Below are positions 1 through 40,598 of a stretch of 40,598 nt of DNA, piece by piece. The position numbers and the translations under genes are program-made. Below the pieces are notes generated by a model that worked only from the letters and a program-made list of their open reading frames with translations, was not told the origin of the DNA and ran no database searches. The stretch covers positions 1-40,598 of IMG/VR virus record IMGVR_UViG_3300038465_000049; one strand, given 5' to 3'. Each line of letters opens with the position of its first letter. Position 1 is the first letter of the stretch. This stretch comes from a virus.

Positions 1-8
1 GTTATTAA

Positions 9-395
9 TCACTTTTTCTGATGAATCAAGTCGTTTGGCACGTTAAATAATCCCTGCTGCCCCTTGTAGGGAATTGGTTTATCAAATGGTTGCGGGTCTT
101 TCGTTATCCAGCCAAATCGTCCATCGCCAAAGTTGCCAAAACCTTCCTCGGTAGTCGTGATTCGCTCTCTCAAAGTCTCGGTGCGCTCGCATCCAATCAA
201 CTCAACAATACCGAGCAATGCACCGAATGGTAGTGTTTCTTTCTGCGAAGTACTGCACGATTCAGTATTCTTGGCGGCATGAATCAATAGCGGACCGCGA
301 TGCCTGATTGGCCAGTGTCGTGTCTCGATTCGTTTATCGCCATTGATTAGGTAAGATGCCCATGGTTGGTGCAGGCTAATGCATTTCATCTTCAT
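9..395 (-). CDS. ASCH-domain (PUA-like) small protein
   Basis: This 128-residue protein begins with a typical ASCH/PUA-like signature: residues 4-27 contain a CISLHQPWASYLINGDK-type strand followed by 'ETRHWP', the pattern of small ASCH proteins that bind RNA or modified nucleic acid. A second conserved block, 'GALLGIVELIGC', lies near residues 57-68. No catalytic assignment can be made. The first ATG overlaps the upstream stop (ATGA). A second ATG two codons in (389) is spaced better from the GAGG ribosome site, so either start is possible. It is the last gene of the minus-strand run that follows the tRNA cluster. ASCH domains are associated with RNA and translation processes, which would suit that position, but this is inference. 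Confidence 0.75.
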   Translation of the reverse strand: MKMKCISLHQPWASYLINGDKRIETRHWPIRHRGPLLIHAAKNTESCSTSQKETLPFGALLGIVELIGCERTETLRERITTTEEGFGNFGDGRFGWITKDPQPFDKPIPYKGQQGLFNVPNDLIHQKK

Positions 396-700
396 TCATC
401 CTCATATCCACGCAGCATTTTCATGTTCTCAATAAATTGATCTGGTGGGGCAACTGCTGGGACATTTAACCAAAATTGCATTCCGCCACCCAGAGAAACT
501 TTTGGCTCATTATATAAAACGTAGCTTTGATAATTTGTGTAAGTGGCAACAAACCACACGATATCGACAGCATTTGAATCTTTATGAATGCCTGTGATCA
601 TTGCTGCTCGCGGTCCACGAAAAGGACTTTGGGGTGAATCGCCTGGTGCCTGAAACCAATAATGCACAATCTTGCCAATATATGGATCGCCGTTATTCAT
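392..700 (-). CDS. Hypothetical phage protein (102 aa)
   Basis: I do not recognise this 102-residue protein. It is rich in aromatic residues and proline, has no signal peptide or membrane span, and reads as a compact beta-rich domain ('GKIVHYWF', 'VDIVWFVATY'). Its ATG overlaps the stop of the gene upstream (ATGA), and its stop overlaps the start of the ASCH gene, so the three genes are probably translationally coupled in one transcript with the tRNAs. Confidence 0.6.
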   Translation of the reverse strand: MNNGDPYIGKIVHYWFQAPGDSPQSPFRGPRAAMITGIHKDSNAVDIVWFVATYTNYQSYVLYNEPKVSLGGGMQFWLNVPAVAPPDQFIENMKMLRGYEDE

Positions 701-1077
701 TCCATGCCTGCCAGCGGTGATTTATAACTCTCGATTGTTTCCGACTCAAATTCTGCTTCTGGTTTCTTCGCTATTTTAGGCACATTCATAAATGAGCGCA
801 TATCATTGAAATCAGTAACCATGTTCGCACGTGGTGACTGGGGTGATTGCTGCTGCTGCGCGAATATTTCTACATCGCGTTCGGCTTGTTGTCTCGCCCA
901 CTGGCTAACTTCTGGTGGCATTATTCGATTCAACTGTTCTTGCGTCGGAACTTGAATCGGCTGCATGCGCAAGAATATTTTGCCATCAACAGTGGTGCTG
1001 ACTTCGATCACATGTGTGTTAATGCCTTGCGCTAGTCCTTGACGGAAATAATCTTCCATTCGCTTATCAATGTCCAT
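697..1077 (-). CDS. Hypothetical Gln-rich protein (126 aa)
   Basis: I chose the ATG at 1077, which gives 126 residues. It has a GAGG ribosome site four bases upstream. The frame stays open to 1230, but that extension runs through the complete tRNA-Val gene (1136-1211) and is therefore untranslated. The product starts with an acidic/basic helix ('DIDKRMEDYFRQGL'), continues with a beta segment ('THVIEVSTTVDGKIFLRM') and a QQQQSPQSP low-complexity linker near residue 85. I do not recognise the family. Confidence 0.6.
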   Translation of the reverse strand: MDIDKRMEDYFRQGLAQGINTHVIEVSTTVDGKIFLRMQPIQVPTQEQLNRIMPPEVSQWARQQAERDVEIFAQQQQSPQSPRANMVTDFNDMRSFMNVPKIAKKPEAEFESETIESYKSPLAGME

Positions 1078-1135
1078 ATTACCTCGAATATAAAATGGTG
1101 GAGCGAGGAAGTAGCCGTTCCCCGCCCCGATTGTT

Positions 1136-1211
1136 TGGATTTGCAAACCGGAATTTAACCGGTAACCCTTCGAATGTAATTCGAACGCTCTTACAATTGA
1201 GCTATTGCAGA
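1136..1211 (-). tRNA. tRNA-Val (anticodon TAC)
   Basis: A 76-nt cloverleaf on the minus strand with encoded CCA (1138-1136). Acceptor strands TCTGCAA (1211-1205) and TTGCAAA pair at 6 of 7 positions, with one C/A mismatch at the second pair. The D arm is GCTC/GAGC. The anticodon arm is TTCGA-ATTACAT-TCGAA, with T33 and anticodon TAC. The T arm is ACCGG-TTAAATT-CCGGT, so its loop departs slightly from TTCRANY. The discriminator base is T. It is the last recognisable tRNA of the cluster before protein-coding genes resume. Confidence 0.85.
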
Positions 1212-1246
1212 ATTTTAGTCGGTTGAGCAAACTAACGACATTTAAA

Positions 1247-1296
1247 CCAACATCTTATCTCTAAAGGAAAACGTCATACCGTTAGACCACAGGCGG
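1247..1296 (-). tRNA. 5' half of permuted/split tRNA candidate B, with pairing flank
   Basis: The minus strand from 1296 has acceptor CCGCCTG, TG at positions 8-9, a D arm GTC-TAACGGTAT-GAC with the usual A14, GG and A21, then G26. No T arm or matching 3' acceptor strand follows. Instead the acceptor pairs 7/7 (one T-G) with CGGGCGG at 1386-1380, which lies upstream in the same transcript and carries CCA. The sequence after the D arm (CTTTA 1266-1262, AGAT 1255-1252, GTTGG 1251-1247) pairs with TAAAG (1410-1406), ATCT (1420-1417) and CCAAC (1426-1422), which flank that 3' half. The anticodon is not clear. A contiguous TTTTC-CTTTAGA-GATAA arm is also drawable, with one mismatch. Confidence 0.55.
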
Positions 1297-1301
1297 ATAT
1301 T

Positions 1302-1375
1302 TGGAGACTGTCAGAATCGAACTGACACCACGCTCATTGCAAGTGAGCATCGCTAACCTTAGAACATGAGCCCCC
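1302..1375 (-). tRNA. tRNA-Ala (anticodon TGC)
   Basis: A 74-nt cloverleaf without encoded CCA. Acceptor GGGGGCT (1375-1369) pairs with AGTCTCC (1309-1303) using two G-T pairs, and the discriminator is A. The anticodon arm GCTCA-CTTGCAA-TGAGC is perfect with anticodon TGC. The T arm GTCAG-TTCGATT-CTGAC is canonical. The D arm is weak: TGTT/AGCG with wobbles and one extra linker base. Its 5' end abuts the CCA of the upstream 3' half (candidate B) with no spacer. It sits between the two halves of candidate B. Confidence 0.8.
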
Positions 1376-1426
1376 TGGCCCGCCCGCTGGGATTTGAACC
1401 CAGATCTTTAATACGCAGATTGTTGG
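1376..1426 (-). tRNA. 3' half of permuted/split tRNA candidate B, with pairing flank
   Basis: Reading the minus strand, a perfect T arm CTGGG-TTCAAAT-CCCAG (1403-1387) is followed by acceptor strand CGGGCGG, discriminator G and encoded CCA (1378-1376). Nothing upstream supplies a D arm or a 5' acceptor strand. The matching CCGCCTG strand lies about 80 nt downstream, beyond the complete tRNA-Ala. The sequence upstream of the T arm (TAAAG, ATCT, CCAAC) pairs with the downstream flank of that 5' half: 14 base pairs, interrupted by one 6x6 internal loop and one bulged A. The variable region would be only 2 nt if TAAAG were the anticodon stem, so the fold is not fully canonical. Confidence 0.55.
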
Positions 1427-1462
1427 TGCTTGAGATAGTATCTCTTGGACTTAACTTTAACT

Positions 1463-1610
1463 TTTCAGGAGAACTTGAACTTACTTGGGTGATAGCGCCT
1501 TATCCATTTTGGCTACTCCCCCGTATGGTGGGAGAGGCGGGACTTGAACCACGCAATTACTATCTTAGACCCGGTTGAACTTTTAACTTAAACTGTCAAC
1601 TTACCTGAAA
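1463..1610 (-). tRNA. Circularly permuted tRNA candidate A (3' half, TAC linker, 5' half)
   Basis: On the minus strand a 3' half comes first: GATAG (1564-1560), TAATT, a T arm GCG(T)GG-TTCAAGT-CCCGC with one bulged T, acceptor strand CTCTCCC, A73 and CCA (1528-1526). After only TAC, a 5' half follows: acceptor GGGGGAG (1522-1516), TA, D arm GCC-AAAATGGATAA-GGC, G26 and CTATC (1495-1491). The acceptor strands pair 7/7 with one G-T. CTATC/GATAG gives a perfect 5-bp anticodon stem with normal spacing (1 nt before, 5-nt variable loop). Flanks extend the pairing: ACCC (1490-1487) with GGGT (1572-1569), and CCTGAAA (1469-1463) with TTTCAGG (1610-1604). No canonical T33 anticodon loop is encoded contiguously, so the identity is unknown. 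Confidence 0.6.
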
Positions 1611-1614
1611 TTCA

Positions 1615-1643
1615 ATAATACAACATCTATTGTTTTTTGCCAA
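1615..1643 (-). promoter_or_regulatory. Promoter of the tRNA cluster
   Basis: Minus-strand TTGGCA (1643-1638), 17-bp spacer, TATTAT (1620-1615). The spacer contains the AACAATA...TTGTTGTAT-like core shared with the promoters at 2420 and 6850. It overlaps the last codons of the DUF7873-like gene. Transcription would start near 1609, at the 5' edge of the TTTCAGG strand that pairs with 1469-1463. Confidence 0.6.
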
Positions 1644-2388
1644 GCACGAAATCGAAGATTGCAGATCCCAATTTACGCTCAACAACAATGGCGCCGTTGG
1701 CACGCTCTCGGGCCTGCTTCACGGCATCAACTAACAGATTGACGCGTTGCCATAATGCCAGCTTGTCTGTCACGGAAATAGCCGAAGTTGTCTTGACTGT
1801 TTCCCACGTGCCGATGATCACATCTTCAACAACCGTTTTTACTTGCGCGGGATGGTCCTTGGTAGCCTCGTACATCACGAGTGCTTTCTCGACCTTCTTC
1901 GTGCGCGAAACCTTCTCAGGCGCAGTTTGATGAATAAAAGGATTGTTTGGCGCAATTGACCAGTTTTCCGCTGCATCTAACACTGGAATCGCAGAAATGA
2001 ATGTACGAAGATCGGTCAATTCCTTTTCAAGAAACAGCAATGTGGTCGCTGGCAACTCGCTGGCGATGACCTCATCATCAATAATGATGTCGGCGCGAGC
2101 ACCTGCATTCGTTAAGTCTTTACTGAGTTCAAGGTCAAACACCTCCTTGCGCAGTCCAATATATTGACCGAGCATTTCTGGTGCGAACGCTTGAATCTTC
2201 TTGTTATCAGGCGGAAACATTTCAGACGATTCCGTCAACGGTATCCAGCGTTTGTGATGACCATTGAACATGTCGGGCTTTTTAAGTACGTGCTGCATCT
2301 CATCAATCTTTGCGTAAGAGCGTGTTTTCACACCTTTTTCTATAGCAAGAATTTCATGCAACTTTTTAGATTTAACTTGAGTAGACAT
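1627..2388 (-). CDS. DUF7873-like phage protein
   Basis: A 253-residue protein that I recognise as related to the DUF7873 family found in phages and some bacteria, whose function is unknown. Seen features: N-terminal 'KLHEILAIEKG', a central 'DLTNAGARADIIIDDEVIASELPAT' region, then the family block 'VMYEATKDHPAQVKTVVED' near residues 174-192, and a C-terminal 'VDAVKQARERANG' helix. The length is normal for the family. The start has a GGAGATGAG ribosome site. It is driven by the promoter at 2420-2449, and its end overlaps the tRNA promoter. Confidence 0.75.
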   Translation of the reverse strand: MSTQVKSKKLHEILAIEKGVKTRSYAKIDEMQHVLKKPDMFNGHHKRWIPLTESSEMFPPDNKKIQAFAPEMLGQYIGLRKEVFDLELSKDLTNAGARADIIIDDEVIASELPATTLLFLEKELTDLRTFISAIPVLDAAENWSIAPNNPFIHQTAPEKVSRTKKVEKALVMYEATKDHPAQVKTVVEDVIIGTWETVKTTSAISVTDKLALWQRVNLLVDAVKQARERANGAIVVERKLGSAIFDFVLGKKQ

Positions 2389-2419
2389 TTCTCATCTCCA
2401 TTTGAATAATCACTAGTCC

Positions 2420-2449
2420 ATCATACAACAACTATTGTTTTATTGTCTA
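2420..2449 (-). promoter_or_regulatory. Repeated early-type promoter, copy 1
   Basis: Minus-strand TAGACA (2449-2444), 18-bp spacer, TATGAT (2425-2420). The spacer is nearly identical to that at 6850-6879 and contains the small inverted repeat AACAATA/TTGTT. It overlaps the last codon of the upstream Zn-ribbon gene and lies about 30 bp before the DUF7873-like start. Confidence 0.65.
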
Positions 2450-2743
2450 TTTGTTTGGGCTAATTTTTCTGGCTTCCAACATTTCATCTGCCATCGCATA
2501 ACAGAAGCCTGCTTTGATATCAAAACTACCAGCACCTTCCATCTTCAACATTGCAAAACACGCGAAGAGATCGCGCAACTCGACACCCTCCAACATCGGG
2601 TTGCTGCATTTGCAATGTTCAGCCATGAATCCGCATTTTGGGCAAGATGGAAACGTGCATGTTTCGCATAGCCGTTCCCCGGTTAACACGTTGTGAGAAT
2701 GTGACACCGTGTCAACATCTCGACCGCATTTAGCGCATTGCAT
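2447..2743 (-). CDS. Small zinc-ribbon-like protein (98 aa)
   Basis: I chose ATG at 2743: the codon five triplets upstream is TTG, and the GGAG ribosome site fits the ATG. The first half holds four cysteine pairs or near-pairs: CAKC at 3-6, CETC, CPKC and CKC, before residue 50. This pattern suggests one or two zinc-binding knuckles. The second half is a short amphipathic region. Function unknown; nucleic-acid or protein binding is plausible but unproven. Confidence 0.6.
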   Translation of the reverse strand: MQCAKCGRDVDTVSHSHNVLTGERLCETCTFPSCPKCGFMAEHCKCSNPMLEGVELRDLFACFAMLKMEGAGSFDIKAGFCYAMADEMLEARKISPNK

Positions 2744-2834
2744 TTTTCTTTTCTCCAATAATCGTATCGATCACCAATCTAAATGCGGGTTCAATCAATG
2801 CGCGGTCACAGTAGCGTAAATCCTCAAGACACAC
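2730..2834 (-). CDS. Possible 34-aa ORF in a coding gap
   Basis: A GTG-started frame fills the gap between the two neighbouring minus-strand genes and overlaps both slightly. An AGAGG motif lies only two bases before the GTG, which is short for a ribosome site. The predicted peptide has no recognised feature. It is included because the gap would otherwise be empty in a very tightly packed region. Confidence 0.25.
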   Translation of the reverse strand: MCLEDLRYCDRALIEPAFRLVIDTIIGEKKNAMR

Positions 2835-3036
2835 TTCCTCTAATTGGTATAGTTGGTCTATCGTTAGCGTTTGCTTCAATCTCTCGATCTCTGATTTCAA
2901 TTTGCTGCAAAAGTCCTTCTATCAAATCAGCGTTGATGTGGCCGCGCCGTTTCATTTGGGTTTCAACGCCTTGACGCATTATTGAAACGTCTATTTTTCT
3001 TAGATTCACTTCTCCAACCATATTGCCACCATCCAT
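2824..3036 (-). CDS. Hypothetical protein (up to 70 aa)
   Basis: A short, charged and probably helical protein ('DLIEGLLQQIEIRDREIEANAND') that I do not recognise. The start is uncertain. ATG at 3036 has a weak GGA upstream; another ATG lies at 3021. A GTG at 3009 overlaps the stop of the 57-residue gene upstream (GTGA), which would suit translational coupling and give 61 residues. Confidence 0.5.
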   Translation of the reverse strand: MDGGNMVGEVNLRKIDVSIMRQGVETQMKRRGHINADLIEGLLQQIEIRDREIEANANDRPTIPIRGSVS

Positions 3037-3179
3037 TTTAAATATTCCAAAATCGTTAGAACGAAAGTCTTAATCGATTGCCACAAAGGGGATCTGGTCC
3101 GCTGTTGATGCTTACTCGACGGGCATATCATCGGAGGTTTAAATGTTGAGCAATACTGATAATTACACTTTTTAGACAT
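3006..3179 (-). CDS. Small Cys-containing, possibly membrane-associated protein (57 aa)
   Basis: The ATG at 3179 has a strong AGGAG site five bases upstream and lies 8 bp after the stop of the DUF6745-type gene. The N-terminus has cysteines at residues 5, 10 and 19. The C-terminal half ('SIKTFVLTILEYLKWMVAIW') is hydrophobic enough to be a membrane or amphipathic helix. The stop overlaps a possible GTG start of the next gene. I do not recognise it. Confidence 0.5.
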   Translation of the reverse strand: MSKKCNYQYCSTFKPPMICPSSKHQQRTRSPLWQSIKTFVLTILEYLKWMVAIWLEK

Positions 3180-3187
3180 TTCAACTC

Positions 3188-6100
3188 CTATGATTCAAAC
3201 TGCGGATTGTAATCCTCGCCACGAAGTCCAAAAGTTGAAGCGACTGCATTCAAACAAGTCATTTCCTGCGGAGCGCCGATCTCGATTTCATTTTTGTCAC
3301 TTAGCCACATTGGGCGACATTCAGGATGGATTTCAAGAAAGTAATCCTTGATGCTGCCATCCGGTTCTGGCGTGCTATTTTTAACATGCAGCATTGTGAG
3401 CGTCTCTTCAGTGCCTGGAATATTTTTTTGATAAAGTACACGCGGGGCGCCTAATTTATCAACATCGCGATGCAATACAGTAGCTCCGCCTTCTGTTATA
3501 TATCGCCCAACCCCAAAGCGCTCTAACATTACCCGTTTAATTTCTTGATTGCCTTCTTTGTCGATAAGAGCAACTGAGATTTTTTCGGGATTCGTAATAA
3601 TCCAACTCAATTCGTCAGAAATACTAACACCATGCCAAAAAAATAAAGACCAACCATCACGCCATTGATGAGAGGGGCCGTTGTCACAATGCGGTCTATT
3701 CGCATCATCCATTTTTATAAATCGCGGGAAGTCGGAAACCATACAAAATTCGGGGTGTATATATCGATATCCCCCATGAATAGCCGCTTGCTCCCACGCT
3801 GCGTATTTTTCATGAGCAGGCAATTGCAAGCCAAGAATATCCCGAGCAGCAGTTAGATAACAATCCCAAGCTCCCCACATATTGCCACCAGAATATGGTC
3901 CCGTCCATCGAGTTACACATCCAACCATCACCTCAAATACCCATTTATTTGATCCCGCCATTTGTTGGGCGAGTTTGCGAGCCCAACCCTTTTTAGGATT
4001 CTTAACGGTCGCGTCGTATGTTGCGGCGCGTGTCGCGTCGCGTGTTGCGGCGCTTGTTGCGGCGTCTGTCGCGGCGCGTGTCGCGTCGAGTGTCGCGTCG
4101 CTTGTCGCATCGTATGTTGCGTCGTCTGTCGCGTCGTCTGTCGCGTATGTCGCGGCGTATGTCGCGGCGTCTGTCGCGGCGCTTGTCGCGTCGCTTGTCG
4201 CGTCGCGTGTCGCGGCGCGTGTCGCGGCGAGTGTCGCGTCGTATGTTGCGTCGTCTGTCGCGTCGTATGTTGCGTATGTTGCGGCGCGTGTCGCGGCGTC
4301 TGTCGCGGCGCGTGTCGCGTCGTCTGTCGCGGCGCTTGTCGCGGCGCTTGTCGCGTCGTATGTTGCGGCGCGTGTTGCGGCGCTTGTCGCGTCGCTTGTC
4401 GCGTCGAGTGTTGCGGCGCTTGTCGCGGCGCTTGTCGCGTCGTATGTTGCGGCGCGTGTTGCGGCGAGTGTTGCGACGCTTGTCGCGGCGTCTGTCGCGT
4501 CGTATGTTGCGTATGTTGCGGCGCGTGTTGCGGCGTATGTTGCGTCGTCTGTCGCGGCGTATGCGGCGCTTGTCGCGGCGCGTGTCGCGGCGAGTGTCGC
4601 GGCGCTTGTTGCGGCGTCTGTCGCGGCGTATGCGGCGCTTGTCGCGGCGCGTGTCGCGGCGAGTGTTGCGTCGAGTGTTGCGGCGTCTGTCGCGGCGTAT
4701 GTTGCGGCGTCTGTCGCGACGAGTGTCGCGTCGTATGTTGCGTCGCGTGTTGCGGCGCTTGTCGCGGCGAGTGTCGCGTCGTATGTCGCGGCGTCTGTCG
4801 CGGCGAGTGTCGCGGCGTATGTTGCGTCGCGTGTTGCGGCGCGTGTTGCGTCGCTTGTCGCGTCGTATGTTGCGTCGTATGTTGCGGCGCTTGTTGCGGC
4901 GCGTGTTGCGTCGAGTGTTGCGGCGAGTGTCGCGTCGAGTGTTGCGGCGCTTGTCGCGGCGCTTGTCGCGTCGTATGTTGCGGCGCGTGCTGCGGCGTCT
5001 GTCGCGGCGCGTGTTGCGGCGAGTGTTGCGTCGCTTGTCGCGTCGTATGTTGCGGCGCGTGTTGCGGCGCGTGTTGCGACGCTTGTCGCGGCGTCTGTCG
5101 CGTCGTATGTTGCGTATGTTGCGTCGAGTGTCGCGTCGCGTGCTGCGGCGCTTGTTGCGTCGAGTGTTGCGGCGTCTGTCGCGTCGCTTGTCGCGTCGAG
5201 TGTTGCGGCGCGTGTTGCGGCGTCTGTCGCGTCGTATGTTGCGGCGCGTGTCGCGTCGCGTGTTGCGGCGTCTGTTGCGGCGCGTGTTGCGTCGAGTGTT
5301 GCGGCGAGTGTCGCGTCGAGTGTTGCGGCGCTTGTCGCGGCGTCTGTTGCGGCGTATGCGTCGTATGTCGCGTCGCGTGTTGCGGCGCGTGTTGCGTCGA
5401 GTGTTGCGTCGCTTGTCGCGTCGTATGTTGCGTCGTATGTTGCGGCGCGTGTTGCGGCGTCTGTCGCGTCGCTTGTTGCGTCGTGTGTTGCGGCGCTTGT
5501 CGCGGCGTCTGTCGCGACGTCTGTCGCGGCGTATGTTGCGTCGAGTGTCGCGGCGAGTGTCGCGTCGAGTGTTGCGGCGCTTGTTGCGTCGCGTGTCGCG
5601 TCGCGTGTTGCGGCGCTTGTCGCGTCGCTTGTCGCGTCGTATGTTGCGGCGCGTGTCGCGTCGCGTGTTGCGGCGCTTGTCGCGTCGCTTGTCGCGTCGT
5701 ATGTTGCGGCGCGTGTTGCGTCGAGTGTTGCGGCGTCTGTCGCGTCGTATGTTGCGTCGTATGTTGCGGCGTGTGTTGCGGCGCGTGTCGCGGCGTCTGT
5801 CGCGTCGTATGTTGCGTCGTATGCTGCGGCGTCTGTCGCGTCGTATGTTGCGTCGTATGTTGCGTCGTATGCTGCGGCGTCTGTCGCGTCGTATGTCGCG
5901 TCGAGTGTTGCGGCGCTTGTCGCGTCGCGTGTTGCGGCGCTTGTCGCGTCGCTTGTCGCGTCGTATGTTGCGGCGCGTGTCGCGGCGCTTGTTGCGGCGC
6001 GTGTTGCGTCGTATGCTGCGGCGTCTGTCGCGACGCTTGTCGCGGCGTATGTTGCGTCGCGTGTTGCGGCGCGTGTTGCGTCGCTTGTCGCGTCGCTTGT

Positions 6101-6454
6101 CGCGTCGTATGTTGCGGCGCGTGTTGCGGCGCGTGCTGCGGCGCTTGTCGCGTCGAGTGTTGTAATATTTCCAGTTTTTCTAGCTTGCCAGATAGCGGCG
6201 GCAAAGCCTCCCGCGACCGCCATCACTAAAGGGCTTGGAACAATTACCACTCGCGGTGCTTTTAAATTCGCAGTCTTATACAAAGCTTTGATGGCAGGCA
6301 CTATAAATTCGGGTTGAATAGGTTCCGTTCTTAAAATTCGTCCAGTCCACAATTTAACATGTTCGGCCATCAATCGCCTTTCATCGTCGGTAAGACCACC
6401 GCCTGCAAACGAGGAGGTGCGAACTATACCGGTCTTATTTACTGTCGATGTCAT
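3188..6454 (-). CDS. DUF6745-type protein split by a giant four-residue repeat (1088 aa)
   Basis: Residues about 20-98 ('LTDDERRLMAEHVKLW', 'AIKALYKTANLKAPRVV', 'PSPLVMAVAGG') and about 819-1088 match my memory of DUF6745 proteins. The C-terminal part has 'WHGVSISDEL' near 940, 'IKRVMLERFGVGRYI', 'VLHRDVDKLG', 'LHVKNSTPEPDGS' and 'DYFLEIHPECRPMW'. Function of the family is unknown. Between the two parts, residues about 99-816 are a Thr-X-(Ala/Asp)-Ala repeat of about 180 units, with X mainly Tyr, Arg, Ser, Leu or Asp. Such proteins are normally a few hundred residues long, so the insertion roughly triples the length. All irregular units differ by multiples of three bases, keeping the frame. 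The next gene upstream is a small 'EVTGHAHAI' protein that I associate with DUF6745 genes. Confidence 0.75.
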   Translation of the reverse strand: MTSTVNKTGIVRTSSFAGGGLTDDERRLMAEHVKLWTGRILRTEPIQPEFIVPAIKALYKTANLKAPRVVIVPSPLVMAVAGGFAAAIWQARKTGNITTLDATSAAARAATRAATYDATSDATSDATRAATRDATYAATSVATDAAAYDATRAATSAATRAATYDATSDATSAATRDATSAATLDATYDATDAAAYDATYDATYDATDAAAYDATYDATDAATRAATHAATYDATYDATDAATLDATRAATYDATSDATSAATRDATRAATYDATSDATSAATRDATRDATSAATLDATLAATLDATYAATDVATDAATSAATHDATSDATDAATRAATYDATYDATSDATLDATRAATRDATYDAYAATDAATSAATLDATLAATLDATRAATDAATRDATRAATYDATDAATRAATLDATSDATDAATLDATSAAARDATLDATYATYDATDAATSVATRAATRAATYDATSDATLAATRAATDAAARAATYDATSAATSAATLDATLAATLDATRAATSAATYDATYDATSDATRAATRDATYAATLAATDAATYDATLAATSAATRDATYDATLVATDAATYAATDAATLDATLAATRAATSAAYAATDAATSAATLAATRAATSAAYAATDDATYAATRAATYATYDATDAATSVATLAATRAATYDATSAATSAATLDATSDATSAATRAATYDATSAATSAATDDATRAATDAATRAATYATYDATDDATYDATLAATRAATRDATSDATSAATDAATYAATYATDDATDDATYDATSDATLDATRAATDAATSAATRDATRAATYDATVKNPKKGWARKLAQQMAGSNKWVFEVMVGCVTRWTGPYSGGNMWGAWDCYLTAARDILGLQLPAHEKYAAWEQAAIHGGYRYIHPEFCMVSDFPRFIKMDDANRPHCDNGPSHQWRDGWSLFFWHGVSISDELSWIITNPEKISVALIDKEGNQEIKRVMLERFGVGRYITEGGATVLHRDVDKLGAPRVLYQKNIPGTEETLTMLHVKNSTPEPDGSIKDYFLEIHPECRPMWLSDKNEIEIGAPQEMTCLNAVASTFGLRGEDYNPQFES
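4009..6163. repeat. 12-bp tandem array, about 180 units, in frame
   Basis: On the plus strand the unit is GTYGCGKCGNNT. Only four positions vary: Y is synonymous in the minus-strand protein, K decides Ala (GCC) or Asp (GAC), and NN sets the X codon (TAC, CGC, AGC, CTC, GAC, rarely CAC). The array is far richer in CpG than the rest of the window. A few units lack 3 or 9 bases, always preserving the minus-strand frame. No stop codon occurs through the array in any of the alternative frames I followed. Confidence 0.9.
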
Positions 6455-6508
6455 CTCTCATCATTCCTTAATTTGTTTGATTTACCAATCTCGCCACACA
6501 ATCACAAA

Positions 6509-6820
6509 TCAATCGGCTACCAATTTGCCCATTTGATCGAGTACAGACCAAGTAATTTGGCGCGTGACTTTATAGGTACCTGCGGGCAAATTAACAGTTG
6601 AATGCTCCTCGTGTTTCACTTCACTAGCAAAACAAAGTTCTAACCACTTGCGCGAACCCTCAAGATATAGATCGGTTTTTTCGGTTTCGTAAATTGCATG
6701 GGCATGTCCAGTAACTTCGCCATGCTCCAACACAATACGACCCACTTTGTCCTGCTTCTTTGCAGTTTTTGGGATTGCGCACTCTGTGATAAATACGTCA
6801 CCTTGTCTAAATTGCTTCAT
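6509..6820 (-). CDS. Small conserved phage protein with 'GEVTGHAHAI' motif (103 aa)
   Basis: Seen motifs: 'RQGDVFI' at residues 5-11, 'LEHGEVTGHAHAIYE' near 31-45, 'HEEHSTVNLPAGTYKV' near 70-85, and 'RQITWS'. This is a recurrent small family in phages and actinobacteria whose function I do not know; I recall it near DUF6745 genes, as here. The AAGGAG ribosome site is good. It is transcribed from the promoter at 6850-6879 and is probably in the same operon as the DUF6745-type gene. Confidence 0.6.
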   Translation of the reverse strand: MKQFRQGDVFITECAIPKTAKKQDKVGRIVLEHGEVTGHAHAIYETEKTDLYLEGSRKWLELCFASEVKHEEHSTVNLPAGTYKVTRQITWSVLDQMGKLVAD

Positions 6821-6849
6821 TTGAATAACTCCTTGCTCTCAACCTGCTT

Positions 6850-6879
6850 ACTATACAACAATTATTGTTTTATTGTCTA
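6850..6879 (-). promoter_or_regulatory. Repeated early-type promoter, copy 2
   Basis: Minus-strand TAGACA (6879-6874), 18-bp spacer, TATAGT (6855-6850). The spacer differs from copy 1 (2420-2449) at a single position and includes AACAAT-A-ATTGTT, a perfect short dyad that could be an operator. It overlaps the stop of the 56-residue gene and drives the 103-residue gene. Confidence 0.7.
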
Positions 6880-7047
6880 CGGTGCGTACAAATTTTCTTT
6901 AACATGTTTCAAGACTGCCATAACAGCGTCAAAGTTAGGGCGATAGACATCTAAGTCGCCTGGTGCATTCATCTCAGCCCATTCATAGAACGCAAAGAAA
7001 TCATGCCGCGATACTGATTTGAATATCGCCATGTCTGCATCACTCAT
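6877..7047 (-). CDS. Hypothetical acidic protein (56 aa)
   Basis: ATG at 7047 with a GGAGATGAG ribosome site; the ATG overlaps the upstream stop (ATGA). The 56 residues are acidic and helical ('SRHDFFAFYEWAEMN', 'FDAVMAVLKHVKEN'). There is no recognised family, signal or membrane segment. The stop lies within promoter copy 2. Confidence 0.55.
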   Translation of the reverse strand: MSDADMAIFKSVSRHDFFAFYEWAEMNAPGDLDVYRPNFDAVMAVLKHVKENLYAP

Positions 7048-7289
7048 TTCTCATCTCCATAATTGATTGGCATTGTGTCATATCGCGAGTTAGTTGGCAC
7101 CTTGTCGTGAACAACGCACGTCGCTACCCATAACGTGATGAATGCCACAGCAGCAGTTGCGAACACGAGTTCAAAACAATTTCTGATGAATTTGCGAATT
7201 TTTGCATGTTTGAATGCGCGATTACATAGTTTTTCGTAATCTAAACTCTTCCAAGGTTCGACTGCCTCAGTTTTATTCAAAAGTCTCAT
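7044..7289 (-). CDS. Single-pass membrane protein (81 aa)
   Basis: I chose ATG at 7289, with GGGAGAG upstream; the alternative upstream start would be TTG. A basic N-terminal segment ('HAKIRKFIRNC') precedes a hydrophobic stretch of about 22 residues ('FELVFATAAVAFITLWVATCV'-like), then a short polar tail. This looks like a single membrane helix with the N-terminus inside. Function unknown. Confidence 0.55.
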   Translation of the reverse strand: MRLLNKTEAVEPWKSLDYEKLCNRAFKHAKIRKFIRNCFELVFATAAVAFITLWVATCVVHDKVPTNSRYDTMPINYGDEK

Positions 7290-7515
7290 CTTCTTCTCTC
7301 CCAATTCGGTTTAAGTCAATTGTAGGACAAATCTCGGCACAGCTTGAACGTTTTACGTTCACTCCTAACAATCCGCGAGTTGTTTGCTTTGACTGTTGAT
7401 TAACAGGCAACGTGTGAAATGCTTTGACCTTCTCTTTCCAATCATCTCCCAATCCCTCACTTCCACTAAACACAGGTTGTGAAATTCCTCTTGTTCTTTC
7501 CCAGGCCGCATCCAT
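7273..7515 (-). CDS. Hypothetical protein (80 aa)
   Basis: The frame has a GTG at 7527, immediately after AAGG, and an ATG at 7515 about 10 bases from the same site; I prefer the ATG. It overlaps the start of the membrane-protein gene by 17 bp. Composition is ordinary, with no recognised motif. Confidence 0.45.
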   Translation of the reverse strand: MDAAWERTRGISQPVFSGSEGLGDDWKEKVKAFHTLPVNQQSKQTTRGLLGVNVKRSSCAEICPTIDLNRIGREEDETFE

Positions 7516-7523
7516 TATAGGAG

Positions 7524-7673
7524 TCACCTTTCGTCCAATCGCAAATTCAATTGCAGACGTATATTCATTTTATCCCTAGCTTTTAAACACGCTAAGAAAT
7601 AATCCAATAACAATGGGGTTGGAACTTTTGATATGGCTTCGGCCATTATTTCGCCTTCGCTTTGCTTTTTCAT
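7524..7673 (-). CDS. Small helical protein (49 aa)
   Basis: ATG at 7673 with an AGGAG site. The peptide ('VPTPLLLDYFLACLKARDKM') ends in a basic segment. Its end overlaps the possible GTG start of the next gene. It is too short to assign. Confidence 0.5.
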   Translation of the reverse strand: MKKQSEGEIMAEAISKVPTPLLLDYFLACLKARDKMNIRLQLNLRLDER

Positions 7674-7681
7674 TGTTTCTC

Positions 7682-8479
7682 CTAAGTCGGTTTTTCTCTT
7701 AAGGCAAAAAACGCCCCGAGGTTAGTCTGGATATTCAAAATAGTTCGATACATTTTTGAAAGCTTTGGATTTACTCTCACAGGCTTAGGGTTTTCAGAAC
7801 TTGCAGGCGTTCTATCTTCGAAAAGGGGGTGTTGGGGTTCTAAAGACTTCAGAACTTTTGGAGCGTTCAGCCACAAGCGGATATAGTTCTTTTCTATAGT
7901 TCTCCAATTTGCTTTGGCTGTTCTAAATAACTCCCCCTTTGTAGGAACGCGTTTGAGTCTTTTGCAAAGCCTCTCGAACCAATAGCGAAGTCTTTTAAAT
8001 CCTTCTGTTGCTCTGTTTTTATTGGCGTAATAAGCCTGATAGACGTTTATTCCACGACTGTTAATGTCACTCTTTTGCGTGATATTCGGATTAAATGGAG
8101 CGTAATTCGGCGGCCGCCATTTAGTGCAGCGCTTAATTTCACACATAACGAGGTGCTTAGACTTGCGCGTAATCATGTGCGAATAACGAGTATCCATCTC
8201 GTTGAATCGCTGCATTATTCGATAATTGCGAGCGGCGTCATTGCCGCCGACAGGTTCGACATTCAATGAAGAATCGCCAAACCAATAGTAATGAGATAAA
8301 CAGAATTGAGCGTCTGAGCGTCCACAGTAGGGCAATACACTAGCTTGATGATATTGTCTGCCACGAAGCCACGTTTCTCTGATGGCATTGGGCGGAATCT
8401 TGACACCATCAGGATTTACTGCAGGTGGTTGACTGTAGGGCGCTTTAAAGTTAAACTGACGGTTAGACAAATATGTCAC
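7682..8479 (-). CDS. Hypothetical basic protein (265 aa), first gene of the leftward early operon
   Basis: The protein starts at GTG 8479 with only a weak ribosome site. It is basic and aromatic-rich. Residues about 150-210 ('EGFKRLRYWFERLCKRLKRVPTKGELFRTAK') form a strongly basic helical region that could bind DNA, and 'RVPTKGELFRTAKANWRTIEKNYIRLWL' resembles a helix-turn-helix-containing segment. I cannot assign a family. As the first gene from the minus-strand divergent promoter it may be an early regulator or replication protein (inference only). Confidence 0.6.
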   Translation of the reverse strand: MTYLSNRQFNFKAPYSQPPAVNPDGVKIPPNAIRETWLRGRQYHQASVLPYCGRSDAQFCLSHYYWFGDSSLNVEPVGGNDAARNYRIMQRFNEMDTRYSHMITRKSKHLVMCEIKRCTKWRPPNYAPFNPNITQKSDINSRGINVYQAYYANKNRATEGFKRLRYWFERLCKRLKRVPTKGELFRTAKANWRTIEKNYIRLWLNAPKVLKSLEPQHPLFEDRTPASSENPKPVRVNPKLSKMYRTILNIQTNLGAFFALREKPT

Positions 8480-8516
8480 TCTTTAGGACGAATGGGAACT
8501 TTTCGAAGAAGCAACC

Positions 8517-8558
8517 AAAAACTATTAGCCCTGCCGAAAGGTGGGGTTTTTAGTTTTT
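8517..8558. terminator. GAAA-tetraloop hairpin with T tracts on both sides
   Basis: CCCTGCC-GAAA-GGTGGGG (8529-8546) pairs over 7 bp, two of them wobbles, and AAAAACTA/TAGTTTTT (8517-8524, 8551-8558) forms an outer stem or provides T tracts in both directions. It has the form of a bidirectional intrinsic terminator. However, it lies in the leader of the leftward transcript, between its promoter (8607-8635) and first gene, so it may act as an attenuator. Confidence 0.55.
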
Positions 8559-8606
8559 GTATTTAATTGTTCGGACATTTAAACAAAGAATATTTCGAAG
8601 ACTTCC

Positions 8607-8635
8607 ATCGTATCGAATCCGTTTAGCGCCGTCAA
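8607..8635 (-). promoter_or_regulatory. Leftward divergent promoter
   Basis: Minus-strand TTGACG (8635-8630), 17-bp spacer, TACGAT (8612-8607). It would transcribe the hairpin at 8517-8558 and then the 265-residue gene. Its -35 box is only 4 bp from the -35 box of the rightward promoter. Confidence 0.5.
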
Positions 8636-8639
8636 TCCG

Positions 8640-8668
8640 TTGACTTGCGAAAAATAACTGATTAAAAT
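8640..8668 (+). promoter_or_regulatory. Rightward promoter of the packaging/head operon
   Basis: TTGACT (8640-8645), 17-bp spacer, TAAAAT (8663-8668), close to the sigma70 consensus. It lies about 40 bp before the first gene of the packaging and head block. Confidence 0.65.
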
Positions 8669-8710
8669 TGTGTAGTGAAACTCTGGGCGATTATGTAGAG
8701 ATGAGGCAAT

Positions 8711-9256
8711 ATGGCAGGCGGCAAATGGCCGGGTAAAGGTATCGAGCCGGTGCCGTTTAGTCCATCGAAGCCGGTTGAGCCGCCACGTATTCGTGTTGTT
8801 CCAAAGAATAACGTGGAGAATCTGGCTGATACTCTTGAACAGCTTGAGCAGTCTGCAGGGAATCTTGACACCTTCTTATTTCATTTTCGCGGCTGTGAGT
8901 CGCAGGAAGAGAAAGAGCTTGAGTTGTTTCGCATTGAGCGCGAATTAGCCAAAGATGAAGATTCTTTGAAAGCTTGGAATAAGATGATCGCTGAGTCTGC
9001 AAAGCTAAGACTGCGACTGTTGCAGGCGAAAGCACTTGAGCGACTCGAAAAGTTTCAGATATCAAGCAATCTCTCGCAATCGCCGGTGATCGCATTTGCT
9101 AACCTAGTATTAGGTGACATGCTTCTAGCGCGCAATGAGGCGGTAAAGAAGACGCTTATGCCTCGCGCTATTCCACCCGGTGGTGCTCATGCTGCGGGGA
9201 ATGATGACATCGATGATGACTTAGCGATGCTTAACGGAGATGAGAAAGATGAGTAG
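8711..9256 (+). CDS. Protein preceding the terminase; small-terminase-position candidate (181 aa)
   Basis: A 181-residue protein with a Pro-rich N-terminus, a helical middle ('NVENLADTLEQLEQSAG', 'EKELELFRIERELAKDEDSL', 'ESAKLRLRLLQAKALERLEKF') and an acidic C-terminus. The order suggests a packaging-related role such as a small terminase subunit, but no helix-turn-helix is obvious, so the assignment rests on position only. The ribosome site GAGATGAGG is good. It is the first gene of the rightward operon. Confidence 0.5.
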   Translation: MAGGKWPGKGIEPVPFSPSKPVEPPRIRVVPKNNVENLADTLEQLEQSAGNLDTFLFHFRGCESQEEKELELFRIERELAKDEDSLKAWNKMIAESAKLRLRLLQAKALERLEKFQISSNLSQSPVIAFANLVLGDMLLARNEAVKKTLMPRAIPPGGAHAAGNDDIDDDLAMLNGDEKDE

Positions 9257-10013
9257 TGGTTGGACAATAAAAGAGGTCCAGGACGGACTGGAAGAACAGA
9301 AGAAAGAGAAACACTTTCTCGATAAATCCGCAATAGTCAAGAATACTGCGCCCGGTCGTTCTGCCGATAGCGCTGCAATGTTAGAACACTTTTTGCCATC
9401 CAAAGAAGAGGAATTTAAAAATGCTGAAAAGCTCACTACTGTGTTTGACACTTCTAGTCGCGCAGGCGCAGGAGGCACCAAAGCCGGGGTTGTCGGTATC
9501 CGCCCCAACGGTGGTAAAGCAGCATCAGAGTTTCTTGAAATGTATACTGGGATCGGTCGGTTCAAGCCTCAAGCGGTTCCATTTACCGAAAAAATCAATA
9601 TCTGCGACAAAGGAAACGACAACGCCCGCAAGCCATCCGTAGTTTTTTATAAGTCCTGCATGGACTGCATGAAACCGCTAAACCGAGATGATTGTGTCCC
9701 AAACATGAACATCATTCCTCCGCTACAAATCGCAACCCAAGCGGAAATCGAGAAGTGGCGGAGCGTCGGTTTAAAACCGGGTATGGTCGTATGTTATTGC
9801 TTTTGTACGCCCTGTATCAAGGAAGCTGTGGCAATTCAGAAAGACCCATACAAGCAAATGCCTTTGATTGTTGGCGGTGTTGAGACAACTCTTGCCAAAA
9901 TGGAGATGCAGAAACGAGCGTCAAGGATATCTGACCAGGTGATTGCAGAAATCAAACGCGAGCGAGAAAACCCTGAAACCGACGTATTCTATGGCGATGC
10001 CAAGTTGGATTAA
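9249..10013 (+). CDS. Cys-rich protein upstream of large terminase (254 aa)
   Basis: I chose ATG at 9249, nine bases from GGAG, rather than the in-frame ATG at 9240 that abuts it. The C-terminal half has CMDC and a CYCFCTPC cluster, a likely zinc-binding site, followed by a basic coiled segment ('MEMQKRASRISDQVIAEIKRE'). The stop overlaps the terminase start (TAATG). I do not recognise the family; position suggests packaging or head morphogenesis. Confidence 0.55.
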   Translation: MSSGWTIKEVQDGLEEQKKEKHFLDKSAIVKNTAPGRSADSAAMLEHFLPSKEEEFKNAEKLTTVFDTSSRAGAGGTKAGVVGIRPNGGKAASEFLEMYTGIGRFKPQAVPFTEKINICDKGNDNARKPSVVFYKSCMDCMKPLNRDDCVPNMNIIPPLQIATQAEIEKWRSVGLKPGMVVCYCFCTPCIKEAVAIQKDPYKQMPLIVGGVETTLAKMEMQKRASRISDQVIAEIKRERENPETDVFYGDAKLD

Positions 10014-11884
10014 TGGCGAGACACGCGGCGTCAAAAATAATCATTGCCTCAGATGAACGTATTGAATTAGTACGCGCTGCCGCTGCCAGAAATCCAGAAA
10101 AATTCATTCAAAACAAGTTCAGAATACCGTGTGATGAAGACGGTACGCTGGTGCCATTTAACTTTAGGTTTGGACAACGGCAAGCGTTTGAAATATACAA
10201 AGAAGAGTTAAAAAGCGGTAAACCGATAAGAGTCTGGTTTTTGAAATCAAGGCGAATTGGCTTTACCTCCGTTTTCGCTGCCGACAATCTTGTTGACGTT
10301 TGGGCAAGAGACAATCGGCGCGTCGGTATCGTCGCGCACAATGACGACCGCGCACGTCGAATCCTTGCTATGTGCAAAATGTTTTATAAGCAGCTAGACC
10401 CCGCTTACCAGTTTGGTCTGTCTAAAGACGCGACCGCCGGCCTTAAATTTGCGCATCATGATTCAGAACTTGTCATCGGCACTTGTAAATTCCCTGACAA
10501 AATTCGTGGCGATGGACTTCATCGCGCCCACTTATCAGAAGCGGCTTTTTACAAGAAAAATTTCACTCTTGTCATGGACGAAATTGCTACCACCATCGCG
10601 CCTGCTGCCGGTACTGCGATCATCATTGAAACTACAGGCAAAAATCGCGGTTCGGCATGTCATCAACACTGGCAAGAAGCTTATAACGGCGAAAACCAGT
10701 ACAGAGCTAAGTTTTTTCCGTGGTGGGAAGACCCTGAATGTGCGCGGCCGTTTGATGGTGACCGCCACAAAATGCTAATTATGGAAGAAATGACGCGAGT
10801 CGAGCCTCGATTGGCTCAACGCTGTAAAGCGTTCACACTTTCGCCTGAACAAATCCACTGGATTTACTGGCAGTTTGTTTATCGTGGCAACTTAAACTAC
10901 GAGACGTTCATTCACGAGTTCCCTTTTGACCCTGAAGATGCTTGGGCTAGCGAAGGGGCTAGTTTCTTTGGCGACAATGAAATTCACATGATGTCATTGC
11001 GCAAATTCGAAAAGCCCTTGATGTATAACTTCAGCGAGAGACCCATTGCGCAGATTTTTGAGAAATTTTCTGAGCTAAAAGAGGTTCAAAAGGTAGACGA
11101 TAACGCTGGCTTGCTGCATATCAAATTATGGTCAATGCCTCAGAAAGACCAGCAATATGTAATAGGCTCCGACCCTTCGCTAGGTGAAGCAGGGAGCGAT
11201 TTTTCAAGTGGCCATATCATCAATAGACGAACACGCGAGATGATGGGCTGTTATCACGGTCGAATTAGACCAGATGAACACGCATATCTATTAGTATCTC
11301 TAGCCACGATATTTAATAACGCCATGCTTGCGCCCGAGGTGAACCCTGGCGGCGGCGGCAATATGGTATTGGACTATATCAATAGGCTTGGATATTTCAA
11401 CGTCTATCAATTCCGTCACCGCGACCGAGTTGGTGGCCATCAATTGACACAAGCATTGGGATGGTGGACAACTCACGCCAATCGCTCGACAATTTTGCTC
11501 GAGATGCGGAAGATGTTCCACGATTCCGCTAATCAACGTTTCAATGACCCAGGTATGTTCAAAGACGAGGCATTATTTGCCGAAATGCGGTCTTTCCACG
11601 TAGACCCCGATTCTGGACGTGCGGAAGCTATGGAAGATGCTTATGATGATAGAATCTTCTCGCTGGCGATTGCCCACCAGGCAGCAAGTGATGACGTTAT
11701 GATGACCGCCGATGACCTTTATCTGACTTACGCAGGCGATGAACACAAGACCCCGGCTCAGAAATTCATTGACCAAATAGAAGATATGGGTAAAGCTAGA
11801 GAAGGCGATGCAGTCGATATGATTGACCGATTCATGAATAGAGATTTTGATTTGAATGACGGTGTGGTGGAATGGTTCGATTAA
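10013..11884 (+). CDS. terL: Terminase large subunit
   Basis: A 623-residue motor that translocates DNA into the prohead and cuts it. ATPase: Walker A-like KSRRIGFT at 78-85; hydrophobic strand plus acidic residue 'AHLSEAAF' at 172-179 (E176, Walker B position); 'TAIIIETT' at 201-208 as motif III. Nuclease (RNase H-like fold): D387 in 'VIGSDPSLG', an acidic residue near E442, and D542/D545 in 'EDAYDDRIF'. Length is normal. The start overlaps the upstream stop (TAATG). It heads the canonical terminase-portal-scaffold-capsid order. Confidence 0.9.
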   Translation: MARHAASKIIIASDERIELVRAAAARNPEKFIQNKFRIPCDEDGTLVPFNFRFGQRQAFEIYKEELKSGKPIRVWFLKSRRIGFTSVFAADNLVDVWARDNRRVGIVAHNDDRARRILAMCKMFYKQLDPAYQFGLSKDATAGLKFAHHDSELVIGTCKFPDKIRGDGLHRAHLSEAAFYKKNFTLVMDEIATTIAPAAGTAIIIETTGKNRGSACHQHWQEAYNGENQYRAKFFPWWEDPECARPFDGDRHKMLIMEEMTRVEPRLAQRCKAFTLSPEQIHWIYWQFVYRGNLNYETFIHEFPFDPEDAWASEGASFFGDNEIHMMSLRKFEKPLMYNFSERPIAQIFEKFSELKEVQKVDDNAGLLHIKLWSMPQKDQQYVIGSDPSLGEAGSDFSSGHIINRRTREMMGCYHGRIRPDEHAYLLVSLATIFNNAMLAPEVNPGGGGNMVLDYINRLGYFNVYQFRHRDRVGGHQLTQALGWWTTHANRSTILLEMRKMFHDSANQRFNDPGMFKDEALFAEMRSFHVDPDSGRAEAMEDAYDDRIFSLAIAHQAASDDVMMTADDLYLTYAGDEHKTPAQKFIDQIEDMGKAREGDAVDMIDRFMNRDFDLNDGVVEWFD

Positions 11885-11895
11885 GAGGTGAGTGA

Positions 11896-12837
11896 ATGTC
11901 TAAAGATAACAAGCAGCGCATTTCAGCGGAACAGTTAAACGAAATGATGCCTCCGGTTATGCCGGAAGTGTATGGAGCGGAATTTTCCGATTCGGCTGGC
12001 CGCGAGGTAACTGGTGGCGCTGTTTCCAGTGAATACATGCAAGCCACGACTTCGACGATGGGACCAAGCTCAATTGATATCATTGCGGCATCCGGTCAGG
12101 GCACATCGCCATTTCAGCATGAAGGCGACGTGTTGGCTTACAATTCCGTCGGGCATGTCGAGAGTCAAAATATTGCCTATACGGAGCAGCGCGCGAATGA
12201 AATGCGGGGTTTTGGTGAAGTTGCTTCAGCTTTGGTTAGTACAGGCATTCAACAATTCGCCAATCCCCAGTACAAAGAGGAATTGAAAAGTATTGCCGCT
12301 CGTGCGGCGAATCTACCTCGCGTTGACACAGTGACTAATGTCGAAGGTCAAAGAATCATCCTTGAGCCGCAAGTTTCAGCTGTTCCGGCATTGTTCAACA
12401 CTAAAAAACTTCGCGAAGATTCACTGAAAGACCTACGAATGCTTCTTGGTAGTCAAGAAAAAACCATTGAAGTTTGCAAGTGGGCTCGTTCTGCGGGTAT
12501 TCAGTTTGTCGCACTTCCTTGTTTGTGGCTTTCTCAGCAACTTGCCCTCGAAAGCAAGAAGAACAAAATGTATGATGATATGCCAAAAGATTTGCAATAT
12601 GATCCTACGAGTGATGGTGATAATGCCGATGTGCCAAGATTAATTGCAGCGTTGTTTTCGGCTCCAACTGCCCGCAATATTCAGATGATTGCTCGCATTC
12701 ATCGCGTCTCTACCCTTTCCGTTTTTCGCTACCTTGTTAAAAAGGTTTGTGAAGTCCGGCAAGCCCAAGTTGTACCTGAACATGGCGAACAATCTGAATT
12801 TAACGATCTTCTACCCCAGATTCAAATACCCGCCTAA
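11896..12837 (+). CDS. Hypothetical protein between terminase and portal (313 aa)
   Basis: A soluble 313-residue protein. The N-terminal half is Ser/Thr/Gly-rich and looks flexible. The C-terminal half is helical ('RMLLGSQEKTIEVCKWARSAG', 'VPRLIAALFSAPTARNIQMIARIHRVSTLSVFRYLVKK'); the last segment is reminiscent of a helix-turn-helix. The ribosome site is GAGGTGAGTG. The stop overlaps the next start (TAATGA). I cannot assign it. Confidence 0.55.
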   Translation: MSKDNKQRISAEQLNEMMPPVMPEVYGAEFSDSAGREVTGGAVSSEYMQATTSTMGPSSIDIIAASGQGTSPFQHEGDVLAYNSVGHVESQNIAYTEQRANEMRGFGEVASALVSTGIQQFANPQYKEELKSIAARAANLPRVDTVTNVEGQRIILEPQVSAVPALFNTKKLREDSLKDLRMLLGSQEKTIEVCKWARSAGIQFVALPCLWLSQQLALESKKNKMYDDMPKDLQYDPTSDGDNADVPRLIAALFSAPTARNIQMIARIHRVSTLSVFRYLVKKVCEVRQAQVVPEHGEQSEFNDLLPQIQIPA

Positions 12838-13178
12838 TGAGTCAATCTTTTATGGTATTTTTAGTCCCATATATAGCTAGCGTTTGCCTCATCTCAGCGC
12901 TAGTTATATATGTTTGGCTCGAAAAACGAACAGAGAAAATTAAAGCTTTGCATGAACGAATAGATCTTGTCGAAGCTCATATCAAAGTTCTCGTGGCCGC
13001 CAATCCAAATATTGCCTTTGCAAGTGATCTGCCTGATGAAACTTTCTATGGTCCTGGCAGCGACGAGGACAATAAGGGTGTCAGTAAAGATATCGAATCG
13101 CTGTTTCCCGGTATGTACGATAATGAAGCAGACTGGACAGAAGTTCAGCGTATCAAATTACGTGCAGAGGGTGGCTAA
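12837..13178 (+). CDS. Membrane-anchored coiled-coil protein (113 aa)
   Basis: One N-terminal hydrophobic helix at residues 6-28, followed by a charged coiled segment ('EKRTEKIKALHERIDLVEAHIKVL') and an acidic tail. The layout resembles phage spanin- or membrane-tether-like proteins, but no lipobox or partner is seen. Both ends overlap neighbours by one to four bases, indicating coupling with the portal gene. Confidence 0.55.
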   Translation: MSQSFMVFLVPYIASVCLISALVIYVWLEKRTEKIKALHERIDLVEAHIKVLVAANPNIAFASDLPDETFYGPGSDEDNKGVSKDIESLFPGMYDNEADWTEVQRIKLRAEGG

Positions 13179-15130
13179 TGGCTAAATTGTGGAAGCCGTC
13201 TACATTATTTACCCCTGACGCTTATCTCGATTACGAGAAAATGGAAAAATGGGAAAAAGATGATCAAGAATGGATTGGTGAAGAAGGGCAATCCAAATAC
13301 GATCAACACTGGTCGGGTACAGTTGATTCGTGGGTATCTCAAGCTCGCTCAGAGCAAGATAAAGTAAAGAATGCCGGCCGTAAAGCTTTAAAGCAGGTCG
13401 AATATTTGGAAGATGCTAGCCAAGTCGCCTATTCGATTGAGCGTTCTCTGGCATACACACCGCTTGCGATTGCGCATGCTTATATTCAAGAGCAAGTGGC
13501 GTTGCTTTGCTCCAATCCTCCACATGGCACCATTTCTTCTACGCAAGAAGCTGAGGGTCCATATGTTGGTGCAATGAATCAGCTGCTAGAAGCAGAATTT
13601 AAGTGCAACAATTTTGAGCAGACACTTTATGACACCGTATACGATGGCGCGTTTTTCAATGTCGGTTGGTGGAAAACGTCAGTCGATTACAATAAATATG
13701 GCACGTTCGGTCAAAAGGGCAAGATACAGCTTGACCGCATAGACCCCGATGATATGCACGTTGACCCGCGAGCGAAAAATCTTCGCTGGGAAGACATGGC
13801 ATATATAGTGCAACAAATGTCGCTCGAAATTGGCGAGATTCGCGAACTTTATCCAATCACAGGTTTTTTAATTCCTGATGAAATGGAGAGTTCTACTTAT
13901 TCCTCTATGCAAGACCAGAAAGCAGAGGATAGTATTCTTTCTCCTGTAAATAAATTGGCTAGTGGCCAATCAATGAAGCGTCAAAAAATCAAAGTTTACG
14001 AAGCTTGGTTTAAAGACACGCGCTTGAAATTTGCGCCAGATCGCAAAGATCGCACATACATAAATGATCATGGTGAATCACAGGTAGAAAAAGATGCATT
14101 AGCTCTTGATGAAGACGGCTACGTTCTTGGTGATTGGGTTCCAGCCTATCCAAAAGGTAGATGTATCGTCGTTTGCGAAGGTGTTGTTCTTGAAGACATG
14201 CCGAATCGCTTACCTCATGGATCTTGTCCTTTTATACCAGTCAAGCAGTCGCCGTCCAAAGCTCTTTTTGTAGCTGGTGACGCTACTAGAATTGTCGATG
14301 TCGCTATCAAAATAAATGACATCAAAGGACGATTACATGCCTACATGCAATCAGAAATTGAGCGACCGATGCACGCTTCTATGGGATGCTTTCCAAATGC
14401 GCAATATTACAAGAAAGTACCAAATAAGTCCGACCGGATTGTTTTTGTTAATCCTAATGGTGTCTTTATGCGGCCGCCTGCCGTCGATCCTCCAGCAAGC
14501 ACTTTTACAGTCTTGCAAATGTACTCGTCCGATTTAGACCTGATTTCTGGTTCATCGGCTTTAATGCGCGGCATTATTCCCACTGATTCACAGATTGGCG
14601 GTGATGCGTTGCAATCCATGCAAAATTTCGCATCAAGTCGATTGGCGCTTAAAGCCAAATATTTAGCTAGTGCGGTTAAAGAAGCTACGCGGCAAATCAT
14701 GTGGCTAATCAGACGAGTGGTCGACGAGAAAATAACTGTCAATGTGACGATGCCTGATGGTCAGTCAATGCCTGTGGATTGGGAATCGGATATCGAGACT
14801 TTCTTGTCTGGCACCGAGGAAGAAATCGAAAAGCTTGTATCGCGTGAAGGCTATATCGTTGATATCAAAACTGGGACCGGTTCGCCTAACGCGCAGGCCA
14901 CACAGCAAGCATCTGCCGACAAGCTTTACAACATGAAGGCGATTCCAAGAGAAGCGCTCCTAGATACCTATCAATGGCCAAATCGTAAGGCGATTGTCAA
15001 GCAAATGGATGCCAAGGAAGCTAGTGATCTCGCGGCTCAAGCAGCTGGGCGCAAATTGGGTATGGATATCGCGAAGGTTGAAAAGATGGATGATAAGCCG
15101 GGTCGACCTGATAAATCTGGGCCGTCTTAG
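13178..15130 (+). CDS. Portal protein (P22-like family)
   Basis: A 650-residue protein that would form the dodecameric portal ring through which DNA passes. Seen: an early amphipathic region, 'LDRIDPDDMHVDPRAKNLRWEDMAYI' near residues 183-208 (the typical 'P.D...DP......D' portal pattern), a 'GYVLGDWVPAYPKGRCIVVCEG' beta segment, 'SPSKALFVAGDATRIVDVAIKINDI', and the wing/stem helices 'ALQSMQNFASSRLALKAKYLASAVKEATRQIMWLIRRVV'. Length fits P22-type portals. It lies one gene after the terminase cluster. Confidence 0.85.
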   Translation: MAKLWKPSTLFTPDAYLDYEKMEKWEKDDQEWIGEEGQSKYDQHWSGTVDSWVSQARSEQDKVKNAGRKALKQVEYLEDASQVAYSIERSLAYTPLAIAHAYIQEQVALLCSNPPHGTISSTQEAEGPYVGAMNQLLEAEFKCNNFEQTLYDTVYDGAFFNVGWWKTSVDYNKYGTFGQKGKIQLDRIDPDDMHVDPRAKNLRWEDMAYIVQQMSLEIGEIRELYPITGFLIPDEMESSTYSSMQDQKAEDSILSPVNKLASGQSMKRQKIKVYEAWFKDTRLKFAPDRKDRTYINDHGESQVEKDALALDEDGYVLGDWVPAYPKGRCIVVCEGVVLEDMPNRLPHGSCPFIPVKQSPSKALFVAGDATRIVDVAIKINDIKGRLHAYMQSEIERPMHASMGCFPNAQYYKKVPNKSDRIVFVNPNGVFMRPPAVDPPASTFTVLQMYSSDLDLISGSSALMRGIIPTDSQIGGDALQSMQNFASSRLALKAKYLASAVKEATRQIMWLIRRVVDEKITVNVTMPDGQSMPVDWESDIETFLSGTEEEIEKLVSREGYIVDIKTGTGSPNAQATQQASADKLYNMKAIPREALLDTYQWPNRKAIVKQMDAKEASDLAAQAAGRKLGMDIAKVEKMDDKPGRPDKSGPS

Positions 15131-15189
15131 TTGCGCGAACATGACACGACCGCTATTATCATGATTAGTAGTTAAAGGAGAATCGCCAC

Positions 15190-15729
15190 ATGCCAGCACC
15201 AACAGTGTCAACCGCATCAAGTAATGGTGCTCGTACTGGTATTCCCGGATTAGGTACCTCCTTTTCAATCGATGGTGGTGGTAATTCCGGGTTCTCCGAG
15301 ATTGTGCCTGGTAGCATCGTCAGCCAAAATATCAATCAATCTTTGAGTCAAGTCATCCAAATAACTTTAACGGCTGCTCAAATTATCGCTATGAATGCGA
15401 CGCCGGTAACAATTATTCCGGCACCAGGTGCTGGTAAATCAATTCTTGTTGATTACATCATGATTCGATTCACTTATCCTGCTTCCGGTGGTGTGCAATT
15501 TACTGGCGGCGGTGCCGTTAGTGCCCAATATTCCGGCGGTGCAGCAGTAGCGACCACTCTTCCTGCTGCCACTATTACAGCTGCTGCGAGTGCTGATACG
15601 GTACTTGGCAATACTGCTGCCAATATTACAGCTACTCAAAATGCTGCGATCACTCTAACGAATGCCACAGCTCCATTTGCCGCTGGAAATGGCACTTTGA
15701 CAGTCTTTGTTTATTATAGTGTGCTCTAA
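15190..15729 (+). CDS. Putative virion surface/decoration protein (179 aa)
   Basis: Ala/Thr/Gly-rich and beta-strand-rich, with no charged clusters. It alternates hydrophobic strands ('VIQITLTAAQIIAMNATPVTIIPAPGAGKSILVDYIMIRF') and ends in 'GTLTVFVYYSVL'. This composition is typical of small virion beta-sandwich proteins. AAGGAG lies upstream. It sits between portal and scaffold. Assignment by composition and position only. Confidence 0.5.
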   Translation: MPAPTVSTASSNGARTGIPGLGTSFSIDGGGNSGFSEIVPGSIVSQNINQSLSQVIQITLTAAQIIAMNATPVTIIPAPGAGKSILVDYIMIRFTYPASGGVQFTGGGAVSAQYSGGAAVATTLPAATITAAASADTVLGNTAANITATQNAAITLTNATAPFAAGNGTLTVFVYYSVL

Positions 15730-16149
15730 ATGGCACTCTCTGCAATCGGCCAGCAGTGCTATATCTCTCTTCAGGCATATCTTGGGTATCCTGATTACAG
15801 CCATGTGACTGCTATCGATTACAGCAGTGCCGCGAGCAATCCAACTCTGACAGCTGCCGCTCAGTCATCGACTCCTGTTAGTGTTGCTGCGAATACCACA
15901 GATCAATCTTTCAATCTTGCTACGCTTTTCCCTGCATTGACCGGATTGGTATTCATCTCTCTAGTGGATATCACAGGAACACCTCAGCCATTTTCGTTTG
16001 GTACGGCTGCTGGCACTGGTCGTCAGAGTGTTGCCGCGGGAGCATGGGCCGCATGGATGCCAAATGGTGGCGCCCCTCCAACGATCTTTTTGACCAATCC
16101 AAGTACTACAACAGCATCAAACATCTTGATCTCAGTTTTGAGTAATTAG
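15730..16149 (+). CDS. Putative virion protein (139 aa)
   Basis: Starts directly after the preceding stop. It is beta-rich with very few charged residues ('FPALTGLVFISLVDITGTPQPFSF'). It is probably a companion of the preceding gene product on the virion. The 108 bases after it contain the small hairpin CGACT/AGTCG and two GTCGAC copies but no T tract. Confidence 0.45.
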   Translation: MALSAIGQQCYISLQAYLGYPDYSHVTAIDYSSAASNPTLTAAAQSSTPVSVAANTTDQSFNLATLFPALTGLVFISLVDITGTPQPFSFGTAAGTGRQSVAAGAWAAWMPNGGAPPTIFLTNPSTTTASNILISVLSN

Positions 16150-16257
16150 GCTTAGCTCTTTACTTAAGGGTTAGCTGCTGCTTTAATTACTTTAAGTGTT
16201 GTCGACTTGTCGACGAGTCGTATTGTTGAATGTCCGAATGGTTGGAGAAAGTCCTAA

Positions 16258-16554
16258 ATGGATTTATTTAGTCAATTAAAACAATCCCTACAGGGCGGTC
16301 AGGCCGGTCAGCAATCAATGCAACAAGGGCAAATGCCTGGCGCATCTCAACCTCGCGGGTCACAACAACTCTGGATAGCTGCAATTGCTGCCACACGCTC
16401 TGAAATCATGAATCTCAACACACTTGCCGACTCTCTTCGCAGAGTGGGCGAAGACCAATGCGATCGTGAGGTCACAGCCTGCACTCACAAGCTGCAAGGC
16501 GTGCTCGATAAATTGAAACAAAAAATGTCTGATATGCAAGAAAACCAAGTCTAG
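16258..16554 (+). CDS. Small helical protein before scaffold (98 aa)
   Basis: The Gln/Gly-rich N-terminus ('GGQAGQQSMQQGQMPGAS') is followed by a helical C-terminal two thirds ('EIMNLNTLADSLRRVGEDQCDREV', 'LQGVLDKLKQKMSDM'). GGAG lies 12 bases upstream. Function unknown; it may be a head assembly chaperone by position. Confidence 0.5.
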   Translation: MDLFSQLKQSLQGGQAGQQSMQQGQMPGASQPRGSQQLWIAAIAATRSEIMNLNTLADSLRRVGEDQCDREVTACTHKLQGVLDKLKQKMSDMQENQV

Positions 16555-16567
16555 GAGATGAGACCAA

Positions 16568-17452
16568 ATGCCAGATGACGATAATCGACCAGAATTTTTA
16601 AAGCAGCTTGATACTTTCAACACTGCTGAAGAATTTGGAATGCCGGGCATTCTAAAAGAGCAGATTGAACAAAAAGCCGCTGATCGTGAACCAAGTCGTG
16701 AGCGTGAAGCGAAACCGGCCGCTGAAAGAGAAATTGACCACGAAAAAGCTTATGCACCTTTAAATTCCTCCATTCAAGAAATGGCGCATCGTTTCGATAA
16801 TCGTTTTGCCGATATGGAACGAATGGTCGACCAGAAGATGCAAAATCTCTCTCCGCGAAGGGAACAGGAAACAGAGCGTGTTCCATCATATTTGCAGGGG
16901 TTAGATCCTGATATGCCTGTATCTGTCGCTCAGATGCAAGCAATGTATCAAGAGTATCGCAGCAACAACGATGGGCTGACCCGTCAAAGCAATGAAGCAC
17001 AATTACGCACAGAACATATGCGAGCGCATCTGGAATACGAGCGTTTTAAATCGCAGAATCCAGATTTTGCCAAAATGGTTACTCCACAAGAAATCGACCA
17101 GAATTTTCAGCGCTTCATCGGCAATGACGTTAATCGCGCTAAATCAATCAATTGGACTGGCAATTTCGCCACTCTCTACAACGAGCAAGCACAGCCACGC
17201 TATCAATCGCGTATCGCTGAATTAGAGAAAGAAGTCGCAGATTTGAAGAAACGCCCAACGAATCAGGAGCGCATATCGCCCGCGACCTCTTCGACTCCTG
17301 CGCCGACGAGCCGTAGTTCTGCAATCGAATCGGTAACAAATTCAGATAGTTTCGACGTGACACACTTGCCGTCATTTCAAAAAGGAAAATCGTTTAAATC
17401 CTTTGCGAATGATCTCAAGCGTAAATATGGAATCACCAACAGTCAACGCTAG
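16568..17452 (+). CDS. Putative scaffolding protein (294 aa)
   Basis: The gene directly upstream of the capsid gene, which is the usual place for scaffold. The product is highly charged and mostly helical: acidic N-terminus, predicted coiled coils around residues 55-95 ('MAHRFDNRFADMERMVDQKM') and 215-235 ('SRIAELEKEVADLKKR'), a Ser/Thr/Pro linker, then a basic C-terminus ('FKSFANDLKRKYGITNSQR') like the capsid-binding tails of known scaffolds. No protease is seen nearby. Confidence 0.7.
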   Translation: MPDDDNRPEFLKQLDTFNTAEEFGMPGILKEQIEQKAADREPSREREAKPAAEREIDHEKAYAPLNSSIQEMAHRFDNRFADMERMVDQKMQNLSPRREQETERVPSYLQGLDPDMPVSVAQMQAMYQEYRSNNDGLTRQSNEAQLRTEHMRAHLEYERFKSQNPDFAKMVTPQEIDQNFQRFIGNDVNRAKSINWTGNFATLYNEQAQPRYQSRIAELEKEVADLKKRPTNQERISPATSSTPAPTSRSSAIESVTNSDSFDVTHLPSFQKGKSFKSFANDLKRKYGITNSQR

Positions 17453-17464
17453 GAGAAATAACAC

Positions 17465-18499
17465 ATGGCAGGAGTTGCACTACAGCCGGATACCCTCAAT
17501 AGTTCAATCTTGCCGTTTTTCAACCGCAAGCTGAGAGATAACTTTTTTACCTCTTCAGTAGCTTTTGAATTATTCTCGACTTTGATTGAACGAATCGATG
17601 GCGGATCATATATTCAAGACCAAATCTTGTATAACTCGTCTCCACAAGCCGATGTTTGGGCTGGTGGTATCGCAACTGCAAGCGCTGATTTTATCGGCAA
17701 TACCACCTCATCTACCTTCAATCCAATTTATTATCTTGGTGCTATTGGCATCCCCGATACTTTCGCGATTTTAAATCAAGGTCAAGGAATGATCGTCGAT
17801 CTTATCGCCGCTCAATACGAACAGATGCTGATGTCGCTTGTGGATAAAATAAACGTCGACATGTTCGGAAATGGTGCATCGCGAAATGGCATTCCTGTTT
17901 TACAAGGACTGCAAGCAATCTGTACATCAGGCGCCGACCCAAGTGCAGGGGCTTACGGTGGTATCACTCGTGTTGGTTCGTCAGGTACTTATGCTGCCCC
18001 TACCGGTAATGCTGCTTGGTGGAATGCAAACGTACTCACAGTTAACGGCGGCTCTCAAAACGTATGGACGGGAACTGTTAATACTGGCACTAGCACTACT
18101 TCTAGCTATGGTGCTTACTTTGCGATGTTGATCGCATCTACTGTCGGAATGTATAGACCGCTTGCTTTCCTCGCTGATATCCTAGCTTATCAAGGTTACG
18201 GCAATCTGCTTGTTGCGACTGTTCGCCAAACCCCACTAGAAGGCACTCTACGCAATGGCGCTCGCGGTTTGTCATTCGCTGACATTCCGGTGATCATGGA
18301 CGTGCATTGCCCAAGCGGTACTATATTCAGTATCAATGATTTGCTGAAATGGTGCATCTGGAGAAACGGTGCGTTCGTGGAAACCCCATGGAGACAGCCC
18401 TCGAACGCGTTAGTGAACATAAAATACGTAGTATTAGTGAATGCATTGAAACATGAGCGTCCAAACACAATGACCCAAATGTCCGGCATTACAGGCTAA
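17465..18499 (+). CDS. Major capsid protein
   Basis: A 344-residue protein placed after scaffold. It has the alternating strand/helix features of an HK97-fold coat: 'FELFSTLIERIDGGSYIQDQILYNSSPQADVWAGG' near 37-75, a long helix 'GMIVDLIAAQYEQMLMSLVDKINVDMFGNG' near 108-137 (spine helix plus the DMFGNG turn), and 'IPVIMDVHCPSG' near 274. There is no N-terminal delta domain, consistent with a separate scaffold. AGGAG upstream. Stop is followed by a decoration-type gene. Confidence 0.8.
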   Translation: MAGVALQPDTLNSSILPFFNRKLRDNFFTSSVAFELFSTLIERIDGGSYIQDQILYNSSPQADVWAGGIATASADFIGNTTSSTFNPIYYLGAIGIPDTFAILNQGQGMIVDLIAAQYEQMLMSLVDKINVDMFGNGASRNGIPVLQGLQAICTSGADPSAGAYGGITRVGSSGTYAAPTGNAAWWNANVLTVNGGSQNVWTGTVNTGTSTTSSYGAYFAMLIASTVGMYRPLAFLADILAYQGYGNLLVATVRQTPLEGTLRNGARGLSFADIPVIMDVHCPSGTIFSINDLLKWCIWRNGAFVETPWRQPSNALVNIKYVVLVNALKHERPNTMTQMSGITG

Positions 18500-18517
18500 G
18501 GAGAAGGATTAAAAACA

Positions 18518-19033
18518 ATGGCTAATCAATGGATTTATCCGACTACAATGTACGGACAATTAAGCGACGTTTACGGTACTGCCGTAACCGCTTATGCTAA
18601 TACAAATGGCTTTCCGCCTGGTTCTGGCATGGTGCTTGGTACTCGCGGTTTGCTCTACGATTTCACTGAAACTGCGCTCGTTAATGTTGGTACTGGTGGT
18701 GCCGCTCAGTTCTCTGCTGTTACTTACACTATCGGCAACTCAAATATGTTCGCTGCTGTCGTGACGACAACTACCGCGAATACTATTCCAATTGTTGGTG
18801 TTTTAGATAGGAGCGGTTCGACTGCTCTTGTCGCTAATAACATCGCCTGGATGACCACTCGCGGGCTTGCCACTTCGTTGGTAGCAGCTTCCCAGACTGC
18901 GCCAAAGTTCTTAGTGTCTAGCACTACAGCCGGCAGCTTAATTGCTGCTACGGCGGGTACTTCGATTCAATCGAATATCCTGCAGTTGAATACCACGACT
19001 ACCGCCGGTTCATATCCAGTTCAGATCCTGTAA
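18518..19033 (+). CDS. Putative head decoration/stabilisation protein (171 aa)
   Basis: Thr/Ala/Gly-rich and beta-rich ('AAQFSAVTYTIGNSNMFAAVVTTTTANTIPIVGVLDRSGS'), very low in charge, following the capsid gene with AAGGAGAAGG upstream. Many phages encode a capsid decoration protein here. No sequence motif confirms it. Confidence 0.55.
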   Translation: MANQWIYPTTMYGQLSDVYGTAVTAYANTNGFPPGSGMVLGTRGLLYDFTETALVNVGTGGAAQFSAVTYTIGNSNMFAAVVTTTTANTIPIVGVLDRSGSTALVANNIAWMTTRGLATSLVAASQTAPKFLVSSTTAGSLIAATAGTSIQSNILQLNTTTTAGSYPVQIL

Positions 19034-19048
19034 GGTCGGTAAACGTGA

Positions 19049-19846
19049 ATGGGTCTTACTCTAAGAGATGGCGTATATCAGACTAGAGTTCGTATCGGCG
19101 AACTGATACCTAACTATTGGCTCGACGAAGACATCATTTACGACTTGAATTATGCAGCCCAAGATATGTGCTCAGAGGCACAAAATCTTGAAATGCCGAT
19201 TCAATTTCTCTGGCCTAATGTTCCTGGAACTACCAACAATCCTATCCAAGAAGCTGCCTTGCAGCCATGGGTAGATCAGATTCTGCGTGTTGCCATCTAT
19301 TCGGGGCAATTATTTGAACTGCAAGCGGTTGACGCCGCCGACGTTCAAGTAGCCTCGAAAGTTGGCAACATTCCTTTGCTGTTTTATACGCGGACAGCAT
19401 CAACGCTATTGTCACCTCAAGGTGCGGGCACAAATAGTGGTGATATCTCAGTGTTTCCAATTCAACCAACAATGCCGAATCAGGCAGAACCGACAACCGT
19501 GTTGGGATTGTGGCCAGTGCCATCAAGCAATTACGACACCACGATATGGTGCACACGTTTCCATCCGTTCATGAATACGCCATTGTCGCCTTGTGCGGTG
19601 CCTGCACGTTTCAGCAAGGGGTGGGTGGCATACGCAATTGCGCGATGCAAGGAAAAAGAATCGGCGTTAGATGAAGCGGCATATTATGACAAAATCTACG
19701 AAAAAGCAAAAGAAGACATGCGACTTTATGGTATCACCATGAAGCAACTCAAGACGCCACCAACGTATGGCGGGGAAGCTTGGCCATCGCTCGCTCGCGG
19801 CTCAAGCTCAATAATCTTTATTGACCAAAGTCCGCAATTGAGGTAG
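19049..19846 (+). CDS. Head-to-tail adaptor-type protein (265 aa)
   Basis: The N-terminus ('TRVRIGELIPNYWLDEDIIYDLNYAAQDMCSEAQ') has the helical pattern of phage adaptor proteins that attach below the portal. The C-terminal helix ('ESALDEAAYYDKIYEKAKEDMRLYG') matches the common adaptor end. The position after capsid/decoration genes supports head-tail connection, as for P22 gp4 or T7 gp11-type proteins. Assigned by pattern and position. Confidence 0.6.
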   Translation: MGLTLRDGVYQTRVRIGELIPNYWLDEDIIYDLNYAAQDMCSEAQNLEMPIQFLWPNVPGTTNNPIQEAALQPWVDQILRVAIYSGQLFELQAVDAADVQVASKVGNIPLLFYTRTASTLLSPQGAGTNSGDISVFPIQPTMPNQAEPTTVLGLWPVPSSNYDTTIWCTRFHPFMNTPLSPCAVPARFSKGWVAYAIARCKEKESALDEAAYYDKIYEKAKEDMRLYGITMKQLKTPPTYGGEAWPSLARGSSSIIFIDQSPQLR

Positions 19847-19900
19847 CATTTGTTGTATTGCACTACAATATTATCGAATAACCTTTTTGGAGAACTGATA

Positions 19901-20539
19901 ATGTTGTCTTATACAATCGCTGCTGAATTATATGATTTGCTTAAAATCAAACCCCCTTTTGAAATGTGGAATCGTTTCATTGAAAAAGTCGATTCTGATT
20001 CATGGTTGGCATGTTGGATATGGAAATCGGGCAAAACCCACGAAGGATATGGCCAATTCGCTACCCCCAAGGGTATGACGGGAATTGCTTCGCGTTTAAT
20101 AGCAAGTTGGGTATATGGAGTACCGCCTACGAAATGGGAATGCGACCATCTTGTTTGTAACAATCCCTCCTGTGTAAATCCACTGCATTTGCTGTTCTGT
20201 CCTGGTCGCGTTAATTCTATGCGCGGAAATAATCCTGCTGCTAAATATGCGCGGTCAACTCATTGTCCTAAAGGGCACGAGCGGACGTCGGAAAATCAAA
20301 GTCAAGGACATAAAAACTATTATGGTGAACACGTGCGGGCATGCGCAGAATGCAAACGAGAGCGCGCGAGGATTTGGGCTGCCGGTAACTACGATACTAA
20401 GAAAGAAGAAATGCGTACTAAAGCGCGTGAATGGCAAGCTGCGAAACGATTAAAAATGACCGCAGCAGAATTAGAAGCAAATAGAGCGTATCAACGTGCT
20501 CGACATGCAGCTAAAAAAGCTAAGGAGGCGTGTGGCTAA
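19901..20539 (+). CDS. HNH homing-type endonuclease (212 aa)
   Basis: Start ATG at 19901 has GGAG upstream; an upstream in-frame ATG at 19850 has none. Seen: 'GYGQFA' and 'ASRLIASWVYGVPP' leading into the HNH core 'CDHLVCNNPSCVNPLHL' (residues 81-97, D82-H83, N93, H96). After it comes a CPKGH...CAEC zinc pair (122-151) and a basic helical tail. This is the free-standing phage HNH family that cuts DNA and spreads between phages. It is inserted between two virion genes, and its last codons contain the ribosome site of the next gene. A TTGTA/TACAA mini-hairpin lies at about 19853-19868. Confidence 0.85.
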   Translation: MLSYTIAAELYDLLKIKPPFEMWNRFIEKVDSDSWLACWIWKSGKTHEGYGQFATPKGMTGIASRLIASWVYGVPPTKWECDHLVCNNPSCVNPLHLLFCPGRVNSMRGNNPAAKYARSTHCPKGHERTSENQSQGHKNYYGEHVRACAECKRERARIWAAGNYDTKKEEMRTKAREWQAAKRLKMTAAELEANRAYQRARHAAKKAKEACG

Positions 20540-22289
20540 GAAACTTGTCGGAGTCGCTGATGATGATCTCGCAAATATCTACCTGCACGATTTCACAGGT
20601 GGGTTGAATACCTATTCTTCGCCTTATGAACTGGCATCGAACGAATCGCCATCATTGCAAAATTGCTTTGCGGTGCCTGGACGATTGCAATATTGTGGCG
20701 GCTATACGAGAGAATGCACAATTCCATTTCAAGCTGATGCGGGATGGGAGTTTTACGACAATAATGGTGCGCGCCATGAAGTTGTATGGGCTGGTGGCAA
20801 TGTTTATGACGTTGCTGGTGCATCTCCTATTTTGATAACAAGTGGGAAATATACCCCAGGTCAACAAATTGGAATGCAAGATTTGGGTGGTGTCTTATAT
20901 TGGACCGCAAAAGGCGTTCCACTAAGAATGTGGAATGCTTTAACAAATACTGAAGCTGCTGTAATTGGTAGTGGTTTAGCTGGGTCGGTTAATCCACCAA
21001 GTGGCACTACTTTAACAGCGTTTGCAGGTTCGCTAATTATGGGCAATGTGACCGTCTCGGGTATCTATTATCCGGGCGGTTTTATGTATGCAAACGTCAA
21101 CGACCCCACTACTTGGATCGGTGCAAACATCAATCAATTAGGGGCAAATGAATTCATTCAATGGATTATCCCACTAGGTGTATCAGCCGTTGGAGTACCA
21201 CCATCCGGTGGTTTTATGATTGGCTGTAATACCGTAATTTTTTACTATGAAGGGCCGCTCAATTCTCTTACTCAGAAAATTGTCAACTGTCCTGTTGGGG
21301 CGCTTGATGCCAATTCGGCGTACTACGTGCCGTCGAAAGATTTATATCCTGGGGTGTTTTTTCTTGGCAGTGATTTTCAATTTTGGCGCACGAATGGAAT
21401 TGTCACTGAGTGCATTTCACTCAAGATTCAGAATTTATGTTCGACTAGTTTGACTACCACATTACAGTCAAATCCATTTCAAAAGTTTTTTGGCTCTTAC
21501 AACGCTACCGACCACTACTATATTTGCGATATTGGCGGCAATCAACAATTTGCTTATCGCTGGAGTGAATCAGCTTGGTATACGTTTAGCGGTTGGCCAT
21601 CAGGCCCCTTGATTAATGGACATGATCAGAGCGGTTTTAATGCCTTATTTTCTGCTGGCGGTCCATCGGGATCAGCATTAGGATTTTTCGAGTTAGGACA
21701 AGTGGGCGTCAACTTTGCTGGAAGCTATCCGAATATTTTTTATCAAACTGCATATTTACATGGTGGTGATCCCGGTTTACAAAAGGATTTCCAATGGGTG
21801 GAATTAGACACTCTCAACAATACTGCCGCTTACAATTTATATGGGCAAAGTATTCCAAATGCCAGTAACACTGTCTTGTACACTCAGGAATTTATATTTA
21901 CGACTCCATTTTTTAATCAAGGTTTTGATACTGGTGTATGGGATCAAGATAATTGGAATAATTTTGATTGGAGCGGAGTAGTAGCAACTGCCACCGGAAC
22001 ACCAGTTACGAATCATGGAATGCTTTCTGTACTCGTTCCTGCTGGCGAATGGGTGCCACGAGCCACTACCCAACCGTTTAGAACACCAGCCGCTTCATTC
22101 ACAATCCAGTCCAATGTAATTTTGACTGATGGTGCTATTGGTATCCCTTATTTTGACGTGTGTGGGTTTAAAACTAGATTTGTACCTCGTGGTAGAAAAA
22201 CCGTTGGGGGCCAGTTGTATACATCACAAAGTGGATCGTTAAATTTCAGTTCTCCAACCCCGTATTCACAAACAGGTAATCAGCCATGA
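20532..22289 (+). CDS. P22 gp10-like tail hub/stabilisation protein (585 aa)
   Basis: I chose GTG at 20532, five bases after AAGGAGG, which lies inside the HNH gene. The protein begins 'DFTGGLNTYSSPYELASNESPSLQNC', a pattern common to phage tail-hub proteins that start with a 'GGLN...P' strand. Repeated WT/YW-containing beta segments suggest a beta-propeller. The order after an adaptor and before a fibre fits the packaged-DNA stabilisation/tail nozzle protein of short-tailed phages. The ATG at 20496 is rejected because it lacks a ribosome site. Confidence 0.6.
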   Translation: MAKKLVGVADDDLANIYLHDFTGGLNTYSSPYELASNESPSLQNCFAVPGRLQYCGGYTRECTIPFQADAGWEFYDNNGARHEVVWAGGNVYDVAGASPILITSGKYTPGQQIGMQDLGGVLYWTAKGVPLRMWNALTNTEAAVIGSGLAGSVNPPSGTTLTAFAGSLIMGNVTVSGIYYPGGFMYANVNDPTTWIGANINQLGANEFIQWIIPLGVSAVGVPPSGGFMIGCNTVIFYYEGPLNSLTQKIVNCPVGALDANSAYYVPSKDLYPGVFFLGSDFQFWRTNGIVTECISLKIQNLCSTSLTTTLQSNPFQKFFGSYNATDHYYICDIGGNQQFAYRWSESAWYTFSGWPSGPLINGHDQSGFNALFSAGGPSGSALGFFELGQVGVNFAGSYPNIFYQTAYLHGGDPGLQKDFQWVELDTLNNTAAYNLYGQSIPNASNTVLYTQEFIFTTPFFNQGFDTGVWDQDNWNNFDWSGVVATATGTPVTNHGMLSVLVPAGEWVPRATTQPFRTPAASFTIQSNVILTDGAIGIPYFDVCGFKTRFVPRGRKTVGGQLYTSQSGSLNFSSPTPYSQTGNQP

Positions 22290-23317
22290 CTTTTTATAAT
22301 CCTACTTACACATTTGTTGCTAATACACTCGCGCAGGCTGGGCAAGTCAATGCTAATTTTGCAGGTGTATCAGCAGTCCTTAATGGCAATATTGATACGA
22401 CAAACATTGCTATTGCAGCAGGCATCAAAAATACGCAATGTGCTGCATGTGATAGTCAGTTTACGATGGGTGGTGCGTCCGGCGCGCGACCATTACCAAC
22501 ATCGGGCGCATTGACTGGTGAATATTGGCATAATGGAAACTGGACACAAACCGGCGCGATTACATCGAGTGGCGGCGTGCGCGTCCATGTGAATGGCTCA
22601 ATGACATTTGGTGCTTTCTCGTGGACCGCAGCGACAGAATGCAGCGGGGGCAATATCGGGACATCTACAACTACCGCGACTGGTATGGCGTCGCGTGGAT
22701 CTGGTATTGCGGCTGGCGATGGTGGCGCTCTCGATTTAGTGTCCAGTACTGGCGGTGGTGGCGGCGGCTTTGGTGGTGGTGGTGGTAAAGGGGCAACTGG
22801 ATTTGGAGCAATTAGCAAGAATAATGCTGGCGGCATTTATTCGATAGCACAAAATCTCTCCGGTTCTGGCGGTGGTGGTGGTGATTCAAATAATTCGGTA
22901 GCGGGTGGTGGCGGCGGCGGCGGTGGTGGTTCGATTTATATTGAATGTACGGGTGCCATAATTTTACCTACTGGAGCGAGTATCACAGCAAATGGGGCAG
23001 CAGGGGGAACGTCTACCGCAGGTGCGGGTGGTGGTGGTTCAGGTGGTGGGATTCAAATACGTTGTTTATCAACTATTTTAGTTTCAACTGGAGCCAGTAT
23101 TACTGCTTCTGGCGGTGGTGGTGGCAATGGAGGTTCCGGTGGTGGCGGCGGCGGCGGTGGTGTTATTGATCTTTCTGGTACGTTTATCACTAATAATGGA
23201 ACAATATCGGCCGGTGGTGGTGCAGCTGGAACGGGTGGCGCACAGGCGGCGGTAGCTGGTGCAACCGGCATAGTCAATCTCAATCAATTTGTGCAAAACG
23301 TAAGGAGTGCAGGTTAA
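22286..23317 (+). CDS. Glycine-rich tail fibre or adhesin-like protein (343 aa)
   Basis: The N-terminus (residues 8-40: 'YTFVANTLAQAGQVNANFAG', 'LNGNIDTTNI') is a recognisable tail-fibre attachment pattern. Residues 156-340 carry long Gly runs (156-168, 195-199, 207-215, 248-255, 276-292) alternating with short hydrophobic strands ('SIYIECTGAIILPTGASITANG', then 'GIQIRCLSTILVSTGASITASG', then 'GVIDLSGTFITNNGTISAGG'), about three imperfect repeats of 35-40 residues. This suggests a polyglycine-rich receptor-binding tip (inference). Overlaps the previous stop (ATGA). Confidence 0.65.
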   Translation: MTFYNPTYTFVANTLAQAGQVNANFAGVSAVLNGNIDTTNIAIAAGIKNTQCAACDSQFTMGGASGARPLPTSGALTGEYWHNGNWTQTGAITSSGGVRVHVNGSMTFGAFSWTAATECSGGNIGTSTTTATGMASRGSGIAAGDGGALDLVSSTGGGGGGFGGGGGKGATGFGAISKNNAGGIYSIAQNLSGSGGGGGDSNNSVAGGGGGGGGGSIYIECTGAIILPTGASITANGAAGGTSTAGAGGGGSGGGIQIRCLSTILVSTGASITASGGGGGNGGSGGGGGGGGVIDLSGTFITNNGTISAGGGAAGTGGAQAAVAGATGIVNLNQFVQNVRSAG

Positions 23318-23772
23318 TGGCTAATTACGCAACTGGTACAGGTTCGACGCCAATTATTGTTTTTCCGGCCGGACAACCGCGGACGCTTGAAATTATCTAT
23401 GCACCGGCTGCAAGTCAGAATGCGACCACCTCGGACATTTATGATTTCGTGCCTGTTAATGGGGTATATGACGCACAAGAATATTTGAATAACGAGGGCT
23501 CATATTCTTTAAGTCCAGTTGTGCCGCCGGTGGTAAATTCACCCAACTACACAGGATTTCTGAATGCCTGTTATAACGATGCGAATGCTCCGAAATATCC
23601 AATCGCATTAATCTATTGCCAAGCATTCGCACAGCCGGGCTTGTCACAGGCGCAATTAGCGACACTTGTGACTACCGCTGAATCTGTCATTACTACAGCA
23701 TATCCAACACAAGCAGCGGCAATTATTAACGCGATTGGTGGATATCTCACACAATTCAACATTCCATTTTAA
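23317..23772 (+). CDS. Putative virion/tail-associated protein (151 aa)
   Basis: The start overlaps the stop of the fibre-like gene (TAATG), with AAGGAG upstream. Low charge, with 'PPVVNSPNYTGFLNACYND' and a C-terminal helix 'QLATLVTTAESVITTAYPTQAAAIINAI'. It may cap, chaperone or accompany the fibre. Last gene of the head/tail block. Confidence 0.5.
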   Translation: MANYATGTGSTPIIVFPAGQPRTLEIIYAPAASQNATTSDIYDFVPVNGVYDAQEYLNNEGSYSLSPVVPPVVNSPNYTGFLNACYNDANAPKYPIALIYCQAFAQPGLSQAQLATLVTTAESVITTAYPTQAAAIINAIGGYLTQFNIPF

Positions 23773-23773
23773 C

Positions 23774-23803
23774 TAGACAGTAAAACAATATCTATGCTAG
23801 TGT
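23774..23803 (+). promoter_or_regulatory. Repeated early-type promoter, copy 3
   Basis: TAGACA (23774-23779), 18-bp spacer beginning GTAAAACAATA, TAGTGT (23798-23803). The -35 box and first half of the spacer match the copies at 2420 and 6850. The expected start site falls at or within a base of the ATG at 23811. Confidence 0.5.
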
Positions 23804-23810
23804 TGTTTGC

Positions 23811-24305
23811 ATGATCCACACTGTAAACAGCATCAATCAACTAGCCGAGAAGGTTGGCGGCTTGCCTCCGCTTGAATGGCATGTAAACTGTATCACGCAA
23901 TTGTTGAACAAGTTGCGAGCGATTGCGGCCGCCGATATCTGGCTCGTCGAGGAACAGATAAACAAGATAGACACGCTCTATTCTGTGTTTCTCAACAGTT
24001 ACGAGAAGGTTGATCGCAAGTTCGCGCTTGTGTCATTGCGAGATAATGCTTATGCGCTTGCTGAGCATATTAAGACGATCAACTTTAACCACTATCAGAA
24101 TAACGCCGTCCACAAATGGGGGCAGATGGCTAACACATTTAAAGTGGAGGGGCATCAACCCTTACCGCTCGATCAATATGTCACCACGTCTCTAAATTGC
24201 TTTGTGGGCTTGCATGACTTTGCCCTCGGGCTGGGGAAGGTCTGCGAACAAACCGACCCCGAACCCTACGGACAAATCTATGATGCGCTAGAGCGTGGGG
24301 TCTAG
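23811..24305 (+). CDS. Hypothetical protein (164 aa), possible leaderless mRNA
   Basis: A helical, soluble protein ('NQLAEKVGGLPPLEWHVNCITQLLNKLRAIAAADIWLVEEQINKID', 'DNAYALAEHIKTINFNHYQ') that I do not recognise. There is no Shine-Dalgarno before the ATG, and the promoter -10 box ends 7 bp upstream, so the mRNA may begin at the start codon. Its 3' end overlaps the convergent RHH gene by 18 bp. It opens the recombination module. Confidence 0.6.
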   Translation: MIHTVNSINQLAEKVGGLPPLEWHVNCITQLLNKLRAIAAADIWLVEEQINKIDTLYSVFLNSYEKVDRKFALVSLRDNAYALAEHIKTINFNHYQNNAVHKWGQMANTFKVEGHQPLPLDQYVTTSLNCFVGLHDFALGLGKVCEQTDPEPYGQIYDALERGV

Positions 24306-24479
24306 AGATATGCCTTCACGGTCAAAACCTTCACGAATGTATCGACGCAGCAATTCATTACGTGAGGCATAGTTTTTATCTTTTACCATGGCGTCAAGTT
24401 CTTCCAGCATTTTTTTTGGCATTTTTATCAAAATGGCCTTAGCAAAATTTTCTTTATAACGAGGTTTATCCGTGTCCAT
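24288..24479 (-). CDS. Ribbon-helix-helix regulator (63 aa)
   Basis: A compact CopG/Arc-type protein: beta strand 'AKAILIKMPKKMLEELDAMV', turn, then 'YASRNELLRRYIREGFDRE', the S/T-R-(S/N)-E-hh-R pattern of the RHH DNA-binding motif. AGGAG lies upstream. It faces away from the 105-residue gene with overlapping start regions (24472-24479), so it may repress promoters of this module. Convergent overlap with the gene before it. Confidence 0.75.
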   Translation of the reverse strand: MDTDKPRYKENFAKAILIKMPKKMLEELDAMVKDKNYASRNELLRRYIREGFDREGISLDPTL

Positions 24480-24789
24480 CTCATCTCCTAAATATCAACC
24501 GTATGTCACTTTCAGACTTCTGAAATGCCATTCCGATAGTATTGATGATATATGCTATAGATACGGCAAGTCAAATAAGGGATGGTCGCAGACGCGCGTG
24601 ATAAACATGGCGCTGATGCAGTTCTTTAAAGGTTTGCCTGAAATGACATCTGAAGAATTAGAAAAATTATTTCTTGGATATACGAAGGCGCTTGAAAAAC
24701 AGAAAAAAAGCGAAGAAATTAAAGGCGAGTCAATCAAAGAATCGGCAATCAAAATAAATCGGCGATTGCGGTACGCCAAAAAAGCATAA
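24472..24789 (+). CDS. Small protein divergent from the RHH gene; RHH-like (105 aa)
   Basis: The start is GTG at 24472, seven bases after GAGG that lies within the RHH gene; no other start occurs for 45 codons. Residues 10-50 ('YVTFRLLKCHSDSIDDICYRYG', 'WSQTRVINMALMQFFKGL') have a strand-helix-helix outline like RHH proteins. The C-terminal half is a charged helix. No firm assignment. Confidence 0.5.
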   Translation: MSISSPKYQPYVTFRLLKCHSDSIDDICYRYGKSNKGWSQTRVINMALMQFFKGLPEMTSEELEKLFLGYTKALEKQKKSEEIKGESIKESAIKINRRLRYAKKA

Positions 24790-24813
24790 ATTTGTTAGAG
24801 ATGAGGACTGAAA

Positions 24814-25551
24814 ATGTTAGTAATCGAGCAACTTGCAAAATGTCTCGCGCAGGTTGGGGCTGTTAGCAAGAGCAAAGAGAACACAATCCAGCGGTATAAA
24901 TTCCGAGGCATTGATGATTTTCTCAATGCGGTTCAGCCAGTGTTCGCCGAGAATAAGATTATCTGTTTGCCCAATGTTTTGACCGCTTCGCATGAAGAGC
25001 GCGAGACAAAAAATGGTGGTGTGCTGAATTATGTCTACTTGACTGTCCAATTCACATTCTATGCAGTTGACGGCTCAAATATCAGCGCCACTACAGCAGG
25101 CGAGGCGATGGATAGCAGCGACAAGGCCACAAATAAGGCAATGTCAGCGGCGCTCAAATATTGTCTAATCAACACTCTTTGTATAGGCACCGAGGAAGCA
25201 AAAGACAGTGAAGATGACGACCACGAATTAAAAGTGAGGACAGCTGCGACACCACCAAAAAAGTATGCAAACACCAATACGGGGGCGGTTCCCGTTGCAA
25301 CCATTGTGGAGAAACGCGAGCCGTTGGGTTCAAACGGTGAAGTCACGCCAACCGATCTCAAGGTATTTTTCTTTGAGATGGAGTCGGCGCATAAACAGAA
25401 TCGTGCAGCCGTGTGCAGAATCGCCGCTTCGAAATACAAGGGCTTCTCGCCGCTTGCCTGCACTTACGACCAGTTGGAAGACCTGAGACAGCACGTTAAA
25501 GCGGTGGCGGATGGTACGGCGCCCGCTCCTGAAGTTAAAGAGGATTTGTGA
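24814..25551 (+). CDS. ERF-family single-strand annealing protein
   Basis: A 245-residue protein with the ERF signature: 'YKFRGIDDFLNAVQPVFAENKI' at about 28-49, a beta-rich core, and 'GEAMDSSDKATNKAMSAALKYCLINTL' at about 101-127. ERF proteins anneal complementary ssDNA in phage recombination and genome circularisation. A flexible linker precedes a C-terminal helical segment. GAGATGAGG upstream. It is followed by a Gam-like gene and a resolvase, a coherent recombination module. Confidence 0.85.
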   Translation: MLVIEQLAKCLAQVGAVSKSKENTIQRYKFRGIDDFLNAVQPVFAENKIICLPNVLTASHEERETKNGGVLNYVYLTVQFTFYAVDGSNISATTAGEAMDSSDKATNKAMSAALKYCLINTLCIGTEEAKDSEDDDHELKVRTAATPPKKYANTNTGAVPVATIVEKREPLGSNGEVTPTDLKVFFFEMESAHKQNRAAVCRIAASKYKGFSPLACTYDQLEDLRQHVKAVADGTAPAPEVKEDL

Positions 25552-25552
25552 G

Positions 25553-26218
25553 ATGAGTGAAGTAACTGAAGCGCATCTAGCTGTTGAGGAAGAAATAGAA
25601 ATTGACGAGCACGAGCAGTATCGCGAATACGGGCGAACACTGCGCGCTTTACAGGTTCAAATTGACGATGCGGCGCGCGAAGCTGCTATCCGATTGGGTC
25701 GGTTGCGGGCGCTTTATCAACACAAATACGAAGAACGGAAAGTTTTCCTTGATGACTACGCAAAACGTCACGCCAAAGTAAATAAACACGGCGAGAAGGC
25801 GAAAAGCTACAAAGACAAGGAAACTGGATTCGGCGTCTTTTATACCAAAACTCCCCGAGTGGTATATATTCCCGAATCCTCACAGGGTTATTTGAAAGAC
25901 TTGCTGATAAACGCTATGGCAGGTAATGATGAGGATGCTCCCAAAGATTTTGGCGAACGTTATTCGCCAGCCGGATTGTGGGAAGAGAAAAAGATTACGA
26001 CGCTCACCATTACAAATCCTGATCACTTTATTGAAGCACTGCGCGAGATTGGCATAGTGCCTGAAGATTACAACATCACAATTAAAGAGGAAGACCCGTT
26101 TGGCCGCATGGGCGTCGGTGGTCCCGATGGCGCTTGGTCACCAAGCAAACTTAAGACAGGACTGACAAAGGCAATTGATGGCACTACAGAGAATTACATT
26201 GGCGAAGAAGATGAATAA
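25553..26218 (+). CDS. Gam-like host-nuclease inhibitor candidate (221 aa)
   Basis: I chose ATG at 25553, one base after the ERF stop with GAGGA upstream. The N-terminal coiled coil ('EQYREYGRTLRALQVQIDDAAREAAIRLGRLRALYQHKYEERKVFLDDYAKRHA') is followed by 'TGFGVFYTKTPRVVYI' and 'LREIGIVPEDYNITIK', resembling the helix plus beta layout of Mu Gam and related Gp157-type proteins, which coat DNA ends against host exonuclease. The ERF neighbour supports this. Moderate certainty. Confidence 0.55.
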   Translation: MSEVTEAHLAVEEEIEIDEHEQYREYGRTLRALQVQIDDAAREAAIRLGRLRALYQHKYEERKVFLDDYAKRHAKVNKHGEKAKSYKDKETGFGVFYTKTPRVVYIPESSQGYLKDLLINAMAGNDEDAPKDFGERYSPAGLWEEKKITTLTITNPDHFIEALREIGIVPEDYNITIKEEDPFGRMGVGGPDGAWSPSKLKTGLTKAIDGTTENYIGEEDE

Positions 26219-26762
26219 ATGGATAGTCGGAATCGACCCCGGTGCTCAAGGTTCCATTTGCGGAATTGTCGAAGGCAAGCCAGAATTTTTCGACTTGCCA
26301 ATAATCGAAGTCATTGAAAACAAAAAGAAACGAAAAAAGCTCGATCTCCACGCACTTGCTTCATGGCTACGAGTCGCTTCCGATATGATCGATCACGTTT
26401 ATATGGAAAAAGTGTGGGTGATTGTTCCGCAAGGCAAAAAGGGTGTCGACGGTGCGCCTGACGAAGAAGTGCAAGGGCGTTCGGCAACTTCAATCGGAGC
26501 TCAGCAAAAACTCATCGGACAAATCGAAGGCATGTTAGTTGCATTTGCCATTCCTTACACGCAAGTCGCTCCAATCACTTGGAAAAAACAAGTGCTCGTC
26601 AATATGGATAAGAGCGATAAAAAGGCATCTATACTTCGCGCACAGCAACTTTTCCCCGGCATCCAGTTAGTACGACCCCGTTGCCGCAAACAATGCGATG
26701 GCAGAGCAGATGCCGCGTGCCTTGCTTATTACGGATCAACTATAGGCACCGTAAATAAATAG
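26211..26762 (+). CDS. RuvC-like Holliday junction resolvase (183 aa)
   Basis: Start ATG at 26211 overlaps the upstream stop. The RNase H-like catalytic acids are visible: D9 in 'VGIDPGAQGSI', E66 in 'VYMEKVWV', and D163/D167 in 'CDGRADAACLAYYG'. This is the RuvC layout in a phage-sized protein, which would resolve branched DNA before packaging. The gene ends convergently with the lysozyme gene, overlapping it by 27 bp. Confidence 0.85.
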   Translation: MNKWIVGIDPGAQGSICGIVEGKPEFFDLPIIEVIENKKKRKKLDLHALASWLRVASDMIDHVYMEKVWVIVPQGKKGVDGAPDEEVQGRSATSIGAQQKLIGQIEGMLVAFAIPYTQVAPITWKKQVLVNMDKSDKKASILRAQQLFPGIQLVRPRCRKQCDGRADAACLAYYGSTIGTVNK

Positions 26763-27200
26763 TCGGAGCTCTTTAATTCTGCGTGTGACCAGTCCCGGCT
26801 CAGTTACGCCTTTTGCGTCGCGAACAAATAATAGCCAAGGCTGCAAATCAGTCATGCCGCCCTTGATTCTTTGAAAGATTGTTGAGCCAATAAAAGCGTT
26901 AATTCCAATGTTGTACGCAAGGCTAATTACTGCATCTTTTTGATGCTGCATGAGCAGGCAAAACGCAGGAAAGCGATTTAAGGCAATGCACTCATTATCA
27001 ACATGTGCTTGAAACAAGGCTAGCGCGTCTTCTCTACTGATGCCTTTTGAATATTTGCCAGCAGCGTCAGCAGCATTAATGACGGTCCCATAGCCGATAG
27101 TAGGAACTCCACCACCGTCGAGATAGGGCAGCGCGTGAAAACTATCAAAGCTGGGTTGCGTCATAAACACAGCACCAGCGCTACTTAGAGTTGCGTTCAT
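26736..27200 (-). CDS. GH24 lysozyme-like endolysin with Asp at the catalytic Glu position (154 aa)
   Basis: I chose ATG at 27200; the longer frame starts at TTG. The family core is clear: 'LPYLDGGGVPTIGYGTV' at 24-40, 'GISREDALALFQAHVDN' and 'QKDAVISLAYNIGINAFIGSTIF' at 87-109, 'LVTRRIKELRLF' at 137-148. D28 and T34 occupy the second and third positions of the T4 lysozyme-type E-D-T triad. The residue nine before D28, normally Glu, is D19. No signal peptide is obvious, so a holin would be needed; the gene upstream is a candidate. Confidence 0.8.
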   Translation of the reverse strand: MNATLSSAGAVFMTQPSFDSFHALPYLDGGGVPTIGYGTVINAADAAGKYSKGISREDALALFQAHVDNECIALNRFPAFCLLMQHQKDAVISLAYNIGINAFIGSTIFQRIKGGMTDLQPWLLFVRDAKGVTEPGLVTRRIKELRLFIYGAYS

Positions 27201-27537
27201 CAGCCAGTGCCTCAATCTCAGCCATAGTTTTTGCAGAACGAGCAGCCTGAATTAATCGCGTGATTCTAATCGTATTCGTGATCGCCAGTATTGCAATCGG
27301 CGAGCCAAGTAAGAGCAAAAAAGCATTCGCTTCTGCTGGGTGGAAAAAGCAAAGCACAACTAATGCACACGCCAAAACGACCGAACCCAAACTGAGCACG
27401 ATCACGCCAATGGCAAAAGCTATTGTTACGAACTTTTGATCTATGGAAGTTTGTATAGGTGCAGAAATTCGAAGAGCATCAGCCCGAGGAATAATAGGCT
27501 CATCAGCAGCACTACTGAAGTTGTGATCATCAGACAT
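27181..27537 (-). CDS. Putative holin (118 aa, two membrane helices)
   Basis: A polar N-terminal 35 residues, hydrophobic helices at about 36-64 and 70-91 separated by a short polar turn, and a charged C-terminus ('RLIQAARSAKTMAEIEALADERNSK'). Size, topology and position directly upstream of the lysozyme, which it overlaps by 20 bp, fit a class II-type holin. No sequence family is recognised. Lysis genes lie at the end of the leftward late operon. Confidence 0.6.
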   Translation of the reverse strand: MSDDHNFSSAADEPIIPRADALRISAPIQTSIDQKFVTIAFAIGVIVLSLGSVVLACALVVLCFFHPAEANAFLLLLGSPIAILAITNTIRITRLIQAARSAKTMAEIEALADERNSK

Positions 27538-27588
27538 TACCTAGTACCGAGGACATTGAAGGGACGCTATCGCACTTAGAAACGTTCC

Positions 27589-27807
27589 TTAGCGACCGCG
27601 TGACTTCATTCGCTCAGTACCCGCGGCTGTTCCGCCACGACCGGTGCGCAATTTAGTATCGGCAGTCCCGCGTGCAAGGATACCAGTTGGTCTAACTTGA
27701 CCAAGGTTGCCTTCTCCGGGCATTCCGCCTTCAGCATCGCGTACTTGAACTTCTGGATTACCAATTGCGTTGAGGCCTTCACGTTCGTTTTCGCTGCCTG
27801 TTGACAT
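27589..27807 (-). CDS. Small disordered protein ending SRGR (72 aa)
   Basis: Gly/Arg/Glu-rich with no predicted structure. AGGAG lies upstream, overlapping the stop region of the HNH gene before it. It ends 'KSRGR', as does the 56-residue gene on the other side of that HNH gene ('HSRGR'). Possibly a virion-packaged or nucleic-acid-binding peptide; not recognised. Confidence 0.5.
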   Translation of the reverse strand: MSTGSENEREGLNAIGNPEVQVRDAEGGMPGEGNLGQVRPTGILARGTADTKLRTGRGGTAAGTERMKSRGR

Positions 27808-27818
27808 TTCGTACTCCT

Positions 27819-28286
27819 TTAGCCCAAATGGGCCCAGTTTTTACCAATTTTAATATGACCCACAGTGCTCCAATTCAAGTTATATATTTTTGCGATAGTG
27901 CAAGTTCTGTATCCTTGTAAAATTAAATCTTTGATTTTTTGAACGTCATCAGCAGTTAGTTTAGCTTTATGGTTTCGTTCTCCGGTTAAAGAACGTCCTG
28001 CTTGAACCATATCGGTCATATTGTCTTGAGGCGTTCCTAACAACAAGTGTTCAATGTTTACGCATTTGCGATTATGGCACTTGTGACGCACCAATAATCC
28101 TTTTGGAATTTCGCCATAAGTACGCTCATAAACAATTCTGTGTGCTCTTTGTCCTACATGATTAATGGAGTAAGACCCATAACCATCTTTATCAACTTTA
28201 AGCCCCCATTCAATGCAGCCATTTTCATTTGGCGGCAAAAAATGGCGGTCTATATTTTGCGGTGTGTTGATAATAGCAGGTGCCAT
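27819..28286 (-). CDS. HNH endonuclease with C-terminal helix-turn-helix (155 aa)
   Basis: The HNH core 'VRHKCHNRKCVNIEHLLLGT' spans residues 66-85, preceded by 'GYGSYSINHVGQRAHRIVYE', the layout of phage homing endonucleases. A C-terminal HTH ('LTADDVQKIKDLILQGYRTCTIAKIYNLNWSTVGHI') probably recognises the target. ATG at 28292 overlaps the previous stop (ATGA) but is only 3 bases from AGAGG; ATG at 28286 has better spacing. It appears inserted between two similar small genes. Confidence 0.8.
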   Translation of the reverse strand: MAPAIINTPQNIDRHFLPPNENGCIEWGLKVDKDGYGSYSINHVGQRAHRIVYERTYGEIPKGLLVRHKCHNRKCVNIEHLLLGTPQDNMTDMVQAGRSLTGERNHKAKLTADDVQKIKDLILQGYRTCTIAKIYNLNWSTVGHIKIGKNWAHLG

Positions 28287-28288
28287 AA

Positions 28289-28459
28289 TCATCTACCTCT
28301 TGAGTGTGAGCGGGTCTCGCGAGACTTACCGCGTTTTGAGTCGCCTGCATATCCCATTTCGCGCATTGCTTTCTGCTCGCGGCCGGATTCTTTACCTTCG
28401 CTAGGCTTAGATTCAGCTTTGGGTTTTTCTATTTCGTCAGATTTTTTGCCGTCATCCAT
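28289..28459 (-). CDS. Small charged protein ending SRGR (56 aa)
   Basis: A Lys/Glu/Ser/Arg-rich, probably disordered 56-residue protein. Its stop overlaps the HNH start and it lies 2 bp after the 24-residue gene. It shares the 'SRGR' end with the 72-residue gene beyond the HNH gene. Function unknown. Confidence 0.5.
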   Translation of the reverse strand: MDDGKKSDEIEKPKAESKPSEGKESGREQKAMREMGYAGDSKRGKSRETRSHSRGR

Positions 28460-28461
28460 GA

Positions 28462-28536
28462 CTATCTGCCCTTTTCTTTGCGAATCTCTTTCTTTTCAGC
28501 TTTCTTTTCTTCTTTCTTCGTTTCTTTCTTAGCCAT
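28462..28536 (-). CDS. Lys/Glu-rich micro-protein (24 aa)
   Basis: ATG with AGAGGA 12 bases upstream. The peptide is almost entirely Lys and Glu and would be a single charged helix. Its stop is 2 bp from the next ATG. Short but consistent with the dense packing here. Confidence 0.35.
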   Translation of the reverse strand: MAKKETKKEEKKAEKKEIRKEKGR

Positions 28537-28599
28537 GAGAATAATCCTCTAATTGCTCGTCCTAGTTAACATTAAGTATGGGGAATTGTGTGGCGGCTG

Positions 28600-31500
28600 T
28601 CAACGCTGTGACGTTCTCGTCATTTTGGCGTCGTATTTATTGCGTGCCTTGCGCTGGTCTTGGTCTTCAGTCTCGCTTTCACCAGGTTGAAACATGGCGC
28701 GTAAGACTGCTTCCGTTTCTTCCATGCGCTCAACAGTCTTACCAATCACTTTGGTTTTGGTACGCTCATCAGCTTCACCGAGTCCAAAAGGCAATGGCAC
28801 TTTTTGACCGCCTAATCCGCGTAAATGCATTCCAGACTCGCTGTAAATATCGGTTGTGTGCGTGCCGTGGGCATGAGCTTCTTCGTATGCATTATAGATT
28901 TTACGTGCGGTTTCTAAAGACATCGTGTCTGCCAGTTCGTTCATGCCTACTTTGGCTGCAAACATAGATGCAGCCGCAATTTTAGATTTATCCTTCGACT
29001 TGCTGCTATCGAGTGTTTGCAAGTTTTTAACTGATGCCTGCACGACATTGCCGCCCACCTTTGCGAGTGGGAAAAATGTAGGTTGCACGTGAGCCATACG
29101 CCAGCCGCCTAAATAATGGCCGGCGAATGCAGCGCTATCTAAAAATTTCTCCATTTTGTCTAACGTTTCACGATTTTCGTCGGTGCCATTAGCAAGCGCA
29201 TTACGTACTTCCCATGGAATGACATTGGCGCCCGCAACACTAGTAAGTGCAATCGCTGATGTCATTAATTGACGCATACCAGTGCGAATGCCCGGCAAAT
29301 CTCCTGATACCATTGCTTTTCCAAGATCTTTTAATATGCCGGTCTGCACGCGACTTTGTTGAATAATTGAGCGTGAGAATGGTGCAATAAGGCGCGACAC
29401 TGCACCGAAATTGACAGTTGAGCGATCGACGATATTCGCTACCTTGTAGCCCGACGGTCCAGCACCTAATGAGCGGTCCATAAAATCCCAAATATGCGTT
29501 GCCGCCTGAAGGCGCGTTTCTGGATTCATCACTGACGGATTGACCATCGCTTTAACCATATCATTGCGTAAGGCCGTGCCACCGCCTGGATACTTCATCT
29601 GCTTGGCCGCATATTCTGAAGCGGTAATGAGGGTTAATCCACTCTTTGCCCCTTCGATGCCTTGACCGCTAATCGCTTGCTGGATGCCGTGCGCAATCGG
29701 TTGATTTTTTATCCATTTAGTTAGCGGTTCTTGGAATTTGTTGACAGCGTTGCTGATCGGATTCATCGAATCTTCAGACATGTTACTAATCGGTAGTTTT
29801 GTATTCCAGGATTTTGCAAATGCCCATGTACCGCGCGGGTCTTTTGCAAGCGCATTGGCCGCCCGCGCAAATTCACCAGGCGCAAGCACTAGATTAGCGT
29901 GAACGGCTTCAACTGCATGTAACGCGTGCATGTGCGTGTTGCCCAAACTAATCGCGCTCGTGGTGCCTGTAGTAATGGCATTTAGAATGTCTGAGCCGGG
30001 GTCATGTGCAAACTCTGGATTCTCCCAATTCAGGCGCAATTCTTTATGCAACACGGAAAGTAGTTCTTTGTTTTTTGGGTCTTTGTCTTTTATAAAATCC
30101 ATATAGCGCTTTATCATCGCAGCGCCTTCTTTGCGTACTTGTCGAACGTTGATGAGTGCTTGTTTTAATTGTGGTGTTAGATGTTGCGATACCATAATTT
30201 CAGCCGGGTCACGCAATTTCGTCCAATCATTCATGGCGTCGACGCTCATGTGATGCAAATCAATTCCTTGTAATGCAATCGCACGTTTAGCAATCGCGCG
30301 TTGTAATTCTGCGACAAATTCAGGTTGAGCGCTACGTTTAAAGATATCCATATTCATCTCGTTCAAGAATACTTGGCCAGCGCGATTTATGAATTGCTTA
30401 GGGGTTTTTACATTCGCCATACCTACTGCTTTCCACAAAGTTTCCAGAGTTTGCTTGGCGACAACTAGCGGGTATTCGGTTACACCGTGTCCTGCTTCTT
30501 CTTCAATGAATTGCGTCATGAAGTCTTTAATTTCTGCAAGTCGTCCAGTCTTCTCACCCAATTCTTGAAGCGCTTTATCATCCAGTGGTGCGCCGGTTAG
30601 AATTTTTGCCAAGTTAGGATTGAAACCTTTAATGATGTCAGCTAATTTCGTTCGACTTGGCGTCATGTCAACGATTGGCGATTTTGCTTGTTCTGCTGTG
30701 CGCCGTGCCGCAAGGTCGGATTTATACGCTGCGGCTTGCGTTGCGTTTGCATCAGCTGGTGGATGATAACGATTCTGCGTTTGATTGGAAACTGTGTAAT
30801 GATGCCCATTTACATCCATGCGCACAGATTCGTGTTCGGCTAATCGTGTTGTGATTCGCGCGGCGTCTCGAACTGCTTCATATTGCTTTTGCAAAGCAGC
30901 GACTTTGTCGGCTAGCTTTTTAATTTCGATTCCAGCTTGAAGGTCGTCTTTGCCTTTTAGAATGTAATCTGCAAACTTCGCGCTATTATTCTCGTCACGA
31001 ATTAGAGATGCTTCTGTATTAGGCACAACATTTAAATGCGAGAAGCCTACTGCTTTAGCTGCTGCATCGCGCAATTGTTTATCGATATTTGGATGGATGA
31101 AATTAGGACGCTTATCATATGCGGGACCAATGACGCCGCGCGCATTTAGTTTTTCTACGAATTGCTTAAAAGCTGATTCGAACTGATGATATGCCCTATC
31201 TCTGCGAGTTTTTGCAAGCACTACATCTTTAAGCGCTGCCGCTTCTTCCTCTGATGCAGGACGAGCGTTAGTGTGCTTCATCGCGTTAACTTGTTCGCGC
31301 GTAGATAAATGCGGGGGCAATTGTTCGGGATGATTGCCACCACCTGAGCCACCATTGGTAGGAGGATCAGGGTGCCGACGCTCTAAAGTTTCGTAGGCTT
31401 TTTGCTGTACTTCTTCGCTTTCATGTGACATTAACGCAATTAACTCATCATCAGATTTTGCGTCAAATGGTGTTTCTGTTTTTGGTTCTTTGTAATTGGC

Positions 31501-32346
31501 TTGACGTGCGCCAATTGCTGCATCACGCTCTGCTTTTGCAGCATCTAATTTGCGTTGTGCATCTTGCATCGCTGTAGGTTGTGCCGCTAAATTTGCAGCG
31601 CGCTGTTTTGCGATTGCATCTAATTCGGCTGCATTGTCCCGAGCCAAGCGTTTTGCTGGCAATCCTGCCTTGAACCCTTTATCAATGCCACCTTTGCTTA
31701 ATTGATAATGTTCCAAGCCTTTGCCTGCGATACCCAATGCGCCGCCAACAGCTGTACCAATGCCAAATTGCTTGGCCGCTTCATTGGGGTCGAATTGTCC
31801 CGTCTGCGCAAGTCGCGTGCCTTCTCCAAGCGCAGTATTGATGGCACCCTGGGCAAGCGCGTTTTTCACGACTCCGCGCGGTGAGAAATTGACAGCAACT
31901 GACGGCAAAAAATGACCAACGGCATCAGCTATTGGCGTTTTTGTTGGTCCTAAAAGTGCTTGCACTTGCTGCGCATATGTGGGGGATTGGCTTTTCATTC
32001 CAACAGCGGCCGCGAGTTTGTCCGCTGCAAACTTTGATGGAAGCGCAACGAGATCCCCCAGTTCAGCGCCACCGCGCAATGCGCCGCCAGCCGCACCGGC
32101 CAATTCTGGTATCAATCCATGCTGTTTAAATTCTGCGCCTGCTGCATCGAGTGTCGGCTTGACGTATTGATTATAAGTCGCGCCTAAATCAAATTGTTTG
32201 CCATTAGTTTTAGAGACTGCGGGCTTCGCTAGAAAGCGATCTAATGAGTCGCTTTTCTTTGCTTCTGGTGGTGGTGCTTCGGGTGCGGCTTGAGCGGTTA
32301 CGCCTGATGACGATTGGCTCAAAAACCGATCAAGTGAGTCAGGCAT
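28600..32346 (-). CDS. Giant internal-virion/ejection-type protein (1248 aa)
   Basis: The N-terminus carries two copies of 'DSLDRFL' (residues 3-9 and 33-39) separated by an Ala/Pro linker, probably a binding motif. Then an Ala/Gly-rich region (70-210), coiled coils (about 235-285, 470-510), and a long helical C-terminus with amphipathic stretches ('LIAPFSRSIIQQSRVQTGILKDLGKAM', 'RQLMTSAIALTSVAGANVIPW'). No enzyme motif is seen. Size, composition and the run of partner genes resemble internal core proteins of short-tailed phages that enter the host with the DNA (inference). Ends in a charged tail. Good GGGAG ribosome site. Confidence 0.55.
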   Translation of the reverse strand: MPDSLDRFLSQSSSGVTAQAAPEAPPPEAKKSDSLDRFLAKPAVSKTNGKQFDLGATYNQYVKPTLDAAGAEFKQHGLIPELAGAAGGALRGGAELGDLVALPSKFAADKLAAAVGMKSQSPTYAQQVQALLGPTKTPIADAVGHFLPSVAVNFSPRGVVKNALAQGAINTALGEGTRLAQTGQFDPNEAAKQFGIGTAVGGALGIAGKGLEHYQLSKGGIDKGFKAGLPAKRLARDNAAELDAIAKQRAANLAAQPTAMQDAQRKLDAAKAERDAAIGARQANYKEPKTETPFDAKSDDELIALMSHESEEVQQKAYETLERRHPDPPTNGGSGGGNHPEQLPPHLSTREQVNAMKHTNARPASEEEAAALKDVVLAKTRRDRAYHQFESAFKQFVEKLNARGVIGPAYDKRPNFIHPNIDKQLRDAAAKAVGFSHLNVVPNTEASLIRDENNSAKFADYILKGKDDLQAGIEIKKLADKVAALQKQYEAVRDAARITTRLAEHESVRMDVNGHHYTVSNQTQNRYHPPADANATQAAAYKSDLAARRTAEQAKSPIVDMTPSRTKLADIIKGFNPNLAKILTGAPLDDKALQELGEKTGRLAEIKDFMTQFIEEEAGHGVTEYPLVVAKQTLETLWKAVGMANVKTPKQFINRAGQVFLNEMNMDIFKRSAQPEFVAELQRAIAKRAIALQGIDLHHMSVDAMNDWTKLRDPAEIMVSQHLTPQLKQALINVRQVRKEGAAMIKRYMDFIKDKDPKNKELLSVLHKELRLNWENPEFAHDPGSDILNAITTGTTSAISLGNTHMHALHAVEAVHANLVLAPGEFARAANALAKDPRGTWAFAKSWNTKLPISNMSEDSMNPISNAVNKFQEPLTKWIKNQPIAHGIQQAISGQGIEGAKSGLTLITASEYAAKQMKYPGGGTALRNDMVKAMVNPSVMNPETRLQAATHIWDFMDRSLGAGPSGYKVANIVDRSTVNFGAVSRLIAPFSRSIIQQSRVQTGILKDLGKAMVSGDLPGIRTGMRQLMTSAIALTSVAGANVIPWEVRNALANGTDENRETLDKMEKFLDSAAFAGHYLGGWRMAHVQPTFFPLAKVGGNVVQASVKNLQTLDSSKSKDKSKIAAASMFAAKVGMNELADTMSLETARKIYNAYEEAHAHGTHTTDIYSESGMHLRGLGGQKVPLPFGLGEADERTKTKVIGKTVERMEETEAVLRAMFQPGESETEDQDQRKARNKYDAKMTRTSQR

Positions 32347-32349
32347 TTT

Positions 32350-34410
32350 TTACTCCCGTATGCTATATCCATTGTCGACTATTTTTTTACGCAATTCTTC
32401 GGGGTTAGTTTCGCTCATTGCGTAATGTCTAAAAAGCGCTTCGGTTGCTGGTTCGCCTGCATATCGGGCTTTAGGGTATTTGTACATATCAGCATCAGAC
32501 GCAAGATTTTTTGCTCTTGACTCCGCGGCGCGTGTGGCATTTAATTCCATACCAGATTGCATGTAAGCATCTTTAATTGGTTGCTCTTGTTTTTGAAAGT
32601 CGAATTTGTCTTCGGCCAAATCTTCGCGAACATCTGCAAGATCGTAATTCTTTTGCATAATGTTTGCTTTTTGCTGCGAAATTTGATTGCTTTGAGAACG
32701 CAGTCGTACATTTTCCTTGGCAATATTTTCCATGAATTTTTTATGCTGTTCGGCGAACTTTTTATCAGCTAAGCGTGCTTTGAATGCATCGCTTTGAGCA
32801 GCTTGAAGAATGTCACGATTAGCTGCCATCGCTGCTTTTTTAGTAGCAAGCTGCCAATCCTTATCAGCGTTCTCATAGTTTTTGCGAGCGTCAACGACGG
32901 CTTGCTGTGTTACTTTGACATTGTTGCCAATGTTGAATCGCGCATTTCTAACTGCTGATTCTTCCGCTTTTTCGCCATTAGCTTCCCAGTGCGCCATCTG
33001 TTCGCGATACATAATCATGTCTTGATTATTCGCTTGCCGTTGGTCCATATATGCGTTGTGACGCATCCAATCCTCTTGGCGCACCGCTTCCTGTAGTGGG
33101 CGCACACCTCTAAAAATACCGGCCGCGACTCTCAGTCCTTTGCTTTGTGGCGGCAAAGAAGGCATACCGAGCATAGGTGGGTCTGGTCTTGGATGTCTGC
33201 GCTTATAATCATTGGCTGCGCGCTCACGGATTTTGTCTTCTACATCTGGTGTGAGCATTCCCATAAAGCCGGTTTCGGGGTCTACGGTTCGCGCCATTTG
33301 AGCTAAATGATTATGTTGAGCAGTCGCGGCTTTGAGTTGTTTTAACAGTTGTGGACGATCGTCTGTAGCATCGCGCAAATGATTTTTTTCTAGCGTTTCG
33401 CGGCTGGCATAAAGTCTTTTAAGTGTAGGGTCTGCTACGCCTTCAAGAACATTGACAGGTTTATCAGATGGTCCCAATTCAGGCGCTAAAATATCGGCAA
33501 CTGAATCAGGCGAGCCATCATAACCTTGAGCGGCGGCACGATTATCGTATTGCGCCTGCTGTGCAGCTGGAGATAATCCTGCCTTGTGAGCGCGATATGC
33601 AGCGAGTGCTTGTGCCTCATCAGGCGACAAACCGGGTATTGTCATTGCGCTAGCAAGAGATGTAGTTGGTGGCGGGGGTGGCACCATACCACTTTGAGGC
33701 TTATAACCGGCACCACTTCCACGCGCGGTTGCCGTAGCATTCGGATATTGTGTCAACACATTCGCCGATGGTGGATTTTGCGGTATGCCCCATTGTTGTG
33801 GTGAGCCTAATGATTGTGGAGCTTGCTGCTGTGGAGGTTGTTGTGAGCGTTGCAACATCTCAGCTAGATTGTTGCCGCTAGATTGGGGGACTGCACTATT
33901 GCCAGTGTTGGGAACGGTTGCCATTGCAGGAGCGCCTAAACCTTGACCGGGTACAGCGTTGTAATATGGCGAGCCTACTGCCATGCCTGCGCCGCCAGCG
34001 CCTTGCACCATCTTGGCAAAGCCGTCTAGCGTTGGATTGCTGGAAATGTTGCCGTTAAGCGATTGCGGGGTATAGCCATTTGTTTCCACAGCTTGAATGC
34101 CAGGATTGTTATTGCTTGGGTTGTTATAACCGGGATTAAAGCCGACTGGTTGGAATGTCGAGTCTAATGAATTTGAGGTAATCGTTTGCGGCGCATAGCT
34201 GCTGTTGCTGTTTGCCTGTGAATTATATTGATTAGGGTTAAGAGTTGCGCTACCGCCCGGCCCGCCACCACCACCGAGCAATCCCGATAAAGGTCTAAGT
34301 GCGCTACTTAATGGGTCCACAACGCTCAAAAGTGGATCGGCCGCTGCCGAAACAACCGCACGTAGCGCGACTTGACAACAAACTGAGCGCGGGAAGCCTC
34401 TAAATTTCAT
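32350..34410 (-). CDS. Large virion/ejection-type protein (686 aa)
   Basis: Residues 1-230 are Asn/Ser/Gln/Gly/Pro-rich and probably disordered, with 'STFQPVGFNPG' around 85-95. Residues 330-640 are helical and charged ('RQANNQDMIMYREQMAHWEANGEKAEES', 'MQKNYDLADVREDLAEDKFDFQKQEQPIKD'). The start overlaps the stop of the 172-residue gene (TAATG). It lies 4 bp before the giant gene, so the two are likely a complex. No family assigned. Confidence 0.5.
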   Translation of the reverse strand: MKFRGFPRSVCCQVALRAVVSAAADPLLSVVDPLSSALRPLSGLLGGGGGPGGSATLNPNQYNSQANSNSSYAPQTITSNSLDSTFQPVGFNPGYNNPSNNNPGIQAVETNGYTPQSLNGNISSNPTLDGFAKMVQGAGGAGMAVGSPYYNAVPGQGLGAPAMATVPNTGNSAVPQSSGNNLAEMLQRSQQPPQQQAPQSLGSPQQWGIPQNPPSANVLTQYPNATATARGSGAGYKPQSGMVPPPPPTTSLASAMTIPGLSPDEAQALAAYRAHKAGLSPAAQQAQYDNRAAAQGYDGSPDSVADILAPELGPSDKPVNVLEGVADPTLKRLYASRETLEKNHLRDATDDRPQLLKQLKAATAQHNHLAQMARTVDPETGFMGMLTPDVEDKIRERAANDYKRRHPRPDPPMLGMPSLPPQSKGLRVAAGIFRGVRPLQEAVRQEDWMRHNAYMDQRQANNQDMIMYREQMAHWEANGEKAEESAVRNARFNIGNNVKVTQQAVVDARKNYENADKDWQLATKKAAMAANRDILQAAQSDAFKARLADKKFAEQHKKFMENIAKENVRLRSQSNQISQQKANIMQKNYDLADVREDLAEDKFDFQKQEQPIKDAYMQSGMELNATRAAESRAKNLASDADMYKYPKARYAGEPATEALFRHYAMSETNPEELRKKIVDNGYSIRE

Positions 34411-34928
34411 TACTTATTGCTCCCGTAGTTCATCGCCATCTGTGAAAACTGCATTAGTGGCGTGTTTGGAATATTGATACCGGGATTCGCATAATCAGGT
34501 GTAGACATGCCGGGTGCATATCCAACCGGTTGAAAGGTTGAGCCAAGATTGATCGAATTGTAATAGGGGTTTGATTGGCTAACCTGCTGATTCTGCTGTG
34601 TGGAGTTTTGGTTAGACGCATTAGCTGCACCACCACCGCCACCGCCACCAAAAAGACCAAATCCACCATTACCGCCTTTAGCCGTTGCAGTCTGATCGGT
34701 CAGCGCCGTTTGATTGCCAAGGGTAAAAGAGTTATTCGGACCACCACCGCCGCCCGCCGAGACTGTTCCCGTTAAAGTACCGCCGCCACCACCTAAGCTA
34801 TTGGTGTTGTTTTGCGTGTTGTCTTGATTTTGGCTATTCGAAGCAGAGCCACCAGCGCCACCAAGTCCTAGCAGGCTGCCAAGTAAACCGCTCGAACTAA
34901 CGCCGCCTGTTAGATAATTTGGTTCCAT
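34410..34928 (-). CDS. Gly/Asn/Gln-rich virion-type protein (172 aa)
   Basis: Low-complexity with Gly runs, ending in a segment ('STFQPVGYAPG...PDYANPGI...PLMQFSQMA') shared with the N-terminal region of the 686-residue protein next to it. Starts immediately after the upstream stop without a clear ribosome site, so translation is probably coupled. Function unknown. Confidence 0.45.
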   Translation of the reverse strand: MEPNYLTGGVSSSGLLGSLLGLGGAGGSASNSQNQDNTQNNTNSLGGGGGTLTGTVSAGGGGGPNNSFTLGNQTALTDQTATAKGGNGGFGLFGGGGGGGAANASNQNSTQQNQQVSQSNPYYNSINLGSTFQPVGYAPGMSTPDYANPGINIPNTPLMQFSQMAMNYGSNK

Positions 34929-35537
34929 TTATGGCACACCAAGTGCTGACATTAAAAGCATCATTAATGGATTTTGCGAAATCGTTTGTGTGCCCGCATT
35001 TTGTCCGGCTGTATATCCTTGACTTGTACCAGAGGTAGTGTTATTTGTGCCGAGCGCGTTAAATGCGGTTGAGCCTGCGCCACTCAAAGCATTTTCATAA
35101 TTACTTGTGCCCGTATTGAATTGATTGGCTAATAGGCTTTGTAATCCCATTGCATAATTGCTTTGCAACTGTGGCGATCCAGCGCCGCCCTGCATAGCTG
35201 TAGCTGGCGCGGTTTGATTGTATGCAGTCTGATAGGCGCTTACCAAGTTAGGGTTATTTGTAAATGAGGAAAGACCGCCACCGATCAAATTACTGTAATT
35301 TCCAGCTAATTGATTTTGTAATCCAGACTGACCGCCGCCATATACGTTGTACGAATTGGCGTTGTTTGTATATCCACTAGCATTTTCCTGAGTGTTTGCA
35401 CTGTTGCTATTTGTTGATTGCGATGGCACTAGCTGATATCGCTCACTTGTTCTGACACGCTCAGACTTAATCGGCTGAACGGCGAGAACGTCTAGCGATG
35501 CGTCTTGAACATGTCGAGAACTGTAGTGAGGTTTCAT
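34929..35537 (-). CDS. Asn/Ser/Gln-rich virion-type protein (202 aa)
   Basis: Mostly low-complexity Asn, Ser, Gly, Gln and Thr with regularly spaced Tyr ('NANSYNVYGGGQSGLQNQLAGNYSNLIGGG') and a hydrophobic C-terminus ('QNPLMMLLMSALGVP'). The N-terminal 35 residues differ in composition and may be a separate leader. It lacks a clear ribosome site and probably depends on coupling. Position suggests an ejection or internal head protein. Confidence 0.45.
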   Translation of the reverse strand: MKPHYSSRHVQDASLDVLAVQPIKSERVRTSERYQLVPSQSTNSNSANTQENASGYTNNANSYNVYGGGQSGLQNQLAGNYSNLIGGGLSSFTNNPNLVSAYQTAYNQTAPATAMQGGAGSPQLQSNYAMGLQSLLANQFNTGTSNYENALSGAGSTAFNALGTNNTTSGTSQGYTAGQNAGTQTISQNPLMMLLMSALGVP

Positions 35538-35539
35538 GA

Positions 35540-35818
35540 TTATTTTGTTGCTACAACAGGCGAGGCAACAGCTGAAGTAGATACATGTTTTCCGAGAGTT
35601 TCTAAACTTGTTAACAAGGCTTGGACTTTAGGATTCTTGTAAAGAGTAAGAAGGGTTTCCTCTGCTTTCTGCAAATCGGCTAAAGTGCCATCAGATTTAA
35701 GCTCAGAATAAAGGGCGGTTGCTGCTTCTGCTGCGGTTATGATTTCTGCAAAGTTCATTACTAAATGTGCTCCTACTTTGAATGGTGATTCGACTGCGTG
35801 AATAATCCTTCCTATCAT
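35540..35818 (-). CDS. Small helical protein (92 aa)
   Basis: AAGGA lies upstream of the ATG. Helical and Ala/Leu-rich ('FAEIITAAEAATALYSELKSDGTLADLQKAEETLLTLYKNPKVQALL'), with an Ala/Val/Ser-rich end. No motif recognised. Part of the leftward virion operon. Confidence 0.5.
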   Translation of the reverse strand: MIGRIIHAVESPFKVGAHLVMNFAEIITAAEAATALYSELKSDGTLADLQKAEETLLTLYKNPKVQALLTSLETLGKHVSTSAVASPVVATK

Positions 35819-35830
35819 CTCATGTCATCC

Positions 35831-36196
35831 TTAATGGGCAAAGAGGGAATAACCACCGGTTGCGGCACTTCCTATAATCCATATGCCTATAATTGAGGCG
35901 CCTGCATATGTGAAGGTCGTTTGCGGCTGGATTGCATAGCTTGTGGTCGTCGCAGGGCTGATGAGGCTTACATATAGAATTGAGCCTAATAATGCTGAGT
36001 TATTGGTCAGAGTAAAGTTATTTGAGGCAGCAGTGAAGGGTACGTTTGTGGAAACTGTTGGCAACGAAGCAGCACTTACACTTGTCGAGTTAGCGGGAGT
36101 ATCAGTAGGTGTATAGGTTGTAACCGGCAATGGGTTTGTGGAGCTAATGGGGTTTGCGTTGTCATTACCGAACAATCGACTAAATAAACCGCTCAT
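35831..36196 (-). CDS. Thr/Ser-rich beta protein (121 aa)
   Basis: A short basic N-terminus ('SGLFSRLFGND'), a Thr/Ser/Pro-rich linker, then hydrophobic strands ('LLGSILYVSLISPATTTSYAIQPQTTFTYAGASIIGIWIIG'). Its composition resembles the small head proteins at 15190-16149. GAGG upstream. First gene of the leftward late block. Confidence 0.5.
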   Translation of the reverse strand: MSGLFSRLFGNDNANPISSTNPLPVTTYTPTDTPANSTSVSAASLPTVSTNVPFTAASNNFTLTNNSALLGSILYVSLISPATTTSYAIQPQTTFTYAGASIIGIWIIGSAATGGYSLFAH

Positions 36197-36253
36197 CAGA
36201 CTACCTCATGTATAGTAATTCCAAGTGTAGACCAGAAAGAGGCTAGAGGCAAT

Positions 36254-36601
36254 ATGACTGAGACTTTTCACAAAATTGGCGCCATGGAATATAAGGTAAA
36301 CCACGACGAAAAGGTGGTTTACAGAAAAGAGGTCGTGTCGGCACATGCGGGCGAGGCTGAAAAAGCACAACATCCAGACGGGTATAAATGGCTTAATACA
36401 GGTGGCGATTATACGAAATTTGCCAACAAATTCCCGGCGGAGGCTACATACGAGGCGCCTGAAGATGGAAATGTGCCAGGCAAAGTAATCGCGGAGCCAT
36501 CAGAAGATTTTAGTGTTGAGCCTGATTCGACAAGTGATTCCCCCGATCAAGATGATTCACATGATGATTTCACTAAGGCGCGAAAGCTCAAAGGCAAGTA
36601 G
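36254..36601 (+). CDS. Hypothetical acidic protein (115 aa)
   Basis: The first 75 residues look folded ('EYKVNHDEKVVYRKEVVSAHAGEAEKAQHPDGYKWLNTGGDYTKF'). The remainder is an Asp/Ser/Pro-rich acidic tail ending in a basic patch. Divergent from the leftward virion operon. Not recognised. Confidence 0.55.
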   Translation: MTETFHKIGAMEYKVNHDEKVVYRKEVVSAHAGEAEKAQHPDGYKWLNTGGDYTKFANKFPAEATYEAPEDGNVPGKVIAEPSEDFSVEPDSTSDSPDQDDSHDDFTKARKLKGK

Positions 36602-36617
36602 AATAATCAACGAATTT

Positions 36618-36658
36618 AGGCATTGAGAAAGGTGGGGGATTATTCCTCTGCCTTTTTT
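36618..36658 (+). terminator. Possible intrinsic terminator
   Basis: AGGCA (36618-36622) pairs with TGCCT (36649-36653), with GAG/CTC inside, followed by six T. It lies after the 115-residue gene and inside the 3' end of the convergent gene, where the T run encodes lysines. The loop is large, so support is modest. Confidence 0.35.
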
Positions 36659-36849
36659 CTTGGTCGTGTCTCTTTGACACCCACAGGTCTGCCGCCATAT
36701 TTACGACCATTCTCGCGTGACGCCGCAACACGCTTTTCGCTCGTAATGCTGTTGCAATGTGCGCTCCACAATCGTTTAAGCTCAATCTCAGAGATTGTGG
36801 CTTCGATAGGTTTGTGACATTCGGGGCATTTTAGTGTGATTTCGCTCAT
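36640..36849 (-). CDS. Small protein with Zn knuckle and basic AT-hook-like tail (69 aa)
   Basis: CPEC at residues 8-11 suggests half of a zinc ribbon. The C-terminus ('GGRPVGVKETRPRKKAEE') is basic with a GRP core like AT-hook peptides, so DNA binding is plausible. The ATG overlaps the upstream stop (ATGA), with AAGGTGA before it. Confidence 0.5.
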   Translation of the reverse strand: MSEITLKCPECHKPIEATISEIELKRLWSAHCNSITSEKRVAASRENGRKYGGRPVGVKETRPRKKAEE

Positions 36850-37067
36850 TTAGTCACCTTGCAATCGCCGTGCGTTATGCGTATCGGGAATATTCTCTTA
36901 GCAAGCTGGGCAGTTGTGATTTCTTGATTGCAATCTTCGCACTGAATGACCAACAATCCGATGCTTGCAAGAATTTCGTTTAGACGGTCGGTTATTTCAT
37001 CTTCTGTCATATCGGCATGATTGCTTAGCAAAACATTCATTTTAAAGATTGTGAATTCGCTCAACAT
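36846..37067 (-). CDS. Hypothetical protein with CxxC (73 aa)
   Basis: ATG at 37067 is preferred over the upstream TTG. It overlaps the end of the upstream gene. Helical ('MTEDEITDRLNEILASIG') followed by CEDC, a possible metal knuckle. No assignment. Confidence 0.5.
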   Translation of the reverse strand: MLSEFTIFKMNVLLSNHADMTEDEITDRLNEILASIGLLVIQCEDCNQEITTAQLAKRIFPIRITHGDCKVTK

Positions 37068-37252
37068 TTTTCGACGAACTCCATTAATGCGCAACGTTCA
37101 AGATGTGAACGATATGATTCGACACTCGTACAAGTATGCGGCAATAGGCTCACCGATTTATTTACTGTAGGCGCTTCAAATACAACTTTCGTGACAGGGC
37201 AGCGAAAAATTGCAACACCACAATATGGGCAATTAAAAGCGATAACTTGCAT
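37061..37252 (-). CDS. Small Cys-rich protein (63 aa)
   Basis: CPYC at residues 8-11, then C18, C41 and C54, and a final C63: a possible zinc finger. AAGGAG lies upstream of the ATG, which overlaps the stop of the 32-residue gene (TAATG). Function unknown. Confidence 0.55.
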   Translation of the reverse strand: MQVIAFNCPYCGVAIFRCPVTKVVFEAPTVNKSVSLLPHTCTSVESYRSHLERCALMEFVEKC

Positions 37253-37350
37253 TAATCTAACTCCTTAATTGCGGCACGAGTGTACGCTCGGTGTTCAGCG
37301 ATAAAGCCGACTAATAAAATCGTCACCATTACAATAAATGCAGTCGTCAT
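37252..37350 (-). CDS. Small membrane peptide (32 aa)
   Basis: GAGGGG lies five bases upstream of the ATG. Residues 3-19 ('AFIVMVTILLVGFIA') form one membrane helix, followed by a charged tail. First gene of the leftward unit driven by the promoter at 37379-37408. Confidence 0.5.
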   Translation of the reverse strand: MTTAFIVMVTILLVGFIAEHRAYTRAAIKELD

Positions 37351-37367
37351 AAAAACCCCTCACTCGG

Positions 37368-37408
37368 TTGACACTGTTAGCATAATCTGCCATGCTAGAA
37401 TTTGTCAA
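37368..37408. promoter_or_regulatory. Divergent promoter/operator dyad
   Basis: The minus strand has TTGACA (37408-37403), 18-bp spacer, TATGCT (37384-37379), a strong promoter. The plus strand has TTGACA at 37368-37373 with a weak CATGCT at 37391-37396. The whole block is an interrupted dyad: TTGACA at both ends and TAGCAT/ATGCTA inside. Confidence 0.6.
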
Positions 37409-37426
37409 TGAGAGATGGGCAATTAA

Positions 37427-37642
37427 ATGCAAGGCAATCGAGTAAGTGTAATGACGGTTAATCAATGCTTTCGATGTCAGTCAAAGCGCTGTCATTACCG
37501 CATTTATATCCGCGCGGGTGATTTCGATGAGGTTGCGTGTCGTGTTCATAAACTTGAGTTGGAGCAAAAAGCAGATCAAGTAATTGAAAAAGATGCCACG
37601 CGAATACATGTAATTGGCAATTTCTTGAAGAGGTTAAAATGA
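37427..37642 (+). CDS. Small Cys-rich protein (71 aa)
   Basis: CFRCQSKRCH at residues 14-23 plus a later Cys-X2-His ('CRVHK') make a likely single zinc finger; the C-terminus is a charged helix. The stop overlaps the next ATG (ATGA). Start chosen at the first ATG after AGAGATGGG. Confidence 0.55.
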   Translation: MQGNRVSVMTVNQCFRCQSKRCHYRIYIRAGDFDEVACRVHKLELEQKADQVIEKDATRIHVIGNFLKRLK

Positions 37643-37746
37643 CTGTGCCCGAGATGATGAATTTCGCAAGCGTGTTAGCGTGTGGTATCGCAATTGGTTC
37701 TGTCGCTGTAATCGTGCTGGTGATGATAATGGACAGGCGAGGATGA
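37639..37746 (+). CDS. Small membrane peptide (35 aa)
   Basis: AGAGG lies five bases upstream. Residues 9-31 ('FASVLACGIAIGSVAVIVLVMIM') form one membrane helix with a basic end ('DRRG'). Both ends overlap neighbours with ATGA. A counterpart of the 32-residue peptide across the dyad. Confidence 0.5.
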   Translation: MTVPEMMNFASVLACGIAIGSVAVIVLVMIMDRRG

Positions 37747-37967
37747 TTAGCTATTCATTGAATCTAAAAATGATTGAGCAAAAAGCCGCGAGCACGTTAT
37801 TGCGCCCCGCTGGTTTTCCGATTGTCAAACAGATAAGCAATCGTGAAAAATATCGCATGTCGCAGAAAGATAAGATACGTGGCAAGGCATGGCTCGTATC
37901 GGAGAAGTGTTATGAATCGTTGCGGCTATTGGCTATTCGAGAGAAGATAGGCTTCCCACTTTTATAA
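37743..37967 (+). CDS. Hypothetical basic protein (74 aa)
   Basis: The start is the ATG overlapping the previous stop; a longer frame upstream lies inside the membrane-peptide gene in another frame. Basic and helical ('SNREKYRMSQKDKIRGKAWLVSEKCYESLRLLAIREKIG'). The 3' end overlaps the convergent gene by 35 bp. Confidence 0.5.
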   Translation: MISYSLNLKMIEQKAASTLLRPAGFPIVKQISNREKYRMSQKDKIRGKAWLVSEKCYESLRLLAIREKIGFPLL

Positions 37968-38172
37968 CAGGCATCCACACGTGCTTGTCATTCGCGTGGG
38001 ACATGACAAAATCTCGCACCCCATCAATGCTCTCACCACCAGCGAAACGCACATTGATAACAGTGCCAGCAGTTAGAGATGAGTATCGATCTTGCTTGAT
38101 TGTGAGCTTGGCGATGGCAGGGAAGTGACGGCGCATTATTCGCTTGAGTTGCGCAGAGTTAAATCGTGTCAT
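37933..38172 (-). CDS. Hypothetical protein (79 aa)
   Basis: A small basic alpha/beta protein ('FNSAQLKRIMRRHFPAIAKLTIKQ') not recognised. GAGGGG upstream; the ATG overlaps the upstream stop (ATGA). Confidence 0.5.
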   Translation of the reverse strand: MTRFNSAQLKRIMRRHFPAIAKLTIKQDRYSSLTAGTVINVRFAGGESIDGVRDFVMSHANDKHVWMPVIKVGSLSSLE

Positions 38173-38603
38173 GATTTCAACCCCTCGCGAACAACGCGAT
38201 TATATTCGTCTTGCGCTATTGTATCTTCTTCGCGTTTAGCAGGTTTGTATGCCGCTTGCGCCTGATCGCCAAGTGAGTGCAATTCACGCTCGACATACTC
38301 CCAATTTCTATAAGTAGCGTCATTAAGTGCTGGAAAGCTGCTCATTGCAATGAGTCGAGGCATTATGTCACCATAATGTCCACAATCAAAGCCAATAATG
38401 TTGTCTTTTTTGAAGGTCAATCCGCCGTGGACCTCAGCATCAATGTCGTTATAACTTTCTGCTTGCGTCCAAGGATGATCTTCGGGCAGTGTCAAATATC
38501 CGCACAAAAAACCACACGTATCATTGCGCCAGATTCGGCATGTCATGCCATTGCGCGGATGCTTGAATGTTCCTTCATTCATTTCTTTTTCCCACTCTTT
38601 CAT
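38169..38603 (-). CDS. Conserved phage protein with 'EVHGGLTF' and 'GFDCGHYGD' motifs (144 aa)
   Basis: Residues about 31-80 ('CGFLCGYLTLPEDHPW', 'DIDAEVHGGLTF', 'IIGFDCGHYGDIMP') match a small family that recurs in many phages, whose function I do not know. The conserved His, Cys and Asp could form a metal site. The start overlaps the previous stop (TAATG), with GGAGGA upstream. Confidence 0.65.
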   Translation of the reverse strand: MKEWEKEMNEGTFKHPRNGMTCRIWRNDTCGFLCGYLTLPEDHPWTQAESYNDIDAEVHGGLTFKKDNIIGFDCGHYGDIMPRLIAMSSFPALNDATYRNWEYVERELHSLGDQAQAAYKPAKREEDTIAQDEYNRVVREGLKS

Positions 38604-38824
38604 TATTCTTCCTCCTTTGGAATTGAAAACAACACCTCATCGACAACAGTTTTAGCGCGAATGACATCGCTCAATTTCGATAAGCGATATTGTAATTCGG
38701 TAATGCAATGCTCAATCATGTCGGCCCGACCTTCGCTGATGATTTTGTCATCTTCTTGAAGGCGCACGGTGAATGCAATCACTTGCTCAGTTAATGCATT
38801 CATCGCTGGAGTAATTTGATTCAT
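38603..38824 (-). CDS. Small helical protein (73 aa)
   Basis: Nearly all helix ('NALTEQVIAFTVRLQEDDKIISEGRADMIEHCITELQYRLSKLSDVIRAK') with an acidic end; possibly a coiled-coil oligomer. GAGATGAGG upstream. Not recognised. Confidence 0.5.
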   Translation of the reverse strand: MNQITPAMNALTEQVIAFTVRLQEDDKIISEGRADMIEHCITELQYRLSKLSDVIRAKTVVDEVLFSIPKEEE

Positions 38825-38855
38825 TTCTTCGTCCTCATCTCGTTTTTTAGGGTGT

Positions 38856-39098
38856 TTAAACTTTTGACAATTCTTTCAAATCAGCTAGTGAGCCAAAGCG
38901 AGTCTTCTTAATGTGCATTTTGGGCTCATGCCAGGTTTGACATTTATTACAAGCGATTCGCGTGTCTTTTAATGCTTCTAGTTGCGCGGCGATTTCCTTG
39001 CAAGCGCTTGAACAGTACTGATAAGGTGTTTCGGTAATCAAAACATTTGGCAATTGATTTCCGCATACGCATTTGCCACCTAGTGTAAATCTATTCAT
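38856..39098 (-). CDS. Zinc-finger-like protein (80 aa)
   Basis: CVCG near residues 10-13, 'YCSSACKE' near 28-35 and CNKC near 50-53 give three Cys pairs, resembling treble-clef or double zinc knuckles. A basic segment ('HIKKTRFG') follows. First gene of the leftward unit from the promoter at 39134-39162. Confidence 0.55.
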   Translation of the reverse strand: MNRFTLGGKCVCGNQLPNVLITETPYQYCSSACKEIAAQLEALKDTRIACNKCQTWHEPKMHIKKTRFGSLADLKELSKV

Positions 39099-39133
39099 CT
39101 CGCGTCCCTCATCTCGTCGCTCTCAACTTAATC

Positions 39134-39162
39134 AGTATAATCTAGTATGGTAGATTGTGCAA
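39134..39162 (-). promoter_or_regulatory. Leftward promoter
   Basis: Minus-strand TTGCAC (39162-39157), 17-bp spacer, TATACT (39139-39134), about 40 bp before the zinc-finger-like gene. A weaker rightward pair (TTGCGA, 17 bp, TATTGT) lies just to the right in the same 131-bp gap. Confidence 0.55.
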
Positions 39163-39230
39163 TAGGTTGCGATGAAAATTCTATTGTGTTATTGTTTGCT
39201 TATAGAGATGAGGTACGGGGAGCAATAGCG

Positions 39231-39663
39231 ATGACTGACAGATTAGAAGAGATACGCAAGCGCTGTGCCGGTGCTAGTAATGGACCGTGGGCATATGACA
39301 AAGTTGATGGGGTCGTTTTTTTTTAAAAGCGCAGATGGGAGCTTTTGGCGCGACCTTGTTGCTAATGTTTATTATGGGAATGAGCAATTTATCGCACACT
39401 CACGCGAAGACATCCCGTATTTATTGAGCGAGCTTGAGCGACAGACAGAAGAATTGAGTCTTGCCGAAGATGAGGCGCAATATTATCGCTCTTGGTGTGA
39501 TGATGATCCGCAATGGTCGGAATTACACAAGCAATTGCAGTTGCACAAGGAAGCTCTTTCCTTAGCATCAATTGATCTTTCCTATCGCACTATAAATGGC
39601 AACACGCCGCAATATTGGCTCGACAAAGCAAAAGAGGTGACGAGTGAAACACAAAAATTATGA
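39231..39663 (+). pseudogene. Small phage protein broken by a T9 homopolymer frameshift
   Basis: ATG at 39231 opens 'TDRLEEIRKRCAGASNGPWAYDK', which stops at 39324-39326 just after a run of nine T (39316-39324). One base fewer in the run joins it to the frame 'KSADGSFWRDLVANVYYGNEQFIAHSREDIPYLLSELER'. The joined protein of about 143 residues has the pattern of a common small phage family ('EIR.RC..A..GPW' then 'FIA.AREDIPYLL'). It may be a sequencing error, a real mutation, or a slippage-expressed gene. Confidence 0.65.
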
Positions 39664-39802
39664 ATCTAATTGTGGTGGCTATTTAATCTGTCAGAACTGC
39701 GACATGCTGATTTGTTACAGCGATGCATCCGAGAAAGAACTTGATGAAATGGTAAACGGAGAGTGTAAGCAGAAAGACAAAGCGAAAGAGGCGCAATCAT
39801 GA
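39644..39802 (+). CDS. Small Cys-containing protein (52 aa)
   Basis: The start is GTG, six bases after GAGG, inside the end of the previous gene. C10, CQNC at 16-19, C24 and C41 suggest a zinc site ('YLICQNCDMLICYSD'). The stop overlaps the next ATG (ATGA). Confidence 0.5.
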   Translation: MKHKNYESNCGGYLICQNCDMLICYSDASEKELDEMVNGECKQKDKAKEAQS

Positions 39803-40094
39803 GCAGAACTATCGTATGGTTCTTTTGTGGTGCAGCGTCAGCAGTCGCAGATACAGGCGGCGAGCGTTATCTCAAACCAGCGTGGTATTTAAGATTGTGG
39901 ATGTGTGCGTAGAATGCGGCATTACTATTCCCGACACACATGTTCTCCTGGGACTAACTCCAAAGCAATTAACAGAAGCAGAACGCAAATATCGCACTCC
40001 TTGCATACGATTAGAGATAGTAGACGACCCTGCTACCATAACGTGTACCGAGATCGGCGCTGCCGCCCCGCTAAATCCTTCTGAGCAAGCGTGA
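39799..40094 (+). pseudogene. Broken gene with PP-loop-like start
   Basis: The ATG at 39799 encodes 'SRTIVWFFCGAASAVA', very like the N-terminus of phage PP-loop (PAPS reductase-like) proteins, with Phe where Ser is usual. The sequence then diverges and stops after 37 codons. A different frame, open to 40094, encodes a Cys-containing segment ('VDVCVECGITIPDTHVLLGLTPKQLTEAERKYRTPCIRLEIVDD') that I cannot connect to that family. Likely truncated or affected by errors near the end of the sequence. Confidence 0.4.
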
Positions 40095-40598
40095 GCGCCG
40101 CGAGCACGTGCCAACGTGCCATACATCAATGCGGAGCACCTTCAACTTAGACGCGACAATCACACTCAGTTAAACGCCCAATGATTCACAACAACATGGC
40201 AGCATTCGACCAGCACCAACACTAGTCAGAACATCACACATTCCAATATGTGGATGGCAAAAACTACTAGAAAAATATTCACGATTGCGCCGTCACAACA
40301 ACTCAATCACAACAGTGGTGTGACACGAAGTATTAGAGTGTTAGTGGCGTCCCACTCTCACGCGAGCAGTTAGGTACTGGACCCCATGAATCATCTCTTA
40401 ATAGGCAGTGGTGGAGTCCCTGCGATGGCAGTGTGCAGACGATGACGTGTCGTGTGATGAGTGTGCGTTGCTCTGCGTTGTCATCGCTCTGAGATAGTGG
40501 GTGTGTGGCTCATCATGATGTGTGATGGTCATGTGATTGGTGATGAGCGTGTCATGTCCTGAGATAGTGTGTGCTGGTTATTGAGAACACACGCACAT
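40095..40598. other. Coding-free tail with skewed composition
   Basis: About 500 bases without a credible gene. The first 280 or so are rich in A and C; from about 40380 the strand becomes rich in G and T, with short recurring words such as GAGATAGTG and TGATGTG. No tRNA, terminator or terminal repeat of the left end was found. It may be an error-rich or chimeric contig end. Confidence 0.6.

What the first reader, a model, noticed from the sequence alone, without database searches (positions are those of the whole stretch)
1463..1610. Candidate circularly permuted tRNA gene A
A 3' half with CCA precedes, by three bases, a 5' half. Acceptor strands pair 7/7 (one G-T), the split anticodon stem CTATC/GATAG is perfect with canonical spacing on both sides, and outer flanks pair further (ACCC/GGGT, CCTGAAA/TTTCAGG). 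Permuted tRNA genes are established in some algae and archaea; I do not know of an established phage case with this layout. The predicted transcript start (about 1609) falls at the edge of the outer helix. How the anticodon loop would close is unclear: a join directly after CTATC (1491) and before TCTAA (1569-1565) would give a T33-CTA loop, but that is speculative.
Basis: partly seen in the sequence, partly recalled or inferred. Interest (0 to 1): 0.9.

Follow-up and report, generated by a model that had tools for sequence, protein, structure and literature searches.

The report
Permuted tRNA-mimic RNA paired with DUF7873
A small phage RNA folds like a tRNA whose two halves are encoded in swapped order, and it turns out to belong to an apparently undescribed RNA family that sits just downstream of the gene for one uncharacterised protein (DUF7873) in bacteria of several phyla and in many phages.

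Summary
At 1564-1491 (minus strand) a 3' tRNA half ending in CCA lies three bases before a 5' half; acceptor (7/7) and anticodon-stem (5/5) strands pair, and both change with compensation in the only close relative (G001). The score exceeds anything in 4.9 Mb of shuffled DNA.

It is not a one-off and probably not a decoding tRNA. The gene just upstream encodes DUF7873, and DUF7873 relatives are followed on the same strand by one or two such RNAs: 80/80 bacterial loci (71 by scanner, nine more by covariance model), at least 71/79 viral loci, and several named phages. In 118 genomes of one class, nine have DUF7873 and the same nine are the only ones with a full-length, high-scoring type B hit. 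The flanks form covarying basal helices instead of closing an anticodon loop. Architecture matches Ro60-bound YrlA Y RNAs (known tRNA mimics), but no Ro60 gene lies in the DUF7873 loci compared, Rfam's YrlA cutoff is missed, and DUF7873 has a confident predicted fold without PDB match.

Best reading: a new class of YrlA-like, tRNA-mimicking RNA partnered by DUF7873. Binding and function are inferred. The N73-CCA end suggests, without proof, that tRNA-processing enzymes open the acceptor loop.

The parts
1627..2388 (-). DUF7873 (PF25283) protein gene, 253 aa, immediately upstream of the RNAs; the only gene shared across the loci compared
   Evidence: Pfam E=4e-83; neighbourhood comparison; AlphaFold2 pLDDT 92.7
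1615..1643 (-). sigma-70-like promoter for RNA A (TTGGCA, 17 bp, TATTAT), at the end of the DUF7873 gene
   Evidence: 10 of 12 consensus matches; consensus match only
1435..1609 (-). RNA A (type A), approximate extent with basal arms
   Evidence: alignment A5 of 33 homologues and pair counts; ends inferred
1526..1564 (-). RNA A 3' half: anticodon-stem strand GATAG, variable loop, T-arm (with bulged U), acceptor CTCTCCC, A73, CCA
1491..1522 (-). RNA A 5' half: acceptor GGGGGAG, D-arm, anticodon-stem strand CTATC
1228..1439 (-). RNA B (type B), split by an inserted tRNA: basal helix ACCAACA 1427-1421 / TGTTGGT 1252-1246; conserved loops TATCTCAA 1437-1430 and TTTAAATGTCG 1246-1236
   Evidence: covariance-model hit 1363-1228, 39.1 bits, full length; helix positions
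1376..1411 (-). RNA B 3' half: TTAAA, GAT, T-arm CTGGG/CCCAG, acceptor CGGGCGG, G73, CCA
   Evidence: anticodon stem reduced to about 3 bp
1302..1375 (-). complete tRNA-Ala(TGC) inserted between the CCA and the 5' half of RNA B, i.e. in its acceptor loop; acceptor GGGGGCT/AGTCTCC 7/7
   Evidence: ARAGORN (as 1302-1374)
1267..1296 (-). RNA B 5' half: acceptor CCGCCTG (pairs 7/7 with CGGGCGG, one G-U), D-arm, TTTTC

Best explanation
The element is the first of two small noncoding RNAs (A and B) made downstream of a DUF7873 gene. Each has a tRNA-like domain in permuted order (T-arm, acceptor stem with N73 and often CCA, D-arm) closed by an anticodon-like stem and, beyond it, by covarying basal helices formed by the RNA's two ends. 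I propose that DUF7873 binds the conserved basal part, as Ro60 binds the basal stem of YrlA, and that the tRNA-like domain docks on something that handles tRNA (candidates: PNPase as in the Ro60 machine, a tRNA-modifying or tRNA-cutting enzyme, or LeuRS for type A). Shown computationally: the fold, its covariation, its near-invariable linkage to DUF7873, and its likeness to YrlA. Inferred: that the RNAs are transcribed, that DUF7873 binds them, and what the complex does.
For: Linkage: all 98 scanner hits (score 19 or more) in 80 bacterial DUF7873 loci lie 0-700 nt downstream on the same strand, in 71/80 loci, and the other nine loci have full-length model R1 hits of 55-111 bits. Sample of 118 genomes of one class (the class of a Streptomyces genome): DUF7873 in 9, full-length R1 hits of 67-121 bits in the same 9, next to the gene, 0 of the other 109; next-best hits are 55 bits or less. 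Viral loci: at least 71 of 79. Named phages of Arthrobacter, Rhodococcus, Gordonia, Klebsiella, Rhizobium, Vibrio and cyanobacteria. Structure: type B basal helices H1 and H2, which played no part in selecting sequences, have changes on both sides in 14/14 pairs, 83% and 77% paired; whole structure 87% paired against 58% shuffled and 39-48% in slid controls. Type A basal helices are supported more weakly. YrlA likeness: Rfam YrlA aligns over its full length, same layout, mostly 20-40 bits; Ro60-linked RNAs in the same genomes share the core. No other gene is conserved in the loci.
Against: No expression or binding data. DUF7873 shows no recognisable RNA-binding fold and no PDB fold match. Adjacency could reflect the RNA regulating DUF7873 expression or something else. 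RNA B in the window is atypical (3-bp anticodon stem, inserted tRNA), and RNA A fits the type A basal consensus only 11/17.
Confidence: 0.8

Rival explanations
1. The RNA is cut in its acceptor loop by RNase P and 3'-end enzymes into a two-piece, CCA-ended tRNA-like molecule held together by the anticodon and basal stems, like permuted two-piece tmRNA; it may be aminoacylated (type A with leucine). This can be true together with the DUF7873 partnership.
For: CCA directly follows N73 in 63 of 164 distinct elements (about 1/64 by chance), as often with acceptor loops of 10 nt or more (25/60) as with 7-nt loops (24/52), so it is tied to the stem, not to the loop. In the window a whole tRNA-Ala sits in RNA B's acceptor loop. 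Type A has leucine-like D-arms (ordinary tRNAs of these loci with such D-arms: 30 of 33 are Leu) and mostly A73.
Against: About 60% lack CCA, and loops cluster at 7-8 nt, as expected of an uncut hairpin. The scanner rewards CCA when choosing a register, a small bias. YrlA is known as an intact RNA. No sign of processing can be seen from sequence.
Confidence: 0.3
2. It is a Ro60-bound YrlA Y RNA in the strict sense.
For: Same permuted topology, basal stem from both ends, full-length alignment to Rfam YrlA below cutoff; TROVE exists elsewhere in 12 of 16 and 9 of 12 genomes examined.
Against: No TROVE in the window record, and in the 12 genomes with both, the TROVE locus shares no sequence with the DUF7873 locus; four of the 16 DUF7873 genomes with strong R1 hits have no TROVE match at all (G005, G008, G009, G017). 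Genuine Ro60-linked RNAs score about 55 bits or less against R1, mostly over the core. Rfam gathering score 69 not reached.
Confidence: 0.08
3. A circularly permuted tRNA gene whose anticodon loop is closed by cutting and ligation to give a decoding tRNA.
For: Permuted order, full acceptor and anticodon stems, CCA; UCUAA precedes GATAG/GGGAA in both window and G001.
Against: No anticodon or U33 consistent across homologues, no bulge-helix-bulge motif shared across them, flanks conserved as helices and internal loops rather than as a removable spacer; no RtcB in these two fragments.
Confidence: 0.04
4. Chance adjacency or decayed tandem tRNAs.
For: The window has a tRNA cluster, and tandem tRNAs can mimic the order (some weak R1 core hits are ordinary tRNA pairs).
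Against: Compensatory changes between window and G001, no hit as high in shuffled DNA, conservation beside DUF7873 from Myxococcales to Streptomyces to phages.
Confidence: 0.01

Closest known systems
YrlA (Rfam RF02553), bacterial Y RNA of the Ro60/Rsr system
   Same: tRNA-like domain with T-, acceptor- and D-arms in permuted order on a basal stem made by the two RNA ends; encoded beside one protein; often two RNAs per locus
   Different: Partner gene DUF7873 instead of Ro60/TROVE; Rfam YrlA cutoff not reached; different basal internal loops (type B: TATCRA / TTAAACGYCG); N73-CCA frequent (63/164) against 2 of about 17 in the Ro60-linked RNAs examined
Circularly permuted tRNA genes (red and green algae, Thermofilum)
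   Same: 3' half precedes 5' half; complete acceptor stem; CCA possible
   Different: No reconstructable anticodon, no shared bulge-helix-bulge, conserved basal helices, bacterial and phage hosts
Permuted (two-piece) tmRNA
   Same: CCA end and 5' end face each other across a loop that could be cut out
   Different: Full D-stem, no tag reading frame or pseudoknots seen, no Rfam tmRNA match above cutoff
DUF7873 (PF25283)
   Same: Window protein is a clear member (E=4e-83)
   Different: No function known; no PHROG, NCBIfam or PADLOC match, no paper in the held library; predicted fold has no PDB match

Membership tests
YrlA / bacterial Y RNA | Permuted tRNA-like domain (T-arm, acceptor hairpin, D-arm) | tested here: met
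YrlA / bacterial Y RNA | Basal stem formed by the 5' and 3' ends | tested here: met
   H1 and H2 covariation in type B; type A weaker
YrlA / bacterial Y RNA | Encoded next to a Ro60 (TROVE) gene | tested here: not met
YrlA / bacterial Y RNA | Reaches Rfam YrlA gathering score (69 bits) | tested here: not met
   20.5 bits in the window, best seen 40.3
YrlA / bacterial Y RNA | Binds Ro60 and PNPase | not testable with these tools
   needs pull-down
Circularly permuted tRNA gene | 3' half upstream of 5' half with complete acceptor stem | tested here: met
Circularly permuted tRNA gene | Anticodon loop restorable by joining (U33, anticodon, 7 nt) | tested here: not met
   no consistent loop across about 35 printed elements and two alignments
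Circularly permuted tRNA gene | Bulge-helix-bulge splice motif | tested here: inconclusive
   GGGT/ACCC with flanking bulges in the window only; not in G001; inspected by eye
Circularly permuted tRNA gene | Joined or circular RNA in cells | not testable with these tools
   needs RNA-seq
Permuted tmRNA | Tag-encoding reading frame and tmRNA model match | tested here: not met
   no tmRNA match at gathering score; no ARAGORN tmRNA in the window
DUF7873 | Match to PF25283 above its cutoff (27 bits) | tested here: met
   279.2 bits

The most novel reading that the evidence does not exclude
DUF7873 is the core protein of an undescribed ribonucleoprotein, independent of Ro60, whose permuted tRNA-mimic RNAs are opened at the acceptor loop by tRNA-processing enzymes into two-piece, CCA-ended molecules; type A is then charged with leucine (E. 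coli LeuRS is known not to need the anticodon; from own knowledge).
Probability: 0.2. Interest if true: 0.95.

Novelty: new variant of a known kind. Interest (0 to 1): 0.8.

Why it matters
YrlA-type tRNA mimicry has been tied to Ro60. Here the same architecture recurs with an unrelated, uncharacterised protein in several bacterial phyla and many phages, apparently unannotated (one copy is annotated as a suppressor tRNA in a Klebsiella phage). It gives DUF7873 its first functional lead and offers culturable species in which to ask what tRNA mimicry is for.

Tried and rejected
Single-protein scan of viral contigs with the window's DUF7873 and exact DNA patterns found no useful relatives; a looser pattern gave 65 stretches, of which only the one from the G001 contig gave a clear permuted hit. 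Group I intron or permuted intron-exon reading: rejected, flanks too short and no shared splice-site bases (inspection). First genome scan with a two-sequence alignment found nothing; the 28-sequence alignment did. Other genes conserved around DUF7873: none beyond antisense frames of DUF7873 and generic families. DUF7873 against PDB by sequence and by fold: nothing convincing. Type A outer pairing GGAGCG/CGCTCC considered as a pseudoknot; not carried through the set, not claimed. Literature: nothing on DUF7873 or on phage permuted tRNAs; the library lacks most subscription papers, including the main YrlA paper, so prior description cannot be excluded.

Full report
1. Observation. The minus-strand element reads GATAG-TAATT-GCGuGG-TTCAAGT-CCCGC-CTCTCCC-A-CCA-TAC-GGGGGAG-TA-[D-arm]-G-CTATC. 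All tRNA parts are present except an anticodon loop. ARAGORN and Rfam tRNA do not call it, but a permissive scan aligns the Rfam YrlA model over its full length to this region at 20.5 bits, below its cutoff of 69. The RNA folds better than all but 2 of 200 shuffles (z -2.5).

2. One close relative. The portal protein led to one related contig, G001 (71% identity). Its element A has acceptor TCGGCCC/GGGCTGG and anticodon stem GGGAA/TTCCC, so several pairs changed on both sides while pairing was kept, and the T-stem bulge is conserved. A second element, B, lies just downstream with perfect acceptor (CATCGGG/CCCGATG) and anticodon stem (ACAGT/ACTGT).

3. Linkage to DUF7873. The gene immediately upstream encodes DUF7873. 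Scanning DUF7873 relatives with my own permuted-tRNA scanner (acceptor, T-arm, D-arm, anticodon stem) found such RNAs downstream in most viral loci, in named phages and in bacterial chromosomes. In 80 bacterial loci, 98 of 98 hits lie 0-700 nt downstream on the same strand, in 71 loci. A covariance model of type B (R1) finds full-length copies in the nine remaining loci, hence 80 of 80, and in most scanner-negative viral loci: at least 71 of 79 viral loci overall; two of the rest are cut at the contig end. The 80 bacterial loci are the best of more than 581 relatives, not a random draw. The less biased test is the sample of 118 genomes of one class: 9 with DUF7873, and full-length hits of 67-121 bits in exactly these, next to the gene. 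My own arithmetic puts such an exact agreement at roughly 1 in 10^13 if placed at random, ignoring relatedness.

4. Structure. RNAalifold on 44 type B RNAs finds T-arm, acceptor, D-arm and two basal helices without being told. The sequences were chosen for acceptor, T, D and anticodon pairing, so covariation there is partly built in; the basal helices were not used, and all 14 of their pairs show double changes. Conserved internal loops (TATCRA facing TTAAACGYCG; inner TTAGATCTAA-like strand) look like protein sites (inference). Type A (33 sequences) has a longer, imperfect basal stem, with weaker support; the window fits 11 of 17 basal pairs.

5. RNA B in the window. The 3' half (acceptor CGGGCGG, G73, CCA, ending 1376) and the 5' half (CCGCCTG from 1296) pair 7/7, and basal helix ACCAACA/TGTTGGT is perfect, but a complete tRNA-Ala(TGC), 1375-1302, lies between them. 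R1 hits this region at 39 bits. The anticodon stem is only about 3 bp, so B may be decaying here.

6. Relation to Ro60/YrlA. YrlA is described as a tRNA mimic with a basal stem that binds Rsr and a tRNA-like domain that binds PNPase (PMC8394870). TROVE occurs in 12 of 16 DUF7873 genomes, but the loci share no sequence. In the 16 genomes the one high-scoring full-length R1 hit matches the DUF7873 locus; several lower hits, mostly core-only, lie beside TROVE, and the same holds for five genomes of the 118-genome sample. So the two classes share a tRNA-like core but differ in basal part and partner.

7. CCA. N73 is followed by CCA in 63 of 164 distinct elements, equally often with short and long loops; N73 is almost never C among the higher-scoring elements. 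Ro60-linked copies show CCA in 2 of about 17. This suggests the end is functional, perhaps as a real 3' end; it does not show cleavage. Type A D-arms resemble tRNA-Leu.

8. DUF7873. AlphaFold2 gives 92.7 pLDDT for the best model, with spread among the five models (67-93). No PDB fold match (best E 0.02, TM below 0.25), no PADLOC or NCBIfam match. It does not resemble Ro60 or an RNA ligase by these searches.

9. Mechanism. Most likely a DUF7873-RNA complex working like the Ro60-YrlA complex: protein on the basal stem, tRNA-like domain presented to a tRNA-handling partner. The fold, covariation and linkage are shown; transcription, binding and role are inferred. A decoding tRNA is disfavoured because no anticodon loop can be assembled consistently. 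Whether the family has been described elsewhere cannot be settled with the held library.

Noticed in passing
L102:4012-4091 (Klebsiella phage FBKp24): The record's 'tRNA-Sup-TTA' overlaps the 3' half of a permuted element (4054-4148), so it looks like a misannotated tRNA mimic.
   Followed up: partly
G095:C2:367230-367371 (L296): Orphan full-length R1 hit of 51.8 bits in a genome with neither DUF7873 nor TROVE found: a possible third partner protein.
   Followed up: partly
G016:C2:20760-26220: About a dozen tRNA-mimic-like hits in tandem, mostly core only; may be a tRNA array or an array of mimics.
   Followed up: no
L001:558-698: tRNA-Ala and tRNA-Ile genes overlap by 7 nt in the relative G001.
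   Followed up: no
L005:3511-4128: Small protein with a DxSxS motif suggestive of a vWA domain (by eye) next to the RNAs in G001; Ro60 also carries a vWA domain. Not examined in other loci.
   Followed up: no
window 3188-6454: 1088-aa protein (DUF6745 at its C-terminus) with long open frames in other frames, suggesting repetitive sequence.
   Followed up: no
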